Shown: positions 1 through 64,000, counted from the first letter of the stretch. The stretch: 64,000 nucleotides of DNA from Bacteroidota bacterium (GCA_024279935.1 JAJRQZ010000181.1:1-64000), one strand, 5' to 3'. Translations and numbers: made by a program. The notes: a model not told the origin generated them from the sequence alone.

Positions 1-129
1 ATGGCCGAAAGGCTAAACGGGAAAATACAAGAACTGAAAACAGCAGGTAGGGGCTATAGGACTTTTGAGAAGTTCAGAAGTGCAATTCTTTTTTTTCATG
101 GCGGTTTGAGCCTTTACCCATTAAAATAA
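1..129 (+). mobile_element. C-terminal end of a transposase (ISL3-like), partial
   Basis: The first 42 codons of the window encode a protein tail that ends in TAA at 127-129. It contains AERLNGKIQELKTAGRGYR followed by a phenylalanine-rich FRSAILFFHGG stretch. This resembles the end of DDE transposases of the ISL3 type, where an N-G-K-I motif is followed by basic residues and NFR. The ATG at position 1 is probably an internal methionine, because the rest of the gene lies outside the window. No terminal inverted repeat fits in the 15 bases before the next gene, so the element is truncated here or its end overlaps the kinase start. The family assignment is moderate and rests on the tail only. 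Confidence 0.6.
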
Positions 130-144
130 CAGTAGAACCAAAAA

Positions 145-1800
145 ATGAAACCACGCTATCGCATAATAATAATATTAATGTCCTTGAGCCTTTTGGGAAT
201 TATTGCCGTACAAGCTCTGTGGATAAATTATGCGATAAAAAAGGAGAAGGCGGTTTTCGACAAAATGGTTTATGCTGCCTTGAAAAAGACCGTGGATAAA
301 ATCGAGCGCGACGAGATGTTCGTATTCATGGACAACAAAATAGACCTGCCGAAGCCACCAAAACCTGTTTTTAATATCGACAATGCCGACTCATTAGCAA
401 GCTGGGAAACAAAAAACCTTCCGATTCCCGATTTGCAATATATAACAGGCACTATTACCACCGTTGACAGCGAGGGGGAAAAAACCGTGGTAACTTATGG
501 CGACACGAATACAAACAAGTTCAGCAGGTTTAAAATAATGACAAAGCTTATATCAAGTGATAAAAAGGGAGGTACTTCTCAAGATCTCGATATATTTTTT
601 GATCAAGATATCGTGAATGTAGAGTCTCATCTGGATTCATTGCAACGAATAATGGAATTCCATAAAGTAAAGGAGAAGATAGTTGAAGACAAACTCAATA
701 AGTTTCAGGAGAATATTGATAAGTGGGTAATGGAATTTAGTTTCGACAACGAACGTATGAAGTTTTTATCGCAAAGCAACAACTTCAGGCAGATATTAAA
801 GGAATCTCTTACCAACAATGGCATCGACCTGGATTTCAGCTATCAGCTTTTTACAAATACGGGAAAAGGCAACCGACTGATAAAATCGGATCCCGACACG
901 AACATCATCTTGCCGATGGCCTACAAAACCAGCTTATACCCTAACGATATCTTCAGGAACACAACCGTTTTAAGCATTGATTTCCCTAAAGCCAACACAA
1001 TGATATACAGCTCGGTATATTTATTGATAATAGGCTCTATCTTCTTTACCACCATCATTTTACTGACTTTTGGGTTTACGCTTTATTATATTCAGAAACA
1101 GAAGAAAATTTCAGGGATCAAGTCCGATTTCATAAATAACATGACTCATGAGTTCAAGACACCTATTGCGACGATAAGCCTGGCATCCTCAGCCATTGAA
1201 TCGCCAAAAGTGGCAGGCGATATAGGGAAGACGAATTATTATGTGGATTTAATAAAGAAAGAAAACAAACGCATGAACTCTCAGGTGGAGAAGGTGTTGC
1301 AGATGGCGCAAATTGATGACCACGACTTCGAATTGAATCTTGAAAAGACCGATGTCCATGAGATTATCGGGAACGTGGCGGCAGTCTTCAGCTTGAGGGC
1401 CTCCGAAAAGGGCGGACGCATAGTCTGTTCGCTAAAGGCTTCTTGCCACCTGATAAAAGTTGACGAGTTTCATTTTGCCGGCATGCTGAACAACTTGATC
1501 GATAATGCAATAAAATATAATGAGGGACCACCCGAGATTATTCTGTCCACTAGCCTGAGAAACAACAGGTTCTTGCTGGAGGTTACTGATAACGGCCTGG
1601 GAATGAGCAAGGAAGTACAGAAGCATGTTTTCGATAAATTCTATCGCAAACCAAGCGGCAACATACACAACATTAAGGGTTTCGGCCTTGGCCTATCTTA
1701 TGTAAAGGCCATAGTTGAATCCCATGGCGGTGAAATAGAAATAGATAGCGAGATTGGTAACGGAAGCAAATTTACCGTTTCCTTAAAATGTGAATCTTAA
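145..1800 (+). CDS. Sensor histidine kinase (RprX-like)
   Basis: A 551-residue membrane histidine kinase that autophosphorylates and passes phosphate to the response regulator encoded just downstream. A membrane helix lies at about residues 8-26. A periplasmic sensor region of about 270 residues follows, containing a charged, probably coiled stretch, and a second helix lies at about 293-320. The H-box NNMTHEFKTPIA places the phosphorylated histidine at about 335. The ATPase domain shows an N-box near 449-458 (NNLIDNAIKY), a G1 box (VTDNGLGMS), an F-box (FDKFYR) and a G2 box near 512 (GFGLGLSYV). The order and the partner resemble the RprX/RprY pair of Bacteroides. The signal sensed is unknown. 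The gene starts only 15 bases after a transposase remnant, so its native promoter may be displaced. Confidence 0.9.
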   Translation: MKPRYRIIIILMSLSLLGIIAVQALWINYAIKKEKAVFDKMVYAALKKTVDKIERDEMFVFMDNKIDLPKPPKPVFNIDNADSLASWETKNLPIPDLQYITGTITTVDSEGEKTVVTYGDTNTNKFSRFKIMTKLISSDKKGGTSQDLDIFFDQDIVNVESHLDSLQRIMEFHKVKEKIVEDKLNKFQENIDKWVMEFSFDNERMKFLSQSNNFRQILKESLTNNGIDLDFSYQLFTNTGKGNRLIKSDPDTNIILPMAYKTSLYPNDIFRNTTVLSIDFPKANTMIYSSVYLLIIGSIFFTTIILLTFGFTLYYIQKQKKISGIKSDFINNMTHEFKTPIATISLASSAIESPKVAGDIGKTNYYVDLIKKENKRMNSQVEKVLQMAQIDDHDFELNLEKTDVHEIIGNVAAVFSLRASEKGGRIVCSLKASCHLIKVDEFHFAGMLNNLIDNAIKYNEGPPEIILSTSLRNNRFLLEVTDNGLGMSKEVQKHVFDKFYRKPSGNIHNIKGFGLGLSYVKAIVESHGGEIEIDSEIGNGSKFTVSLKCES

Positions 1801-1810
1801 TAAGTTGAAA

Positions 1811-2497
1811 ATGGCAAAGTTACTCCTGGTAGAAGATGACAAAAGTTTTGGTGAAGTATTGAAATCATATCTCGAGCTCAGCGAATTCAATGTTGACTGG
1901 GTTGATGACGGCATGCTGGCCTTACCTAAGTTCGCCTCACAAAAATACGATTTGGTAATTTTAGACGTAATGCTTCCCCATGTCGATGGATTTACTATAG
2001 CAAGGCAGATCAAGGAGAGCGAGCCGGAAACACCATTCATTTTTATAACAGCCAAAACCCTTAGGGAAGATATTTTAAAAGGCTATAAATCAGGAGCCGA
2101 TGATTATATCACTAAACCATTTGATACCGAGATCCTGCTGTTTAAAATAAAGGCTATCCTAAATCGTGGTGGCAACACCCTGTCTGCACATAACGACAAC
2201 TTTAGCTTCGGGAAGTTTAAGTTCAACGTTAAATCGCGCATTTTATACAACAAAGCCAACGACTCCAGAAAAACCTTATCTCCCAAAGAATCGGAATTAT
2301 TAAAAATGCTTTTGGAACAAAAAGGTGATGTGCTACCTAAAAGCCTGGCACTCAATAATATTTGGGGCGAAGCCAACTATTTCACAACTCGAAGCATGGA
2401 TGTTTACATCACGAAACTCAGAAAACACCTTTCGGGCGACAACGCTATTAATCTGATAACGGTCCACGGCTCGGGATACAGGCTGGTTTGGTATTAG
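1811..2497 (+). CDS. OmpR-family response regulator (RprY-like)
   Basis: DNA-binding partner of the preceding kinase. The N-terminal receiver domain starts MAKLLLVEDD, with an acidic pair for metal binding. The phospho-acceptor aspartate is at about residue 52 in LVILDVMLP, and the conserved lysine is in DDYITKPFD. A winged-helix output domain of the Trans_reg_C type occupies the last 95 residues, ending in TVHGSGYRLVWY. I chose the ATG at 1811 because the domain begins there. An upstream ATG at 1790 would overlap the kinase and add a tail with no family counterpart. The kinase stop lies 10 bases upstream, so the two genes are co-transcribed and probably translationally coupled. The target genes cannot be read from this window. 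Confidence 0.92.
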   Translation: MAKLLLVEDDKSFGEVLKSYLELSEFNVDWVDDGMLALPKFASQKYDLVILDVMLPHVDGFTIARQIKESEPETPFIFITAKTLREDILKGYKSGADDYITKPFDTEILLFKIKAILNRGGNTLSAHNDNFSFGKFKFNVKSRILYNKANDSRKTLSPKESELLKMLLEQKGDVLPKSLALNNIWGEANYFTTRSMDVYITKLRKHLSGDNAINLITVHGSGYRLVWY

Positions 2498-2589
2498 GTC
2501 GATGTAGCTGAGCGTGAAGCAAGGAGATGCGGAGACGGCTTATCAGGTAAATTACAGCAACTGGAAAATCAAACACACAACAAATAACA

Positions 2590-4753
2590 TCACTTGACCC
2601 TCACTATCTTATCAACTCCGTCAAGTTTAAGGAGCTTGGCGATAAGCTGGCTTAAATGCTCGTTGTCCTTAACCAGTACCGACACTATTCCTTTAAACAA
2701 TTTCCCCTTGGAATTAAAATTTATTGAACGCATATTGACCCTTAAATCGTTGGTGATGGTATTCGTAACGCTGCCAACAATCCCCAGTTTGTCTTCGCCG
2801 GTAATCTTTAGATTGGCGGTCGTGAACCTATCTTCGCCGCTCTTCAACCACTTGACCTGCATAAGCCTATATGGGTAATTTTCCTTTAAGCGTTTGGCGT
2901 TGGGGCAATTATTGCGGTGTATCGAAATTCCACCGGCAACGGTTACGAAGCCAAAAACTTTATCCCCTTTTATCGGGTTGCAGCATTTGGCGATTCTATA
3001 ATTTATATTTTTTAAATTTTCCCCAATATAAACAACTTCCTCCCGATCATCGTAACTTTTATTCAATTTGATTTCATCAACAGGCTGTTCTTCAATCTTT
3101 TCCTGGGAGGAATCCTTGTTGAGATAATTACTGATCACTTTTTTGACCTCGCCAATCTCCAGTTTGTCGGTTGCTATAAGATGATAAAGGTCGATGCTGG
3201 TGTCCAGCTTATAATGCTTAACCAGGATATTTATAAGGTCGTCGGTGCTTTTAAACTTCCAATTCTTGAATTTTCGGAGCAATACGGCCTTGCCGTTCTC
3301 GGCTTCCTTATATTTACCCTCCTTCAGTTTGCGTTTTATTTTAACCCTTGCCCGCTCGGTATTTACAAAAGTGAGCCAATCAAGCTTTGGCTTTTGGTTT
3401 TTAGAGGTGAGTATGTCAACTTTATCGCCGTTTTGCAATTGATACCTAATTGGAACAACGCGGTTGTTTACCTTGGCGCCCTGGCATGAGCTCCCGACAT
3501 CGGTATGTATCTCAAAGGCAAAATCAAGAACCGTTGACCCGGCCCTCAATTGCTTTAAATCGCCTTTTGGGGTGAACACGAAAATATTTTCGTTTATTTT
3601 CCCCACTCCGCTTTTATAGTCAACATCATGTTTTATCTTATCAGGGTTTTCGAGCATGCCCCTTACCTGCGAGAGCCAGTCGTCGGTATTTTTTTATTCA
3701 TGACACCCTTATAAGCCCAGTGCGAGGCCTGCCCTTTTTCGGCGATCTCATCCATCCGGCCAGTTCTTATCTGAACCTCTACATATCTGTCGTTATGGCT
3801 CTTGACTGTGGTATGAAGCGATTCGTAACCGTTGGCCTTGGGGGTAGTGATCCAGTCGCGCAAACGCTTTGGGTCGGGCGAATAAAAATTGGTGACTATA
3901 GAATATGCACGCCAACAATCTTCCTTTTCTTTCTTTAATTTTTTGAATTGATGATGATCCTGATGGCAAACAAATCAAAGACCTGCTCGAAATCAATATT
4001 TTGCCTTTTCATTTTAGCCCAGATGGAGGGAACGGACTTAGTCCGCCATTTTATCTCGAAATCCATGCCCTGAGCCATGAGCTCTCGCTCAAAAGGCCTG
4101 ATAAAATCTTGTATAAAAACCTCCCTCTTGGCCTTCGTTTCCCTAATTTTGGTGCTTATGGCCTCATAAACATCCCGATGCTCGAAAAGCATCACCCTTT
4201 CTTCCAGCTCCGTTTTGACCTTATAAAGCCCAAGGCGGTGGGCAATGGGCGTATATAGATACTTAACCTCTTGTATCAAGGCATCTTGCCTGTCGCCAAT
4301 CAGGTCTAGGTTGCGCAAATCGTTAAGGTCGTGGGCAAGCCTGATGAGAATCACCCTCATATCATCAACCATCGAGAGGAAGAGCTTGCTGAAAGCCTCC
4401 GATTGAAAACTAAGCCTCTCTGTCCTAAGTTCCGAGACTTTTTTGTACCCCTTCAGTATTTCTGCAACGCTCTTGCCGAACTCATTTGAAATTTCTTCGT
4501 CATCGATGAGATTGTTTACCACCAATCCATGCAACAAGCCACATATAGCGGATGTAGGGCCCAGCCCAATTTCCTTCATGCATATCTCGGCTACATCTAT
4601 CGAGTGATAAACATAAGGGTTATCAGGATTATGCGTTATTTTTGATGATGCCCGTAGTGCATATTCATAGGCCTTAACGATATTTTCAGCATCTTTTGGT
4701 GGCACGGGCTTATCGCCGACCATCAACAATGTCTCAAAACCAGTTTCTCTCAT
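2590..4753 (-). pseudogene. RelA/SpoT-family (p)ppGpp synthetase, interrupted by two frameshifts
   Basis: The three reading frames together give a protein of about 721 residues in the RSH order: HD domain, synthetase, TGS, helical region and ACT domain. Frame one (4753 to about 3938) carries the HD region and the synthetase start (RTKSVPSIWAKMKR, FDLFAIR). Frame two carries WITTPKANGYESLHTTV and EVQIRTGRMDEIAEKGQ. Frame three (from about 3680) carries TGS (FVFTPKGDLKQL), the zinc-finger-like CCNPIKGD segment and ACT. Each break sits in an A-run that is one base short: A6 at about 3942 and A7 at about 3690. The HD site is degenerate: HD has become HG (residues 75-76), ED has become NN, and the later aspartate is His141. 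Hydrolase activity is therefore not expected, while the synthetase residues remain. The frameshifts could be sequencing error, slippage or true decay. Confidence 0.88.
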
Positions 4754-4792
4754 ATCAAATTATATGTTCGGCAATCCTCAATAAGCTGCAAA

Positions 4793-4800
4793 CAAAAATA
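4793..4800 (-). promoter_or_regulatory. -7 box of the RSH gene
   Basis: On the minus strand this reads TATTTTTG, a full match to the Bacteroidota -7 consensus TAnnTTTG. It lies 39 bases before the RSH start codon. An intact promoter argues that the gene is still expressed. Confidence 0.55.
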
Positions 4801-4819
4801 AATAAATTACTGATAAAAA

Positions 4820-4855
4820 AAAGCCGTCCCGGACTAAACGGTCCGGGACGGCTTT
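4820..4855 (-). terminator. Intrinsic terminator downstream of floA
   Basis: A 15-bp perfect stem (AAAGCCGTCCCGGAC with its complement) surrounds a 6-base loop. On the minus strand a run of T follows, so it terminates floA transcription before the RSH gene. The plus strand has only a weak T-tract after the stem. Confidence 0.88.
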
Positions 4856-4878
4856 ATGTTTTGTCAAAGATCCTTCTT

Positions 4879-5868
4879 TTAACTTTCTTTAGGATCTTTT
4901 TCAATGCCCGGGTCCTCGCTTATCGACTCCCTCATCTTGGTATCTGCCTGGATATTCTGGAATTTATAATAATCCATAATCCCCAGGTTGCCGCTACGGA
5001 ACGATTCGGCTATAGCCATCGGGATTTGGGCTTCTGCCTGAATAACGTTTGCGCGGGCTTCCTGAGCCTTGGCTTTCATCACTTGCTCCTGCGCTACGGC
5101 CATGGCCCTTTTTTCCTCGGCTTTTGCCTGAGCAATGTTTTTGTCGGCATTGGCCTGATCCATTTGAAGCACTGCCCCGATATTCTTTCCTATGTCAATG
5201 TCGGCAATATCTATCGACAAGATCTCGAAAGCGGTTCCCGAGTCGAGGCCTTTGTCCAAAACGACCTTTGAAATAGAATCGGGGTTTTCGAGTACTGCTT
5301 TATGCGAATTGGCCGAGCCGATCGACGAAACTATACCTTCGCCAACACGGGCCAAGACTGTCTCTTCGCCAGCACCACCCACCAATTGCTTGATGTTTGC
5401 CCTAACGGTTACCCTGGCAACGGCGATTAACTGGATACCATCTTTCGCAACAGCGGCAACTCTCTTTGTGTCAATAACTTTAGGGTTAACTGACATTTGA
5501 ACGGCCTCCAAAACATCGCGGCCGGCAAGATCGATGGCGGTTGCTGTCTTGAAATCCAGCTCCATATTTGCCTTGTCGGCAGAAATCAAGGAGTTAACAA
5601 CCTGCTGAACCCGTCCGCCGGCGAGGAAGTGGGCCTCTAGGTCATCACGCTTTAAAATTATTCCGGCTTTCGTGGCTCCGATCATGCTATTGACAATAAC
5701 CCGCGGCGGGACCTTGCGCCAGCGCATAAGCACCAACTGCAATAAGTTTATCCTAACACCCGAAACAAGAGCTGTAAACCACAATCCCACAGGAATGAAG
5801 TAAAGCAACAACCATAAAAAGAAAATCGCACCTACTGCCAGCGCAATAAAAACATACATCTCATTCAT
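4879..5868 (-). CDS. floA: Flotillin-like protein FloA
   Basis: A 329-residue scaffold protein of membrane microdomains. A hydrophobic N-terminal anchor (about residues 5-40) precedes the FloA-specific segment [20 protein letters not shown]. An SPFH-like domain then contains [21 protein letters not shown] long Ala/Gln/Glu-rich coiled coil follows (about 225-295), and the tail is acidic and proline-containing. The length matches the FloA/YqfA family. Its start codon lies one base after the end of the NfeD-like gene, the usual partner, so the two form an operon with clpS in front. Family knowledge links FloA to organisation of membrane proteins and lipids. No specific client is evident here. 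Confidence 0.93.
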
Positions 5869-5869
5869 C

Positions 5870-6340
5870 TTAACTATCTTTAATTTGTTTTATATAAATT
5901 TTATTTCCTTGTATTCTAATTATCTCGATTTCAGTGTCCTGATCAATAAATTCAGACATTGAGCCTACCTCCACAAAATCACCGTTGATCAAGGCTTTAC
6001 CCATAGGAGCAATACGGCTAACGGTAACTCCTTTGTCGCCAACATTGATGTTATCGCTATTTATCTCGTTGACTTTGCCGGATATCTCAGTTTTCAACAT
6101 CGCTTTTTTCCATGTTTTGGAACGTACAAAATAAATAACGCCCGCGACATTAAGGACAAGGGTGGATATCATCACTATGTTGCCTTCCACGATTCCAATC
6201 CGCGCATATGCCATCCACACTCCTGCAACCATCATCGCAAAACCGACAACGCCCGCAAAACCGGCTCCCGGTATCACCAGGACCTCAAGCATCAGGAGTG
6301 CAATTCCGATCAAAATCAGCAATACGACTATCCACCACAT
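5870..6340 (-). CDS. NfeD-like membrane protein
   Basis: A 156-residue member of the short NfeD class. Three to four hydrophobic segments occupy residues 1-75, beginning [19 protein letters not shown] with the conserved [10 protein letters not shown] motif. A soluble C-terminal OB-fold domain follows (about 90-152; [20 protein letters not shown], then FVEVGS). The ClpP-type serine protease domain of long NfeD proteins is absent. Short NfeD proteins are encoded next to flotillins and are thought to help their assembly. Here the gene lies one base before floA and three bases after clpS on the same strand. The pairing makes the assignment strong. Confidence 0.9.
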
Positions 6341-6343
6341 AAA

Positions 6344-6616
6344 TTACGATATTTCAACTGTTAACTGCCGCTTTGACAATGCATTATGATATGGCTCCAA
6401 ATCCTTGAAGGAACCCGACATAACAGGGCACTTTCCTTTAAAATGTGCAATCATAGCACAATTCTCGGCCTGCATGGGATTATGTTCGCAAACCTCTATC
6501 AGCGAATCTATAACGAATTCAAAAGTGTTCACGTCATCGTTGAAAAGAATAAGCCTCTTTAATTCTTCTTGACTTGTGCTAACTTTACCAACAGGCGTTT
6601 CAATTTCCTTCACCAT
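6344..6616 (-). CDS. clpS: ClpS-like ATP-dependent protease adaptor
   Basis: A 90-residue adaptor that delivers substrates, classically N-degron proteins, to ClpAP or ClpCP. The ClpS core is visible: LILFNDDVNTFEFVIDSL, then the helix CEHNPMQAENCAMIAHFKGK and the closing LTVEIS. I chose the start at 6616 (MVKEIETPVGK). A perfect minus-strand TACTTTTG box lies at 6640-6647, inside the longer reading frame that begins at 6670. It heads a tight three-gene unit with nfeD and floA. No clpA or clpC is present in the window. Confidence 0.88.
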   Translation of the reverse strand: MVKEIETPVGKVSTSQEELKRLILFNDDVNTFEFVIDSLIEVCEHNPMQAENCAMIAHFKGKCPVMSGSFKDLEPYHNALSKRQLTVEIS

Positions 6617-6639
6617 AAACTCAACAAATTCAGAACCAA

Positions 6640-6647
6640 CAAAAGTA
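6640..6647 (-). promoter_or_regulatory. -7 box of the clpS-nfeD-floA unit
   Basis: TACTTTTG on the minus strand, 23 bases before the ATG at 6616. It decides the start codon, because transcripts beginning here cannot include the upstream ATG at 6670. Confidence 0.6.
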
Positions 6648-6699
6648 GGATAATTTTTACAAGAAATCATAAATTTCGAGAAAATATGATTTCATTTTT

Positions 6700-6707
6700 T
6701 ACTTTTG
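6700..6707 (+). promoter_or_regulatory. -7 box of the Nudix gene
   Basis: TACTTTTG ends six bases before the ATG at 6714. The expected transcription start falls on or next to the start codon, which predicts a leaderless mRNA. Confidence 0.6.
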
Positions 6708-6713
6708 CCCCCA

Positions 6714-7358
6714 ATGAAAAATTTTGCCGAATTTACGAAAAAGCTAAAAACCTCCTTGACATCGCTACCGGGCTTGGAAGCACAATTAAGAATGGCCCCC
6801 CTATCACGTTTGCAGGAATTAAAAATGCAGGCTGTAAATGCCGACACGCGCCAAAGCGCCGTATTGATATTGTTTTATCCCCACAAGGGCAAAATAATGT
6901 GCGTACTGATGAAGCGCCCTACCGACAATAGCGTCCACAGCGGGCAAGTATCTTTTCCGGGCGGGAAATTCGAAGAAACGGATATCGACCTGCGATCAAC
7001 AGCCTTGAGGGAGGCAAATGAAGAAATGGGCATAGTCGGCGATGATGTTGAAATAATCGGGAAGCTCAGCCCGCTCTTTATTCCACCTAGCAATTTCGAC
7101 GTACATCCATTTGTAGGGATTACACGAAAACGCCCCGGATTTATAATCAACAAAAATGAAGTTGAACAATTAATAGAAGTTGATTTTGACTTATTGTTGA
7201 ACCCCGGGGCCTTTACACACAAAAACATTGAGCACAGGAACGGGAAATTAGTTGATGTGCCCTGTTTTTATATAAACGACCATGTCGTATGGGGAGCAAC
7301 GGCAATGATTATCAGTGAGCTGATATGGATCGTCAAGAAAAACAGCTTTAATCATTAA
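6714..7358 (+). CDS. Nudix hydrolase, CoA pyrophosphatase-like
   Basis: A 214-residue Nudix enzyme of the NudL/YeaB (CoA diphosphatase) type. The segment VHSGQVSFPGGKFEETD joins the NuCoA-type motif to the Nudix box, which continues ALREANEEMGI with the metal-binding REXXEE. As in other members of this subgroup, the first box glutamate is replaced by aspartate. Members cleave CoA or related nucleotide diphosphates into an adenosine phosphate and 4'-phosphopantetheine. I chose the ATG at 6714. An upstream TTG at 6705 lies inside the promoter box and cannot be the start. The 3' end overlaps the convergent epimerase gene by four bases. Substrate preference is inferred from motif only. Confidence 0.87.
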   Translation: MKNFAEFTKKLKTSLTSLPGLEAQLRMAPLSRLQELKMQAVNADTRQSAVLILFYPHKGKIMCVLMKRPTDNSVHSGQVSFPGGKFEETDIDLRSTALREANEEMGIVGDDVEIIGKLSPLFIPPSNFDVHPFVGITRKRPGFIINKNEVEQLIEVDFDLLLNPGAFTHKNIEHRNGKLVDVPCFYINDHVVWGATAMIISELIWIVKKNSFNH

Positions 7359-8263
7359 GGGGACTTAAGTTGTTTTTCCAGAAAAGAACCAAACCTCAGA
7401 TATTTATATTCAAAACCTTCGTCTTGAATCTTGTCGGTTGATATCGCCCTGCCGCATAGCAGGATCTGTGACATCTCACCCCACAGGACCTTAAATACAA
7501 ATGCCGGGACAGGTGGCATAAAAAAAGGCTTTCCCATTTTTTCAGCCAGCATTTTCATGAACTCGCAATTATTGATTATTTCCGGAGCAACGGCATTATA
7601 AACTGAATTTATTCTCTCGTTTCTCATTACAAAATAAAACATCTCAAGCAAATCGTCCAGCGCAATCCATGGCATTATCTGTCTTCCATCTCCCAGAGCG
7701 GATGCCAAACCAATATATGTTGGCTTCATCATTTTCGGCAAGGCTCCTCCCTGCGTGCTAAGCACAAGTCCAAGCCTAAGAATACTAGTTCGAAGACCCA
7801 ATTCCCTGAATTTCAGGACCTCGTATTCCCATGCCCTGACTACCCCGGCAAGAAAATCATTTCCCGGCGGGGAGCCTTCATCACATTTAACCCCATCATT
7901 CTTCAAGCCATAAATACCTATTGCAGAAGCAGATACGATTTGCCTAGGTGGTGAAAGGCAGTTTTTTACGGCATCAAATAATAATTGAGTAGTTTTTATA
8001 CGGCTTTCTAAAATTTTCCTTTTCCTATTTTTAGTCCATCTACCAGCTCCCACATTTTCACCAACAAGGTTTATTATGACATCAGCATATTCAACTGACT
8101 GCCGGTCGATATAATTAGATTCATAATCCCAATTAAAAGTTTTAAATGTGCTATGATTAGTTTTTCTGCTCAAGATAGCTACTTCAAAACCCCTGTTTTC
8201 CAGAAAAACGCCCAAAGCACTCCCTATAAAACCACTGCCCCCTCCTATTAGAATCTTCTTCAT
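7355..8263 (-). CDS. TIGR01777-family SDR epimerase (YfcH/SDR39U1-like)
   Basis: About 302 residues with an N-terminal Rossmann motif MKKILIGGGSGFIGSAL for NAD(P) binding. Next come the family-typical NLVGENVGAGRWT and the run KRKILESRIKTTQLL. An active-site-like segment SASAIGIYG follows, and a C-terminal DUF1731-type region contains PPVPAFVFKVLWGEMSQILL. These features fit the TIGR01777 (YfcH) group of NAD-dependent epimerase-like proteins, whose physiological substrate is not established. I chose the ATG at 8263, where the Rossmann strand begins, over an in-frame codon nine bases upstream. Transcription diverges from the nuclease gene. Confidence 0.85.
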   Translation of the reverse strand: MKKILIGGGSGFIGSALGVFLENRGFEVAILSRKTNHSTFKTFNWDYESNYIDRQSVEYADVIINLVGENVGAGRWTKNRKRKILESRIKTTQLLFDAVKNCLSPPRQIVSASAIGIYGLKNDGVKCDEGSPPGNDFLAGVVRAWEYEVLKFRELGLRTSILRLGLVLSTQGGALPKMMKPTYIGLASALGDGRQIMPWIALDDLLEMFYFVMRNERINSVYNAVAPEIINNCEFMKMLAEKMGKPFFMPPVPAFVFKVLWGEMSQILLCGRAISTDKIQDEGFEYKYLRFGSFLEKQLKSP

Positions 8264-8289
8264 GCTATCCAATCAGATCGGTAAAGGGT

Positions 8290-8297
8290 CAAAGGTA
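8290..8297 (-). promoter_or_regulatory. -7 box of the epimerase gene
   Basis: TACCTTTG on the minus strand, 26 bases before the ATG at 8263. It is one of two divergent promoters in the 131-base intergenic space. Confidence 0.5.
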
Positions 8298-8365
8298 CTT
8301 AAATAGTTTCGTTAAATCACCTATAAAATCATAAAACCTGTTCCCTTATCAACACTCAAAAAACT

Positions 8366-8373
8366 TACCTTTG
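8366..8373 (+). promoter_or_regulatory. -7 box of the Cas4-like nuclease gene
   Basis: TACCTTTG, 21 bases before the ATG at 8395. It overlaps the TTG at 8371, which rules that codon out as the start. Confidence 0.55.
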
Positions 8374-8394
8374 CAGTTTTTTACTAAAGCTTTC

Positions 8395-9147
8395 ATGGAA
8401 AAACACATTCTGTCCAAATCTACATTTATTCGTGGCAATCAATGTCTTAAATCACTTTATCTAAACAAGAAACGTCCGTTCCTAAGAGATAGGATTAGTC
8501 TTGAACAGCGAGGAAAATTCAGCAGGGGGCACAAAATAGGCGATTTGGCCCATAAATTGTTCCCGGGCGGAATTGATATGCGGCCAAGGTCGCCATCGCA
8601 ATACCAAAAGCGAGTGCTTGAAGTTCAGCATATTATAAACACCAATATTCATAAGGTTATTTATGAAGTTAGTTTTCAATACGACCAACTTCTTGCAATC
8701 CTAGATATCTTAGTCAAGGGCAATGACGGATGGACTGCCTATGAGGTAAAGAGCTCCCTCGGGATATCAGACACTTATATTCTGGATGCGGCCTTTCAAT
8801 ACTATGTCATCACAAATTCGGGATTAAAATTAAATGATTTCTTTTTAATCCACATCGACCCTGAATATGAGTTTGAAGGGCAGCCGGAAATAGATAAGTT
8901 ATTCAAAAAAGCAAGCGTTCTCGATGAGGCACTAAAATTACAGGAGTATATTAAAGAGCAGGCGGCAAGGGAAAAAGAAGCCCTAAAACTGGAAAAGTCG
9001 CCGGCAATAGAACCGGACGGGCATTGCATAATACCTTATCCCTGTGATTTCATGGGACATTGCTGGAAGAAAATCCCGGCTGAGGAACGGCCACAGGTCA
9101 GTTTTGGCAGCGAAAAATTCTACGACTTTTTGAAAAAAATCCAATAA
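8395..9147 (+). CDS. PD-(D/E)XK nuclease, Cas4-like, DUF2779 N-terminal-domain type
   Basis: A stand-alone protein of 250 residues. A first cysteine occurs in STFIRGNQCLKSLYL. The nuclease core shows an aspartate in LLAILDIL and the pair EVK in WTAYEVKSS, the pattern of PD-(D/E)XK enzymes. Three further cysteines cluster near the end in GHCIIPYPCDFMGHCW. The four cysteines fit a [4Fe-4S] cluster as in Cas4 and AddB. The start KSTFIRGNQC and the RGHKIGDLAHKLFPGG segment match the N-terminal part of DUF2779 proteins, but the usual second half is missing. No cas genes or CRISPR repeats are nearby. A DNA repair or defence role is possible. The biochemical activity is inferred. Confidence 0.75.
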   Translation: MEKHILSKSTFIRGNQCLKSLYLNKKRPFLRDRISLEQRGKFSRGHKIGDLAHKLFPGGIDMRPRSPSQYQKRVLEVQHIINTNIHKVIYEVSFQYDQLLAILDILVKGNDGWTAYEVKSSLGISDTYILDAAFQYYVITNSGLKLNDFFLIHIDPEYEFEGQPEIDKLFKKASVLDEALKLQEYIKEQAAREKEALKLEKSPAIEPDGHCIIPYPCDFMGHCWKKIPAEERPQVSFGSEKFYDFLKKIQ

Positions 9148-9248
9148 TCAGTTTTTGGCTCCTGAATCAATTTGAATTTTCATCGTTTTTGGAATTTCCC
9201 AAATCGAAAAAATTTATCAACAATTAGCGCACCGCATCACCATATTAG

Positions 9249-9256
9249 TAATTTTG
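9249..9256 (+). promoter_or_regulatory. -7 box of dnaB
   Basis: TAATTTTG ends four bases before the dnaB ATG. A transcript from this box would be leaderless or begin inside the first codons. Confidence 0.5.
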
Positions 9257-9260
9257 GGAC

Positions 9261-10778
9261 ATGGAAGAAACTAAGAATAAAAGAAAGAAACTTGCTGGGG
9301 ACCTGACAAATAAGGCTAATCCGCAGCAGTTTTTGGAGCATGGGAAAGTCCCTCCCCAGGCTACGGACCTGGAAGAAGCCGTTCTCGGGGCCCTAATGCT
9401 GGAGAAGGACGCTGTATCTGCTGTTATCGATATCCTGACACCAAAAGTCTTCTATAAAGATGCTCACCAAAGAATTTTTAGTGCGATATCAAGGCTGTTC
9501 GGCAAATCGGAACCCATTGATATCCTAACCGTTACCAACGAGCTCAAGAGCACAGGCGAACTGGAGATGGTTGGGGGCCCATATTATATAACCATGCTGA
9601 CAAGCCGTATAGCCTCGGCGGCAAATATAGAATATCACTCCCGTATTATCCAACAAAAGCATATTCAGCGCGACTTGATTTCTATCTCTTCCGAGATTAT
9701 CAAGGATGCTTATGAGGATACTACTGATGTTTTTTCTCTTTTGGACAAAGCCGAACAAAATTTATTTTCCGTTTCTGAAACAAATTTAAGGAGGAACTTC
9801 GAAGACATGCCCTCATTGGTCAGGCAGGCAATAGAGGATATCGAAAGCGCAAAGAACTCAGAATCCCATTTCCGCGGGGTTCCATCCGGATATGTTGACA
9901 TGGACAGGATAACCGCAGGATGGCAAAAATCGGATTTAATCATTCTTGCCGCTCGTCCTTCAATGGGAAAAACAGCCCTGGCTTTGTCGATGGCAAGGAA
10001 CATGGCTGTCGATTTCAAGCAGTCTATTGCGTTCTTCTCGCTGGAGATGTCCGCTGTTCAACTGGTAACGCGCCTTATCTCGAGCGAATCGGAATTAACA
10101 TCCGACAAACTTAAAAAAGGTGAATTGGCGGATCATGAATGGGAACAGTTGAACGCCAAGATCAACCGCCTGAGCGATGCCAAGATATTTATAGACGACA
10201 CTCCTGCACTATCAATTTTTGAGCTGAGGGCAAAATGCAGGCGATTAAAGCAACAACATGATATCCAAATGGTATTCATTGATTATCTTCAGCTTATGAC
10301 TGCCGGCGGGGACATCAAAGGCAATCGCGAGCAGGAAATCTCACAGATATCCCGCTCCTTAAAAGCACTTGCCAAAGAGCTTAATGTTCCGGTTTTGGCA
10401 CTATCCCAATTAAGTCGTGCTGTTGAAACACGCCCCGGGCAAAGTAAACGACCGATACTTTCCGACCTGCGCGAATCGGGGGCCATCGAGCAGGATGCCG
10501 ACCTGGTCTTGTTTATTTACAGGGCAGAGTATTATAAAATCGACCAATTTGAAGATGGAACTCCAACCGCCGGGGTAACCGAAGTTATAATCGCAAAACA
10601 CCGTAATGGCGCCGTCGGCGACATAAAACTCAGGTTTATCGATAAGTTTGCCCGTTTCGAGGATTATGTTCAAGGTGGCGGACAAGGCTTTCCTGAAGCC
10701 GATGTCCAGGCCGGATTCAGAACGGTCCCTTCTAAAATGGACGATATCAACGAGCCGGGTGATGACACTCCATTTTAG
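9261..10778 (+). CDS. dnaB: Replicative DNA helicase DnaB
   Basis: A 505-residue hexameric helicase that unwinds DNA at the replication fork. The N-terminal domain begins near residue 33 with VPPQATDLEEAVLGALMLE, after a basic leader. The RecA-like motor shows Walker A in ARPSMGKTALAL (about residue 235), Walker B in MVFIDYLQLM, and LSQLSRAVETRP. The ending DDTPF is acidic, as in many DnaB proteins of the phylum. No intein or insertion is visible. The next methionine lies deep inside the N-terminal domain, so the ATG at 9261 is the only credible start. It is followed by a separate secreted-protein gene. No dnaG or other replication genes adjoin it. Confidence 0.97.
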   Translation: MEETKNKRKKLAGDLTNKANPQQFLEHGKVPPQATDLEEAVLGALMLEKDAVSAVIDILTPKVFYKDAHQRIFSAISRLFGKSEPIDILTVTNELKSTGELEMVGGPYYITMLTSRIASAANIEYHSRIIQQKHIQRDLISISSEIIKDAYEDTTDVFSLLDKAEQNLFSVSETNLRRNFEDMPSLVRQAIEDIESAKNSESHFRGVPSGYVDMDRITAGWQKSDLIILAARPSMGKTALALSMARNMAVDFKQSIAFFSLEMSAVQLVTRLISSESELTSDKLKKGELADHEWEQLNAKINRLSDAKIFIDDTPALSIFELRAKCRRLKQQHDIQMVFIDYLQLMTAGGDIKGNREQEISQISRSLKALAKELNVPVLALSQLSRAVETRPGQSKRPILSDLRESGAIEQDADLVLFIYRAEYYKIDQFEDGTPTAGVTEVIIAKHRNGAVGDIKLRFIDKFARFEDYVQGGGQGFPEADVQAGFRTVPSKMDDINEPGDDTPF

Positions 10779-10832
10779 TATCTCAAAGAATTTTATTACT
10801 TTTAAAAAGAAGAAAAATATAAAGATTATTTC

Positions 10833-11675
10833 ATGAAAAATTTAAGAAAAGTGGCTGTGGTAACTGCCCTTATTATGTTACCCATGTTCGTGGCAACAAG
10901 TTTTGCCCAGAAAAAAGTGATGTTAAGCTATAAGTTAACGCAAGGCAAATCATATAAAACGCTTATTAATATCGATCAGGACATTGATTTTGAAGCCAAC
11001 GGGCAAAGCATGTCCTTAAGCCAGCTTATGTCGATAAAAACAACTGTTACTATCGACAAGGCCTCCGCAACGGAGAATACAACAAAAACCACGCTCACAG
11101 CAATACGGATGGAACAGAGCATCTTCGGCATGGACATCGTTTACGACTCCGAGGAGGAGACAAACAAAAGCGACCCTATGTCGAAACAAATCGCACAAAC
11201 TTTCGAAAAACTTATCGGCAACTCATACTCGGTGATTTTTGACAACAAAGGAAACGTAAAGGAATATGATTTGGGTGATTTTGGCAAAAACAACGACATG
11301 GCCAACAACCTTTCGTCAGGCGGCAGCTATGTTGTTTATCCCGATTATAAAGTTATGGTAAACGACAGCTGGGAAGCCGACATTAAGCCTATGGAAACCA
11401 GCGATATGAACTATCATACGAAATATACTGTCATCAAGATCACCAGAAAAGTTGTAACGCTCGGTGTTTCAACAACAATAAGTGCCAACAACCTCAATGG
11501 CGAAAGCGCCAAGGTAAAAGGTGAGATCAGCGGTAAGCTATTGGTCAACACTAAAACCGGCTGGACTATTTCATCGGAAATGGATATGGACATGAGCATG
11601 GAACTTGAGCAGAACGGAACAAAATTCCCGGCTACCATCAGCGGGACCATTAGCACAAAACCGCAAGAAAAATAA
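10833..11675 (+). CDS. Secreted protein of unknown function (DUF6263-like)
   Basis: 280 residues with a clear signal peptide (MKNLRKVAVVTALIMLPMFV, cleavage after SFA). There is no lipobox cysteine, so the protein is probably periplasmic or secreted. The mature part is rich in beta-strand patterns. It begins VMLSYKLTQGKSYKTLI and contains VYPDYKVMVNDSWEAD and a Met-rich MDMDMSMELEQNG strand. This overall pattern resembles DUF6263-type proteins of Bacteroidota, whose function is unknown. There are no catalytic motifs. rimO begins four bases after its stop, so the two may share a transcript, although no functional link is apparent. Confidence 0.7.
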   Translation: MKNLRKVAVVTALIMLPMFVATSFAQKKVMLSYKLTQGKSYKTLINIDQDIDFEANGQSMSLSQLMSIKTTVTIDKASATENTTKTTLTAIRMEQSIFGMDIVYDSEEETNKSDPMSKQIAQTFEKLIGNSYSVIFDNKGNVKEYDLGDFGKNNDMANNLSSGGSYVVYPDYKVMVNDSWEADIKPMETSDMNYHTKYTVIKITRKVVTLGVSTTISANNLNGESAKVKGEISGKLLVNTKTGWTISSEMDMDMSMELEQNGTKFPATISGTISTKPQEK

Positions 11676-11679
11676 GAAT

Positions 11680-12972
11680 TTGAAGAAAAAAACCGTCAAT
11701 ATCATAACGCTGGGCTGCAGCAAGAACATCGTTGATTCGGAAGTGCTTATGCGACAGCTGGGGAATGATTACTCCATTAGCCATAATTCAAATGAAGATG
11801 CGGATATCCAGATAGTGAACACTTGCGGCTTCATTGGCGATGCGAAAGAAGAATCCATTGATACTATTTTGCAGCTTACGGACGCAAAGAACGAGGGGCT
11901 TACATCAAAAGTTTATGTAACAGGCTGCCTTTCACAACGGTACAAGGACTCGCTAATTAAAGAGATTCCCGATGTTGACGGTTTTTTTGGCGTAAACGAC
12001 CTTGCGGATATTTTAAAAACCCTTGATGTTGATTACAAGCTCGACCTGGTTGGCGAAAGAAATCTCACAACCCCAAAGCATTATGCTTATTTAAAAATAT
12101 CGGAAGGCTGCGACCGCAGCTGTTCATTTTGTGCCATTCCACTGATCCGCGGAAAACATATCTCAAGACCCATTGGGGAATTAGTAAAAGAAACCGGGTT
12201 TCTCGCATCGCGAGGCGTGAAGGAAATAATGCTGATAGCCCAGGATTTAACGTATTACGGATTGGATATTTACAAAAAAAGAAGAATTGCCGAGCTCATT
12301 AACAATTTATCAAAAGTTGACGGAATAGAATGGATCCGACTTCATTATGCATATCCCCAAGGCTTTCCTGAGGATTTGATCGACGAAATAAAAAACAACC
12401 CTAAGGTCTGTAATTATTTGGACATCCCGCTTCAGCACATAAACAACAGGATATTGAAATCGATGAGGAGGGCACACGATAAGGAAGCTACTTTAAAATT
12501 AGTCGGGGATTTCAGGAACGCCCTGCCGGATTCGAGCCTGAGGACGACACTGATTGTCGGGTACCCGGGCGAGACCGAAGACGAGTTCGGCGAATTATAT
12601 GATTTCGTAGCAAAGCAAAGATTCGACCGTTTGGGGGTGTTCCGGTATTCGGCCGAAGAAGACACCTCAGCATTTTTGCTTGAGGACGATGTAGGGGAAC
12701 AAACCAAGCAAGACAGGGCCGATAAGCTGATGATGTTGCAACAACAAATCTCGTTGGAGAAAAACAAGTCGAAGGAAGGGGCAACCTTAAAAGTTCTTTT
12801 CGACAGGCATGAAAACGGTTTTAGCATTGGAAGGACTGAGTTTGATTCGCCCGAAGTAGATAACGAGGTATTGGTCGAGGATGAAAATCATGAAATTAAA
12901 ACCGGGGAATTTTATAAGGTCAAAATTCTCAAAGGCGATTTTTTCGATCTGCATGGCGAGTTGGTCAAATAA
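11680..12972 (+). CDS. rimO: Ribosomal protein S12 methylthiotransferase RimO
   Basis: A 430-residue radical-SAM enzyme that adds a methylthio group to the conserved aspartate of ribosomal protein S12. The N-terminal UPF0004 domain has its three cluster cysteines in ITLGCSKN, NTCGFIGD and TGCLSQR. The radical-SAM cluster is in EGCDRSCSFCAIP (CxxxCxxC), and a TRAM domain closes the protein. I chose the TTG at 11680 (LKKKTVNIITLGCSKN). It lies four bases after the preceding stop, and the family begins there. The upstream ATG at 11605 would lie inside the preceding gene and add unrelated sequence. Confidence 0.93.
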   Translation: MKKKTVNIITLGCSKNIVDSEVLMRQLGNDYSISHNSNEDADIQIVNTCGFIGDAKEESIDTILQLTDAKNEGLTSKVYVTGCLSQRYKDSLIKEIPDVDGFFGVNDLADILKTLDVDYKLDLVGERNLTTPKHYAYLKISEGCDRSCSFCAIPLIRGKHISRPIGELVKETGFLASRGVKEIMLIAQDLTYYGLDIYKKRRIAELINNLSKVDGIEWIRLHYAYPQGFPEDLIDEIKNNPKVCNYLDIPLQHINNRILKSMRRAHDKEATLKLVGDFRNALPDSSLRTTLIVGYPGETEDEFGELYDFVAKQRFDRLGVFRYSAEEDTSAFLLEDDVGEQTKQDRADKLMMLQQQISLEKNKSKEGATLKVLFDRHENGFSIGRTEFDSPEVDNEVLVEDENHEIKTGEFYKVKILKGDFFDLHGELVK

Positions 12973-13227
12973 AATCTGCCGGGAAAGATAGCAATAATCA
13001 ATTGGGGGGGGCGATAATAAACAAGTAAAGCTTTCTTCATTTTCGGATAAATTTTGCAAATTAACATACAATTCCGAAATAAACAGGTAACTCAATACTT
13101 AATAAAAAATCAATCCAATAGTTTTATAACTATAATACAGGCATTTATATTTATTGGCATGGCAATTGTAAAGTAGTGTCCAATCCCATACGGGAATTGT
13201 AATTGGAAAATTTGGTTTTGGTTGATT

Positions 13228-13268
13228 CAGGTCGGTTGTGAGATCCTCTCCCCGACCTGTTTTCTTTT
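13228..13268 (+). terminator. Intrinsic terminator
   Basis: An 8-bp stem CAGGTCGG/CCGACCTG with a 16-base loop, followed by TTTTCTTTT. It ends transcription coming from rimO or from a small RNA in this gap. Confidence 0.7.
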
Positions 13269-13349
13269 ATGGTGCAATCAGCAAATGCATTTCAAGCGGC
13301 ATCAAAATAATTTATTATGCTACCCACTAATTCTTATCCCAAAATAAAT

Positions 13350-13357
13350 TAAATTTG
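13350..13357 (+). promoter_or_regulatory. -7 box of the MORN-repeat gene
   Basis: TAAATTTG, 13 bases before the ATG at 13371. Confidence 0.5.
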
Positions 13358-13370
13358 CGCTAAAAACACC

Positions 13371-14096
13371 ATGAAGCATATATTTCTGTTAATCACGTCA
13401 TTAGCCTTATCTTCCCCTTATTTAGGCGCACAGGATTTGTCAAGGATACTTCCCGACACAATTGAAAACGGTTTTTATCAAACAAGATATGGCAGTATGC
13501 AAATTGAGGGAAGCTTCAAAAATTTCAAACAAGAGGGCGATTGGCACGTATATTTTGAAAACGGGCAAATCCATATACTTGAGCAATATAAGCAAGGCAA
13601 AAAGGACGGCATTTATATCAAGATAAGCAAACGCGGTTATATTTCAGAGCAAATAATGTATAAGTCCGGGCAAATAAACGGCAGAAAGATGACTTTTAAT
13701 CCGGGGGGAAGGTTACAACTTGCCGAAACCTATAAAATGGGGATATTGGACGGCGACAGGAAAGTTTATTACGAAAACGGACGGATACAGGAAGAATCGG
13801 TTTATAAAAACGGGGAAAAAGACGGCCGGTCGATTTGGTACGACCAGAGCGCCAATGCCGTTGCGGTTTACAATTATCACAATGGCGAATTCGAGGGACG
13901 CCAAGAGGTTTTTTACACAAACGGCAACTATAAAAGCTTTAAAAGCTACAAGAACAACATTGCCCAGGGGCCATATAAGGAATTTTACCCAAACGGGAAA
14001 GTGAAAAATTCAGGCAATTACAAAAACGGAAACAAAACAGGCAAGTGGACGACCTATGACGAAAACGGCGGGATTGTCGAAGAGGTGGATTATTAA
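13371..14096 (+). CDS. MORN-repeat (YwqK-like) secreted protein
   Basis: 241 residues with a signal peptide (MKHIFLLITSLALSSPYLGA) followed by about seven MORN_2-type repeats. Each repeat follows the pattern Y-x-N-G-K/R followed by Y-K-N-G-x-x-D/E-G, for example YENGRIQEESVYKNGEKDG and FYPNGKVKNSGNYKNGNKTG. Automated pipelines often label such proteins as YwqK-family antitoxins, but no toxin gene is adjacent and the protein is exported. An antitoxin role is therefore unlikely. A surface or periplasmic scaffold role is more plausible, and the function is unknown. The 3' end overlaps the convergent thioesterase gene by four bases. Confidence 0.8.
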   Translation: MKHIFLLITSLALSSPYLGAQDLSRILPDTIENGFYQTRYGSMQIEGSFKNFKQEGDWHVYFENGQIHILEQYKQGKKDGIYIKISKRGYISEQIMYKSGQINGRKMTFNPGGRLQLAETYKMGILDGDRKVYYENGRIQEESVYKNGEKDGRSIWYDQSANAVAVYNYHNGEFEGRQEVFYTNGNYKSFKSYKNNIAQGPYKEFYPNGKVKNSGNYKNGNKTGKWTTYDENGGIVEEVDY

Positions 14097-14455
14097 TTCC
14101 CGATCCTCCTAGGCTTCCCGCTCCTGTCGATATGCACGAAGATCATTTTAGTGGAACATACAAGATCTTCCGATTCCTCTTCCACACAATTCCTGCGTGC
14201 TTCCAGATAGAGCGATACAGAAGTATTTCCAATTGTATCGACTTTGCCGTAAATACGTATTTGCTCTTTGACTTTAACAGGGCGCAAAAACAAAACCTCG
14301 TCCATTTTAAGCGTTATAACGTTTGATGAACGACATACATCGGACGCCATTATTCCTCCTGCCTCGTCGAGCCACGACAGCATCCTGCCACCGAAAAGAT
14401 TCTCGTTGACTCCTATATCGCTGGTCTTGCAAATATTTGTAGATATCAGTTTCAT
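14093..14455 (-). CDS. Hotdog-fold acyl-CoA thioesterase (YciA-like)
   Basis: About 120 residues. Members hydrolyse acyl-CoA to free acid and CoA. The hotdog signature is seen in NENLFGGRMLSWLDEAGGI, with the conserved asparagine, GG and catalytic aspartate. A second strand set contains FLRPVKVKEQIRIYGKV. I chose the ATG at 14455, immediately after the stop of the upstream gene on the same strand. The in-frame ATG at 14479 would overlap that gene by 22 bases. Pairing with the unknown membrane protein upstream suggests one transcript. The substrate is not evident. Confidence 0.82.
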   Translation of the reverse strand: MKLISTNICKTSDIGVNENLFGGRMLSWLDEAGGIMASDVCRSSNVITLKMDEVLFLRPVKVKEQIRIYGKVDTIGNTSVSLYLEARRNCVEEESEDLVCSTKMIFVHIDRSGKPRRIGN

Positions 14456-14457
14456 GT

Positions 14458-15204
14458 TTAATTTATTGCTTTTTGCCATTGTGTCATAAAGAAATTAATT
14501 AGTATACGCTCAATATCCTCCGCACCTTCAATATAAATAACCGCCGACGGCAATCCATTGTTCAGCAATGCCTTTGGATATAGAATTATACAAGATTTGC
14601 CTTTTTTATATCCTACAAAGAAAGTATAGTCAGGCTTATACCCATCTACTTGTGCAAAAACAGACTTAATTTTAGTTTTTAGTTTGAGATTTGGGTTTTT
14701 TGCATCGATATCATTAAAAAAACTCCTGCCCGATTGAAATGCTTTTTTGTCGAAGAACAAATATTTACTCTTTGTTTTGTTGTTTTTATATCTATTTACA
14801 TGCAAGCTGACTGCCTCTTCGTATAATTTGTCTGCGACGCCCTCGACTTGAAAATATGGGTTGAATGCAAAAAAATCCCCATCGAAGCCATCAAATATCT
14901 TTTTATACCTGCCTTTTTCGTTAGGAGCGTTTATCACCTGGGCTTTAACAGGCAAATCATCGATATTTATATCCCGTCCGGGCGAAAGCAGTTTAGGATC
15001 TTTAATAAACAACCAAGCAACCCCTATTATCGAAAGGAATAATAAACTTAGCATCCCGATAATTATCAGCAAATTATAATCATTGCTTTTGGCAAGAATT
15101 ATTCCCAACACAGATTCGGCAATTAATGTATTCATCACAAAAAAAGCCAGAGGTGAATTTATCGATTTTATCAGTGAAATTCTCGGACTACTTCTCTTTT
15201 CCAT
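14458..15204 (-). CDS. Unknown protein with N-terminal two-helix membrane hairpin
   Basis: 248 residues that I cannot assign to a family. Two hydrophobic helices lie at about residues 17-38 (SPLAFFVMNTLIAESVLGII) and 44-66, separated by only a few residues. A cytosolic C-terminal part of about 180 residues follows. It contains NLKLKTKIKSVFAQVDGYKP, a basic YKKGKS loop and a C-terminal amphipathic segment. The SPLAFF helix hairpin resembles a membrane module found at the start of diverse prokaryotic signalling or effector proteins. That parallel is from memory and weak. The codons look more AT-rich than in the neighbours, which fits an accessory gene. A -7 box lies at 15223. Confidence 0.6.
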   Translation of the reverse strand: MEKRSSPRISLIKSINSPLAFFVMNTLIAESVLGIILAKSNDYNLLIIIGMLSLLFLSIIGVAWLFIKDPKLLSPGRDINIDDLPVKAQVINAPNEKGRYKKIFDGFDGDFFAFNPYFQVEGVADKLYEEAVSLHVNRYKNNKTKSKYLFFDKKAFQSGRSFFNDIDAKNPNLKLKTKIKSVFAQVDGYKPDYTFFVGYKKGKSCIILYPKALLNNGLPSAVIYIEGAEDIERILINFFMTQWQKAIN

Positions 15205-15222
15205 AAATCAACCAATTTTTTC

Positions 15223-15230
15223 CAAATATA
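15223..15230 (-). promoter_or_regulatory. -7 box of the two-helix membrane protein gene
   Basis: TATATTTG on the minus strand, 18 bases before the ATG at 15204. Confidence 0.45.
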
Positions 15231-15331
15231 TATATTTGAACGGGAACTCATACTACTTATTTCTTTTTTTTATAAAATTAAGATGAAGCATTTAATATCT
15301 GTTAAAAATTAAACAGGCACTAATTATTTAC

Positions 15332-15339
15332 TATTTTTG
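15332..15339 (+). promoter_or_regulatory. -7 box of pruA
   Basis: TATTTTTG, 38 bases before the ATG at 15378. Confidence 0.5.
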
Positions 15340-15377
15340 CCTCCTGATTTTATGAACGAATCTTAAATTATTGAATT

Positions 15378-17009
15378 ATGTACAAGAATCTTGAAAGTGT
15401 GCCAAAAGCATATAACGAACCGGTAAAGTCTTATGCACCGGAATCGCCTGAAAAGGCTGAACTAAAGGCAATGTTAGCCGAATTGAAGTCGCAGGAAATA
15501 GAAATCCCGATGATAATCGGCGGCAAACGCATTACCACGGACCAAAAAATTGAAATTCATCCCCCACACGACCTGAAACATACATTAGGTTATTTCTACA
15601 GAGGCACTGAAGAGCATGTCACCATGGCCATCGACGCTGCACTTGAAGCATCGAAATCATGGTCCAGGATGCCATGGGAGCATCGTGCCGCCATCTTTTT
15701 GCGCGCTGCCGATTTGCTCGCAGGCCCTTATAGGGCTAGAATAAATGCCGCTACCATGCTCTGCCAGTCGAAAACAGCCCATCAGGCAGAAATTGACGCC
15801 GCCTGTGAGCTTGCCGACTTCTTCAGGTTCAACGTTCAGTATATGACAGAGATATATTCGCAGCAGCCCGGTTCCGACAAAGGAATGTGGAACCGTTTGG
15901 AATACCGTCCTCTGGAAGGTTTTGTTTATGCTTTGACCCCATTCAACTTCACTTCGATAGCAGGCAACCTACAAACCGCCCCCGCAATGATGGGCAATGT
16001 TGTTGTCTGGAAATGCTCCAACACTCAAATTTATTCGGCAAAAGTTCTTATGGACCTGTTCGAGGAAGCAGGCGTCCCGGCAGGAGTCATCAACCTGGTC
16101 TTTGTCTCGGGCCCGGTAGCCGGCAAGGTCGTTATGGAACATCCTGATTTCGCAGGGTTCCATTTTACCGGTTCAACTGGTGTTTTCCAACAAATCTGGA
16201 AAACCATCGGAACTAATATCGCTAAATATAAGACTTATCCCAGAATAGTTGGTGAAACAGGAGGAAAAGACTTTGTTTTCGTACATAAATCATCCAATGC
16301 CGAGCAAGTTGCAACGGCATTACTGAGAGGTGCTTTTGAATTCCAGGGGCAGAAATGCTCAGCGGCGTCAAGGGCGTACATCCCCGACAATATATGGCCT
16401 GCCGTTAAGGAGAAACTCATCTCAGACCTCAAAACAGTTAAGATGGGCGACGTTGAGGACTTCACTAATTTCATGGGTGCCGTTATCGACAAGGCTAGCT
16501 TCGACAAACTTTCCATGTACATCGACAATGCCAAAAAAGATAAGGAAACCGAAATCATAGCAGGTGGCGGGCACGACGACAGCGTGGGATACTTTATCGA
16601 GCCTACCGTCATTGTAACAACTGACCCTCATTATGTTACCATGGAAGAGGAACTCTTCGGACCTGTTCTTACTATTTATGTTTATGAAGCCGGAAAATGG
16701 GAAGAAACCCTTGAACTGGTTGACACGACATCAATTTATGCTTTAACCGGCGCCATTTTCTCAAACGACAGATACGCCACCGATTATGCCGTTGATTATC
16801 TATCACAGGCCGCCGGCAACTTCTATATCAACGACAAGCCCACGGGAGCAGTTGTTGGACAGCAACCATTTGGCGGTGCCAGGGCATCGGGAACCAACGA
16901 TAAAGCAGGTTCTTACCTGAACATGGTCCGCTGGACATCCCCGCGAACTATTAAGGAAACTTTCGACCCACCTAAGGATTATCGTTATCCGTTTATGATG
17001 GAAAAATAA
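15378..17009 (+). CDS. pruA: L-glutamate gamma-semialdehyde dehydrogenase (1-pyrroline-5-carboxylate dehydrogenase)
   Basis: A 543-residue aldehyde dehydrogenase that oxidises glutamate semialdehyde, the open form of P5C, to glutamate with NAD. It performs the second step of proline breakdown. The N-terminus matches the eukaryote-like P5CDH group (VPKAYNEPVKSYAPESPE). The catalytic glutamate lies in VGETGGKDFVFVH, the catalytic cysteine in FQGQKCSAASRAY, and the C-terminal motif is GQQPFGGARASGTNDKAG. Proline dehydrogenase is not fused and is not in the window. The gene stands alone, with its own -7 box and a strong terminator, so it is monocistronic. Confidence 0.95.
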   Translation: MYKNLESVPKAYNEPVKSYAPESPEKAELKAMLAELKSQEIEIPMIIGGKRITTDQKIEIHPPHDLKHTLGYFYRGTEEHVTMAIDAALEASKSWSRMPWEHRAAIFLRAADLLAGPYRARINAATMLCQSKTAHQAEIDAACELADFFRFNVQYMTEIYSQQPGSDKGMWNRLEYRPLEGFVYALTPFNFTSIAGNLQTAPAMMGNVVVWKCSNTQIYSAKVLMDLFEEAGVPAGVINLVFVSGPVAGKVVMEHPDFAGFHFTGSTGVFQQIWKTIGTNIAKYKTYPRIVGETGGKDFVFVHKSSNAEQVATALLRGAFEFQGQKCSAASRAYIPDNIWPAVKEKLISDLKTVKMGDVEDFTNFMGAVIDKASFDKLSMYIDNAKKDKETEIIAGGGHDDSVGYFIEPTVIVTTDPHYVTMEEELFGPVLTIYVYEAGKWEETLELVDTTSIYALTGAIFSNDRYATDYAVDYLSQAAGNFYINDKPTGAVVGQQPFGGARASGTNDKAGSYLNMVRWTSPRTIKETFDPPKDYRYPFMMEK

Positions 17010-17023
17010 GAACAATATTCCCC

Positions 17024-17058
17024 AAAAAGCCCCATCGATGCCGATGGGGCTTTTTTTT
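17024..17058 (+). terminator. Intrinsic terminator of pruA
   Basis: A 9-bp GC-rich stem GCCCCATCG/CGATGGGGC, extended by A-T pairs, has a 4-base loop and is followed by T8. Confidence 0.93.
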
Positions 17059-17146
17059 GTTAAGGCAAAATGCCAGGATCGAATTATTTCAGCATTTGAA
17101 CCTACCCAGACATTATTTACTTGACATCAGGCAAATTAGAATAAAA

Positions 17147-17154
17147 TATTTTTG
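17147..17154 (+). promoter_or_regulatory. -7 box of the small secreted ORF
   Basis: TATTTTTG with a TTGAC 23 bases upstream (17121) as a plausible -33 element, 34 bases before the ATG at 17189. It suggests the doubtful ORF is transcribed. Confidence 0.5.
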
Positions 17155-17188
17155 TATCTTAGCTAAAACTATTATTAGAACAGCAAAA

Positions 17189-17668
17189 ATGAGAATGAAA
17201 TCTTTAAAGCTAAGGGCTTTTTTAACCCTGTTTTTATTGATCGGCACTATCGGCCTTGTCAATTCCCAGAACGCAATACTGAAAATTTCGATTAAGACAC
17301 GAACAATTAATTTCAAACGTTTGATAGTGGGCAAGGAAAATTCAAGTGTTTACAAAAGCGGCTGCTCATCGCCCGAGCTTATCAAGACCGAAAACTTGCA
17401 AAACGTAGATTTTGATGATAATAGCCGCGGAACTCTAAAAACATCTGAAATTTTTGCCGAGCCGATCGTTCGTGAAATCTACTCCGTCAAGCGAAAATAC
17501 TTTTCTGCCAAACTGAAAACCATCTTAGTTCACAAATCCAAAAAGATAAAATTTTATGCGTTATCTTCAACAGCAGTTACGATAGCCTGCCGGCTTACTA
17601 TGAATCATTGGAACAAAATATCATCTCAAAATTATATTAAATGGCAAAAACTTATAAAGCTGACATAG
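17189..17668 (+). CDS. Small secreted protein, frame uncertain
   Basis: About 160 residues with a convincing signal peptide (MRMKSLKLRAFLTLFLLIGT, cleavage near VNSQ). The mature part has no recognised domain. The end looks unreliable. In another plus-strand frame a protein-like segment runs from about 17490 to a TAA near 17640, containing KILCVIFNSSYDSLPAYYES. The annotated frame there reads as unstructured basic sequence. One missing base around 17480-17550, for example in the A5 run near 17543, would join the two. I therefore treat the gene as real in its first half and possibly frameshifted after that. The function is unknown. Confidence 0.45.
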   Translation: MRMKSLKLRAFLTLFLLIGTIGLVNSQNAILKISIKTRTINFKRLIVGKENSSVYKSGCSSPELIKTENLQNVDFDDNSRGTLKTSEIFAEPIVREIYSVKRKYFSAKLKTILVHKSKKIKFYALSSTAVTIACRLTMNHWNKISSQNYIKWQKLIKLT

Positions 17669-17808
17669 GTGAAGGTCTAAGTTGTCTTAGGATAGATGTT
17701 TTGCTGAATATTATACTGCACTTTTAAAGATTATAGCATGCTGAAAAATTGGACATAAAACAATTCTGACTTTTTTCAAGTCTCAAACAAATTAAATAAA
17801 TAAACAAT

Positions 17809-19875
17809 ATGAAAAAATTATCATTAACTATTATCTTATTGAGCATCATCATGCTCGGTTATTCGCAAGAATACTGGGAGGAAGTTCAAACTACGGAGCC
17901 TTATGGCGCTCTAAATCATTGTGTTTTCATGGACACGGACAACGGCTGGGTTGTTGGGCAGAACGGCATTATCCAGCACACCTCCGATGGTGGCCTAAAC
18001 TGGGACCAACAGTACGACGATGCCAACAAATTATTTCGCTCGGTACATTTCATCAATAACGATGAAGGGTGGGTAGTAGGCTGGAACGATATACTTCACA
18101 CCACCGATGGTGGACAAAACTGGGAATTCCAAACCCATCCACCAATTTTAGGAGATATTAATGACGTATTCTTCCTTGACCAAAACAACGGCTGGATAGT
18201 TGGTTGGTATAAGATAATACTGAAAACAACCGATGGTGGACAAAACTGGCAGAAAGTATCAAATCTTGTAGGTGGTGAAACTATTTACAATTCCGTGAAA
18301 TTCTTCGACGAGGAACACGGTATATTATGCGGAGTCAGGCAAAATTACGGTGGAATTATTATGACCACCAGCGATGGCGGACTTAACTGGACCGAGACAG
18401 GCCCGTCCTCATCTTCTGAATTCCTATCCCTCGACATCAACGATCAAGACGAGGTTTTCGTTTGTGGCGCCAACGGCCAATTATTCAAATCGGGGGACAT
18501 GGGGCAAACATGGACGGACAAGAGTATAGGCATGAACTATTTCATGGATATCGAATTTGGCGAAAACCAAGTTGCATATCTCCTCGACCATACCACTATT
18601 TATAAAAGCACCGATAACGGCAACACGTGGAATGCCGACGAAACAATTCCTTTTTCCTTAGGCTTGAGGGATATTGCCATCGGTGGCGTTCAACTGTATG
18701 GCTGCGGAGAAAACACCTCCGTCTATAAAAAACTGGAAGGAATCCATGAATGGCAAAAGCTGCTTTACAATAAACCATTGTTATTCAGGAATATAGAGTT
18801 CGCCAACGATTTGGATGGATTTGCCTTAACCGGCATCGGAATGCCCATAAATCCCTATCGGACAAGCGATGGCGGCCTAACATGGGAAAACGATTCGTTG
18901 ATACCCGAAGAAAGATACTATAAGTTGCGCTCGGCAAATCAAACCCTTTTCTATTTAAGCTTTAGCAACAATTTATTGAAAACTCCCGATGGGGGCCAGA
19001 ATTGGGAAACCATTCAGCTCCCGCCCGCACAAGGCGCATATTATAACGACTTTTCAGTGCCGAGCGAAAACACCGCATACTTATGCGACGACTCCTCAAC
19101 AGTATATAAATCTACCGACGGTGGCCACAATTGGAATAAAATAGAGTTCGACGAATATCATAAATTCTCCATCTCATATTTCTATGACGATAATTTTGGT
19201 TGGCTTGTCGATGATTATTCAGGTTATCTTTCCAGGACTACCGATGGCGGCGAAACCTGGACTAGCATGAAAGTTGACCCTGTCCATACTTACGTTCCTT
19301 CGAGTATTTATTTCATCAATAAAAACGATGGCTTTATAGTTACCGAAATTGGATATGTATATCGCACAAGCGATGGCGGCGACAGCTGGGAAAAGGTTTT
19401 CGGGTTGGATATGTCGTATTATGCGATTTTCCATTTTATAAATGAGAACAAAGGATATCTGATAGATAAAAACCAAATTTATTTAAGTGAGGACGGCGGC
19501 TACACCTGGGTGGAGTACCAAACATTGAGCCAAACGGTATTTTGTGCTGAATTTTTAGGTTCAAATTCATGGCTGGCCGGCAATATCAATCTTATGGCAA
19601 TAAATCCCGACTTATTGGATGTAAGCGATATCTCAACAAACGATCCTTCAATAAGTGTTTATCCAAACCCTGCAGAAAACATTATTTATTTGAACAATGG
19701 ATCAAATACTCGGATAAACAAAATGGAGATTATTAGTCAGGATGGCAAATTAGTCAGTTCGCTGTCAGTGCTTACCGGTGATGCAATTGATATATCTGAC
19801 TTGAATCCGGGTGTGTATTTCGTTAGAACATATTCCGGTCAGGGCATCAGCACAACCAAGCTTATCGTGAAATAA
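17809..19875 (+). CDS. T9SS type A sorted protein with YCF48-like beta-propeller repeats
   Basis: 688 residues beginning with a signal peptide that ends near SQE. The main body holds twelve blade-like repeats of the form T/S-x-D-G-G-x-x-W, for example HTTDGGQNW, KTTDGGQNW and RTTDGGETW. This is the pattern of BNR/YCF48 photosystem-II-stability-like propellers. The last 75 residues form a type IX sorting domain: SVYPNPAENIIYL, then ISDLNPGVYFVR and a final KLIVK. The protein is therefore exported across the outer membrane and released or anchored. In this phylum such proteins are abundant surface components, and the ligand is unknown. The repeats leave a low-complexity signal in the DNA (repeated GATGGTGG-type words). 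Confidence 0.9.
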   Translation: MKKLSLTIILLSIIMLGYSQEYWEEVQTTEPYGALNHCVFMDTDNGWVVGQNGIIQHTSDGGLNWDQQYDDANKLFRSVHFINNDEGWVVGWNDILHTTDGGQNWEFQTHPPILGDINDVFFLDQNNGWIVGWYKIILKTTDGGQNWQKVSNLVGGETIYNSVKFFDEEHGILCGVRQNYGGIIMTTSDGGLNWTETGPSSSSEFLSLDINDQDEVFVCGANGQLFKSGDMGQTWTDKSIGMNYFMDIEFGENQVAYLLDHTTIYKSTDNGNTWNADETIPFSLGLRDIAIGGVQLYGCGENTSVYKKLEGIHEWQKLLYNKPLLFRNIEFANDLDGFALTGIGMPINPYRTSDGGLTWENDSLIPEERYYKLRSANQTLFYLSFSNNLLKTPDGGQNWETIQLPPAQGAYYNDFSVPSENTAYLCDDSSTVYKSTDGGHNWNKIEFDEYHKFSISYFYDDNFGWLVDDYSGYLSRTTDGGETWTSMKVDPVHTYVPSSIYFINKNDGFIVTEIGYVYRTSDGGDSWEKVFGLDMSYYAIFHFINENKGYLIDKNQIYLSEDGGYTWVEYQTLSQTVFCAEFLGSNSWLAGNINLMAINPDLLDVSDISTNDPSISVYPNPAENIIYLNNGSNTRINKMEIISQDGKLVSSLSVLTGDAIDISDLNPGVYFVRTYSGQGISTTKLIVK

Positions 19876-19939
19876 GCAAATGAAACATCCATGTTTAATT
19901 TTAATCACACAGGAAAATGATTATTCTGCAAAAATACAG

Positions 19940-20017
19940 TCATCGGATTAAGCGGGTTTAACGGATGTCTTTCGCTTGCGAAAAACTAAAATCCGCTTAA
20001 TCTGTTAAAACCGATGA
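19940..20017. repeat. Imperfect inverted repeat with apical hairpin
   Basis: The left arm TCATCGGATTAAGCGG pairs with a right arm containing CCGCTTAAT and CCGATGA, with a nine-base bulge (CTGTTAAAA) on the right side. At the apex a second perfect hairpin TTTCGC-TT-GCGAAA lies at 19970-19983. It resembles dispersed intergenic repeats of the GGATTAAGCGGATTTAACGG type. Only one copy is present in this window, so repetition could not be tested. Confidence 0.5.
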
Positions 20018-20077
20018 TAAATATAATATGCTAGATGATAATTAATTACAAAATTATAAACAGGTGAAATTATCAAT

Positions 20078-20112
20078 AAGGCTGCTTAAACATTTTTAAG
20101 CAGCCTTTTTTA
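20078..20112. terminator. Bidirectional intrinsic terminator
   Basis: A 13-bp perfect stem (AAGGCTGCTTAAA and its complement) with a 4-base loop. T6 follows on the plus strand. It serves the T9SS propeller gene on the plus strand and possibly the small lipoprotein gene on the minus strand. Confidence 0.9.
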
Positions 20113-20163
20113 TGTTTTGAAGAACATACTTCCCAGTAAAAGACCTGGATGCTTTTAGCCAGG

Positions 20164-20379
20164 CTAGATAGGTTTTTTCTGGCCAAGGATATTCCTCCTT
20201 TTGTTCTTAATGATATATTTCTTGCGCACAGGTGTTGTTTTAGTGCTCACGGGATCAATTGAGGATTGATTGCGACGGGCATTATAATTATGGGTCGAAA
20301 GGCCCTTTGAGCAGGACGACATCGCAAAGGCAACAAGCAAGACTACTATCGTGATAAAAAACTTTTTGGACAATTTCAT
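20164..20379 (-). CDS. Small basic lipoprotein of unknown function
   Basis: 71 residues. The signal sequence MKLSKKFFITIVVLLVAFAM ends in the lipobox MSSC, so the mature protein is a 47-residue lipid-anchored peptide. It is rich in Lys/Arg and ends KNKRRNILGQKKPI. I chose the ATG at 20379, because the longer reading frame would place 23 non-signal residues before the hydrophobic core. Small basic lipoproteins like this are common in the phylum and have no assigned role. It is divergently oriented to the B12 operon. Confidence 0.65.
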   Translation of the reverse strand: MKLSKKFFITIVVLLVAFAMSSCSKGLSTHNYNARRNQSSIDPVSTKTTPVRKKYIIKNKRRNILGQKKPI

Positions 20380-20491
20380 TTTAATCTCTTTTATTGATTT
20401 TGATCGGGCCGCTAATTTATTAAAAAAAACATAACAAGCGAATGACAAGCCGAAATTTTTATTGGTTGCACAAAAAAAACATCAGCCGAAT

Positions 20492-20684
20492 AAATATTTG
20501 TTACTACTCAGCAGGTTTATCAAGTTGATTATCAATAGCCCCATGCTTCAGTGCGGGGCTATATATTTGAAATCTCAGTAGTTTTGGCGGAAATTTCGTG
20601 TTTTTCAAACAAAAATTGTGACAAAACGGATAGGTAACCAATGAGTTAATATTTTTCTCTACTGCTGAGTAGTAACAAATATTT
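20492..20684. mobile_element. MITE-like element with perfect inverted repeats
   Basis: Two 23-base perfect inverted copies lie at 20492-20514 and 20662-20684 and enclose 147 bases. The outer eight bases, AAATATTT, are palindromic and could be an 8-bp target duplication, leaving 15-bp terminal repeats GTTACTACTCAGCAG. Inside is a strong hairpin (AGCCCC, ATGCTTCAGTG, CGGGGCT) at about 20538-20561. There is no transposase gene, and the short ORF crossing it also runs through the riboswitch. The right end lies three bases before the -7 box of the B12 operon. Confidence 0.6.
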
Positions 20685-20687
20685 TTA

Positions 20688-20695
20688 TACTTTTG
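20688..20695 (+). promoter_or_regulatory. -7 box of the B12 operon
   Basis: TACTTTTG places the transcription start at about 20700-20703, exactly where the cobalamin riboswitch begins. The -33 region falls inside the right arm of the adjoining inverted-repeat element. Confidence 0.6.
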
Positions 20696-20702
20696 CCGCA
20701 AG

Positions 20703-20878
20703 TTTTGGTGCCATTTCCTGCACGACCATGCAGGTGGTATAATAGGGAAACAGGTGTAAATCCTGTACAGTTCCCGCTGCTGTAAGCTCTTTGTGCTTTC
20801 GAACCCTTGGTCACTTTTCACGTAGGTTACGGGATTGGGAAGGCCTCGAAAGCGGAGTAAGTCAGAAGACCTGCCAAT
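20703..20878 (+). ncRNA. Cobalamin riboswitch
   Basis: All core blocks of the B12-sensing RNA appear in order. These are GGTGCC near 20707, the GGGAAACAGGTGTAAATCCTG block (about 20745-20765), the CCCGCTGCTGTAA block (20773-20785) and the B12 box AGTCAGAAGACCTGCC (20860-20875). Peripheral helices fill about 70 bases between the last two. Cobalamin binding normally lowers expression of the downstream genes. The start of the four-gene B12 uptake unit is about 125 bases downstream. Alternative pairing is possible: CGAAAGC at 20847-20853 can pair with GCTTTCG at 20795-20801 inside the aptamer, or with the same word at 20895-20901 after it. Confidence 0.95.
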
Positions 20879-21003
20879 ACTGTATTTTATCAAAGCTTTC
20901 GGGATAATGGCTTGGTGATGTTTTTTTAACATTCCATAATGTTTCTTCCTGAAAAGTTTTGAGGTTAATTAATTTTTTTAATAATTCCTTAAAACTTTTT
21001 TTT

Positions 21004-22266
21004 ATGAAAAAGATTTACTTTTTAAGTCTGACGGTGCTTGCGATAGCCCTTTCAGCATTTCGCGCAAACGCGCAGACAAACTACACCAAACAAATTATTT
21101 TTGTCAATGGTGGCGATTTCGGCAATGCCGACGATTTCGTAACAGTGGCGTCCTACGACCCGGAAACCCAAACAACTACCGAATTTGCGACGATTTATAC
21201 GCAATCGGTACAGGATGTGATTATCAATGACGGCTATGCTTATGTTGCAGCACAAGATTCCATTGTTAAGCTCAACATCGATACTTATGAGAAGGTTGCC
21301 TCGGTAGCGGCTTCCGGCATCAATCAACTTTCGACCGACGGCAATGTCCTGACCGCTTCTATCTGGTATCCGGCAACAGAGAATTATGTAAGGATTTTCT
21401 CTCTCGACGACCTGAGCTTAATAACAAACATCGAGGGCATATCGGGCGAAGCAGCCGGAATACTTATAAATGACGGGATTGCCCTTGTTGCCGTCCCGGG
21501 CGGGTGGGGAAGCACCACAGGCAAAATCGCCGCCATCGACATAGTTGAAAACACTCTTTTGTCGGAAGATGATTATGGCGATTTTTATGCCGGTATCGGA
21601 TATTTTGCTTATTATAACGATATTGTCTTTAGCTTTATGAAAACAGCATGGGGCGATAGCACGGCTAAGGTTGCCAGTTTTGACAACGAAGGAAATGTTT
21701 TGGCCGAAACAACATTTACAAATGCTGTACTGGCAAACGGAACCGGTCAGCTTCAAGATAAATATTATGTTGAGCTTAACAACGGAATTGCCGCTTATGA
21801 TATGATCAGCGACGAGATGAACATGATCGTTGACCCTCAGCCGGCAAGCATTGCAGCCTCAACAATCGATACTGTCAACAATGTGATTTATCTGACGACA
21901 ACCGATTTCTTCTCCTCGGGCGATGGTTTTATTTATGATCTGGACGGAACACAAACCGGATTGTTCGATGCAGGCATCTCAGCCCAGGCCATTGCCGTTG
22001 ACTACCGATTGAACAGCGGGGCTGATAGAATAGCTGACAAAACGATAATATCATTATTTCCAAACCCCGCAACCGACATCATAAACATAAAAACCGAAAA
22101 CGACTTCAACATACAAAGGATAAATATTGTTGATGGTATGGGAAACTTAGTTTATAATGGCAATGCTTCTAACAGCATAGACATAAGCAATTTGAATCCC
22201 GGGGTTTATTTCATGAATATCATGGGCAGCAATTCGAGAACTTCATCAAGATTTATTAAAAATTGA
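21004..22266 (+). CDS. T9SS-exported beta-propeller in the B12 operon (YncE/BtuG-like fold)
   Basis: 420 residues. A signal peptide (MKKIYFLSLTVLAIALSAF, cleavage near ANAQ) is followed by about 330 residues of repeated blade patterns such as VQDVIINDGYAYVAAQDSIV and AGILINDGIALVAVPGGW. This is the style of YncE and BtuG surface propellers. The end is a type IX sorting domain (SLFPNPATDIINI, ISNLNPGVYFMNI, SRFIKN). As the first gene after the cobalamin riboswitch it is probably a cell-surface corrinoid-binding or accessory protein. Direct B12 binding is inferred from position and fold only. I chose the ATG at 21004, where the signal peptide begins. The next gene starts within its stop codon. 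Confidence 0.85.
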   Translation: MKKIYFLSLTVLAIALSAFRANAQTNYTKQIIFVNGGDFGNADDFVTVASYDPETQTTTEFATIYTQSVQDVIINDGYAYVAAQDSIVKLNIDTYEKVASVAASGINQLSTDGNVLTASIWYPATENYVRIFSLDDLSLITNIEGISGEAAGILINDGIALVAVPGGWGSTTGKIAAIDIVENTLLSEDDYGDFYAGIGYFAYYNDIVFSFMKTAWGDSTAKVASFDNEGNVLAETTFTNAVLANGTGQLQDKYYVELNNGIAAYDMISDEMNMIVDPQPASIAASTIDTVNNVIYLTTTDFFSSGDGFIYDLDGTQTGLFDAGISAQAIAVDYRLNSGADRIADKTIISLFPNPATDIINIKTENDFNIQRINIVDGMGNLVYNGNASNSIDISNLNPGVYFMNIMGSNSRTSSRFIKN

Positions 22267-23273
22267 TGAATCGTTCAATTTCATATAATAATATCGGGTG
22301 GTTCCTATTTATGGGAACTGCCACGATATTATTACTTTTTCAGATACCGGCATCGGCGCAGTTTGCACCTCCGGCGGGACAAATGGGTAGCACTGCCATA
22401 AAAGCCGACAGTTCAGTTTTCGTTAATTGGGCAGATAACTGCTTGATCAGCAGGGGCTTCGTTGATATAAGCATGGAGAGCATGGGCTTGGCAACTTATG
22501 GCTCCGACAGCTCGGCCTACGGTTTTGCGGACAATGGGGTAGTGAGTCTCGGCGACGGCGGGTCGGCGATATTATATTTTTCCACACCCATTGTTGACGG
22601 CCCCGGCTATGATTTTGCGATATTCGAAAACTCCTTCAACGATGACTTCCTGGAGCTTGCTTTTGTTGAAGTAAGTTCCAACGGCGTTGATTATGTGGGC
22701 TTCCCCTCTGTTTCCAATACTCAAACCCTTGAGCAAATAGGTACATTCGGTACGCTTGACGCCACAAAATTGAATAATATGGCCGGTAAATACAGAGGTG
22801 GCTACGGTACCCCTTTCGATTTAAACGAGCTGCAATATTCTGACAACCTGGATGTTCAAGATGTCAAATATATAAGAATAGTGGATGTTGTCGGCTGCCT
22901 TGCAGATGCTTATGCCTCTTATGATTCCCAAGGCAACAAAATCAACGACACCTGGCCCACGCCATTCGAGTCATCCGGATTCGATTTGGATGCCGTTGGG
23001 ATAATCAATGACGTGGAGCACCTCGCAGTTGACAACATCAGCGGTCAAGAGATAATTATTTATCCGGTTCCCTTTACCAATGTCCTGAATATAGGGAAAA
23101 TAGAGAAAAACTCCGTCATTAGCATTTTCGACTTGAATTCAAGACTAGTTTATTCCTCAAAGTGTGCTTATAGCAATTTCAGCCTTTCCGGCTCATCCCT
23201 ACCAAAAGGATTGCTGATACTGCGGATCGAAAGCGGCAGCTTATTAATTTACAAAAGAATATTACATCAATAA
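22266..23273 (+). CDS. T9SS-exported surface protein of the B12 operon, function unknown
   Basis: About 335 residues with a signal peptide (cleavage near SAQF). The central domain of about 210 residues begins APPAGQMGSTAIKADSSVFV. It contains VVSLGDGGSAILYF, YDFAIFENSF, LAFVEVSSNG and GFDLDAVGIIN. The pattern recalls carbohydrate-binding-like or jelly-roll surface proteins often labelled simply cell surface protein. A short type IX sorting-like domain follows (IIIYPVPFTNVLNI to KRILHQ). The start codon overlaps the upstream TGA by one base (TGATG), and a TonB receptor gene follows after six bases. Regulation by the cobalamin riboswitch suggests a role in corrinoid capture. I know of no demonstrated function for this family. 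Confidence 0.8.
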   Translation: MNRSISYNNIGWFLFMGTATILLLFQIPASAQFAPPAGQMGSTAIKADSSVFVNWADNCLISRGFVDISMESMGLATYGSDSSAYGFADNGVVSLGDGGSAILYFSTPIVDGPGYDFAIFENSFNDDFLELAFVEVSSNGVDYVGFPSVSNTQTLEQIGTFGTLDATKLNNMAGKYRGGYGTPFDLNELQYSDNLDVQDVKYIRIVDVVGCLADAYASYDSQGNKINDTWPTPFESSGFDLDAVGIINDVEHLAVDNISGQEIIIYPVPFTNVLNIGKIEKNSVISIFDLNSRLVYSSKCAYSNFSLSGSSLPKGLLILRIESGSLLIYKRILHQ

Positions 23274-23279
23274 AATGTA

Positions 23280-25238
23280 ATGCTAAAAACCATAAAACAT
23301 ATCCTCATTTTCATATTGCTGTTGCCGGGCCTTTCGGCAGGAGCACAAATGATGTTCGACACATTGAATTTAGAGGAGATGGTAGTTATGTCAAACTTCG
23401 TCGAGCGCGGCTCAACAAGGAAATCACAGAAGATAGATACTTTGATAAAGCAGGACCTAGACCATTTGGACCTTGGGGAGCTACTCAGGGCCGAAAGCCC
23501 GATCTTCGTCAAATCGTACGGAAAAGGCAGTCTGGCCACGGCAGCCTTCAGGGGCACGGCGGCCTCGCACACTAAAGTTTTATGGAACGATTTCGAGATT
23601 AATTCGCCCATGCTGGGGCAAGTTGACTTATCTCTTGTGCCTAATGCATTTTTCGACCAAGCGCAACTGGATTATGGCGGCAGTTCCATTCAAAGCACTT
23701 CAGGAGCCTTGGGTGGGGCAATCAACTTATACTCAGGTAATAACATTAGCTCGAACAAAATTGAGCTCAATCAGGGCATCGGTAGTTTCAATACTTTCAC
23801 CACAATGTTGAAAGTAAACCTCAAATTCAGGCAAATCACTTCAGGCACATCGGTTTACCTAAATTCATCGGAAAACTCATTTCCTTACTATAACAATGCC
23901 GTCATCCCGGCCAAATGGCAGAAACAGGAAAGTGCCTCATATTACAACAGAGGGTTTGTGCAGGAATTCGATTATTTGATCTCGGAACACCATTCCGTTA
24001 AAGTGCAATCGTGGAATCAATGGAATTACCGGGAAATACCCTTGGTCATGAGCAATGCGCAGGTAGGGAACAATGAGGAGCATCAGGGGGATTTTAGTTC
24101 CAGAAACATTGTTTCGTATAAATACAAGAAGTCGAGAACAGTTGTCGAAACCAAGGCTGCTTGGTTTTACGACGACATGAATTATTTGTTGAAGACAACT
24201 GCGGCCACCGACTACGAAGACACCGTAACGTTCATAAACTCCACAAACAAGAGCAGCTCGGGCTTTTTCAAAACAAAATTAAACCGCAATCTTTGCAAAG
24301 GCTGGATGGTTTCGGCAGAATTGTCGGCAAGTTTATTTTCCGTGAACTCGAATAATTATAATGGTATTAAATCAAGGGAGAATTATGGCCTGTACCTAAA
24401 ACTAAACAAGAAATTCTCCGAAACTATTGTTATGGATTTTTTGATGCGCCAGCAATATTCCGAACATAGGTTCCTTCCCATCATACCGTTCTTAGGATTA
24501 TCCGTAAAACCGGTAAAACAAGAGGAAATTTACCTGAGGGCGTCAGTAAACTTAAATTACAACCTGCCTTCATTAAACGATTTATACTGGTTCCCAGGTG
24601 GAAGCCCGGAACTATTGCCTGAGGAAGGAATGCAGTTAGACCTTGGGCTGAACTACGCAAAATCATTCTCCGAATCATTTGACCTAAGGATTGATATTAG
24701 TTTTTACAATTCGCAGATCTCCAACTGGATACAATGGGTTCCAAGCGATTATAGATATTGGGCCGCCCGAAACGTTGAAAGTGTCCATGCCAGGGGATTG
24801 GAAACCAGTATCAGCCTATCGGGAATCACCGGGGATTTTTTCTATAAGCTATCCACACAATATTCTTTGAACAAATCGACTAACGAAAGTGAAAAAGCAG
24901 AAAACGCCGGATATGCAGGAAGACAGCTGATTTATGTTCCGCTGCAGTCTGCAAACTTGTTCGCTTACATAAAATACAAGCGAAACACATTCAGCTGGAA
25001 CACTCAGCTCATAGGCAATAGAAACACCTCGCTCGATAGCGAAACGCTGTATTCCAACACATTGCCCGCATATTTTTTAAGCAGCATGTCGATTGGGAGG
25101 AAGCTCGGGTTTAAAAAATCCGGTTTAAATCTTAGGATAAAAATAAATAATATATTTAATGTCTCGTATCAGGCAATACTCTGGAGGCCAATGCCGGGAA
25201 GATACCTGGAGGCATTTTTAGGTTTTAATATAAAATAA
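23280..25238 (+). CDS. TonB-dependent receptor, BtuB-like (probable cobalamin transporter)
   Basis: 652 residues. A signal peptide (cleavage near GAQ) is followed by a TonB-box-like DTLNLEEMVVMS and a plug domain (DLGELLRAESPIFVKSYG, ATAAFRGTAASHTKVLW, TSGALGGAINLYSG). A beta-barrel rich in aromatic strands then ends LEAFLGFNIK. At 652 residues it is in the size range of BtuB rather than of the larger SusC proteins, and it lacks the SusC N-terminal carboxypeptidase-like domain. It lies third in the riboswitch-led unit, immediately before a BtuG-like gene. Import of cobalamin or its precursors is therefore the best reading. The periplasmic and inner-membrane parts (BtuF, BtuC, BtuD) are not in the window. 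Confidence 0.88.
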   Translation: MLKTIKHILIFILLLPGLSAGAQMMFDTLNLEEMVVMSNFVERGSTRKSQKIDTLIKQDLDHLDLGELLRAESPIFVKSYGKGSLATAAFRGTAASHTKVLWNDFEINSPMLGQVDLSLVPNAFFDQAQLDYGGSSIQSTSGALGGAINLYSGNNISSNKIELNQGIGSFNTFTTMLKVNLKFRQITSGTSVYLNSSENSFPYYNNAVIPAKWQKQESASYYNRGFVQEFDYLISEHHSVKVQSWNQWNYREIPLVMSNAQVGNNEEHQGDFSSRNIVSYKYKKSRTVVETKAAWFYDDMNYLLKTTAATDYEDTVTFINSTNKSSSGFFKTKLNRNLCKGWMVSAELSASLFSVNSNNYNGIKSRENYGLYLKLNKKFSETIVMDFLMRQQYSEHRFLPIIPFLGLSVKPVKQEEIYLRASVNLNYNLPSLNDLYWFPGGSPELLPEEGMQLDLGLNYAKSFSESFDLRIDISFYNSQISNWIQWVPSDYRYWAARNVESVHARGLETSISLSGITGDFFYKLSTQYSLNKSTNESEKAENAGYAGRQLIYVPLQSANLFAYIKYKRNTFSWNTQLIGNRNTSLDSETLYSNTLPAYFLSSMSIGRKLGFKKSGLNLRIKINNIFNVSYQAILWRPMPGRYLEAFLGFNIK

Positions 25239-26377
25239 TGTTTAAGCGTTTTACAAAAATAATTTCAAGGGAGTTCGACAATTTGGTTTTAGGAATGAGT
25301 TGCGGGACGGGATCCATAATAAATTGTACAACCATTAAGATCCTGGCAATTATTATTGCTATTGTTTTAATTTTTGGCTCATGCGATAAAAATCAAGTCC
25401 CGCTCCCTGCCGGAGAGCTGGAGCATGCTGTTTTTATAGTAAACGAGGGGAATTTCACAGCCGGCAACGCATCGCTGACTTATTACAACCAACAGACAGA
25501 TGAGCTTATCCAGCAGGTTTTTTATCGTAAGAACAATGCGCCTCTGGGCGATGTAGCCAATAGTATTCTCATAGGAACCGGCAACATATTCATTACTGTC
25601 AACAATTCGCATACAGTTTTTAAGATAGATGCGAAAACAGGTATTTACAAGGCAAAAACCGATCAGCTCACATCTCCGAGGAATCTTTTGAAAATAGATG
25701 ACAACAAAGCATTAGTTAGTGATTTATACGAAACCAAGCTCACATTGATAAATATCGACGATATGACGATATTATCGAAAATAAATATCGGCAGGACATC
25801 GGAGAACTTATTGCTGAAAAACAATGAGGTTTTTATCACGAACTGGTCGGCATATAATCAGGAGGCAGAAAACAACATGCTTATGGTACTAAATATTCAA
25901 AGCATGCAAATTGTTGACTCGGTAGTAGTTGGAAAAGAGCCCAACAGCATGGTCATCGATAAGGACGACAATATCTGGGTTTTGTGCAGCGGGGGTTTTA
26001 TGAATGAAGAGAAGCCTGGTTTGTGGAAGATAAATTCCTCGACCCATAAAGTTTTAAAAACCCTTGAGTATGACGACATCGGCACTTCGCCAACAGACTT
26101 GGCCATCAACCCTGCTGGAGACAGCCTCTATTTCATCAACAAAGATGTTTATTCGATGTCGGTAAACGACAACTCGATACCCGGCATCCCGTTAATTGTT
26201 GCTGGCGAAAACCTTAACTTTTATACTTTGGCGATCAGCAACAAAAACCAAATTTACGTGGGCGATGCCAACGACTACAACAAAAGCGGCGACATATTCC
26301 GGTACTCGGCTAAAGGAAAGTTGATCACCTCTTTCAAGGCGGGCATCATACCTGGCGACATTGCTTTTTTGGAGTAA
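25238..26377 (+). CDS. BtuG-like surface lipoprotein (DUF5074 beta-propeller)
   Basis: 379 residues from the coupled ATG at 25238, which overlaps the receptor's TAA (TAATG). A lipobox FGSC places the lipidated cysteine at about residue 49. An alternative ATG at 25295 would give a more usual 30-residue signal. The mature part begins with the family hallmark FIVNEGNFTAGNASLTYYN. Propeller blades follow, such as GDVANSILIGTGNIFITVNN and ISKINIGRTSENLLL-type strands. BtuG proteins of Bacteroides bind B12 very tightly on the cell surface and cap the BtuB receptor. Gene order receptor-BtuG and the upstream riboswitch support the same role here. Confidence 0.88.
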   Translation: MFKRFTKIISREFDNLVLGMSCGTGSIINCTTIKILAIIIAIVLIFGSCDKNQVPLPAGELEHAVFIVNEGNFTAGNASLTYYNQQTDELIQQVFYRKNNAPLGDVANSILIGTGNIFITVNNSHTVFKIDAKTGIYKAKTDQLTSPRNLLKIDDNKALVSDLYETKLTLINIDDMTILSKINIGRTSENLLLKNNEVFITNWSAYNQEAENNMLMVLNIQSMQIVDSVVVGKEPNSMVIDKDDNIWVLCSGGFMNEEKPGLWKINSSTHKVLKTLEYDDIGTSPTDLAINPAGDSLYFINKDVYSMSVNDNSIPGIPLIVAGENLNFYTLAISNKNQIYVGDANDYNKSGDIFRYSAKGKLITSFKAGIIPGDIAFLE

Positions 26378-26422
26378 AATAACGCATGACGGCAAAAGCT
26401 TGAAAAGCAATGGCTAAAACTT

Positions 26423-26430
26423 TACTTTTG
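26423..26430 (+). promoter_or_regulatory. -7 box of the Gre-like gene
   Basis: TACTTTTG, 15 bases before the ATG at 26446. It lies inside an upstream extension of the reading frame (from 26410) and so excludes that extension. Confidence 0.6.
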
Positions 26431-26445
26431 CACAAAAACATCCTC

Positions 26446-26898
26446 ATGACAAATTTAGAGTTAAAGAAGGAATTATTGGATAAATGCATCGAGAAACAAC
26501 TCAAGGCAATTAACGATCTGCAAATGGAAATTGACGAAGCCCAGCGAATGTCGAATGAATACGGACAGCCAAAAGACCGTTACGATGCCTTTAAGACAAA
26601 ACTATTGCGTCAGCGCGATATGTTTGCCCAGCAACAAGCCAAGGCAAATATAGTTATGAACACCCTTCAAAGCATAAACGCGGAAAAGGAACTTAAAAAA
26701 GTAGAATTCGGTGCAGTAGCAATAACCGACAAACAAAACCTTTTTGTTTCGGCAGGTCTGGGAAAAATTGACATCAATGGCAAGCAGTATTTTGCCATAT
26801 CGCCACAAGTACCTATATTTCAGGCTTTAGCCGACAAGAAGCCCGGAGACGGGATTGTTTTCAAGGGCAATAAAATCACATTGACAGATGTTTTCTAA
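26446..26898 (+). CDS. GreA/GreB-like coiled-coil protein
   Basis: 150 residues. The first 70 are charged and helical (LELKKELLDKCIEKQLKAIN and following), suggesting a coiled coil. The C-terminal half has an FKBP-like pattern ending ISPQVPIFQALADKKPGDGI, with a final KITLTDVF. That segment mirrors the GreA/GreB C-terminal domain (ISPxSPLGxALxGKxxGD). Gre factors insert a coiled coil into RNA polymerase to rescue stalled complexes. Such short Bacteroidota members are often mislabelled as 3-oxoacyl-ACP synthase. The acidic tip residues cannot be placed with certainty, so cleavage activity is uncertain. Confidence 0.7.
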   Translation: MTNLELKKELLDKCIEKQLKAINDLQMEIDEAQRMSNEYGQPKDRYDAFKTKLLRQRDMFAQQQAKANIVMNTLQSINAEKELKKVEFGAVAITDKQNLFVSAGLGKIDINGKQYFAISPQVPIFQALADKKPGDGIVFKGNKITLTDVF

Positions 26899-26939
26899 GC
26901 TTTAGGATCGGGTTTTGATGTTGATTAAAAGAAATAAAG

Positions 26940-26947
26940 TATTTTTG
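26940..26947 (+). promoter_or_regulatory. -7 box of the OsmC-family gene
   Basis: TATTTTTG, 16 bases before the ATG at 26964. Confidence 0.5.
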
Positions 26948-26963
26948 CGAAAAATATATAAAC

Positions 26964-27380
26964 ATGGCACAAAAAGTAAATGTTACCTGGGCAAAAGGTA
27001 TGGCCTTCGAGGCGGAAGTAAACAATTTCAAAATAAAGATTGATGCACACGAAAGTGTTGGCGGTACTAATACCGGGCCAACACCAAAACCGCTAACTTT
27101 GGTGTCGCTGGGCGGATGTACCGGCATGGACGTTGTTTCAATACTTGGCAAAATGCGCATCGAGCCCGATTATTTCAATGTCGAAGTTGATGGCGAACTT
27201 ACTGACGAGCACCCGAAATATTACCATAAAATACATATAAGGTATATTTTCAGGGGCAAGAATCTTCCGATGGAAAAGCTGGAAAAGGCAGTAAACCTGT
27301 CACAGGACAGATATTGCGGCGTAAGCGAATTGCTCAAGGGCAAGGCGGAGTTAACACACGAAATCGTAATTGAAGATTAA
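26964..27380 (+). CDS. OsmC-family protein (YhfA-like)
   Basis: 138 residues. OsmC-type proteins are thiol peroxidases or related folds that reduce organic hydroperoxides. The first conserved cysteine is in LVSLGGCTGMDVV at the start of the central helix, and the second is in SQDRYCGVSELL. The N-terminal strand segment is VTWAKGMAFEAEV. The two-cysteine arrangement is intact, so activity is possible. The YhfA subgroup has no firmly established substrate. The gene is monocistronic, with its own -7 box, and lies between unrelated genes. Confidence 0.88.
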   Translation: MAQKVNVTWAKGMAFEAEVNNFKIKIDAHESVGGTNTGPTPKPLTLVSLGGCTGMDVVSILGKMRIEPDYFNVEVDGELTDEHPKYYHKIHIRYIFRGKNLPMEKLEKAVNLSQDRYCGVSELLKGKAELTHEIVIED

Positions 27381-27430
27381 AACATTGTTTTAAGCCGACA
27401 AAAATTGTTGTTTTCTTTTGACTCTTTAAT

Positions 27431-28327
27431 ATGCAAAAATTCGATATCGTAATTCTTACCGAGGACAGATACGACAATGTTGTCGCATCCGATGAGAACG
27501 AAACCAATATATTGCTGGAAGATTCCTTGATTCAAAAGGCATTGGAGGCAAAAGGATTCAAGGTCTTCAGAACTTCCTGGTCTAAGCCCGGTTTTAATTG
27601 GGAATCCGTGCGCTTATTGCTGATAAGGACCACCTGGGATTATTTCGACAGGTTTAACGAGTTTCACAATTGGTTGGAAATAGTAAAAAACAAATCAATA
27701 CTCATAAACCCGTACGAAACATTGAAATGGAATATCGACAAGCATTATCTTATTGATTTAAAGAACAATGGGGTTAATATTCCCAAAACAATCTTTATCG
27801 AGAAAGGAGCGCGAAAAACGCTGGACCAACTTTTTAACGAGTCAGGATGGGAAGAAGCGGTCTTAAAGCCGGCAATTTCAGGTGCGGGACGTCACACATA
27901 TCGCTTAACGAAAGAAAACACTGAGGAAAAGGAAATTATTTTAGACCAGCTCCTTAAACATGAGAGTATGATGTTTCAGGAATTCCAGCAAAATATTTTA
28001 AGCAAGGGCGAGGTGGCCTATATGTTTATGGGCGGCGAGTTTACACATGCCGTCTTGAAGAAAGCAAAACCGGGCGACTTTCGAGTGCAGGATGATTTTG
28101 GGGGATGCGTTGAACCTTATGCGGCCAGTGAAAAAGAACTTGACTTCGCCAGATACGTAATCGATCATTGTGGGGAAAAAACTTTTTATGCCAGGGTTGA
28201 CGTTATTTACGACAACAACAATGAGTTATGCCTTAGCGAATTAGAATTAATCGAACCTGAATTATGGTTCAGATATAATAAGGAAGCAGCGAACAAACTC
28301 GCCCAAGTCATATATGATGAATATTAG
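27431..28327 (+). CDS. ATP-grasp domain protein
   Basis: 298 residues with an ATP-grasp fold as in RimK and glutathione synthetase. The N-terminal region ends RLLLIRTTWDYFDRFNEFHN. The nucleotide-binding strand VLKPAISGAGRHTYRL supplies the lysine and the glycine-rich loop. MFQEFQQN follows, and the metal-binding end is LSELELIEPELWFRYN. These enzymes join a carboxylate to an amine, thiol or hydroxyl group using ATP. The pattern TTWDYFDR resembles the subgroup annotated as cycloserine-biosynthesis-like or hypothetical. No biosynthetic neighbours are present, so the product is unknown. Confidence 0.8.
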   Translation: MQKFDIVILTEDRYDNVVASDENETNILLEDSLIQKALEAKGFKVFRTSWSKPGFNWESVRLLLIRTTWDYFDRFNEFHNWLEIVKNKSILINPYETLKWNIDKHYLIDLKNNGVNIPKTIFIEKGARKTLDQLFNESGWEEAVLKPAISGAGRHTYRLTKENTEEKEIILDQLLKHESMMFQEFQQNILSKGEVAYMFMGGEFTHAVLKKAKPGDFRVQDDFGGCVEPYAASEKELDFARYVIDHCGEKTFYARVDVIYDNNNELCLSELELIEPELWFRYNKEAANKLAQVIYDEY

Positions 28328-28384
28328 CTTTTGTTCATCGTGAAATTAATTTCCCAAATAGTTTTAAGTAATATCAACATTTAA

Positions 28385-28392
28385 TACTTTTG
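28385..28392 (+). promoter_or_regulatory. -7 box of the YebC-family gene
   Basis: TACTTTTG, 22 bases before the ATG at 28415. Confidence 0.55.
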
Positions 28393-28414
28393 CAGACATA
28401 TAAAAATTAATACG

Positions 28415-29125
28415 ATGGGAAGAGCATTTGAATATAGAAAAGCGGCAAAAATGAAGAGATGGGGTCAGATGTCAAAGATTTTCCCACGGCTGGGCAAAGC
28501 GATTACCCTGGCCGCAAAAGAGGGCGGCCCGGATCCCGACATGAACGCCAAGCTAAGGCATGCCATCCAAGCCGCAAAAGCACAGAACATGCCAAAAGAC
28601 AATATCGACTCGGCTATAAAAAGGGCAAGCGGCAAGGATGCCGATACAGTCATCGAGGTAAATTATGAAGGAAAAGGGCCCCATGGCATTCTTGTTTTTA
28701 TCGAATGCGCCACTGACAACACAACCCGGACGGTTGCCAATGTCAAATCGTATTTCAACAAGGCTGGCGGCTCTTTCGTGCCAACAGGATCCTTGGAGTT
28801 TATGTTTAACCGTAAAGCCGTTTTCGAATTTGACAAGACCGAAGAAATGGATATCGAGGAACTTGAACTGGAACTTATCGATGCAGGTTTGGAAAAAATT
28901 GAAGTTGATGACGGCACAGTTAGCGTTCAAGCCGATTATCATGATTACGGAAGTCTTTCAGACGCATTGGAGAGCCTTAAGATCGACGTCAAAAACTCTA
29001 GTTTACAACGATTCCCCACTTCTCCAGTTGAATTCGACGATGAGCAGATGATAGAAATTGAAAAATTCCTCGACAAGATTGAAGAAGACGAAGATGTATT
29101 GGAGGTTTATACCAATATGGCCTAA
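28415..29125 (+). CDS. YebC/PmpR-family translation or transcription factor
   Basis: 236 residues of the YebC/TACO1 family. Members are linked to transcriptional control (PmpR) and to translation of proline-rich stretches. Visible features are the [15 protein letters not shown]-terminus, the conserved [20 protein letters not shown] and [17 protein letters not shown]-type segments, and a C-terminal domain ending [14 protein letters not shown]. The N-terminus [16 protein letters not shown] differs from the classical MAGHSKW form and fits the second YebC subgroup. The gene has its own -7 box and a strong terminator. Confidence 0.93.
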
Positions 29126-29144
29126 GGTTTTTCTTTAAGGATAC

Positions 29145-29173
29145 AAGCGTTTGAGATTCAAACGCTTTTTTTA
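29145..29173 (+). terminator. Intrinsic terminator after the YebC-family gene
   Basis: A 10-bp stem AAGCGTTTGA/TCAAACGCTT with a 3-base loop, followed by T7. It overlaps the 3' end of the convergent prmC gene by three bases. Confidence 0.88.
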
Positions 29174-30034
29174 TGACTTTAAAGCCGAGACCATCCTGTC
29201 CTTTCCGTTAATATCCTTATAAACACTCACATTATTATATGAGTTATCCTCAAGCATAAGTTTAACATCTGAGGCAAAGGCTTCATTTATCTCAAAATAC
29301 AAGCTGCCTCCGGGCTTTAAGTTCACGGCAGCAAATCCAACAACGGCCTTATAAAACAGCAAAGGGTTGTCATCCTCCACAAAAAGTGCTATATGGGGCT
29401 CATGTTCAAGCACATTGGCTTTCATCAGGGCTTCTTCGGAACGGGTAATATAGGGTGGGTTAGATACTATAATATCGAATTCCTGCTCCCATTCATGAGC
29501 GGGGTTATGAATATCGTCGGACACAAAGTTAATTTCAAGCTTATTGATCCTTGCATTTTCGGTCGCTAGTCTCAGGGCATTTTTTGATATGTCCAAGGCC
29601 GACACGCTTGCGCTGTTGAGGTTTTTTGCCAAAGCAAGGGCAATGCAGCCCGACCCGGTACCAATATCCAAGACAATCAAATTCGGCTTGGTTTCATTCT
29701 TTGTGATAAGGACAATCAGTTCCTCAGTCTCCGGCCTGGGGATCAAAACATTGTCATTTAGTTTTATCCTCAAGTCCAGAAACTCCGTCTCGCCGATAAT
29801 ATATTGTACTGGCTTGTTCCTTTTTAAATCCTTTACTGCATTGTGCATCCTCAACATCTCCGATTCGCTCAGCCTAAAGTCATATCTTACGGCTTGTTCG
29901 CTGCGCCGCAAACCGAAAAGAAAATAAATCAACATATTCAGCAACTGCCTTGATTCGTTTTCGCCGTAAATTGATGCCAATTCACCTATATAATTTCTCT
30001 TTAAGTCGGACAAACGATTATTTTTCCACAACAT
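29171..30034 (-). CDS. prmC: Peptide chain release factor N5-glutamine methyltransferase PrmC
   Basis: 287 residues. PrmC methylates the glutamine of the GGQ motif in release factors RF1 and RF2. An N-terminal helical domain of about 90 residues is followed by the SAM-binding loop VLDIGTGSGCIALALA. The catalytic motif is IVSNPPYITRSE, and a second conserved region is DIVLIPRPETEEL-like (seen here as NVLIPRPETEEL). The minus-strand -7 box lies 18 bases upstream. No release factor gene is adjacent in this window. Confidence 0.94.
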   Translation of the reverse strand: MLWKNNRLSDLKRNYIGELASIYGENESRQLLNMLIYFLFGLRRSEQAVRYDFRLSESEMLRMHNAVKDLKRNKPVQYIIGETEFLDLRIKLNDNVLIPRPETEELIVLITKNETKPNLIVLDIGTGSGCIALALAKNLNSASVSALDISKNALRLATENARINKLEINFVSDDIHNPAHEWEQEFDIIVSNPPYITRSEEALMKANVLEHEPHIALFVEDDNPLLFYKAVVGFAAVNLKPGGSLYFEINEAFASDVKLMLEDNSYNNVSVYKDINGKDRMVSALKS

Positions 30035-30052
30035 GATTCAAGGTTGAGGGCG

Positions 30053-30060
30053 CAAATCTA
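30053..30060 (-). promoter_or_regulatory. -7 box of prmC
   Basis: TAGATTTG on the minus strand, 18 bases before the ATG at 30034. Confidence 0.5.
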
Positions 30061-30351
30061 CAAGCTTCTGTCCAATTAAAAACCTACATTAACGCATTTA
30101 CACAGTAATTTTAATGATAGCATCGCTATTTTTAACGGATTAACGGGTCAATATTATGCTTTTGGCCTTATAAACAACTTTAGTTCAAACAATATTGTCA
30201 ATAATGTAATTTATTTTTAATAAAAACTAAATAATTATTAAATTTGCCTCCGTTGAGGTCTTAATTGCGTTTAACGAGATATGCAATTATGTTTAATTAT
30301 AGTTTCAGCCAATATCAAATTATTTTATCCGCAATGATTATATTAAATAAG
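30061..30351 (+). other. Intergenic region upstream of the PKD-domain gene
   Basis: About 290 AT-rich bases between divergent genes. It holds the -7 box TAAATTTG at 30239-30246 and a leader of about 105 bases before the ATG at 30352. I see no stable hairpin or riboswitch in the leader. Confidence 0.45.
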
Positions 30352-32808
30352 ATGAAATACCTGATAATTTTTGTTTTCACATTAATTTCAGGCATTTCAA
30401 TAGCGCAGACGCCCACGGATCAGGACTGCCTCGGTGCGATTCCTGTTTGTCAGGACACTTATATTCAGCCAAACTCTTATTCGGGTACGGGCAACTATCC
30501 CAACGAGATACCTACCAGTGGTTCTTGCCCGGGGAATTGCTTACAATCAGGTGAGAAAAACGATGTTTGGTATATCTTCACGGTTCAAACGGGAGGTTTA
30601 TTATCGTTTACCATTACACCGAATAATATGGCAAACGACTACGATTGGGCAGTTTACAGCCTGAACGACTATAAATGCCAGGACATTTATTCACATGTCT
30701 CACAAATGCAGGTTAGTTGCAATTACTCCGGGACAAAAGGCATTACAGGGCCAAACGGGAATACGAACCAAAGTTGCCAAAGTGCTACCGGGAGCCCTTA
30801 TTGCGATGAGATACCTGTTTTTGAGGGTGAGACCTATGTTATTAACATTAGTAATTACTCCAGTTCACAGGCAGGCTATACATTGGATTTCACTGCTTCC
30901 ACCGCACAAATTTACGATGACGTACCACCCGAAATAGTTAGTGTTGAAACGGATGATATTATTTGTGGCACAACTGAGATAAGCTTTGATTTCTCGGAGA
31001 AAGTAATGTGCAGTACTGTCCAGCCGAGCAATTTCAATCTCACCGGCCCTGGAGGCCCCTATACTATCGATGATGTTTGGGGAGACGATTGCGAGATAGG
31101 AGGCGAAACTGAAAAAACCTGGCACATGAGCTTTACCCCCCCTATTCAACAAAGCGGCGAATATGCAATTGAGATTAAACCGTTGAGCTTCATACAAGAT
31201 GCTTGCGGCAACAATGCGATGGTTCAGTCATTTGCTTTTAATGTAGATTTAAACTCACCTATCGCGGATGCGGGCGAAGACATCGATATTGCATATTCAG
31301 GTGTAACAACCCTTGACGGAGGCGCCACAGGTGGTTCGGGGGACTACTCATATACATGGACGCCTCTCGACAAGCTGGAAGACCCTTATATTGAAGACCC
31401 TACAACAGTTAACCTTACGCAAAGCACAGGTTTTACACTGACCGTAACAGATGATAACTCAACATGTCAGAGTTCCGACCAAATGATGGTAAATATTGTC
31501 GGGGGGCCCATGAGCGTCGATGCTGTTGCAAGCCCTTCGTCCGTTTGCAGCGGCGACCAAACAGATTTGCTTGCCAGTATAGATGGCGGTAGCGGCAACT
31601 TCACATACGTCTGGACCTCGGACCCGGCAGGATTCAGTTCCGATATAGCAAACCCTTCGGCTAGTCCTTTGGTTACCACCACTTATTTGGTTGAGGTAAA
31701 CGATGGCTTTACTGTCATCAACGCACAGGTTACCGTAACAGTTTTGCCGAAACCTATTATTAGTGCGGGTAACGACCAGGTTATAAACGTAGGAACAAAT
31801 ACAAACCTGGAAGGATCAGCGACCAGCGGTCAAGCCCCTTACAGTTTTTTATGGGAGCCCTCAATAATGATCGACGGGCCGAACGATATAGCAAATCCGC
31901 TTACCCTTATCTTGACAGAGCCACAAAACTACACCCTTCAGCTAAGCGATGCGAATGGTTGCTATGGGGATCCTGACCTAGTGCTCATAAACACGGCAGG
32001 TGATGGATTGTCCGTATTTCCTCAGTCGAACCCAATGGAATTATGTATCGGCCAGTCGGCAACTTTGAACGCCAACGCTCTTGGCGGCGGCGGCAATTAT
32101 ACGATCTCATGGACGAGTAGCGTTCCGGGATGGACTGCAAATGGCGACAATATTGTCATAACGCCAACAGAAACAACGACTTATTATGCTGAGGTTACCG
32201 ATGGCTACACAACTGCAAGCAATCATATCGTTGTTCCTGTACATCCGTTGCCAGTCATTGACCTGGTTCCTTCCGGTTACCCCACCATTGGGCCGGACAC
32301 GATAGCAGTTTGTGTCAGGGACACGGTAGTGCTTGATGCAGGAGACGAAAACAATCCCCCTGTCATGGAGTATCTATGGTCGAACAATCTTTCAGACAGA
32401 TACCTTATTGCGCAAACAAACGGCAGCTGGATTGATTTCCAGACTCATTCGGTTAATGTTACCAACCCTTTGACAACTTGCTCGGACTCATCTGATATAA
32501 CCATCATCTTCGATTTCAACCAATGTGAGATAAGCGTTGAGGAGATCGGTTCCTTATCGAACAACATCTCCTTAACACCAAACCCGACCAGTGGGATTAT
32601 CAATATTGATATCACTGATATAACAGGGCTGATAGATTTAGCGATAATGGACATAACAGGAAAAGTGATATTATCCAGAAAGAACATCAAAGTTGAAAGC
32701 ATAAGCTTTCGGGAACAAATTGACTTGCGGACAAAACCTGCCGGGGTTTACCTTCTTCGGGTGAAACATTCCTCAGGCGAATATTACTCCAGGATAATTA
32801 AGCATTAG
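30352..32808 (+). CDS. T9SS type A sorted protein with PKD/Ig-like domains
   Basis: About 818 residues. I chose the ATG at 30352, where a standard signal peptide begins (MKYLIIFVFTLISGISIAQ). The N-terminal 180 residues have paired cysteines and WYIFTVQTGGLLSFTITPNN, a beta-sandwich pattern common in this phylum's surface proteins. An Ig-like segment follows (about 190-300). At least four PKD-like repeats come next, recognisable by a glycine-rich core and a Y-x-W-T ending (YSYTWTP, FTYVWTS, YSFLWEP, YTISWTS). The C-terminal 80 residues form a type A sorting domain (SLTPNPTSGIINI, KPAGVYLLRV). It is likely a surface adhesin-like protein and is followed by another T9SS cargo gene. Confidence 0.88.
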   Translation: MKYLIIFVFTLISGISIAQTPTDQDCLGAIPVCQDTYIQPNSYSGTGNYPNEIPTSGSCPGNCLQSGEKNDVWYIFTVQTGGLLSFTITPNNMANDYDWAVYSLNDYKCQDIYSHVSQMQVSCNYSGTKGITGPNGNTNQSCQSATGSPYCDEIPVFEGETYVINISNYSSSQAGYTLDFTASTAQIYDDVPPEIVSVETDDIICGTTEISFDFSEKVMCSTVQPSNFNLTGPGGPYTIDDVWGDDCEIGGETEKTWHMSFTPPIQQSGEYAIEIKPLSFIQDACGNNAMVQSFAFNVDLNSPIADAGEDIDIAYSGVTTLDGGATGGSGDYSYTWTPLDKLEDPYIEDPTTVNLTQSTGFTLTVTDDNSTCQSSDQMMVNIVGGPMSVDAVASPSSVCSGDQTDLLASIDGGSGNFTYVWTSDPAGFSSDIANPSASPLVTTTYLVEVNDGFTVINAQVTVTVLPKPIISAGNDQVINVGTNTNLEGSATSGQAPYSFLWEPSIMIDGPNDIANPLTLILTEPQNYTLQLSDANGCYGDPDLVLINTAGDGLSVFPQSNPMELCIGQSATLNANALGGGGNYTISWTSSVPGWTANGDNIVITPTETTTYYAEVTDGYTTASNHIVVPVHPLPVIDLVPSGYPTIGPDTIAVCVRDTVVLDAGDENNPPVMEYLWSNNLSDRYLIAQTNGSWIDFQTHSVNVTNPLTTCSDSSDITIIFDFNQCEISVEEIGSLSNNISLTPNPTSGIINIDITDITGLIDLAIMDITGKVILSRKNIKVESISFREQIDLRTKPAGVYLLRVKHSSGEYYSRIIKH

Positions 32809-32854
32809 TTAAAGTTCATTGAAGAAAAACCAGTTTAAAATTTATAATCACCGG

Positions 32855-34834
32855 ATGAAAAAATCTAAGAATTCAACCATAAAGCGAATCCTAGCTATAG
32901 TAATATCAGCGTTTTTATTTCAGGCATATATTTATGGTCAAACAAGTTGCGACTACAAACTTCCACGTCAGGCGGAGAACTGGGTATTCGGGAATAGTGC
33001 ATTGATAAGCTTTGCCAATGGGGATGCAAATGCATCGGTTGCGGCATTAAGCTTTGAATTCCCAAACGGCACATCGGCCATTAGCGATGCCAATGGGAAC
33101 TTAAAGCTTTTCTCAAACGGGATGATTGTTAAGAACGGCGGATTTTATACAATAACCAACGGTACTGACCTGAAAGGCAATAGTTCTGCCTCGCAATCTT
33201 CGATTATCATACCGCAACCCGGCAGTTCGACTAAATATTATGTCTTTACGGTCGATATGTATATTCCTCCGGTTTTTACCGACGGGATTAATTATTCGAT
33301 TGCTGAGCTACTGGTGTCCGGAGGCTCTAGCATTACCTCCAAAAATAATATCTTGTTAAATGAGAACGCCCAGAAAATAACTGCAACCAAGCATTCCAAC
33401 GGCAGGGATTTCTGGGTAGTAGCCCACGGTTTTGGCGACAACAAAGGCAATAAGTTTTACTCTTATCTGCTAAACGACAGCATATTAATCACAAATCCCG
33501 TTATCACGAGCATGGGGCATCCCCAGAATGGAAACATAAATTCCAATAATGGCGCCGGATCGATGAAGATCTCACCCGACGGCACGAAACTTGCCCTGGT
33601 CATCCCTGATGACGGGGTGGTCGAAATTTATGATTTTAATAACTCAAGCGGGAAGGTCAGCAACTTGAAAAGCAGTGCTCCCGGTCAGTTTACTTATGCC
33701 AATGGAATAGAATTCTCACCTGACAATAGCAAGCTTTATTTTACTATATCGCCATTAGGCGACGGAACCAATTATTTATATCAGGTAGATTTATCGCAAG
33801 CTGATCCTTTTACAAGCCCATTCGTCGTTCACCAGTTCAATGTGGGAGGAAGCGGCGATAGCTTGCTTGGCGCGCTACAATTAGCAACCGACGGGAAAAT
33901 ATATGCTGCTAAATATAAGATAGGAGCAAATGTAAAAGCTAGCCTGGGAGTAGTCTATAACCCGAACAGGCCACAATCAGCATGTAATTATAACGAGTTG
34001 AGCCATTCAGCGAACAACGGGCTGTTCCTGGAAGGAGGATACAGCCTTATCGGCCTTCCCAACTTTGTGTCCTCATATCTTGACATACCTCATTTTTATT
34101 ATATCAACAAATGCCATAAGGATACCACCAAGATAACAATCCGTAACAAGGCCAATATAGACAATGCCGATTGGGATTTCGGCGACCCCGCAGGAAATCA
34201 GGTTATTACGGACGAACTAAACCCTGGGTTTGTTTATAGCGGCCCCGGAGACTATACTATTAGCCTAACCGAGAATTATGGTGCCGAGCAGTATGTCTAT
34301 AGCAGGGATATTAGAATCAACGCCCTACCGGATATAGTTCTGGCTGGTGGCGTGGACACTCTTTTCATACTCGAGACCTCCTCTATCCAACTTGATGCAG
34401 GAGAATGGGATTTTTATAAGTGGTCTCCCGGCGGAAGCGCCGAAAGATATCTTGATGTTACCGGCGAAGGACTATATTCGGTCATGGTTACCGACTCGAA
34501 CTGTTGTAAAAACACTGATTCGGTTTATGTAAAATATGCCAAGATAAACTTCCCTACCGCCTTCAACCCGAAAAGCAACATAATTTCAAATTCGGAGTTT
34601 AAAATTGTTGGCCGGTTTGGCGGATTTAAATCTTTTAAGCTAAGCATATTCAACCGATGGGGTCAATTATTGTTTGAAACCGATGATCCGTCAAACGGCT
34701 GGGACGGAACATATAAAGGTCAGGAATCGCCTGTTGGGACTTATGTTTATTCAGCAATATTCGAAAGCTACGAAACATCCGTCCAAGCGAGCATGGTAGT
34801 TAAGAAAAGAGGCACCCTTACGCTCTTGCGCTGA
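32855..34834 (+). CDS. Gliding-motility-associated C-terminal domain (T9SS type B) protein
   Basis: About 659 residues with a signal peptide (ILAIVISAFLFQAYIYGQ). The first 400 residues form a WD-like or lactonase-like propeller, starting with the family pattern NWVFGNSALISFANGD and including GAGSMKISPDGTKLALVIPD and GIEFSPDNSKLYF. A PKD-like domain follows (WDFGDPAG, NPGFVYSGPGDYTISL). The last 90 residues are a type B sorting domain: FPTAFNPKSN, SIFNRWGQLLFETDD, GWDGTYKGQ and PVGTYVYS. I chose the ATG at 32855, 46 bases after the preceding stop. An upstream TTG at 32819 would lengthen the signal region unnaturally. It probably shares a transcript with the PKD gene upstream. Confidence 0.9.
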   Translation: MKKSKNSTIKRILAIVISAFLFQAYIYGQTSCDYKLPRQAENWVFGNSALISFANGDANASVAALSFEFPNGTSAISDANGNLKLFSNGMIVKNGGFYTITNGTDLKGNSSASQSSIIIPQPGSSTKYYVFTVDMYIPPVFTDGINYSIAELLVSGGSSITSKNNILLNENAQKITATKHSNGRDFWVVAHGFGDNKGNKFYSYLLNDSILITNPVITSMGHPQNGNINSNNGAGSMKISPDGTKLALVIPDDGVVEIYDFNNSSGKVSNLKSSAPGQFTYANGIEFSPDNSKLYFTISPLGDGTNYLYQVDLSQADPFTSPFVVHQFNVGGSGDSLLGALQLATDGKIYAAKYKIGANVKASLGVVYNPNRPQSACNYNELSHSANNGLFLEGGYSLIGLPNFVSSYLDIPHFYYINKCHKDTTKITIRNKANIDNADWDFGDPAGNQVITDELNPGFVYSGPGDYTISLTENYGAEQYVYSRDIRINALPDIVLAGGVDTLFILETSSIQLDAGEWDFYKWSPGGSAERYLDVTGEGLYSVMVTDSNCCKNTDSVYVKYAKINFPTAFNPKSNIISNSEFKIVGRFGGFKSFKLSIFNRWGQLLFETDDPSNGWDGTYKGQESPVGTYVYSAIFESYETSVQASMVVKKRGTLTLLR

Positions 34835-34849
34835 TTATTATAAAAAGTT

Positions 34850-36976
34850 ATGAACTCGTTTTCTGATAAGATTGCCCTTGCCACAAACATTGGCCAATGG
34901 CAGGTGGAAAATGCCTTGCAACTATTCGCGGCCGGGGCAAGCATTCCTTTCGTTGCCCGTTACAGAAAGGAAAAAACAGGTGAGCTTACTGATTTCCAGC
35001 TTATTGAGATAGAGAAACTAAACAAGGTTTTTTTAGCACTTGCGGAAAGAAAGAATGCAATACTTAAAAGCCTGGGTGAAAGGGACTTACTCAGCGACCA
35101 ATTAAAACAAAGGATTGATGGTGCCGGAAACCTTAACGAACTGGAGGATATTTATTTGCCCTATCGCCTGAAACGAAAAACCCGTGCCACCATTGCTATT
35201 TCCAAAGGGCTGGAACCATTGGCAAAAATGATAATGTCTGAGAACATCAACAATCTGATGAACGCCGCAAGTGGTTTTGTCTCCGAGCAAAATGAAGTTG
35301 CCACTCCTGAAGAGGCGCTTCAGGGCGCCAGGGATATTATAGCCGAATGGATTAGCGAGAAAGATTTTGTTAGACATGATTTAAGACGGCTTTTTAGACG
35401 GTCGGCAACTATTTCCTCGAAAATCAGCAAAAAAAATACTGAACAGGCATCAAAATACGAATCCTATTCTGATTGGCATGAGCAGGCAGGCAAGGCTCCG
35501 GCACACAGAACACTCGCAATGTTCAGGGGTGAGAATGAAGGGATATTGAAAATCAGGGTAATCCCTGATTTCGAGACAGCCTATTCTCAACTGCGGCATA
35601 AGCTTATAAGGAAAGCCAACGAGGCTTCCGAACAAAAAGAAATTGCCTTGGCAGATTCCATAAAACGTTTATTATTTCCATCGCTGGAAACAGAGTACAG
35701 AAAGGAACTAAAGCAAAAAGCCGACGAAAGCAGCATAAAAGTATTTACTGAGAACTTACGGCAATTACTCCTTGCCCCTCCCCTTGGGCAAAAGACAATC
35801 CTTGCCATAGACCCGGGTTTCAGAACCGGCTGCAAACTAGTTCGTCTCGACAAGAACGGTAATCTCTTGGCCAACGAGACAATTTACCCGCATCCACCTC
35901 AAAATCAAACAACTTTGGCGATCAAGAAAATAAACAGTCTTGTAAATGCTTATAAAATAGATGCCATAGCCATTGGGAACGGAACTGCCGGGAGGGAAAC
36001 GGAAAACATTATCAAACGAATCAGGTTCAACAGAGATGTTATTGCCATAATGGTCAACGAGAACGGGGCTTCCATTTATTCGGCCTCTGCCTTGGCCCGA
36101 AAGGAATTCCCTGATTATGACATTACTGTAAGAGGCTCTGTATCAATAGGCCGGCGATTACAAGACCCATTGGCCGAACTTGTGAAGATTGACCCAAAAT
36201 CAATTGGTGTTGGGCAGTACCAGCATGATGTGGACCAGAATTTGCTTGCCGAGGGCTTGAGGACAACAGTAGAGCTTTGCGTAAACACAGTTGGTGTTGA
36301 CCTCAATTTGGCCAGTGCCGAACTGTTAAGATATATTTCCGGAATAGGCCCGAACCTTGCCCAAAATATTGTTCACCACCGAAGTTTAAACGGCAACTTC
36401 ACCACAAGGGAGCAATTGATGCAAGTAAAGGGCTTAGGGCCTAAGGCCTTCGAGCAGTCAGCGGGCTTTTTAAGGATAAAGAATGGCACAAACCCGCTGG
36501 ATGCCAGTGCTGTCCATCCCGAGAGCTATGCACTGGTAAACAGAATGGCCAAGAGCATTGGCTTTAAAGCCGAAGAATTAATAGGCGATAGGGAATTACT
36601 AAGCAAGATAAAGATCGGTGAATATGTTGATGAAAATATTGGCATCCCCACTTTAAGAGATATTATCAAAGAGCTGGAAAAACCAGGCAGGGATCCGCGC
36701 AAAGCTCATAAGATATTTGAGTTCGATCCCAATTTAAGAACAATGGGGGATCTGAAGGTTGGAATGACAGTTCCCGGAATGGTTACAAACATTACCGACT
36801 TCGGTGCGTTCATCGACATAGGCATCAAAGAAAACGGCCTGCTTCACAAAAGCCAGATAGCAGATAACTACGTAAGCAATCCATCGGAGCATCTGTTCAT
36901 GAACCAACAGCTTAAACTCAAAATAGTATCCGTTGACATACAAAAGAAGCGCATAGGATTGAGCTTGAGGTTGTAG
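34850..36976 (+). CDS. tex: Tex-family RNA-binding protein
   Basis: 708 residues with the full Tex order. An N-terminal helical domain (GASIPFVARYRKEKTGELTD) is followed by a YqgF/RuvC-like domain (TILAIDPGFRTGCKLVRLD), helix-hairpin-helix motifs (YISGIGPNLAQNIVHHR) and a C-terminal S1 domain (GMVTNITDFGAFIDIGIKEN). Tex proteins bind nucleic acids and affect transcription in several bacteria, but the molecular role is still unclear. The gene starts 15 bases after the T9SS type B gene. The last 109 bases are overlapped on the other strand by the open frame of the broken GT87-like gene. Confidence 0.95.
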   Translation: MNSFSDKIALATNIGQWQVENALQLFAAGASIPFVARYRKEKTGELTDFQLIEIEKLNKVFLALAERKNAILKSLGERDLLSDQLKQRIDGAGNLNELEDIYLPYRLKRKTRATIAISKGLEPLAKMIMSENINNLMNAASGFVSEQNEVATPEEALQGARDIIAEWISEKDFVRHDLRRLFRRSATISSKISKKNTEQASKYESYSDWHEQAGKAPAHRTLAMFRGENEGILKIRVIPDFETAYSQLRHKLIRKANEASEQKEIALADSIKRLLFPSLETEYRKELKQKADESSIKVFTENLRQLLLAPPLGQKTILAIDPGFRTGCKLVRLDKNGNLLANETIYPHPPQNQTTLAIKKINSLVNAYKIDAIAIGNGTAGRETENIIKRIRFNRDVIAIMVNENGASIYSASALARKEFPDYDITVRGSVSIGRRLQDPLAELVKIDPKSIGVGQYQHDVDQNLLAEGLRTTVELCVNTVGVDLNLASAELLRYISGIGPNLAQNIVHHRSLNGNFTTREQLMQVKGLGPKAFEQSAGFLRIKNGTNPLDASAVHPESYALVNRMAKSIGFKAEELIGDRELLSKIKIGEYVDENIGIPTLRDIIKELEKPGRDPRKAHKIFEFDPNLRTMGDLKVGMTVPGMVTNITDFGAFIDIGIKENGLLHKSQIADNYVSNPSEHLFMNQQLKLKIVSVDIQKKRIGLSLRL

Positions 36977-38142
36977 GACATCAGCTCAGGCTTTCTTAAG
37001 CTGTCAAAAACAATCCTCACCCATATTAAAATCATCGGGAACGCTTTCAGACTATAAGGTATTACAATATTTTCCCGTAAAACGGCAGGAAACAAATCAG
37101 TTGGCGACAGTGAAGTAAATATAATAGCAAACACGAACAAAACAATATTCCCAACTGATTTCCTGCTACTAATAAACCATAGGGATGCACCTGCCATGGC
37201 AATGACATAAGTAGGCGACTCTGCTTTATGATTAAACACAACAACCCAAACAAGTATGGACAAAAGGTATAACAACCTGAAGCTGTAACTTCTATAACTA
37301 CTGAACTTAATTAGCGGTATAACAAGGATGACAGCTCCCATCAATACGATGAAGTTTTTATCAATCCCCAGTCCGAACCAATTATAGAGCCAGCCCATAA
37401 CCGAATAGGCATTTGAAACGCTATTATCGTTGGCCAACATACTGCCATAACTCTCGAGCAATGCCAAATAACTGCCCATATCAACATAAACCAAAGGTAT
37501 CAGGAACAAGACCACAAACCATAGCGCCGTATAAAGCGCCAGCTTCAGCTTTTGCGGATAAAACAAATAAAGCACAAGCGCAACTATTCCAAAAAGCTTG
37601 ATATAAACGGAGAAGACAATTAAAAAGCTAGCCAACAAATATTTCCGCCCTTCCAGGGATGAAAAGGCAAATATTATCAATCCGGCCATCAAGGCATTCG
37701 ACTGCTCGTTCTGAATGGAAGTAAAAAACTCAATAAAGCTAAATGCCAGAGCAAGCAATTTCTGCTTTTCACTTAGCCCGGGAATTGAAATAACTGCAAC
37801 GAAAAACACTAGTGCATTTAACAAATTCCATAAGAACAAACCCAGCCAATCGGGGAAAGCGGCAAAGAAACCAAAAAAGACGGCAAAACTAGGGCTGTAC
37901 TTATATAGATCCCAATACTCATCGGGATAGTGGACATATAAATCCTTGCCCGTCCTGATATGCTCGCTCGACTTGGCAAAAATGATGTAATTATTGTAAG
38001 AACAATATTAAATTTCACCATTTTCCATCTTGTTCGGACCTGAAAGTATTGATTGGAAATTTGTTACAACAACCGAGAATATAAATATCGAAAGCAGGAT
38101 TTCCTTTCTTAAAACAATATTTTCTATCTTTTTAAAATGCAA
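36868..38142 (-). pseudogene. GT87-like (DUF2029) mannosyltransferase, broken by an in-frame stop
   Basis: A polytopic membrane protein of up to ten helices, resembling GT87 polyprenyl-phosphate-mannose-dependent transferases. The reading frame from TTG 38142 gives a first helix (LLSIFIFSVVVTNF) and then a TAA at 38008-38010. The same frame continues with typical family sequence: YNNYIIFAKSSEHI, LYVHYPDEYWDLYKYSPSFA, then LGLFLWNLLNALVFF. The conserved block lies upstream of the first usable start (a TTG at 37839), so the gene cannot make a full protein as written. At the 3' end the frame runs 109 bases into tex, which suggests that the original stop was also lost. A sequencing error at the stop is possible. 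Confidence 0.7.
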
Positions 38143-38194
38143 ACCTTAATCCTTCAAAACAATTTTCAAATAACAAAGATGGCAATTAATTATA

Positions 38195-38202
38195 TAACTT
38201 TG
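38195..38202 (+). promoter_or_regulatory. -7 box of the outer-membrane barrel gene
   Basis: TAACTTTG, 26 bases before the ATG at 38229. Confidence 0.5.
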
Positions 38203-38228
38203 CGTTATCAAAACAAATCTTGGAGAAT

Positions 38229-38927
38229 ATGTTGAAGAAGCTGTGCGTTTTAAGTTTTCTGTTTAGTTTAATACTGATTAACAATCCGTTAAAGGCTCAA
38301 ATCATTAAGGGGGAAGCCATTGCCGGCTTCAATTTAAGCAAAGTAGAAGGCGACAGGGTAAACAACGGCATGATCCGCTTCAACAAAATAGGCATCAACC
38401 TCGGGCTTGGGGTCTTGATTCCGGTTTGGAACAACTTCGACATTAACATGGAGGTTCTTTTCAATCAAAAAGGGGCTTATCGCCGAAACGGACCAAATCC
38501 TGACAGTGCCAAACCGAATTATCAAACCGTGCTCAACTATGCCGAAATCCCATTATTGATACAATATACCGACAGGGACAGGATTACGGTGGGAACAGGG
38601 CTATCGTATTCGCGGCTTGTAGGCACAAAATGGGTGGTAAACGGACGAACCTTGAGCGACAACCCATTGGATGGATATTTTAGCCGCGACAACCTTGACT
38701 GGCTTCTGGATTTCAGGTTTAGGGTTTATCAGCAACTGAAATTAAATATCAGGTATTCATATAGCCTGACATCGATATGGTCGGGGTCCGATGACGCACT
38801 GCTTGAAACTTTGGCCGGAGAAAAACAAAGTGCCGACCAAAGAAGCTCGATGATAAGTTTCAGGCTGATATGGATCTTCAACGAAAGACAGAGCAAGCGT
38901 AATTTAAACAAAGCGGAAAATGAGTAA
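38229..38927 (+). CDS. PorT-family outer-membrane beta-barrel protein
   Basis: About 232 residues. The signal peptide ends near LKAQ. The mature part is a small beta-barrel with alternating strands such as GEAIAGFNLSKVEGD, INLGLGVLIPVWNNFDINME, YAEIPLLIQY and VGTGLSYSRLVG. This is the outer_membrane beta-barrel (PorT-like) pattern widespread in the phylum. The T9SS PorT itself is better matched by the gene at the end of the window. The final residues are charged and extend past the last strand. The stop overlaps the next gene by eight bases, so the cupin is translated from the same message. The ligand is unknown. Confidence 0.78.
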   Translation: MLKKLCVLSFLFSLILINNPLKAQIIKGEAIAGFNLSKVEGDRVNNGMIRFNKIGINLGLGVLIPVWNNFDINMEVLFNQKGAYRRNGPNPDSAKPNYQTVLNYAEIPLLIQYTDRDRITVGTGLSYSRLVGTKWVVNGRTLSDNPLDGYFSRDNLDWLLDFRFRVYQQLKLNIRYSYSLTSIWSGSDDALLETLAGEKQSADQRSSMISFRLIWIFNERQSKRNLNKAENE

Positions 38928-39414
38928 CCCAGGATATTATATTAAAAAACTCGAACTTCAAAAACATCCCGAGGGAGGCTGGTTCAAAGAAACTTATCGT
39001 TCCGGGGAGATGATTCCCAAAAACTCGCTAAGCGACAGATTCCCGGCGGACAGGAACACCTCGACTTCCATATTGTTCTTGCTTGAGGCAGGGGAATTCT
39101 CGGCTTTCCACCGAATTAAATCCGATGAGATCTGGAATTTTCACGCAGGGGCTTCCTTAACTATATTTTCGATCTCAAATGAAGGCAAACTAAAGACAGA
39201 TAAATTGGGCCTTGACATCGAGAAAGGCGAAAAGCCACAGGTCATAGTTCCTTTCGGACATTATTTTGCGGCAAAAACCAATGGGGATTTCACCCTTGCG
39301 GGATGTACCGTTGCTCCCGGATTCGATTTCAAGGATTTTGAAATGCCATCCAAAAAGGAGTTGTTAGGTTTATTTCCCGAACAAGGGGAAATCATCAGGC
39401 TTTATGGTTTCTAA
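38920..39414 (+). CDS. DUF985 cupin-like protein
   Basis: 164 residues with the DUF985 RmlC-like jelly-roll pattern. Visible segments are LQKHPEGGWFKETYRS, STSILFLLEAGEFSAFHRIK, SDEIWNFHAGASL and FTLAGCTVAPGFDFKDFEMP. Conserved histidine, glutamate and arginine residues fit a metal or small-molecule pocket. No enzymatic activity is established for most members. It overlaps the outer-membrane barrel gene by eight bases, a coupling that seems to reflect operon structure rather than shared function. Confidence 0.88.
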   Translation: MSNPGYYIKKLELQKHPEGGWFKETYRSGEMIPKNSLSDRFPADRNTSTSILFLLEAGEFSAFHRIKSDEIWNFHAGASLTIFSISNEGKLKTDKLGLDIEKGEKPQVIVPFGHYFAAKTNGDFTLAGCTVAPGFDFKDFEMPSKKELLGLFPEQGEIIRLYGF

Positions 39415-39460
39415 GGATTTAGTGGTTTAGCCCACTAATAAAAGATCTTTTTCAAAAACC

Positions 39461-39492
39461 CATGGTATAGAATACCATCAGATATTTTTTCC
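39461..39492 (+). terminator. Weak hairpin terminator after the cupin gene
   Basis: A 7-bp stem ATGGTAT/ATACCAT with a 3-base loop, then CAGATATTTTTT. The stem is AT-rich, so efficiency may be low. Confidence 0.5.
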
Positions 39493-39524
39493 AGTTAAAT
39501 TAAAGGATAAAAAGCATCAAAGCA

Positions 39525-40313
39525 TTACTTCTCTTTACTTTCCTGAAATATTCTTGCCTCATCTAAAAATGCCCTGGCTATCGGTGCTGAGAGCAGATGT
39601 AAGGTATCCATGCGTTCGGGATGCCATTGAACAGCCATTAGAAAACTCTTGCCGCCCCTGTTTTCCCATTCAATGGCCTCAGGGAGGCTATCGGCCGAAA
39701 AAGCTGAAACTACTAAACCGTTGCCTGGTTTTTTGATTCCCTGATGATGATTGCTGGTAACCTTACCGAACTCCACGCTGCTGATGGCTTCCAGGAGTGT
39801 GCTGTCAACCAGGAAAACATCATGGTAACAATTTCGCCAATCATCCCGGCGATGAATGACAGCAGAGTCGAACTCGCCTGGGATATCGACATAAAGGCTA
39901 CCGCCTAGGGCTATGTTAAGTATCTGTTCGCCACGGCATACACCAATTATGGGCATTTTGTTTTTAATGGCGTAATCTATCAATGCAAATTCCAGGCTGT
40001 CGCGATAATAGTCTATGGAACCGCAATTTACGGTATCACCAATCTGGTCATAATATGCCGGAAAAACATCTTCGCCACCTGTGAGCAATAGTCCGTTACA
40101 GTTTTGAAGCACCTTTATTGCCGAATCAACTCCAAGGGGATAAAGATTCTTATATTCTACATTTTGCTCAAAACGGCTCAACCAGCCAGTATAGTTGGGC
40201 GATTCCTTGGAGATAGCAATTACAACGGTCTCCTTTTCAGGAGGATAGCAGCACGATTGCAGTAAAATCAGTAATATGGCAAATACGGACAGGCGATAAT
40301 TGAAAAAACACAT
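39525..40313 (-). CDS. C26-type gamma-glutamyl hydrolase-like amidotransferase, predicted lipoprotein
   Basis: 262 residues. The class I glutamine-amidotransferase fold shows LLLTGGEDVFPAYY, the nucleophile in IIGVCRGEQILNIALGG and the histidine-glutamate pair in AVQWHPERMD. This matches the gamma-glutamyl-GABA hydrolase group (peptidase C26), which cleaves gamma-glutamyl amide bonds. Unlike the cytosolic PuuD enzymes, it begins with a signal sequence and a lipobox LLQSC. It should therefore sit on a membrane facing the periplasm or outside. The catalytic residues are intact. The substrate is unknown, and it might act on external peptides such as folate polyglutamate or glutathione. Confidence 0.85.
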   Translation of the reverse strand: MCFFNYRLSVFAILLILLQSCCYPPEKETVVIAISKESPNYTGWLSRFEQNVEYKNLYPLGVDSAIKVLQNCNGLLLTGGEDVFPAYYDQIGDTVNCGSIDYYRDSLEFALIDYAIKNKMPIIGVCRGEQILNIALGGSLYVDIPGEFDSAVIHRRDDWRNCYHDVFLVDSTLLEAISSVEFGKVTSNHHQGIKKPGNGLVVSAFSADSLPEAIEWENRGGKSFLMAVQWHPERMDTLHLLSAPIARAFLDEARIFQESKEK

Positions 40314-40339
40314 AATTAAATTTTAATTTCCGGGAATGC

Positions 40340-41065
40340 TCAAATAATAATCCCTGAGCCATTCACGATATTGGACGGTAAAGTTATTGTTTTCTTCCCT
40401 AATAATAAAATATTCTGTTTCAATGCTGTCGGCAGCATTTTTTTAAACTCCATATTGATCCTGCTCGGCATAAGCCCCCTTCTGGGGAAGATCAGCAATC
40501 TCCTGTTGAGAAAGAGACTGTTCTTCTTTGCGATGGCAATAAACCTCTCATGTTTAAAATATGGAATTACAAGATTAAAACTACCATTCTCTCTTAACAA
40601 CATATTTACGCCTAAACATAATTCGCTGTATTTCAGCATTGTAGTATGTCTGGCATTAGTCTTTCTTGAATTAGGCGAGTGTAGGTCGGAAGTAAAAAAT
40701 GGAGGGTTGGAAACTATTAAGTCGTATGTAGCCGCTCTTGCTTTTTTCGCGTATTCATTAAAATCCTCGTTTATGATATTCAAGTTATCGGCAAAAGCCG
40801 AATTACTAAAATTATCTGACGATTCCTCTACGGAAGGCAAATCGATTTCCACAGCATCAATTGCAGCATTGCACCTGGATGCTATTAGCAAACTAATAAT
40901 TCCCGAGCCCGAGCCAACATCCAAAACCGTTTCGGCATTGTTTATGCGCGCCCAAATTCCAAGCAATATGGCATCACTGCCGGTTCTCATCGTTGAACGA
41001 TGATGATTGAGGCTAAATTGCTTAAAATGAAAAGCTCTTGTGTCGTCATACTCTTTACTTTTCAT
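40340..41065 (-). CDS. tRNA1(Val) adenine-N6 methyltransferase-like protein (TrmN6/YfiC)
   Basis: 241 residues. The SAM-binding loop is VLDVGSGSGIISLLIASR, and the N6-adenine catalytic motif is SNPPFFTSDLHSPN. The N-terminus FKQFSLNHHRSTMRTGSDAI is typical of the YfiC group. These enzymes methylate A37 of tRNA-Val. The C-terminal IFPRRGLMPSRINMEF region is also family-like. It lies between the C26 amidotransferase gene and rimM on the same strand with small gaps. No own promoter is obvious. Confidence 0.88.
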   Translation of the reverse strand: MKSKEYDDTRAFHFKQFSLNHHRSTMRTGSDAILLGIWARINNAETVLDVGSGSGIISLLIASRCNAAIDAVEIDLPSVEESSDNFSNSAFADNLNIINEDFNEYAKKARAATYDLIVSNPPFFTSDLHSPNSRKTNARHTTMLKYSELCLGVNMLLRENGSFNLVIPYFKHERFIAIAKKNSLFLNRRLLIFPRRGLMPSRINMEFKKMLPTALKQNILLLGKKTITLPSNIVNGSGIII

Positions 41066-41100
41066 ATCAAGGTTATAAACAAGAAGTTACAAAGAGCATA

Positions 41101-41134
41101 AAGTTAGTTTATTTATTAAGTTAGTTTATTTATT
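41101..41134. repeat. 17-bp tandem duplication at the rimM stop
   Basis: Two perfect head-to-tail copies of AAGTTAGTTTATTTATT. The stop codon of rimM (41126-41128) lies in one copy, and the other copy lies just after it, with a duplicate of the last codons. The protein end is unaffected. Confidence 0.8.
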
Positions 41135-41659
41135 AAGATAAATATCGATCAATCCTTCTGGAGCCCGAACAAGAATTTGTTTGGCTTTTCTATCGACTTT
41201 TTGGATAATATCACCATTCATTGGCATCAGGACTTCAATATCGTCATCGGTTAAAACCTGAAACAGGCTTTGGCTGGGATAGTCGAGGACGGTTTTTATT
41301 GTCCCGACCCTGCCAAAACCCAGATCAATTAATTCAAAACCTTCAACTTCGTGAAAATAGAATGAATTACCGGTTTTTTCGGGCAAAACCGACATTGGCA
41401 GGTAAAGGTCTTTTTGAACCAGCGCGGCAGCATCCTCTGCATCGTTCACATCTTGAAGCTCGATTACTGCTTTATTGTTCAGCAAGTTGACAGACTTGAT
41501 GAAATAAGGTATCAGGTTTTGGTTTATCTCAACAAATACAATATCCAACTCACTATATTCCATTGGGTTATCTACGTCGAGCCATACATTCAGCTTACCT
41601 TCGTAGCCATGCGCCTTTGTAATTTTCCCCAGAAAGAAATAATCATCCCGATTGATCAT
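41126..41659 (-). CDS. rimM: Ribosome maturation factor RimM
   Basis: 177 residues. RimM helps late assembly of the 30S subunit head and binds S19. The N-terminal RimM domain is seen in FFLGKITKAHGYEGKLNVWL. A PRC-barrel segment follows from about residue 95 (YFHEVEGFELIDLGFGRVGT to VRAPEGLIDIYLNK). It lies downstream of rpsP, the usual arrangement, but a strong terminator separates them. No trmD or rplS adjoins, unlike the classic rpsP-rimM-trmD-rplS operon. Confidence 0.93.
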   Translation of the reverse strand: MINRDDYFFLGKITKAHGYEGKLNVWLDVDNPMEYSELDIVFVEINQNLIPYFIKSVNLLNNKAVIELQDVNDAEDAAALVQKDLYLPMSVLPEKTGNSFYFHEVEGFELIDLGFGRVGTIKTVLDYPSQSLFQVLTDDDIEVLMPMNGDIIQKVDRKAKQILVRAPEGLIDIYLNK

Positions 41660-41709
41660 GATGCGAAATTACGATTTTTTGTTTTTAAAGTTTATCGTGA
41701 GCTATTAAA

Positions 41710-41750
41710 AAACAAAAGCCCTTCCTGATTTTCAGGAAGGGCTTTTGTTA
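41710..41750 (-). terminator. Terminator between rpsP and rimM
   Basis: A 17-bp perfect stem (ACAAAAGCCCTTCCTGA with its complement) and a 3-base loop. On the minus strand TTTTGT closes the stem and T-rich sequence follows. It ends rpsP messages or attenuates read-through into rimM. Confidence 0.85.
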
Positions 41751-41763
41751 TATTGTATCAAAA

Positions 41764-42444
41764 CTACTCAGCAGTTTCCTTATTGCTTTCTTCGGCAGGA
41801 GTTTCTGCTTTATCGGCAGCTTTCTCAGGAGCATCTTCCTTGGGTGCGGCTTTTCCAGCGACTTCCCCGGGAGCGGTTTCTTCCGGGGCGACTTTTTCAG
41901 CGACTTCCTCTGATACTTTAGCAGCATTTTCAGCTTCTATTGCGGCAGCGGCTTCTTTTGCGGCTTTAATTTTCGCATCTTCCACGGCTTGGCGTTTCTT
42001 GGCTATTTCAGCCTCGCGGGCTTCGTTAATTTTAGATTCTGCCTCAAGAACTGCTTTTTTTGCATTTCTGTCTTTTTCCTGGATACCCTGGCGATTAGCC
42101 TCTATTTTAGCTTCTTTCTCAGTAAGCCAGTTCTGGAACTTAACCTCTGCTTGTGCTTCGGTCAAGGCTCCTTTTCTCACACCTTTAAGCAAGTGATGCT
42201 TATAAAGAATGCCTTTATAAGAAAGTATTGCCTTAACGGTGTTGGTTGGCTGGACACCTTTTTGAAGCCAGTCAAGTGCTTTATCAAAATTAATATTGAT
42301 TTCAGCAGGGTTTGTAATGGGATTGTATGTACCTATCTTCTCAATAAATCTTCCATCTCGTGGTGCACGACCATCCGCAATTACGATATGGTAAAAAGGC
42401 GCTGCTTTTTTACCAAAACGTTGCAATCTCATTTTTGTAGCCAT
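41764..42444 (-). CDS. rpsP: 30S ribosomal protein S16 with long Ala/Glu-rich tail
   Basis: 226 residues, more than twice the usual 80-90. The S16 core occupies the first 80 residues: [20 protein letters not shown], the [13 protein letters not shown] segment and a [12 protein letters not shown] helix. Residues 95-165 are a charged helical region ([20 protein letters not shown] and onward). Residues 165-226 are a low-complexity Ala/Glu/Pro tail with repeated AEKV-, APEE- and AGKAA-type words. Extended S16 proteins are known in the Bacteroidota. The tail probably lies on the outside of the 30S subunit. Confidence 0.94.
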
Positions 42445-42556
42445 AATAAATTATGATTTAATTATTTATAAAAAACCGATTTTCAAATCGGGCTGCAAAA
42501 GTGCGAATAATTTTTTAATTGGCAAAGGGAATTTATTAGTTTTATTTACCAAAAAA

Positions 42557-42933
42557 GTACCACGAAACTATAAGCGGGATCCTGTTCCATATTGCTATGG
42601 AGCCTATCATTTATCTAGCCCCGGAATCACTCCCGGGGTCAAGCGATCTACCCTCCGGCTCAGGCGGGCAGCCCTCAATCGCCGGTATATTTGATCTTGC
42701 AATCCATAAGGTTTGTCCACTTATACCGTCACCGGTATAAGTCGTGGGCTCTTACCCCGCGTTTTCACCATTGCCTCCCGCCGGGCGGGATAGGCTGTTG
42801 TTTTCTGCGACACTTTCTGTATCCCGTCATGCCAATTACAAAACGGGACCCTTCCCGTTAGGAAGTATGGCGCCCTGTATTGTCCCGACTTTCCTCCTCG
42901 CCTGAGGCGAGGCGATAGACCGTTTCGTGGTAC
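42557..42933 (-). ncRNA. rnpB: RNase P RNA, bacterial type A
   Basis: About 377 bases read on the minus strand. The ends pair as the P1 helix: the 5' end GTACCACGAAAC is complementary to the 3' end GTTTCGTGGTAC. Conserved elements are seen in order. These include GAGGAGGAAAGTCGGGACA followed by ACAGGGCGCCATACTTCC near the 5' end, GCAGAAAACAACAGCCTATC, GGCAATGGTGAAAACGCGGG with the GTAAGAGCCCACGA stretch, and the 3' segment ATAAATGATAGGCTCCAT. RNase P RNA cleaves the 5' leader from tRNA precursors together with the RnpA protein, which is not in the window. A -7 box five bases upstream fixes the 5' end closely. Confidence 0.95.
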
Positions 42934-42938
42934 GTCGG

Positions 42939-42946
42939 CAAAAATA
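42939..42946 (-). promoter_or_regulatory. -7 box of rnpB
   Basis: TATTTTTG on the minus strand ends five bases before the inferred 5' end of RNase P RNA, the spacing expected for direct transcription start. Confidence 0.65.
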
Positions 42947-42979
42947 CTAAATTATGCGTCTCTCAGCAGATCCCACGAA

Positions 42980-43006
42980 AAAAAGGGCGATCCCAAACCG
43001 CCCTTT
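42980..43006 (-). terminator. Terminator of the phosphate transporter gene
   Basis: On the minus strand a 7-bp stem AAGGGCG/CGCCCTT with a 9-base loop is followed by T6-7. It sits just before the rnpB promoter and insulates it. Confidence 0.75.
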
Positions 43007-43034
43007 CTTATTCGTCTCAGATTGTTCCTATAAG

Positions 43035-45332
43035 TTATTTCGACTGATAATCAACGAAGTCGCGATACGATTTATAAAGGTTTACGATATGTAGCGTCAT
43101 TCCCCTCCACTCATCGAGAAGCTTAAGATAGAGAATTGAGTTTTTAGTCCCCACCTCTGCACTCTTTAATCGCTTAAGCTGTGATTTATTGATCTCCTTT
43201 AAGGACCCTAGTATTTCGGACTGTATCTCAAGGATTTTATCTTCATTGGCCTTTGATGGGTTTTCGATACTGATCTTGACCAGGTTGGACAAAGCATCAT
43301 ATTTTGTCCAAACGACCATTAATTCCTTAATCTGGAAATCGTGGAGCGGCTTATGATTGTTCGACACATGATCCAGGGCCGGCTTCACCATATATGTGGC
43401 ACTGTGGAGCATCTCCCTCAAATAATCCAGAACTTGAACGAAATTGAAGTCGTTCTCGTTGTCGTCTCTTAGTTTCTCAATTATCGAGCCAACGTTATCC
43501 TTGAGGTATTTTGTACGCGAGGATACAGCACCGATTTCTTTTTTGAGTTTTTTGAGCGCTTTCAAATCCTCTTTCTCAAGAGCCTTTATAAGTTTCTTAA
43601 GCTGGCTGTCCACTATTCCTATATTATCGGAAATCGTGCTTGCCGACCTTTCGATTATGGTATCTTCGGAAATATCCTCTATTGCATTTCCTTCGGTAAG
43701 CTTACGGGCTTCGTTCTTTTTATGTATCGAATGAGTGCGGTAAACAATAAAAACAGTTAACAAAATAAATGCAATTACCGCAACAAAACCGCCAAACTTA
43801 AGGATAGACACAAAAATAAATGCTACGGTAAATGCAGTTAGGGCGGTCAAAAACCAGCCGCCTACGACCGAGATAACGCCCGAGACCCGGTAAACAGCAC
43901 TTTCGCGCCCCCATGCCTTGTCACCGAAGGAGGTGCCCATGGCTACCATAAAAGTAACGTATGTTGTTGAAAGAGGCAATTTAAGCGAAGTCCCGAAGGC
44001 TATCAGCACACTAGCAACTACTAAGTTAACCGATGCCCTTATGAGGTCGAAGGCTGCCAAAGCATCTTTATCATGTTTATCCTCGGCAACAGGGTTAAAT
44101 TGCTTGTTAATACCATTCAGTATTGGTTTTGGGACAATATAACTAACAGCTTTTGAGATGCTCATAACGGTTCTGACGATAGCCCTTGAAGCAGCCGTTG
44201 GCGGGAATCTCTCATCACCATCGTCCTGCCGGCTTAAATCGATGGATGTCTTAACAACGGATTTTGCCTTTTTCGACACGAAAAGGGTTATAACCATTAT
44301 CAAACCAGCAAACAGCAAAAAGTATATTGGTGTCTGGACTTTCCCGCTCAGGGCGGTCATAAGAAGGTTATCGGGCGAAACGCTGGGGTTGATCATCCAT
44401 TCCTTAAACGAGGCCCAACCTGCAAGCGGCACACCTATAAAGTTTACCAGGTCGTTGCCCGCAAATGCCATGGCAAGCGAAAAAGTCCCGACCAGGACAA
44501 CCAGGCGCAAGATATTCGTTTTAAACATGGCATTCATCATCTGCAGCAAAACAGTCCACCCGACAAAGCTCACCAAAAGAATAAGAACGGTATTCGCTAC
44601 AAACCAATCCTTGACATCGTGAGTCATAAAGGTCGCGCTTTTCGCACCTTTTATAAAAATGAAATATGTAATAATGGTGAATGCTATGCCGCCCCAGATC
44701 GCCCCAAAATACTTAACCCTTACTTTATAGTTGAATGTAAAAACAATACGGGCCAAATACTGAACAATTGCCCCTGCGCTAAAAGCAACTAGCACCGACA
44801 AAAATATTCCGCTTATAATAGCAAGTGCCTTTGATGTATTAATAAAGCTAGCAACATTTAAGCTTGAGCCCAGGTCTTTAAGCATATTGTTGTCCACAAG
44901 GTATTGTTTAATAGGCAATAAAGACTCAGGAGACCCGAACACAAGCTTAATAGTTGCCATTCCAACCGCTGCGCCCAGAAGTTCGAAAACAATCGAAACC
45001 GTAGTTGATGTGGGCATTCCAATTGTGTTGAAGCCATCAAGAAGCAATACATCGGTAATCATAACCGCCAGGAAAATGATCATTATCTCGTCAAAATAAA
45101 ACATGGAGGGGTTAAAAATCCCTTTTCTTGCAACCTCCATCATCCCGCTGGAAAAAACAGCCCCGAACAAAACCCCCAAGGAGGCAATTATCATAATCGT
45201 CCTGAAAGACGCTACTTTAGAGCCAATAGCAGAATTAAGGAAGTTCACCGCATCGTTGCTCACCCCGACAATCAAATCGGAAATCGCGAACAAGAATAGG
45301 ATTAGTACAATTGCTAAATAGATTGTTTCCAT
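43035..45332 (-). CDS. PiT-family inorganic phosphate transporter with C-terminal DUF47/PhoU-like domain
   Basis: 765 residues. The N-terminal PHO4-type permease has two halves with the family repeats: VGVSNDAVNFLNSAIGSKVA early, and FAGNDLVNFIGVPLAGW in the second half. GMPTSTTVSIVFELLGAAVG and LPLSTTYVTFMVAMGTSFGD follow. About ten to twelve membrane helices are visible up to residue 530. The last 230 residues are soluble and helical (DNIGVVDSQLKKL-like stretches, DYLREMLHSATYMVKPALDH), resembling the PhoU-like DUF47 accessory protein that is normally a separate gene. The fused partner may regulate transport. A TACTTTTG box lies 50 bases upstream on this strand. Confidence 0.92.
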   Translation of the reverse strand: METIYLAIVLILFLFAISDLIVGVSNDAVNFLNSAIGSKVASFRTIMIIASLGVLFGAVFSSGMMEVARKGIFNPSMFYFDEIMIIFLAVMITDVLLLDGFNTIGMPTSTTVSIVFELLGAAVGMATIKLVFGSPESLLPIKQYLVDNNMLKDLGSSLNVASFINTSKALAIISGIFLSVLVAFSAGAIVQYLARIVFTFNYKVRVKYFGAIWGGIAFTIITYFIFIKGAKSATFMTHDVKDWFVANTVLILLVSFVGWTVLLQMMNAMFKTNILRLVVLVGTFSLAMAFAGNDLVNFIGVPLAGWASFKEWMINPSVSPDNLLMTALSGKVQTPIYFLLFAGLIMVITLFVSKKAKSVVKTSIDLSRQDDGDERFPPTAASRAIVRTVMSISKAVSYIVPKPILNGINKQFNPVAEDKHDKDALAAFDLIRASVNLVVASVLIAFGTSLKLPLSTTYVTFMVAMGTSFGDKAWGRESAVYRVSGVISVVGGWFLTALTAFTVAFIFVSILKFGGFVAVIAFILLTVFIVYRTHSIHKKNEARKLTEGNAIEDISEDTIIERSASTISDNIGIVDSQLKKLIKALEKEDLKALKKLKKEIGAVSSRTKYLKDNVGSIIEKLRDDNENDFNFVQVLDYLREMLHSATYMVKPALDHVSNNHKPLHDFQIKELMVVWTKYDALSNLVKISIENPSKANEDKILEIQSEILGSLKEINKSQLKRLKSAEVGTKNSILYLKLLDEWRGMTLHIVNLYKSYRDFVDYQSK

Positions 45333-45382
45333 TACTTAATTAAATTTGATTTCTATTTTCTTTTTTTAATTTAATTGCAAAT

Positions 45383-45390
45383 CAAAAGTA
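45383..45390 (-). promoter_or_regulatory. -7 box of the phosphate transporter gene
   Basis: TACTTTTG on the minus strand, 50 bases before the ATG at 45332. Confidence 0.5.
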
Positions 45391-45430
45391 TTAAGCTATT
45401 TCCTATGTTAAGAAAATGTTAAGTATTTAA

Positions 45431-47563
45431 TTACTTATCAAACACCGGCTCCATGCCCAGGTTGAACATAATAAACGAATACATATCGGCGGTTTCCTCA
45501 ATCTGTTTTGCCGTAGGCTTACCGGCTCCGTGCCCGGCACGGGTTTCAACCCGTACCAAAACAGGGTTTTTACCACCATCGTTTTCCTGTAAAGTCGCGA
45601 TGAACTTAAAAGTATGGGCCGGCACCACCCTATCGTCGTGATCGGCCGTAATTGCAAGGGTAGCAGGATATTCCACGCCTTTTTTAATATTGTGCAGAGG
45701 TGAGTAGGAATAAAGGTAACTGAACATTTCCTCGCTGTCGTCGCTACGCCCGTAATCGGAAGCCCAAGCCCAGCCAATGGTAAAATTATGATAGCGGAGC
45801 ATATCCATTACCCCTACCATCGGTATCGCAACTTTGAACATATCAGGGTGCTGGGTCATGCACGCGCCTATCAGCAAACCACCGTTCGACCCACCAGCGA
45901 TTGCCAGCTTATCTTCATATGTATATTTTTCCTCGAACAGATATTTGGCCGCATAGATGAAGTCGTCGAAAACATTTTGTTTTTTCAGCTTAGTTCCTGC
46001 TTCGTGCCATTCCTCGCCATATTCCCCGCCACCTCTCAGGTTTGCCATGGCATAAACGCCACCTTGTTCAAGGAACGCCAGCCTGCTGATACTGAAACTT
46101 GGCGTCAAGCTAATATTGAAACCGCCATAAGCATAAAGCAATGTCGGGTTTTTCCCATCCAATTCCAATCCCTTTTTATGAACAATGAACATGGGAATTT
46201 TAGTCCCGTCCTTGCTTTTATAAAAAGCCTGCTTCGTCTCATAATCCCCGGGATTGAAATCAACATCTGGTTTTTTATAGAGGCTGGAGGTGTTGGTTTC
46301 AAGGTTGTACTTATAAACATTTGAGGGATAGGTAAATGACGTAAAACCATAATAGGCGATATCTTCATCTTTTTCTCCGTTAAACCCGCTTAAAGTTCCA
46401 ATTGACGGAAGAACAAGCTCATTCAAGAAATTTCCTTCCAGGTCGTAGAAATACGCCTTGCTGCTGGCATCTTTCAGGTATTGGACGAAAAGCTTTCCCC
46501 CGACTATTCCGGCAGCTTGCAGAACATCATCTTTTTCGGGCACAAGATCCTGCCAACCGGAGCTGTCGGGATTATCAAAATCCACAAGGATCAGCTTTCC
46601 TTTGGGCGCCTCAAGATTCGTGTTTATAATCAATTGATCGCCAATGTTGTCAACAACATTATACTCGTTGTCGAATCCTTTGGATATCAACTTAAACTCA
46701 AGCTTATCAATATCGTTTATCTTTGCAGCATAAAGCGAGTTCCCGCTTGTGCTTTCCGATTCCGATATCATTAGAAATGATTTATCTTCCGTTAAATAGG
46801 CATAAAAATTCCTTAAGGGATGTTTGTCGTCGTTAAATATCAGTATATCGCTTTCTTGATCCGTTCCGAGTTTATGATAGAACACTTTATGAAACTTGTT
46901 TTGGCCCGAAAGCACATCATCTTTATCGGGAGCGTCGTATGCCGAATAGAAGAAGCCGTCCTTCCACCATGATATGCCTGAGAATTTAACCCACTTGATA
47001 TGGTCGGGAAGCATTTTGCGCCCCTCGATTTTCATCACATAAATCTCATTCCAGTCGGAGCCGCCGCTGGCAGTTGAGTAAGCCATATATTTACCATCCT
47101 TTGAAATCCCCATACCCGCGAGCGCGATCGTACCATCCTCGGCCAGGGTATTCGGGTCGAGCAGGACTTCTGCTTCCTCATCAATGTCAGGGGTTATATA
47201 AAGCACGCTTTGGTTTTGCACCCCATCATTCTTATAAAAGAAATAATTATCGCCCTTTTTGAAAGGTACCCCATATTTTGGATAGTTCCATATCTTTTTT
47301 AAACGTTCCTCAAGCTGCTGACGAAAGGGGATTTTGCTCAAATAATCGAAGGTGATCTTATTTTCTGCTTTGACCCATTCGGCCGTTTCAGCTGAATTGT
47401 CGTCTTCGAGCCATCGATAAGGATCGGCGACCTGATGGCCGAAATATGTATCAACCGTATCGACTTTCCTTGCCTGCGGGTAATTGTAATGATTTATATT
47501 TTGAATACAACTCGTCATAAAAGTTGAAATTGCAAAACCGAAAAGAAATAATTTTACTTTCAT
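45431..47563 (-). CDS. Prolyl oligopeptidase (S9A), predicted lipoprotein
   Basis: 710 residues. The enzyme cleaves short peptides after proline. The signal sequence ends in a lipobox (MTSC at about residue 19), so it acts outside the cytoplasm. The N-terminal part starts YFGHQVADPYRWLEDDNSAE, the family hallmark, and forms the beta-propeller lid. The C-terminal alpha/beta-hydrolase has the serine in AIAGGSNGGLLIGA, the aspartate in ITADHDDRVVPAH and the histidine in ETRAGHGAGKPT, so the catalytic triad is complete. No adjacent peptide transporter is seen. The gene appears monocistronic. Confidence 0.94.
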   Translation of the reverse strand: MKVKLFLFGFAISTFMTSCIQNINHYNYPQARKVDTVDTYFGHQVADPYRWLEDDNSAETAEWVKAENKITFDYLSKIPFRQQLEERLKKIWNYPKYGVPFKKGDNYFFYKNDGVQNQSVLYITPDIDEEAEVLLDPNTLAEDGTIALAGMGISKDGKYMAYSTASGGSDWNEIYVMKIEGRKMLPDHIKWVKFSGISWWKDGFFYSAYDAPDKDDVLSGQNKFHKVFYHKLGTDQESDILIFNDDKHPLRNFYAYLTEDKSFLMISESESTSGNSLYAAKINDIDKLEFKLISKGFDNEYNVVDNIGDQLIINTNLEAPKGKLILVDFDNPDSSGWQDLVPEKDDVLQAAGIVGGKLFVQYLKDASSKAYFYDLEGNFLNELVLPSIGTLSGFNGEKDEDIAYYGFTSFTYPSNVYKYNLETNTSSLYKKPDVDFNPGDYETKQAFYKSKDGTKIPMFIVHKKGLELDGKNPTLLYAYGGFNISLTPSFSISRLAFLEQGGVYAMANLRGGGEYGEEWHEAGTKLKKQNVFDDFIYAAKYLFEEKYTYEDKLAIAGGSNGGLLIGACMTQHPDMFKVAIPMVGVMDMLRYHNFTIGWAWASDYGRSDDSEEMFSYLYSYSPLHNIKKGVEYPATLAITADHDDRVVPAHTFKFIATLQENDGGKNPVLVRVETRAGHGAGKPTAKQIEETADMYSFIMFNLGMEPVFDK

Positions 47564-47608
47564 AATATTGATTTTAATTTGATTTGGTATTTATTTTCGT
47601 CAGAAATC

Positions 47609-48958
47609 CTATTCGTCGATTTTTTTATGCTTCACTACGGCCTTAGTCTTCCACCTCCCGGTATTATAATATAGGAAAGAGAACAATGCCCCTATAAACC
47701 AGGCAATTGGTATTCCCCACAAGATGCCCATATAGCCAAATTTGATGGAAAGGTAATAGGAGGCCGGAATACGAACCACCCAAAGTGCCAAAATAGTTAT
47801 GAACATCGGCACAAGGGTATCGCCGGCTCCGCGAAGGACACCCGTAAAGACAAACATAGTTGTAAATATCACGTAAAAGCCGCTAACGACATATATATAT
47901 TGCACCCCTATTTCTATCACTTCGCGATCGTTGGTAAAAACGCCAATAAGAGGTCTTGCAAATAACAAGGCTAACACACTGACAGTTACCGAGATGATAT
48001 TGGTCATCACCAGAGTGGCGTTTAAGCCCCTACCAATGCGGTGATATTTATTTGCCCCGATATTCTGCCCTACGAAAGTGGAAATAGCAGCGGAGAAATT
48101 CATTGCAGGCATAGCCGCAAACATATCAATGCGCATTGCCACGCTATATGCAGCAATAGTTGACGTGCCGAACTGATTAACAATTTTGTAAAGAGCAAGG
48201 AAGCCCACTGACACAAATGTTTGCTGAAAACCGGTAGGAAGCCCTATTTTAAGGCTCTTGGAAAATATTTTACGGTCGAACTTCATCTTCAAGGGTGAGA
48301 TATCGATGAACTTATGATATTTGTTCAAATACCACATAATACTTATAAATGCTCCTGCTTGCGCAATAACTGTAGCGGTCGCGACACCTTTAATCCCAAA
48401 TTTAAGAACGACGACAAAAAATATATCGAGAACGATATTGACTATTGTTGAGATAAGCAGGAAATATAATGGGGTTTTCGAATCGCCAAGGCCCCTTAAT
48501 ATGGCACTCGTGCCTTGGAAACCAAAAAAGAAAACAAATCCGATCGCATAAATATTAAAGTATTCAACGGCCGGCTTAATCACTTCTTCGGGCAAGCTTA
48601 TCAGCCGGAAAATATAAGTACTCCCATAGATTCCTATGAGCGTGAGTGATAAGGCCGCAAAAAACATAAAAATGTATAGGGTGTCGATTGCCTTTTTCAC
48701 ATTTTCCATTTGTTTGGCGCCGAAATACTGCGAAATTATAACTGTTGACCCGATAGCAATACCTACGACGAATGATATTAACGCGAAAATCAAGGGGAAG
48801 TTGGCACCAACGGCAGCAAGTGCCTCTTTGCCAAGGACCTTGCCAATAATAATACTGTCAACCACATTATAGAGTTGCTGAAATACATTTCCCAAGAGCA
48901 TGGGAAGTGCAAAACGCAGTATAAGCCTACCCTCTTTTCCTTCTGTCAGGTCCTTCAA
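47609..48958 (-). CDS. MATE-family efflux transporter
   Basis: 449 residues with twelve predicted helices in two similar halves. The first half begins LTEGKEGRLILRFALPMLLG and contains NVVDSIIIGKVLGKEALAAV. The second half contains the matching GTSTIAAYSVAMRIDMFAAM and the helix pattern ISTFVGQNIGANKYHRIGRG. Both are MatE signatures. These proteins export drugs or metabolites in exchange for sodium ions or protons. The NorM-like arrangement is typical and the substrate is unknown. It lies after tatA on the same strand with a 56-base gap. Confidence 0.93.
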   Translation of the reverse strand: MKDLTEGKEGRLILRFALPMLLGNVFQQLYNVVDSIIIGKVLGKEALAAVGANFPLIFALISFVVGIAIGSTVIISQYFGAKQMENVKKAIDTLYIFMFFAALSLTLIGIYGSTYIFRLISLPEEVIKPAVEYFNIYAIGFVFFFGFQGTSAILRGLGDSKTPLYFLLISTIVNIVLDIFFVVVLKFGIKGVATATVIAQAGAFISIMWYLNKYHKFIDISPLKMKFDRKIFSKSLKIGLPTGFQQTFVSVGFLALYKIVNQFGTSTIAAYSVAMRIDMFAAMPAMNFSAAISTFVGQNIGANKYHRIGRGLNATLVMTNIISVTVSVLALLFARPLIGVFTNDREVIEIGVQYIYVVSGFYVIFTTMFVFTGVLRGAGDTLVPMFITILALWVVRIPASYYLSIKFGYMGILWGIPIAWFIGALFSFLYYNTGRWKTKAVVKHKKIDE

Positions 48959-49014
48959 ATCATATCTCCTATTCCTCTACATAATACTATCGGGGCTTGT
49001 TTTTAATGAAGAGG

Positions 49015-49287
49015 TTATTTCCCCTTTGGTTTAAGGGGGTTCTTAACATCGATCATTTTCCGGGGATCCAGCTTTTCCGCATCTTTCTTAAGGTCGTTGA
49101 CCTCGGATGCCACATCTTTAATGTCCTTTACTAAATCACTGTCCTCGGTTGCCGTTTTAACCTCACGGATTCCTTTCCCCAAGCCTTTTGCCAATTCCGG
49201 TATTTTCTTTCCGCCAAAAAGCAGAAGAATGACCACCACTATAACTATAATCTCCGGCCCGCCAAGCCATCCTGCATACTGTATCAT
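49015..49287 (-). CDS. tatA: Twin-arginine translocase subunit TatA/TatE
   Basis: 90 residues. A single membrane helix (PEIIVIVVVILLLFGGKKIP) is followed by the amphipathic helix ELAKGLGKGIREVKTAT and a charged, disordered tail ending PLKPKGK. The GPEIIVI and FGGKKIPELAKGLG elements are diagnostic. TatA multimers form the pore for export of folded proteins. tatC is not adjacent and must lie elsewhere. Confidence 0.94.
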   Translation of the reverse strand: MIQYAGWLGGPEIIVIVVVILLLFGGKKIPELAKGLGKGIREVKTATEDSDLVKDIKDVASEVNDLKKDAEKLDPRKMIDVKNPLKPKGK

Positions 49288-49389
49288 AATATTTTATTTT
49301 TTTGCGAAGATAATTATATATTAAATATCCGTAATGGATATTTAATCGGATTTCTCAACAATTTATGTTGGTTTGCCAGAAGCCCATAC

Positions 49390-50100
49390 TCAAACAATTT
49401 CCATATCATTTTCACTCAACAACCTCATCCCCTGATATTTTCGTAAAAGCTGCGCTATTGTCAGCACATCCTTTACACAGTATTTGGCAATACGTTCCAA
49501 ATCGTTCTCAACCCAATAAACATTTCCTACCATGCTTCCGTCTATATCATCCTTGGGCGTAGGGATATCAAATATGGCAGCAAGCAGTTCCAAGGAAGTA
49601 TAATGTTTGTAATCGCCGAATTTCCAAAGCTCCATAGTGTCGAGATGCCGAACCTCCCATGGTTTTTTCCCGGCCAGGTTCAGGATATCGGGTAACTTTA
49701 TCATATTGACCAACATCCGGCGGGCGATGTACGGAAAGTCGAACTCCTTGCCGTTGTGGGCGCACAACAAGTTATGGGGAGCATCAAAATGCTTGTTAAG
49801 CATTTCGGCAAACTCCTCAAGCAGTATTTTTTCGTCATCGCCATAAAAAGATTTCAAGCGGAATTCTTTTCCGTTCATAAAACCGCACGAAATGCAAACA
49901 ATTTTTCCGAACTCGGCATAAATTCCGGCTCTGTCATATAGGGTGTCAGCAGTCTCCTCCGGCGAGCTCCTTCTTAACTGCTCTGCCTTTTTCTCCCAGA
50001 GTTTTTTCATCCTTTCCGGAAGCTCGTTGAAACCGGGATATCCCGGTACTGTTTCTATGTCGAGAAATAAAACATTCTCAAGTTTGAGGTCTTTTAGCAT
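49390..50100 (-). CDS. PolB-like 3'-5' exonuclease domain protein
   Basis: About 236 residues. The DEDD exonuclease motifs are visible: ExoI in NVLFLDIETVPGYPGF, ExoII in LCAHNGKEFDFPYIARR and ExoIII-like YCVKDVLTIAQL near the end. This is the pattern of predicted 3'-5' exonucleases related to the DNA polymerase B proofreading domain. I chose the ATG at 50100, because an upstream in-frame codon at 50151 lies next to the divergent gene and adds no family sequence. Substrate and role (DNA repair or RNA processing) are unknown. Confidence 0.85.
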   Translation of the reverse strand: MLKDLKLENVLFLDIETVPGYPGFNELPERMKKLWEKKAEQLRRSSPEETADTLYDRAGIYAEFGKIVCISCGFMNGKEFRLKSFYGDDEKILLEEFAEMLNKHFDAPHNLLCAHNGKEFDFPYIARRMLVNMIKLPDILNLAGKKPWEVRHLDTMELWKFGDYKHYTSLELLAAIFDIPTPKDDIDGSMVGNVYWVENDLERIAKYCVKDVLTIAQLLRKYQGMRLLSENDMEIV

Positions 50101-50128
50101 AGTTTCGCTTTTAAAGCGGAAAGATAAG

Positions 50129-50136
50129 TAATTTTG
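50129..50136 (+). promoter_or_regulatory. -7 box of the mnmD-like gene
   Basis: TAATTTTG, 24 bases before the TTG start at 50161. It supports that non-ATG start. Confidence 0.5.
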
Positions 50137-50160
50137 CAATAAATAAAACACTTTCTAATT

Positions 50161-50826
50161 TTGGTTGACACGCTTATTACGGAAGATAGCTCAAGCACCT
50201 TTTTCAACAAAAGGTTCGGTGAGCATTATCATTCGACTTATGGCGCCATCAGGGAATCGAGGCATATTTTTATTGATGCAGGTTTAATGTTCATAAGCCA
50301 TGGCAGAAAAGAAATAAATATTCTGGAGATGGGTTTCGGCACCGGCCTAAATGCGTTATTGTCATGCAATTTTGCTTCGGCAAACAAAATCAGGACAAGC
50401 TATTTCGGACTTGAGGCATTCCCCATCGACATTAAAGATGCCAAGAAGCTCAATTTTCCTGAGATACTCGAAACAAATACGGATATATTTTTAAGGATGC
50501 ACGGCCCGGAAATGAAATATGAGGCCTCGGAACACTTTAGTTTCGAGAAACATATAGGCAAACTCGAAGATACGGCACTGACGGCAAACCATTTCGACCT
50601 TGTATTCTTTGATGCTTTCTCACCCGGCAGCCAGCCTGAGCTATGGACTGAAAACATTTTCCGTAAAATAAACAAATCGCTTAAAAAGGGAGCTATATTA
50701 ACAACTTATTCATGCAAGGGCCTGGTAAAAAGAAACTTGAGGTCGAGCGGTTTCAGCATTAAAAAACTTCCCGGCCCTCCGGGGAAAAGGGAGTTTTTAA
50801 GGGCAACGAAAATAGAGGAAGTCTAG
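50161..50826 (+). CDS. MnmD-like tRNA (mnm5s2U34) methyltransferase
   Basis: 221 residues. The SAM-binding loop is ILEMGFGTGLNALLS, and the active-site-like motif is FFDAFSPGSQPELW. The N-terminus is DGS-like (ITEDSSSTFFNKRFGEHYHS, then GAIRESRHIF), as in the stand-alone MnmD methyltransferases. The FAD-dependent half of fused MnmC is absent. MnmD methylates the wobble uridine side chain in certain tRNAs. The start is the TTG at 50161, because the next ATG would delete the conserved N-terminal segment. Confidence 0.85.
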   Translation: MVDTLITEDSSSTFFNKRFGEHYHSTYGAIRESRHIFIDAGLMFISHGRKEINILEMGFGTGLNALLSCNFASANKIRTSYFGLEAFPIDIKDAKKLNFPEILETNTDIFLRMHGPEMKYEASEHFSFEKHIGKLEDTALTANHFDLVFFDAFSPGSQPELWTENIFRKINKSLKKGAILTTYSCKGLVKRNLRSSGFSIKKLPGPPGKREFLRATKIEEV

Positions 50827-50828
50827 TT

Positions 50829-51098
50829 TTATCGGATTTGAAAACCCTTATAGCCTACCCCGTTGGCATATTGTTTTTGAACTTTATCAACCCTTGCCCA
50901 ATCAGGACCCTTTTCGCACCACAACACGAAAACCGTCAAATTTTCTTCATCGCCTTCAGCTTCAACATAAACACTGCCGTCGGTCATATTCCTAACGAAA
51001 CCATTTATGTTCAATTCGAGTGCTTTCTTTTGGGCGTAGAATCGAAACCCCACACCCTGGACCCTGCCGAATATTTTCAACATCACTGTTTTAGTCAT
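50829..51098 (-). CDS. Acylphosphatase
   Basis: 89 residues. Acylphosphatases hydrolyse carboxyl-phosphate bonds. The substrate-binding arginine lies in IFGRVQGVGFRFYAQKKA, and the catalytic asparagine in GFVRNMTDGSVYVEAEG. Both signatures and the length are typical. Its start codon shares a base with the stop of the unknown gene upstream on the same strand. The two are probably co-transcribed. Confidence 0.93.
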   Translation of the reverse strand: MTKTVMLKIFGRVQGVGFRFYAQKKALELNINGFVRNMTDGSVYVEAEGDEENLTVFVLWCEKGPDWARVDKVQKQYANGVGYKGFQIR

Positions 51099-51667
51099 CA
51101 GATAGTAAGCCTTTTAATCATTAAATTATTAATTTCCTCAAATAAGTTATCGGGCAAATAACTGCGCCAGCCGAAATCGTCGAACTCACCCCTGAATCCG
51201 ATATAATAATCGATATTAGCATCGGAAAACTCTTGAACAACGTGGTTTCTGAAATTTAGCCCAACTATCCAGCCATCGCCAACATTATCAAACCACTCCT
51301 CATAATAATCAGCCGTATCGGAGTGAAAGTTGAGAACATTCTCGCCAATCAGTATAAAATGCCTTATATCGTATAAAAACAATTCTTCGATCAAATTACG
51401 GTAGAGATACATTATATCGTTATAGATGGCATCGTTCCATTCTCCTATAAACTCAATTATGGCATACTTTTGATCGTAGCCGACATAAAGCAGCTTTAGG
51501 TATAGCGTTGCCGAGCCAAACTCATCCCATTGAGGATGTATATAATGATCGTAAACGGCTTTGCTTAAATAAAACTCGCTGTATTCCCTTCCATAAAAAG
51601 GGGATAATTTGTCTTCGGAGGCAACATAAAGCCCGCGCCAGTTATAATATGGTTCTAGTTCGTGCAT
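51098..51667 (-). CDS. Conserved hypothetical protein
   Basis: 189 residues with no recognised family or catalytic motif. It is unusually rich in Tyr, Phe, Asp and Glu, with segments such as YYNWRGLYVASEDKLSPFYG, KYAIIEFIGEWNDAIYNDIM and GDGWIVGLNFRNHVVQEF. Alternating helices and strands suggest a globular cytosolic alpha/beta fold. There is no signal peptide or membrane helix. The overlap with the acylphosphatase start suggests a shared message. Confidence 0.75.
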   Translation of the reverse strand: MHELEPYYNWRGLYVASEDKLSPFYGREYSEFYLSKAVYDHYIHPQWDEFGSATLYLKLLYVGYDQKYAIIEFIGEWNDAIYNDIMYLYRNLIEELFLYDIRHFILIGENVLNFHSDTADYYEEWFDNVGDGWIVGLNFRNHVVQEFSDANIDYYIGFRGEFDDFGWRSYLPDNLFEEINNLMIKRLTI

Positions 51668-51695
51668 TTAGCGGAAAGTTAAGGGAGAACAATGA

Positions 51696-52070
51696 TCAAA
51701 TAAGTTTAAACAGATAGAAACCGCTGAACACCAGCACAATACCCAGAATATTCGACGAAAGCAAATACATCATCATCATTTTTATCTCGCCGTCGCGATA
51801 TAGGCTTAGCACATCGAAAGTCAATGTGGAAAAAGTTGTAAAGCTCCCGAGTATCCCAATCAGCAAAAACGTCCGTATGGCCGGCGAAACATAAAGCCTG
51901 TCGAAAAAACCCCATAAAAAGCCGATCGCAAAGGCACCTGCGAGGTTCACGAACAGCGAAGCCCAGGGGAAAACCCCCTCATAGTATCTTCCTACCAATA
52001 AAAACACCAGATATCTGGCTACGGCTCCAATGCTTCCACCGAAAGCCACTACCATTAACTTATAAATCAT
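51696..52070 (-). CDS. crcB: Fluoride channel CrcB/Fluc
   Basis: 124 residues with four membrane helices. The Fluc signatures are GGSIGAVARYLVFLLVG at the start and LIGILGSFTTFSTLTFDV in the third helix. These include the phenylalanine and threonine/serine residues that line the fluoride pores. Fluc is a dual-topology dimer that exports fluoride. No fluoride riboswitch sequence is visible upstream. The start overlaps the stop of the DUF493-like gene by four bases, implying co-expression. Confidence 0.94.
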   Translation of the reverse strand: MIYKLMVVAFGGSIGAVARYLVFLLVGRYYEGVFPWASLFVNLAGAFAIGFLWGFFDRLYVSPAIRTFLLIGILGSFTTFSTLTFDVLSLYRDGEIKMMMMYLLSSNILGIVLVFSGFYLFKLI

Positions 52071-52384
52071 AATGCAAATTTTAAACCTTCAACAGTTTTG
52101 AGATACTCATAAAAATCGCGCATGATATGCTTGTCCACAATGGTTATAGTATAAGTAAAGCTCACATAAGTTCCTTTCGAGGAAATTTTCTTGTCATGAT
52201 AAACGTATTCGATATCGAATTTCACAAAAGCATCAACAAGTGCTTGCTTGTTCAGGTCATCGGCAATGTAGCCGTCCATCATCGCTTTAAAGTTGAATTT
52301 TACAGGATAGTTTATCTCCTCCTTGTTAAAATCCCTTGCCCCGTTCAATTTTCCGTTTGCTCTTATTTTTCCTTTTAAACTCAC
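52067..52384 (-). CDS. DUF493-like (YbeD) small protein
   Basis: 105 residues. The C-terminal 40 residues match the ACT-like DUF493 pattern: KISSKGTYVSFTYTITI, followed by DFYEYLKTVEGLKFAL. The family includes YbeD of E. coli, whose role is unclear. It lies in a tight pair with crcB, overlapping by four bases. That pairing may be incidental. Confidence 0.75.
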   Translation of the reverse strand: MSLKGKIRANGKLNGARDFNKEEINYPVKFNFKAMMDGYIADDLNKQALVDAFVKFDIEYVYHDKKISSKGTYVSFTYTITIVDKHIMRDFYEYLKTVEGLKFAL

Positions 52385-52411
52385 TATTCAGTATTTTACT
52401 TCTTAATTCAA

Positions 52412-53599
52412 TTATAAACCAAAAACGAGGTTTATCCTCCCGTACCTAAAATCGTATGCCCCCTCGAATTCCGGCGAGACATAAACATTCTCCAGCTCGA
52501 TGCCAAATCCGCGATAGAAAAATGACAAACCTGCGCTCGCATTCAGAACGCTTCTTTTAACCATCTTATAATCAATAATATATACGCTTTCTTTATTAAA
52601 CATGCCACCTTGGAGCGTTGCATCGTAGCCAATCAAATGCGCATTAACCTTAGTGAAGAACCAAAAGCTGATCTTGCCAGGGTCTTTTTGACGGTGAGCA
52701 ATAACGCTATTTTCCAGCAATTTCCTGAACCTGCCGAACCTAAAAGCAAGCCCGCCCCCCACTTTATCATAAACGGTTCCGATACTGGCATTTGCATTCA
52801 CTTTCACTTCGATGTTTTTTCTGCTTAGCAGAAGTTTTTCAATCAAGAAGGAATAATTGAAGACTATATCGTTCTCAATTTGATTTTGCCAGCCAACAGG
52901 CTCTATATCATGAATGCTCGACTGAACATAATCGCCCATAGAGGCAGGGCCGAGTACGCCTATGGAAATTTCAGCCCACATCCGTAAACCTCTGTCATAA
53001 TTATATGACTCACGGAAATGCCCAAGGCTCAGATAAGCCGAGAAAGGACGGTCATTTATCCTAATTTCCTTCGTATCGGGGTTTACAGGCGTATAAATAT
53101 TTTGCACCAACGACAAGCCCTGAACACTAATATCAGCATTCCGAAATGCCGGGAGCAGCTTTGAGGTGGGCAAACACTGAGCGAAGGGGGAAACCAGTTC
53201 CAGGCGCACACCATTGGTATAATAATAATCTGTATTGTCGAAAATATCGTTATCAAAAACTATTCGTAAAAATGAGGCCGTAAACTTGTTTTTCGGTAAG
53301 TTTCGTTCCATACCACGCTGTTTCAAAACCTCGGCCCCGGCTCCTTTTTTTATTGAAACCATGTTTTCAGGAACCAAGCCGCTCAAGGGCATATTAACTG
53401 AATTATCGTTTATATCGGTTTTTTGGACTAACTGATACCCCTCATGAACAGTCTGCTCAAGTTGTTCAATATTCAGCGGAACTAATGCGGACACGGTTTC
53501 AAAAGGTATTTTTTCATTCTCCGGAAACCGGTAAACACCAACTGTGGCAAAAATCAATATGCAAATTGCCGACAATAAATATTTCAAATACCTTCTCAC
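52412..53599 (-). CDS. LpxR-like outer-membrane lipid A deacylase (DUF2219)
   Basis: 395 residues from a GTG at 53599, chosen because a matching -7 box lies 23 bases upstream. A single N-terminal hydrophobic segment is followed by about 80 unclassified residues. The DUF2219 barrel then starts near residue 107 with FDNDIFDNTDYYYTNGVRLE. RPFSAYLSLGHF, GVLGPASMGDYVQSSIHDIE and PVGWQNQIENDIVFN follow. These contain the Asn-Asp pair and the histidine used by LpxR to remove the 3'-acyloxyacyl chain of lipid A. The N-terminal extension is unusual. Activity is inferred from conserved residues. Confidence 0.85.
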   Translation of the reverse strand: MRRYLKYLLSAICILIFATVGVYRFPENEKIPFETVSALVPLNIEQLEQTVHEGYQLVQKTDINDNSVNMPLSGLVPENMVSIKKGAGAEVLKQRGMERNLPKNKFTASFLRIVFDNDIFDNTDYYYTNGVRLELVSPFAQCLPTSKLLPAFRNADISVQGLSLVQNIYTPVNPDTKEIRINDRPFSAYLSLGHFRESYNYDRGLRMWAEISIGVLGPASMGDYVQSSIHDIEPVGWQNQIENDIVFNYSFLIEKLLLSRKNIEVKVNANASIGTVYDKVGGGLAFRFGRFRKLLENSVIAHRQKDPGKISFWFFTKVNAHLIGYDATLQGGMFNKESVYIIDYKMVKRSVLNASAGLSFFYRGFGIELENVYVSPEFEGAYDFRYGRINLVFGL

Positions 53600-53622
53600 C
53601 TAATTTCAAATTGAATCAAATG

Positions 53623-53630
53623 CAAAGATA
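53623..53630 (-). promoter_or_regulatory. -7 box of the LpxR-like gene
   Basis: TATCTTTG on the minus strand, 23 bases before the GTG at 53599. It supports that start. Confidence 0.5.
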
Positions 53631-53654
53631 ATTGATATTTTAAAAATATTTTCG

Positions 53655-56078
53655 CTAAAAAATCTTAGGAAAAGATTTGGGATCGTATTCATGCATCATA
53701 TTGTAAACTGCATCAAAAACATCTTCGGCATTGGGGTTCGAGAAATAATCACCATCAGTGCTATAAGCCGCTCGGTGAGCTTTGGCCGTAAGTGTCCGGG
53801 GATCCATGTCGAGGCTATAAAACGCATGCTGCTCTTCAATTACCTTTTGCATCATAAATGCCGTTGCGCCCCCGGGGACGTCTTCGTCAAAAAACAAGAC
53901 TTTATTTGTTTTTGCCAGTGATTCTGCAATTAGATGGTTTACATCGAAGGGGATAAGCGACTGAACATCAATAAGCTCGACTTCAATACCAAAACCACTG
54001 AGTTGTTTGGCGGCATCCAGGGCTATTCTAACGCAAGAACCATAAGTAACTAGGGTAACATCCTTGCCCTCTTGAACAATTTCCGGTATTCCCACGGCAG
54101 TATTGAACTCACCGAGGTTGTCGGGAATTTTTTCCCTTAGGCGATAAGCATTCAGGGGTTCTATTATCAAAACCGGCTGATCCGATTCCAGATATGTGTT
54201 ATAGAAGCCTGCAGCCCTGGTAATATTTCTGGGAACTGCCAGATGTACCCCGCGTATTGAGTTGATCACCATGCTCAATGGAGATCCGGAATGCCAAATA
54301 CCTTCAAGCCGGTGACCGCGCGTGCTCACTATCAATGGTGCTTTTTGCCCGCCTTTGGTACGATAATAAAGCGTTGCCAAATCATCGCTCATAACCTGCA
54401 AGCCATATAATAAGTAGTCGAAATACTGTATCTCGGCAATTGGCCGCAAACCGCGCATGGCCATGCCCAATCCCTGGCCGATAATTGTTGCTTCTCGGAT
54501 TCCCGTGTCGAAGATGCGCGAGATACCATATTTTTCCTGCAAGCCCTCATAGGTTTGGTTAACGCCGCCAATGCGCCCTACATCCTCTCCAAACGCAACT
54601 ACCAGAGGATTACTATTAAATATCAGGTCGAAATTATCGCGCAATATCTCCCTGCCCGGAACCATTTTGGAGTTGGCGCTATAAACAGCGGGGCAATGCT
54701 TTACGTTTAGGGCAGATAAATCAGTTTCGCTATAAAGATGTGAGTTATAACGATCTGCATTCTCTTGCATTTCATTTTTCAACCAATTGCCAACATTTTT
54801 CTTCAATGAGTTTTCAGGGTTTGAGCAGTTATCGCAAATGAGCCTCAAAATCTTTTTTGCTGAAGAAACCAGATCCTTTGTAATTGGCTCCCCTACCCTG
54901 GCGAGATCTTTTTTAATTTTCTCGATATCAGATGTTTGAGCACAGTTGCATGTAGTAACATCCACTAACTCAAGAAAATCTTTTTGCCTTTGCTGTATTG
55001 GCTTCAGGAAGTTGTTCCATGCATTTTTACGTGCTTGTTTCACTCTTGCTACAGCCTCGGCTTCAATCCGGCCCAATTCTTCCTCAGAGGCAATCCCGCT
55101 TTCCAGTATCCACTTTTTCATCCGGTTTATGCCATCCAGGTCCGATTCCCTTTGTAGTTGTCGAGGTGTTTTGTATCTCTCGTGCGAGCCGGAGGTCGAG
55201 TGGCCTTGAGGTTGGGTACAATCAACGATATGAAAAAGGACGGGAACATGTTCGTTACGACATATTTTTATGCCCTTCCTGTAAATGTCAATTAACCCGG
55301 GGTAATTGTAGGCACTGGCCTTGAAAATGTGAATCCCATTAGTTTGACCGGTTTTCTGAAAACCTTTAAGCACTTCGGAGATACTTGATTTAGTGGTCTG
55401 GAATTTATTGGGGACCGATATGCCCCATTCATCGTCCCAGACCGATATGGCCATAGGCACTTGCATAACACCTGCCGCATTAATAGTCTCAAAAAAGTAT
55501 CCTTCAGATGTGGAAGCGTCACCAATGGTCCCGAAAGCAACCTCATTACCGTCAAGTGTGAACTTATCGGTATTTACCGGAGTATTGTTTTCCCTAAAAA
55601 ATTTGGAGGCCAAAGCCAAGCCCAGCAAACGTGGCATCTGGCTAGCCGTGGGGGAAGAGTCGGCCGCGGAATTTTTCAGGCCGGCAAGATCCTTCCAGTT
55701 GCCATCAGCATCCAGGCTTCTTGTGGCAAAGTGGTTGTTCATCAAACGTCCGCCGTTTGCGGGATTTGCTTCCAGGTCTGTATCGCCATAAAGCATGGCA
55801 AATATTTCTTCCAGCTTGATTATCCCGGAGGCAAGCATAAAGGTTTGGTCGCGATAATATCCCGAGCGCCAGTCGCCTTTCTCAAAAACACGGGCCATTG
55901 CCAGTTGCGGCACTTCCTTCCCATCACCGAAAATTCCGAACTTTGCCTTGCCAGTAAGCACCTCGCGCCTACCGGTCAAGCTAGCATGACGGCTCTCGTT
56001 GGCAATCCGATAATCGTTGAGGACTTGCTCTTTGCTTAATTTTAACCGCTTAAGGATATTTAAAGTTTTTGTTGTCAT
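53655..56078 (-). CDS. 2-oxoacid dehydrogenase E1, alpha-beta fusion (branched-chain type)
   Basis: About 807 residues. The first half is the TPP-dependent alpha subunit. It contains RDQTFMLASGIIKLEE, the TPP motif FGTIGDASTSEGYFFETINA and HSTSGSHERYKTPRQL. The second half (from about residue 480) is the beta subunit, with VVAFGEDVGRIGGVNQTYEG and FFDEDVPGGATAFMMQKVIE. In most bacteria the two are separate genes. Fused forms occur in Bacteroidota. E1 decarboxylates branched-chain or related 2-oxoacids for transfer to lipoyl E2, and the branched-chain acyl-CoA products feed iso-fatty acid synthesis. I chose the ATG at 56078 (MTTKTLNILKR), supported by a -7 box 21 bases upstream. No E2 or E3 gene is adjacent. 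Confidence 0.9.
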   Translation of the reverse strand: MTTKTLNILKRLKLSKEQVLNDYRIANESRHASLTGRREVLTGKAKFGIFGDGKEVPQLAMARVFEKGDWRSGYYRDQTFMLASGIIKLEEIFAMLYGDTDLEANPANGGRLMNNHFATRSLDADGNWKDLAGLKNSAADSSPTASQMPRLLGLALASKFFRENNTPVNTDKFTLDGNEVAFGTIGDASTSEGYFFETINAAGVMQVPMAISVWDDEWGISVPNKFQTTKSSISEVLKGFQKTGQTNGIHIFKASAYNYPGLIDIYRKGIKICRNEHVPVLFHIVDCTQPQGHSTSGSHERYKTPRQLQRESDLDGINRMKKWILESGIASEEELGRIEAEAVARVKQARKNAWNNFLKPIQQRQKDFLELVDVTTCNCAQTSDIEKIKKDLARVGEPITKDLVSSAKKILRLICDNCSNPENSLKKNVGNWLKNEMQENADRYNSHLYSETDLSALNVKHCPAVYSANSKMVPGREILRDNFDLIFNSNPLVVAFGEDVGRIGGVNQTYEGLQEKYGISRIFDTGIREATIIGQGLGMAMRGLRPIAEIQYFDYLLYGLQVMSDDLATLYYRTKGGQKAPLIVSTRGHRLEGIWHSGSPLSMVINSIRGVHLAVPRNITRAAGFYNTYLESDQPVLIIEPLNAYRLREKIPDNLGEFNTAVGIPEIVQEGKDVTLVTYGSCVRIALDAAKQLSGFGIEVELIDVQSLIPFDVNHLIAESLAKTNKVLFFDEDVPGGATAFMMQKVIEEQHAFYSLDMDPRTLTAKAHRAAYSTDGDYFSNPNAEDVFDAVYNMMHEYDPKSFPKIF

Positions 56079-56099
56079 CAAGAACATTTTATGAGACCG

Positions 56100-56107
56100 C
56101 AAAGGTA
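56100..56107 (-). promoter_or_regulatory. -7 box of the fused E1 gene
   Basis: TACCTTTG on the minus strand, 21 bases before the ATG at 56078. The longer frame from 56102 would start inside this box and is excluded. Confidence 0.6.
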
Positions 56108-56167
56108 ATTAAATTCATTCTAAATAAGAAATCCGCCACAAGCCGGATTTTACTATACATCCTATAT

Positions 56168-56998
56168 TTACCAGTGTATCGTATAAAGCCGGCTAAGTAT
56201 GATGCGCAAGCCAAAATACATTGAAACGGCAAGGATAACAAGGAACCTGGAAATTCCCGGGCGGCGGTCGTCTTCATCGAAATATAGTTTTTCGAGGCTT
56301 GAAACCCGCAGGGCAATAATTAAAACAAGGACGCTGAGGCTTATCCAGGCAAATTTTTCCTGAAACAGCAAGCGCTGCCAGAAATAAATTATTATTAACG
56401 TATATCCGAACAAAAAAGGCAAGATGAATTGCGACATGATAAAGAAGGGGAAGTTGCGCTCGTCAAGCTTGTTGAAATAGGAGTTTGCCGACATCGCCAC
56501 CGGCCTCACCATCAGGAATGCCGTAATAATCAAACCGAAGAAACCGATCAAAGCGACCAGCATTTTCTGGGTATCGTTAAAATACATCCAATTAAAAACG
56601 TGCCCTACACCTGTTTTAAATATATTTCCGATCATCAGGCTGCCAAAGGTTTGGTTGAACGCAATTAAGCTAAGCCATACAAACAACACTTTCATGCGCG
56701 ACTGCTCCTCGGTGAGGCCGAAATAACCGATTAGCGAAACCAATCCCAACAGGAACACCAACAAGGGTCCTGATCCAAAAATCATTTTTACCGAATCGTG
56801 GGTCCATTGATAAGGCTCGATATGATATAGTATTTGATCGAAGTCGAAACTGACATCGAAGCCGAACATAGCCGTTGAAAGCAGTGTTGTAAAGTAGTTT
56901 AGATAAAAGACTATAAGATAGGCAATTACAAAAGAGGATGTTGAGTTTGCAACAACAGACCAAAAATTTGTACGGCTGAGTTTGGTATTGGCTTCCAT
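56168..56998 (-). CDS. Polytopic membrane protein of unknown function
   Basis: About 276 residues with seven likely membrane helices (starting near residues 17, 70, 100, 130, 187, 213 and 252). I recognise no family. Distinct segments are YHIEPYQWTHDSVKMIFGSG, GYFGLTEEQSRMKVLFVWLS and FNQTFGSLMIGN. A charged loop (YFDEDDRRPGISR) precedes the last helix. The helix spacing resembles exporter-like or intramembrane-peptidase folds only superficially. It lies 49 bases after the SPT-like gene and before the fused E1 gene, which has its own promoter. The most likely partner is therefore the SPT-like gene. I chose the ATG at 56998. Confidence 0.7.
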   Translation of the reverse strand: MEANTKLSRTNFWSVVANSTSSFVIAYLIVFYLNYFTTLLSTAMFGFDVSFDFDQILYHIEPYQWTHDSVKMIFGSGPLLVFLLGLVSLIGYFGLTEEQSRMKVLFVWLSLIAFNQTFGSLMIGNIFKTGVGHVFNWMYFNDTQKMLVALIGFFGLIITAFLMVRPVAMSANSYFNKLDERNFPFFIMSQFILPFLFGYTLIIIYFWQRLLFQEKFAWISLSVLVLIIALRVSSLEKLYFDEDDRRPGISRFLVILAVSMYFGLRIILSRLYTIHW

Positions 56999-57047
56999 CG
57001 ATAAAATGCCGGCCAAGTATCAAGTAATACCCGGCAGAACTATGTTT

Positions 57048-58295
57048 TTATTCGGCGGTCATCGCCTTCATTTCCAACTTATACTCCTGGTTATCAAGTT
57101 TTTGCTTAACTTCGGCAAAAGCTTTTACAGTATATTCCACATCTTCCAGGGTATGTATGGCAGTTGGAATCAGCCTTAGCATTATTTGCCCTTTCGGGAT
57201 AACGGGATAAACGACTATGGAGCAGAAGATATTGTAGTTTTCGCGCAGATCGTAAGTAATTTGAGTAGCTTCGGGAATCCCGCCTTTAAGAAAAACTGGC
57301 GTTACAGGTGAAGCCGCAACACCAAGGTCCAGCCCTTTTTCCCTCAATCCCGATTGAAGGGCATTCACTATTCTCCATAAGTTTTCGCGGTGCTCAGGTT
57401 CGTTCTTAAGCATTTCCAAACGCTTCAACGCCCCAATTACCATTGGCATGGGCAATGATTTAGCGTATATCTGCGAGCGCATATTATATTTCAAATACTT
57501 GATGACGCTTTGCTTTGAAGCCACAAACGCTCCAATTCCGGCCATTGATTTGGCAAAAGTCCCGAAATAAAGATCAACCTTGCCCTGTATGCCGAAATGC
57601 TCGTCGGTGCCGGCACCAGTTGGCCCCATTGTGCCAAATCCGTGTGCATCATCGATCAACAGGCGGAAATTATACTTTTCCTTAAAGGCCACGATCTTGT
57701 CAAGCTTGCCCAAATCTCCCGCCATACCGTAAACACCTTCAGTTATTACCAAGATTCCGCCGCCGGTTTTGTCAACTATTTTTGTGGCGCGCTTTAATTC
57801 TTTTTCCAGATTTTCCATATTGTTGTGCGGATAAACAAATCGTTTCCCGAAATGCAGTCTCATCCCATCTATAATACAAGCATGAGCCTCCGAATCATAA
57901 ACAATTACGTCTTTCCTGTCAACCATGGCATTAATGATGGAAACCATGCCCTGGTATCCGTAATTAAGCAAATAGGCACTTTCGCGGTTCACGAACGCTG
58001 CCAGTTTTTGTTCAAGCTCCTCATGGTATTTTGTTTGGCCCGACATCATCCTGGCTCCCATCGGATAAGCCATTCCCCAATCGGCAGCACCCTGTGCATC
58101 GGCTTTCCTGACTTCGGGATTATTGGCCAGCCCAAGGTAGTTGTTTAAACTCCAAACTAACCTCTCCTTTCCCTGAAACATCATCTTATTCGACAGTTCC
58201 CCCTCAAGTTTCGGAAAAACATAATATCCTTCGGCCTGGCTTGCATATTTCCCTAAGGGACCTATTGCCGATTCGCACTTATCAAAAACATCCAT
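57048..58295 (-). CDS. Alpha-oxoamine synthase, probable serine palmitoyltransferase
   Basis: 415 residues of the PLP-dependent alpha-oxoamine synthase family. Visible motifs are WSLNNYLGLANNPEV, the histidine in YDSEAHACIIDG, the DDAHGFGTMGPTG aspartate-histidine pair and the Schiff-base lysine in YFGTFAKSMAGIGAF. A KBL (glycine C-acetyltransferase) is the alternative. The TFAKSM form, rather than GTLGKALGG, and the phylum's sphingolipid production favour serine palmitoyltransferase, which makes 3-ketodihydrosphinganine. The Lys/Glu-rich C-terminal tail ends LEMKAMTAE. A -7 box lies 25 bases upstream. Confidence 0.8.
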   Translation of the reverse strand: MDVFDKCESAIGPLGKYASQAEGYYVFPKLEGELSNKMMFQGKERLVWSLNNYLGLANNPEVRKADAQGAADWGMAYPMGARMMSGQTKYHEELEQKLAAFVNRESAYLLNYGYQGMVSIINAMVDRKDVIVYDSEAHACIIDGMRLHFGKRFVYPHNNMENLEKELKRATKIVDKTGGGILVITEGVYGMAGDLGKLDKIVAFKEKYNFRLLIDDAHGFGTMGPTGAGTDEHFGIQGKVDLYFGTFAKSMAGIGAFVASKQSVIKYLKYNMRSQIYAKSLPMPMVIGALKRLEMLKNEPEHRENLWRIVNALQSGLREKGLDLGVAASPVTPVFLKGGIPEATQITYDLRENYNIFCSIVVYPVIPKGQIMLRLIPTAIHTLEDVEYTVKAFAEVKQKLDNQEYKLEMKAMTAE

Positions 58296-58320
58296 TTTAT
58301 ACCTATTTATATTTAAAGCG

Positions 58321-58328
58321 CAAAAATA
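58321..58328 (-). promoter_or_regulatory. -7 box of the SPT-like gene
   Basis: TATTTTTG on the minus strand, 25 bases before the ATG at 58295. Confidence 0.5.
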
Positions 58329-58620
58329 TGATTATTATCCTATTCATCAAACGATTGTTAACAAATGCTCAATTTACTGGAAGCAGCAATTTATTTTACT
58401 GAATAACCGTACTTTACAGTATTAACATCAAAACATCACAGTGATGTTGCAGTGTTTATCAATTTCATTGATGAAGGAATTGTTTTGCCAAAGCCCTGTT
58501 TGCACAAAGCAACTTATGTTTAGTTCATGTATGATAGAACTGAGCAAAAGTTTGTTGTGCTAAAATCGAAATTTTCACAAACTTAGTTATGTTAAGTATT
58601 TCACAATGATAATTTTCATT
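58329..58620. other. Divergent intergenic region with two palindromes
   Basis: About 290 bases between the SPT-like and aminotransferase promoters. It holds two operator-like palindromes (58432-58448 and 58458-58472) and no ORF of note. The rest is AT-rich and without clear structure. Confidence 0.45.
58432..58448. promoter_or_regulatory. Operator-like palindrome AACATCAC-A-GTGATGTT
   Basis: A perfect 8-base dyad with a one-base centre. A second dyad, ATCAAT-TTC-ATTGAT, lies 25 bases away (centre to centre) at 58458-58472. Both are about 150-190 bases upstream of the aminotransferase -7 box. A dimeric regulator could bind here. No regulator is identified. Confidence 0.4.
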
Positions 58621-58628
58621 TATATTTG
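58621..58628 (+). promoter_or_regulatory. -7 box of the aminotransferase gene
   Basis: TATATTTG, 26 bases before the ATG at 58655. Between them lies a strong Shine-Dalgarno AGGAGG (58644-58649) with 5-base spacing, which is rare among the starts in this window. Confidence 0.6.
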
Positions 58629-58654
58629 CCAATTCTTTTAAACAGGAGGCCAAA

Positions 58655-59863
58655 ATGAAAAAATATATATTATCGAAGAGGGTTTTGAACATGACCGTAT
58701 CGGCGACTCTAAAAATGACCGATATGAGCAGGGAGCTGAAAGCCAAAGGAATAGACGTTATAGCATTAAGCATAGGCGAACCTGACTTCAACACGCCCAT
58801 TAATGTAAAGAATGCCGCCAAAGCAGCCATAGACGATAACCTGACACATTACCCACCCGTTCCCGGCTTGCCGTTATTGAGGGAAGCCATAAGCAATAAA
58901 TTGAAGCGGGACAACAATCTCGACTATCTACCCTCGCAAATAGTTGTTTCCACGGGGGCAAAGCATTCATTGGCAAACGTTTTCATGAGCATACTCGACG
59001 ATGGTGACGAGGTTATCGTACCTTCCCCGTTTTGGGTTTCCTATCCCGAGATGATAAAGCTTGCCGGTGGCAAAATGGTCAAGGTCAGTACTGGGATTGC
59101 CGAAGGTTTTAAGTTAAATCCCCAGCAGCTGGAAGATGCAATCACCAAAAACACCAAAGCATTTCTTTTCAACTCACCAAGCAACCCTACCGGGGCAGTT
59201 TATACTTTTGACGAATTGAAAGGCCTGGCAAAAGTCCTGGAAAAGCACCCTGATATTTTAATTATTGCCGACGAGATTTACGAGTTGATAAACTTTGAGG
59301 GAAAGCATCACAGTTTTGCTTCCTTCGGTAGCTTAAAAGACAGGGTAATATTAATAAACGGGGTGGCGAAGGGTTTTGCCATGACAGGGTGGAGAATCGG
59401 CTATATGGCGGCGCCCCTCGAAATAGCACAGGCCTGCACCAAGCTGCAAGGGCAGTTCACCTCAGGAGCGTCGAGCATTTCCCAGGCGGCTGCGGCCGAG
59501 GCCGTAAACACCGACCCAGGCACCTCCGCTGAGCTGAAAACAATGCTAAAGGAATTCAGGAAGAGAAGGGATTTGTTGATAGAACTGATGAAGCAGATAC
59601 CGGGAATAAAAACAAATGTGCCTGGCGGGGCTTTTTACTTATTTCCCGATATAAGTTATTATTTCGGGAAATCCGATGGCAAAACCATAATTGACAACAG
59701 TAATGATTTATGTATATACCTGCTTGAGAATGCACATGTTGCGCTTGTAGCCGGAGCAGCCTTCGGAAGCCCTGAATGCATAAGAATTTCTTATGCGACA
59801 TCAATTGATAACCTTAAAGAAGCTGTTAAAAGAATATCAGAATCGCTTACGGCACTAAAATAA
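58655..59863 (+). CDS. Aspartate aminotransferase-like class I PLP enzyme
   Basis: 402 residues. Aspartate aminotransferases of the Ib group move an amino group between aspartate and 2-oxoglutarate. The PLP motifs are SIGEPDFNTPINVK, FNSPSNPTGAVYTFDEL, IIADEIYELINFEG and the Schiff-base lysine in GVAKGFAMTGWRIGYMAAP. The arginine that binds the substrate alpha-carboxylate is in CIRISYATS near the C-terminus. The start is supported by AGGAGG five bases upstream. It forms a two-gene unit with the sulfatase gene five bases downstream. Confidence 0.93.
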   Translation: MKKYILSKRVLNMTVSATLKMTDMSRELKAKGIDVIALSIGEPDFNTPINVKNAAKAAIDDNLTHYPPVPGLPLLREAISNKLKRDNNLDYLPSQIVVSTGAKHSLANVFMSILDDGDEVIVPSPFWVSYPEMIKLAGGKMVKVSTGIAEGFKLNPQQLEDAITKNTKAFLFNSPSNPTGAVYTFDELKGLAKVLEKHPDILIIADEIYELINFEGKHHSFASFGSLKDRVILINGVAKGFAMTGWRIGYMAAPLEIAQACTKLQGQFTSGASSISQAAAAEAVNTDPGTSAELKTMLKEFRKRRDLLIELMKQIPGIKTNVPGGAFYLFPDISYYFGKSDGKTIIDNSNDLCIYLLENAHVALVAGAAFGSPECIRISYATSIDNLKEAVKRISESLTALK

Positions 59864-59868
59864 CTATC

Positions 59869-61833
59869 TTGAAAGAATATATAGGCAGAATTTATGAGCT
59901 ACTGAAAAGGATTGGCATCATACTATTGTTTTTTAGCCTGAGCAGGTTGTTTTTTTACTTGTTCAACCTTTCTCTGTTTTCAGACATAGGGTTCGCTCAT
60001 ATCCTAAGAATCATGGTGATAGGACTTAGGTTCGACCTATCCGTAATAGTGTATTTCAATATTTTGATGATATTGATGCACATCTTGCCCTTGGGGAAAG
60101 TCTATTACAATAAATATTACCAACGAACAATAAATTTTTTATTCATATCAATAAACACTATTTTAATATCAATCAACCTATCCGATTCCGTTTTCTATCA
60201 TTTCACACAAAAAAGGTCAACCATCGATGTGCTGAAGTTCATCTTTATCAGCGATGACGCAATTAAGCTGTTGCCAAGGTTTTTATTGGATTATTGGTAT
60301 CTGGGAATATTTGTGGTTGCTGTTGTTTTTGTGTTAAACAAACTAAGCAAAAAAATCGGTCAACGATCCGCACATGAATTCAAGACAACCTTCAAGCAAT
60401 TTGTTTTCAAGGCATTAACCATGTTCATAATTCTTGGCTTTTGTTTGTTGGGTGCGAGGGGAGGAATACAGCTTAGGCCCTTGTCGATGATGCATGCCAC
60501 CACTTCCGGCCCCGCAAAACAGATACCGATAATCCTAAACACGCCCTTCACCCTGATGACAACTTATGGGCATGGCGGCATTAGCAACTATAGCTTCTTT
60601 GACGAAAGTGAGCTGCCACAGTATTATAATGTTGTTAAACAAAAAAGCAATCCGGGAAACTTCAACAACAGGAATGTGGTGATAATTATGTTGGAAAGCT
60701 TCTCAAAAGAGTATGTTGGAAGTTTAAACAATTATAAGGGTTATACTCCTTTTCTGGATTCTTTGCTGGCCAATTCCCTTGCGTTCACAAATGCTTTTTC
60801 AAGCGGGTATCGGTCGATGGACGCCATACCGACTGCCTTGACATCGATACCCTGTTTGATAGACGACCCGATAATCACATCGGTTTACGGCAATAACAAA
60901 TATACTTCGCTAGCCAATTTGCTCAAGGGCAAATCGTATGAAACAGCATTCTTTCACGGGGGCACCAACGGGACTTTAGGGCTTGATGGTTTTGTGAGAT
61001 TTTTGGGTTTCGAAAAATATTATGGTCGTACGGAATACGGCAACGACAACGATTACGATAATTACTGGGGAATTTATGACGAACCATTTCTACAGTTTAT
61101 GATCAAGAAGATCGCCGATATGAAAGAGCCCTTCTTTGCCATGGAATTCACTTTAAGCTCGCATTATCCCTATTCCTTGCCAAAAAAATACGGCAACACT
61201 TTTAAAGAAGGGCCCTTGAGGATTCACAAGGTTGTCAGATATACCGATAATTCCCTGCGAAGGTTTTTTGATGAGGCAAAGGGGGAAAAATGGTTCAAGA
61301 ACACAATATTTATTATTTCGGCCGACCATCCCGCACAATCGGTCATTCCGGGGACCAAAGGCAATTTTGATGATGCAGATAATTTGCCTGACAACCGCTT
61401 ATTAAAATATTATAAAAACACATCCGGCAGATATGCCATACCAATTTTGATCTATCAGCCCGGCGACAGCAGCTTAAACGGAATATATGATGATGTCTTC
61501 CAGCAGTCGGACATAATGCCCACGATTTTGGATTTGCTCAACTTTGACGGAAAATATATCGCATTTGGGAACAGTGCCTTCGACACCGCCGCCGCCCATG
61601 CGGCCTTCCACTACGTAAATGGCTTATACCAAATAACTTATAAAGATTATTGTCTATTGTTCAACGGCGTTGAACCGACAGCACTTTATCTGAAAGACGA
61701 TGTTGGCCACAGCAACAACTTACTAGAAAAAGAACCTGCGATTGCCTTAAAGCTCGAGAATATCTTAAAGGCATATTTACAGGAATATAGTCATCGCATG
61801 CGTAAAAATGATTTACAAATCAAGACAAAATAA
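59869..61833 (+). CDS. LTA-synthase-like membrane sulfatase (alkaline phosphatase superfamily)
   Basis: 654 residues. Five membrane helices occupy about residues 12-185, followed by an extracytoplasmic sulfatase-fold domain. The first metal motif is NVVIIMLESFSKEYVGSL. The nucleophile region is SSGYRSMDAIPTALTSIP, where LtaS has a threonine and this protein probably uses Ser or Thr. HGGTNGTLGLDGFVRF and the second metal site IIISADHPAQSV-like (seen as FIISADHPAQ) follow. Such proteins transfer phosphoglycerol or phosphoethanolamine to envelope glycans or lipids. The start is a TTG at 59869, five bases after the aminotransferase stop. Confidence 0.85.
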   Translation: MKEYIGRIYELLKRIGIILLFFSLSRLFFYLFNLSLFSDIGFAHILRIMVIGLRFDLSVIVYFNILMILMHILPLGKVYYNKYYQRTINFLFISINTILISINLSDSVFYHFTQKRSTIDVLKFIFISDDAIKLLPRFLLDYWYLGIFVVAVVFVLNKLSKKIGQRSAHEFKTTFKQFVFKALTMFIILGFCLLGARGGIQLRPLSMMHATTSGPAKQIPIILNTPFTLMTTYGHGGISNYSFFDESELPQYYNVVKQKSNPGNFNNRNVVIIMLESFSKEYVGSLNNYKGYTPFLDSLLANSLAFTNAFSSGYRSMDAIPTALTSIPCLIDDPIITSVYGNNKYTSLANLLKGKSYETAFFHGGTNGTLGLDGFVRFLGFEKYYGRTEYGNDNDYDNYWGIYDEPFLQFMIKKIADMKEPFFAMEFTLSSHYPYSLPKKYGNTFKEGPLRIHKVVRYTDNSLRRFFDEAKGEKWFKNTIFIISADHPAQSVIPGTKGNFDDADNLPDNRLLKYYKNTSGRYAIPILIYQPGDSSLNGIYDDVFQQSDIMPTILDLLNFDGKYIAFGNSAFDTAAAHAAFHYVNGLYQITYKDYCLLFNGVEPTALYLKDDVGHSNNLLEKEPAIALKLENILKAYLQEYSHRMRKNDLQIKTK

Positions 61834-61851
61834 AAAGACAAGAGGTTTTAT

Positions 61852-61859
61852 TACATTTG
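61852..61859 (+). promoter_or_regulatory. -7 box of the heptose kinase gene
   Basis: TACATTTG, 20 bases before the ATG at 61880. Confidence 0.5.
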
Positions 61860-61879
61860 CAGCAAAATTTTATTGAAAA

Positions 61880-62893
61880 ATGCTGACAACAGAATCCGTT
61901 TCACATTTATTTAAATCGTTCAACGACAAAAAGATTATTGTCATAGGCGACGTCATGGTAGATTCGTATATTTGGGGAAGTGTAAACAGGATTTCCCCCG
62001 AGGCGCCAGTCCCCGTAGTGGAAGTCGAAAAAAGGGAAGACAGGCTGGGAGGTGCGGCAAATGTAGGGCTCAACATAAAGGCTTTGGGCGCCGAACCCTA
62101 TCTGTGCAGCATTATCGGCAATGATCATAAGGGCAACGACTATATGCACCTGATGGCCGAGCAGCAATTATTGCCAAACGGGATCGTTAAAAGCAGCGAA
62201 AGGCGCACTACGACTAAATTCAGGGTAATTGGAAACAATACACAAATGTTGCGCGTTGACGAGGAAGTTACAACCCCCCTTTCCGATGAGGACCTAACAG
62301 CACTGCTAAACACAATAGGCCTGCTTATCAAAGATGAGGATATCGACGCAATAGTTTTTCAGGATTACGACAAGGGTGTTATCGGCAAAATCCTGATTTC
62401 CAAGGTTGTGGATATTGCCATGGCCCACAACATTCCAATAGCCGTTGACCCGAAAAAAAACAATTTCCTTGATTTCAACAATGTTGATCTTTTCAAACCA
62501 AATTTAAAAGAGATAAAAGAAGGATTAAACATCGAATTTGACACCGGGGCCATAGAGGAAATAGAAAAAGCGGTTGAGATTTTACAGCAAAAACTAAATG
62601 CCAAAGCAGTGTTGAACACTCTTTCCGAGAAAGGTATGTTCATCAGGTGGAAAAACGATGACGACACTTTTTCCTCAAAACTGATAAATGCCCATTACCG
62701 TAACATCACGGACGTTTCAGGTGCCGGAGACACAGTTATCAGCGTAGCCTCCTTATGCATGGCCTGTGATACGGGGATGCTTGATTTGGCAGCCATCTCA
62801 AATTTGGCAGGTGGCCTGGTCTGCGAGGAAGTAGGGGTTGTGCCGATCGACAAGAGCAAGCTTCAAGACGAAGTTATTAGTTTACTTACATAA
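61880..62893 (+). CDS. D-glycero-beta-D-manno-heptose-7-phosphate kinase (HldE/RfaE1 kinase domain)
   Basis: 337 residues of the PfkB kinase family. The HldE start pattern is KKIIVIGDVMVDSYIWGSVN with RISPEAPVPVVEVE. The ATP and anion-hole motif is DVSGAGDTVISVAS near the C-terminus. The enzyme phosphorylates heptose-7-phosphate at C1 for ADP-heptose synthesis in LPS. The adenylyltransferase half of bifunctional HldE is absent, so a separate gene must supply it. The next gene, menaquinone methyltransferase, begins five bases after the stop. Confidence 0.9.
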   Translation: MLTTESVSHLFKSFNDKKIIVIGDVMVDSYIWGSVNRISPEAPVPVVEVEKREDRLGGAANVGLNIKALGAEPYLCSIIGNDHKGNDYMHLMAEQQLLPNGIVKSSERRTTTKFRVIGNNTQMLRVDEEVTTPLSDEDLTALLNTIGLLIKDEDIDAIVFQDYDKGVIGKILISKVVDIAMAHNIPIAVDPKKNNFLDFNNVDLFKPNLKEIKEGLNIEFDTGAIEEIEKAVEILQQKLNAKAVLNTLSEKGMFIRWKNDDDTFSSKLINAHYRNITDVSGAGDTVISVASLCMACDTGMLDLAAISNLAGGLVCEEVGVVPIDKSKLQDEVISLLT

Positions 62894-62898
62894 CAGAA

Positions 62899-63609
62899 AT
62901 GAACAACAATAAAGGGAAGAAGGCAAGGGTAGAGAAGATGTTCAACGACATTGCACACAAATATGATTTCTTAAATCATTTTCTTTCGATGGGCATCGAT
63001 ATCCTTTGGAGGAGGACTTTAAGAAAAGCTTTGGCCCCGTCCGAACCAAAAATAATACTCGACGTTGCAACAGGAACGGGGGATTTGGCGATCGAGCTCG
63101 CCAAACTGAATCCCGAATCTATTGTTGGTGTTGACATTGCAGAGGAAATGCTTAATATAGGGAAGGCAAAAGTCATAAAGAAAAAACTGGATCATATTAT
63201 TAAACTGGAGGTAGGCGATTCGGAAAAACTTCTTTTCGAGGACGACAGCTTCGATGCGGTAACAGTTTCTTTCGGCGTAAGAAACTTCGAGAACCTTCAA
63301 AAAGGTTTAAACGACATGAACAGGGTTCTAAAACCGGGCGGCATGGTAGCAATCCTCGAGTTCTCAAAACCTAAGAAGTTCCCCTTTAGAAACTTGTATA
63401 ATTTTTATTTCAAATATATACTTCCCTTGTTCGGGAAAATTGTTTCAAGCCACGATTCGGCATACACATATTTGCCGGAATCAGTACAAGGCTTTGCCGA
63501 GGACAAGGAATTCCTGGGTGAAATGGAGAAGGCAAATTATAAAAAATGCAAACAAAAACGTTTGACGTTTGGAATAGCCACGCTTTATACGGGAATAGCA
63601 AAAAAATAA
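62899..63609 (+). CDS. menG: Demethylmenaquinone/ubiquinone methyltransferase MenG/UbiE
   Basis: 236 residues. It performs the last methylation of menaquinone, the respiratory quinone of this phylum. The family signature is FNDIAHKYDFLNHFLSMGID. The SAM loop is ILDVATGTGDLAIELA, and the second signature is VRNFENLQKGLNDMNRVLKP, followed by GGMVAILEFSKPK. Ubiquinone is not made in these bacteria, so menG is the better name. It lies between the heptose kinase gene and porT. A menaquinone gene next to porT is a gene order I recall from other Bacteroidota. Confidence 0.95.
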   Translation: MNNNKGKKARVEKMFNDIAHKYDFLNHFLSMGIDILWRRTLRKALAPSEPKIILDVATGTGDLAIELAKLNPESIVGVDIAEEMLNIGKAKVIKKKLDHIIKLEVGDSEKLLFEDDSFDAVTVSFGVRNFENLQKGLNDMNRVLKPGGMVAILEFSKPKKFPFRNLYNFYFKYILPLFGKIVSSHDSAYTYLPESVQGFAEDKEFLGEMEKANYKKCKQKRLTFGIATLYTGIAKK

Positions 63610-63636
63610 GCCCGTTTGCTTATTCGTTAAATAATT

Positions 63637-63644
63637 TACTTTTG
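63637..63644 (+). promoter_or_regulatory. -7 box upstream of porT
   Basis: TACTTTTG, 49 bases before the TTG start at 63694. It suggests porT has its own promoter besides read-through from menG. Confidence 0.5.
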
Positions 63645-63693
63645 CTATCCAATAAGAATCGAGAAAAGGCGTTAATTAACAAAAAACAGAAAA

Positions 63694-64000
63694 TTGAAGA
63701 GATCAACAATCTATAAGATAGCCATTTTTAGTTTGACGATGCTATTTGCCGTCAATAGTTACACGCAGCAGCGAAAAGTGTTGAACTTGCCCAATTATGA
63801 TCAGGACCCATATCATTTTGGATTTATTTTAGCAGCAAACAATATGCTGTTCAACATAAAACCAGTTGATAATCTTTCGTTTATAAAATGGAACAGCGAT
63901 CAAAGCCCTGATATTTTTGCCGATTCGCTATATGTTTATAAGGTAACATCCCAGGGCACGCCCGGCTTTTCCATAGGCATTTTGGGCAATCTGCGCATTG
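63694..64000 (+). CDS. porT: Type IX secretion protein PorT, 5' part only
   Basis: The first 102 codons of a gene that runs off the window. From the TTG at 63694 a signal peptide reads KIAIFSLTMLFAVNSYTQ. The mature start is KVLNLPNYDQDPYHFGFIL, followed by MLFNIKPVDNLSF and TPGFSIGILGNLRI. This is the outer-membrane-barrel beginning of PorT proteins, with the conserved L-P-N-x-D-x-x-P-x-H-F-G-F pattern. PorT is an outer-membrane component of the T9SS, the route used by the five sorting-domain proteins in this window. The non-ATG start is the only one that retains a complete signal peptide. Confidence 0.82.
   Translation, partial: MKRSTIYKIAIFSLTMLFAVNSYTQQRKVLNLPNYDQDPYHFGFILAANNMLFNIKPVDNLSFIKWNSDQSPDIFADSLYVYKVTSQGTPGFSIGILGNLRI

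Follow-up and report, generated by a model that had tools for sequence, protein, structure and literature searches.

Background

Uptake of vitamin B12 in gut Bacteroides depends on BtuB, a TonB-driven outer-membrane channel, for which the lipoprotein BtuG forms a lid. Lipoproteins BtuG, BtuH and BtuJ are all established in these organisms. To our knowledge, most of what has been learned about B12 uptake in the Bacteroidota comes from gut Bacteroides, in which the accessory binders are all lipoproteins. Note that B12 is limiting in many microbial communities.

The closest described system is locus 1 of B. thetaiotaomicron, which encodes BtuB1 and BtuGH (BT_1490, formerly BtuG1; structure 8BLW). 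Both halves of BtuGH bind B12 (PMC12751083). The contacts made by BtuH2 (BT_1956, 7BIZ) are Gln333, Asn399, His476, Tyr510, Trp511 and Trp577, with Asn399 touching the B12 nucleotide loop (PMC8941943). A third group is the DUF4465/BtuJ family. B12 binding is the rule among its members (PMC13398666, PMC12751083), and a DUF4465 protein of Fluviicola taffensis (F2I9N3), tested by Clarke et al., was found to bind B12. Published members, BtuJ1 and BtuJ2 among this family, are described as lipoproteins or periplasmic proteins, not as cargo of the type IX secretion system (T9SS), and T9SS is not mentioned in either of the two papers (PMC12751083, PMC13398666). More broadly, our literature search, with preprints and most subscription papers outside its coverage, found no paper linking T9SS with BtuG, BtuB, the cobalamin riboswitch or B12 binders.

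Here, we describe a locus from a Bacteroidota bacterium (GCA_024279935.1) that shares a riboswitch, BtuB, a BtuG-type propeller and a BtuH-type domain, all in one operon, with locus 1. Unlike locus 1, the present one encodes its additional propeller and its BtuH-like domain as separate proteins with T9SS sorting domains, and has a plain BtuG lipoprotein as well.

A cobalamin riboswitch heads four genes

The window analysed is a stretch of 64,000 nucleotides, and all coordinates are counted from its first letter. The features are as follows.

20689–20891, + strand: cobalamin riboswitch aptamer, RF00174 (cmscan 90.7 bits, E 3.8e-21, full-length 1–189)
21004–22266, + strand: orf1, 420 aa; signal peptide, predicted BtuG-like beta-propeller, T9SS type A sorting domain
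22054–22257, + strand: T9SS sorting domain of orf1 (PF18962 match, own-genome scan)
22266–23273, + strand: orf2, 335 aa; signal peptide, predicted BtuH-like beta-jellyroll, T9SS type A sorting domain
22629–22631, + strand: codon for Asn122 of Orf2, invariant; equivalent to BtuH2 Asn399
23058–23258, + strand: T9SS sorting domain of orf2 (PF18962 match, own-genome scan)
23280–25238, + strand: orf3, 652 aa; BtuB-type TonB-dependent receptor
25238–26377, + strand: orf4, BtuG lipoprotein with DUF5074 propeller

The riboswitch match covers the whole aptamer and far exceeds the gathering score of 31.5, and no second one turned up in the 3.73 Mb assembly. It is followed by orf1, orf2, btuB and btuG, all on the same strand, as the preliminary description had proposed. 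That description also took the four genes to overlap. This holds for orf1/orf2 and for orf3/orf4, which overlap by one base each; orf2 and orf3 are 6 bases apart. Folding of the stretch 3' of the aptamer yielded no stable terminator signal (z 0.84), and repression may act through either termination or translation. The chance of a riboswitch lying directly upstream of such genes by coincidence is negligible; we estimate about 0.1% per genome, because there is roughly one riboswitch per 3–4 Mb. Elsewhere in the window, bacterial RNase P class A RNA is encoded at 42555–42931 on the − strand.

The core transporter is a BtuB-BtuG pair

Judged by their sequences, Orf3 and Orf4 are the known BtuB-BtuG pair. 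All 10 PDB matches of Orf3 at E≤1e-5 are BtuB, the best being 8bmx_C (E 4e-73), of the B. thetaiotaomicron type. A TonB plug domain is present (Plug, E 5e-7). Against TIGR01779, Orf3 scores only 54 bits, under the equivalog cut-off of 600, and we therefore assign it to BtuB of the Bacteroidota type. Orf4 contains the DUF5074 propeller (PF16819, E 3e-13), matches solved BtuG structures with a best E of 7e-58, and adjoins btuB, overlapping it. Its lipobox, LIFGSC, is readable in the sequence, with the Cys49 codon at 25382–25384. The receptor and the lipoprotein were thus correctly recognised from the outset.

Orf1 and Orf2 carry T9SS export signals

Both upstream proteins end in the Por_Secre_tail domain PF18962, above the Pfam cut-off (E 4e-14 for Orf1 and 8e-8 for Orf2). 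Signal peptides were identified by eye, ending in RANAQ and PASAQ respectively. Both proteins therefore have the properties of T9SS type A cargo, namely a signal peptide, a C-terminal PF18962/TIGR04183 domain and a host genome with T9SS, and the earlier claim of two T9SS-sorted proteins stands. We infer that they are located at the cell surface. The genome encodes approximately 149 T9SS sorting domains above cut-off and has a gene for the translocon protein SprA. The reading frame that contains the SprA_N match (contig C56 of this genome, G000; 11473–13059) has a single internal TAA, which may reflect an assembly error or a split sprA.

The tails are a regular property of both families, being found in 60 of 62 orf2 relatives and in all 29 orf1 relatives. 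Note that an orf1 alignment containing the tail, compared with 296 genomes, matched T9SS tails everywhere, and only three full-length matches (G000, G168 and G041) were informative.

Orf1 is predicted to be a BtuG-like propeller

Searching the PDB with the plain sequences of Orf1 and Orf2 returned only T9SS tails and chance matches. Since this was uninformative, profiles and folds were needed for both proteins.

Outside the tail, Orf1 has no Pfam domain. An AlphaFold2 model built from 30 homologues (pLDDT 93) was compared with 350,542 PDB chains. The top seven matches were all BtuG (BT1954, BT2095, BtuG1 and BtuG2), with TM-scores of 0.77–0.79; the next propellers followed at about 0.62. Profile comparison with BtuG by hhalign gave 99.1% (E 4e-19) over 323 columns, spanning the full propeller. 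Compared with BtuG2 and BtuG3 (BT_1954, BT_2095), the modelled propeller is the same but identity is 14–16%, the lipobox is missing from the signal peptide and a T9SS tail is present. Anchoring by an N-terminal Cys and capping of BtuB, which define BtuG, are accordingly not attributes of Orf1. With no lipobox, and a C-terminal T9SS domain instead, Orf1 is therefore BtuG-like and not BtuG. On the modelled fold and the profile match, Orf1 is a predicted BtuG-like propeller with a T9SS tail in place of the lipobox, in agreement with its initial reading as a T9SS counterpart of BtuG.

The domains of both Orf1 and Orf2 are very acidic (pI 4.05), which we liken to the negative B12-binding face of BtuG2 (PMC10404256). 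Orf1 is a putative corrinoid binder.

Orf2 is a probable remote homologue of BtuH

The preliminary description suggested comparing both T9SS proteins with BtuG. While this was apt for Orf1, Orf2, which that description had assigned to no family, is not BtuG-like but BtuH-like. Its domain outside the tail is unannotated. In a fold search with the AlphaFold2 model (pLDDT 94), 7BIZ (BtuH2 with B12) ranked second (probability 1.00) and 8BLW (BtuGH) fourth (probability 0.99), in a list with F5/8-type-C jellyrolls. These two structures had the highest TMq of the list, yet this was only 0.45, a value insufficient by itself for homology and accepted here only together with a chain of profiles.

That chain runs as follows. 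The Orf2 profile (A1) matches the BtuH half of 8blw with an E of 5e-4, and an intermediate family (A3), obtained from the phylum scan, matches the same half with 8.5e-5. By hhalign, Orf2 (A1) and A3 are related at 99.9%, and A3 and BtuH at 97.7%; the direct comparison of Orf2 (A4) with BtuH gave 84.8% over only 51 columns. The BtuH alignment used (A6) was verified against 8blw (E 1e-126) and 7biz (E 1e-82). Together, profiles and folds support Orf2 as a distant BtuH homologue, a link that is remote but consistent.

Profile alignments of Orf2, A3 and BtuH place Asn122 of Orf2 in register with Asn399 of BtuH2. This position is Asn in 63 of 63 orf2 relatives, 22 of 22 intermediates and 8 of 8 BtuH sequences. 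Gln333 of BtuH2 corresponds to Gln in 44 of the 63 relatives. For the corrin-ring contacts Tyr510, Trp511, Trp577 and His476 we found no aligned equivalent in the Orf2 family; Asn399 is the only B12 contact of BtuH2 that is invariant there. Overall, Orf2 and BtuH2 share the fold of the B12-binding domain, a VSLG-GG / DF..F.N core and the Asn. They differ in that Orf2 has neither PKD domains nor a lipobox, is shorter, and is divergent in its C-terminal half. Like Orf1, Orf2 is a putative corrinoid binder.

Linkage to B12 genes is conserved across the Bacteroidota

Our survey of gene neighbourhoods covered the 80 top-ranking orf2 loci from GTDB genomes, selected without regard to riboswitches. 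At 54 of these, the 5.5 kb upstream contain an RF00174 match on the same strand. The btuB or btuG gene was nearby at 61, and one or other sign of B12 uptake (RF00174 or btuB/btuG) was present at 69, leaving about 10 with no visible B12 link. Ambiguous loci were re-checked with Rfam, and coincidences of coordinates were removed (L053, L087, L091 and L110). An even, phylum-wide sample gave a similar picture: in 19 of 35 genomes with an orf2-like gene, a riboswitch on the gene's own strand lies no more than about 5 kb upstream of it. These genomes, which include distant relatives, were not chosen for riboswitches, and positions were compared by hand. The preliminary description would have failed if the T9SS proteins occurred mostly away from B12 riboswitches; this is not what we observed.

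The orf1 gene is present at 31 of the 80 loci, always beside orf2, and orf2 adjoins orf1 at 19 of 20 loci found by means of orf1. Either gene can also occur alone. Thus, orf2 stands by itself directly behind a riboswitch in L081, L093, L103 and L114, and is followed by cobT and cobS in L097. An orf1 homologue, with no orf2, sits directly behind its own cobalamin riboswitch in L194, and another is alone, with neither a riboswitch nor btu genes, in L193.

At nine btuB/btuG loci no RF00174 match was found in the upstream sequence present (L067, L079, L105, L111, L113, L078, L083, L091 and L112). These loci have the orf2-btuB-btuG core; in the first five the region concerned lies upstream of orf1, and several share an A+T-rich box before orf1. 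At other btuB/btuG loci, riboswitch absence is owing to an assembly gap (L065) or, for some, to a contig ending upstream. Separately, a DUF6580-type membrane protein is encoded beside orf2 or btuB in L097 (8647–9225) and L108 (upstream of orf2), and might serve corrinoid uptake as a partner in the inner membrane.

Orf1 exchanges with DUF4465 and DUF4430 proteins

Where orf1 is missing, the slot beside orf2 often contains a gene for DUF4465, the BtuJ family. In total, 22 DUF4465 genes either lie close to orf2 or are fused to it. All except one have a T9SS-like tail, the remaining case (L077) having a lipobox instead. The Orf2 domain and DUF4465 are joined in one protein, under a cobalamin riboswitch, at L117:421–2130 and L099:4315–6093. 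Hence, in relatives, the same operon slot is taken by a T9SS-tailed member of a family proven to bind B12. DUF4465 itself (PF14717) had no match in Orf1, in Orf2 or in the whole genome of the window, and is seen in related loci only. Proteins with DUF4430 repeats and T9SS tails also fill the slot in riboswitch-headed B12 operons (L064:8788–9969 and L133:7116–8738). DUF4430 itself may be one more surface domain connected with corrinoids. It thus appears that B12-binding domains of one kind can be exported by either of two routes, lipidation or T9SS.

Discussion

The locus is likely to be a B12-repressed corrinoid-uptake operon in which Orf1 and Orf2 replace the BtuGH lipoprotein of B. thetaiotaomicron in a split, T9SS-sorted form. 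Since Orf1 is BtuG-like and Orf2 a distant BtuH homologue, the pair is plausibly a split, T9SS-exported BtuGH counterpart. At low intracellular cobalamin the riboswitch would permit expression of orf1-orf2-btuB-btuG; with plentiful B12 the operon would be off. T9SS would bring Orf1 and Orf2 to the surface, where they would capture corrinoids and pass these on to the BtuG lid and BtuB. The genome has several B12-binding enzyme domains, including those in frames of 1224 and 723 aa, sizes that would fit MetH and methylmalonyl-CoA mutase.

Might Orf1 and Orf2 be ordinary T9SS surface proteins or adhesins, located in a B12 operon by chance? In a genome with some 149 T9SS-tailed proteins, one beside any operon is unsurprising, and another such gene lies upstream at 17809–19875 (tail 19657–19869). 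Against this, the gene order is conserved across many families, a riboswitch accompanies 54 of the 80 best orf2 loci, the fold matches are specific to BtuG and BtuH, and there is both exchange and fusion with DUF4465. We consider a chance association highly improbable. A division of labour is also conceivable, with Orf2 (or DUF4465 elsewhere) binding the corrinoid and Orf1 having a structural part: as a scaffold, or as a propeller resembling a lid, it would dock Orf2 to BtuB-BtuG but would not itself bind B12. Propellers often act as docking modules, and orf1 is absent from 49 of the 80 loci, with DUF4465 or DUF4430 proteins instead in many. However, among PDB propellers the Orf1 fold comes nearest to B12-binding BtuG, and the solitary orf1 homologue of L194, directly behind its own riboswitch, has no Orf2 to dock. 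Docking alone thus seems doubtful.

The third alternative is a variant of our preferred reading and does not exclude it. Orf1 and Orf2 might be released, not anchored, and scavenge B12 as a diffusible protein "corrinophore", the load of which is recaptured by BtuB-BtuG. T9SS can either release its cargo or leave it anchored, but many type A cargo proteins are linked to A-LPS at the surface; the present data fit both. A precedent for delivery is that BtuJ, on vesicles of B. thetaiotaomicron, supplies B12 to cells in a siderophore-like manner (PMC12751083). Release deserves some weight, but we think it rather unlikely.

Returning to the split BtuGH counterpart, we favour, with some reserve, a wider interpretation. 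T9SS would be a second widespread export route in environmental Bacteroidota for domains of the BtuG, BtuH and BtuJ types, which would be either lipoproteins or T9SS cargo. The T9SS versions, whether released or tethered to A-LPS, would capture B12 and feed BtuB-BtuG. Because two proteins related to known B12 binders of the cell surface bear T9SS tags, and so are marked for another export machine than their counterparts in gut bacteria, many environmental Bacteroidota probably have an extra outer layer of B12 scavenging. If this is correct, a function could be named for the unannotated Orf2 family, with its hundreds of members, and soluble B12 binders, easily tested, would be on offer. The same binding domains would have switched secretion machinery in Bacteroidales, Flavobacteriales, Chitinophagales and other groups, and T9SS would have a role in vitamin acquisition.
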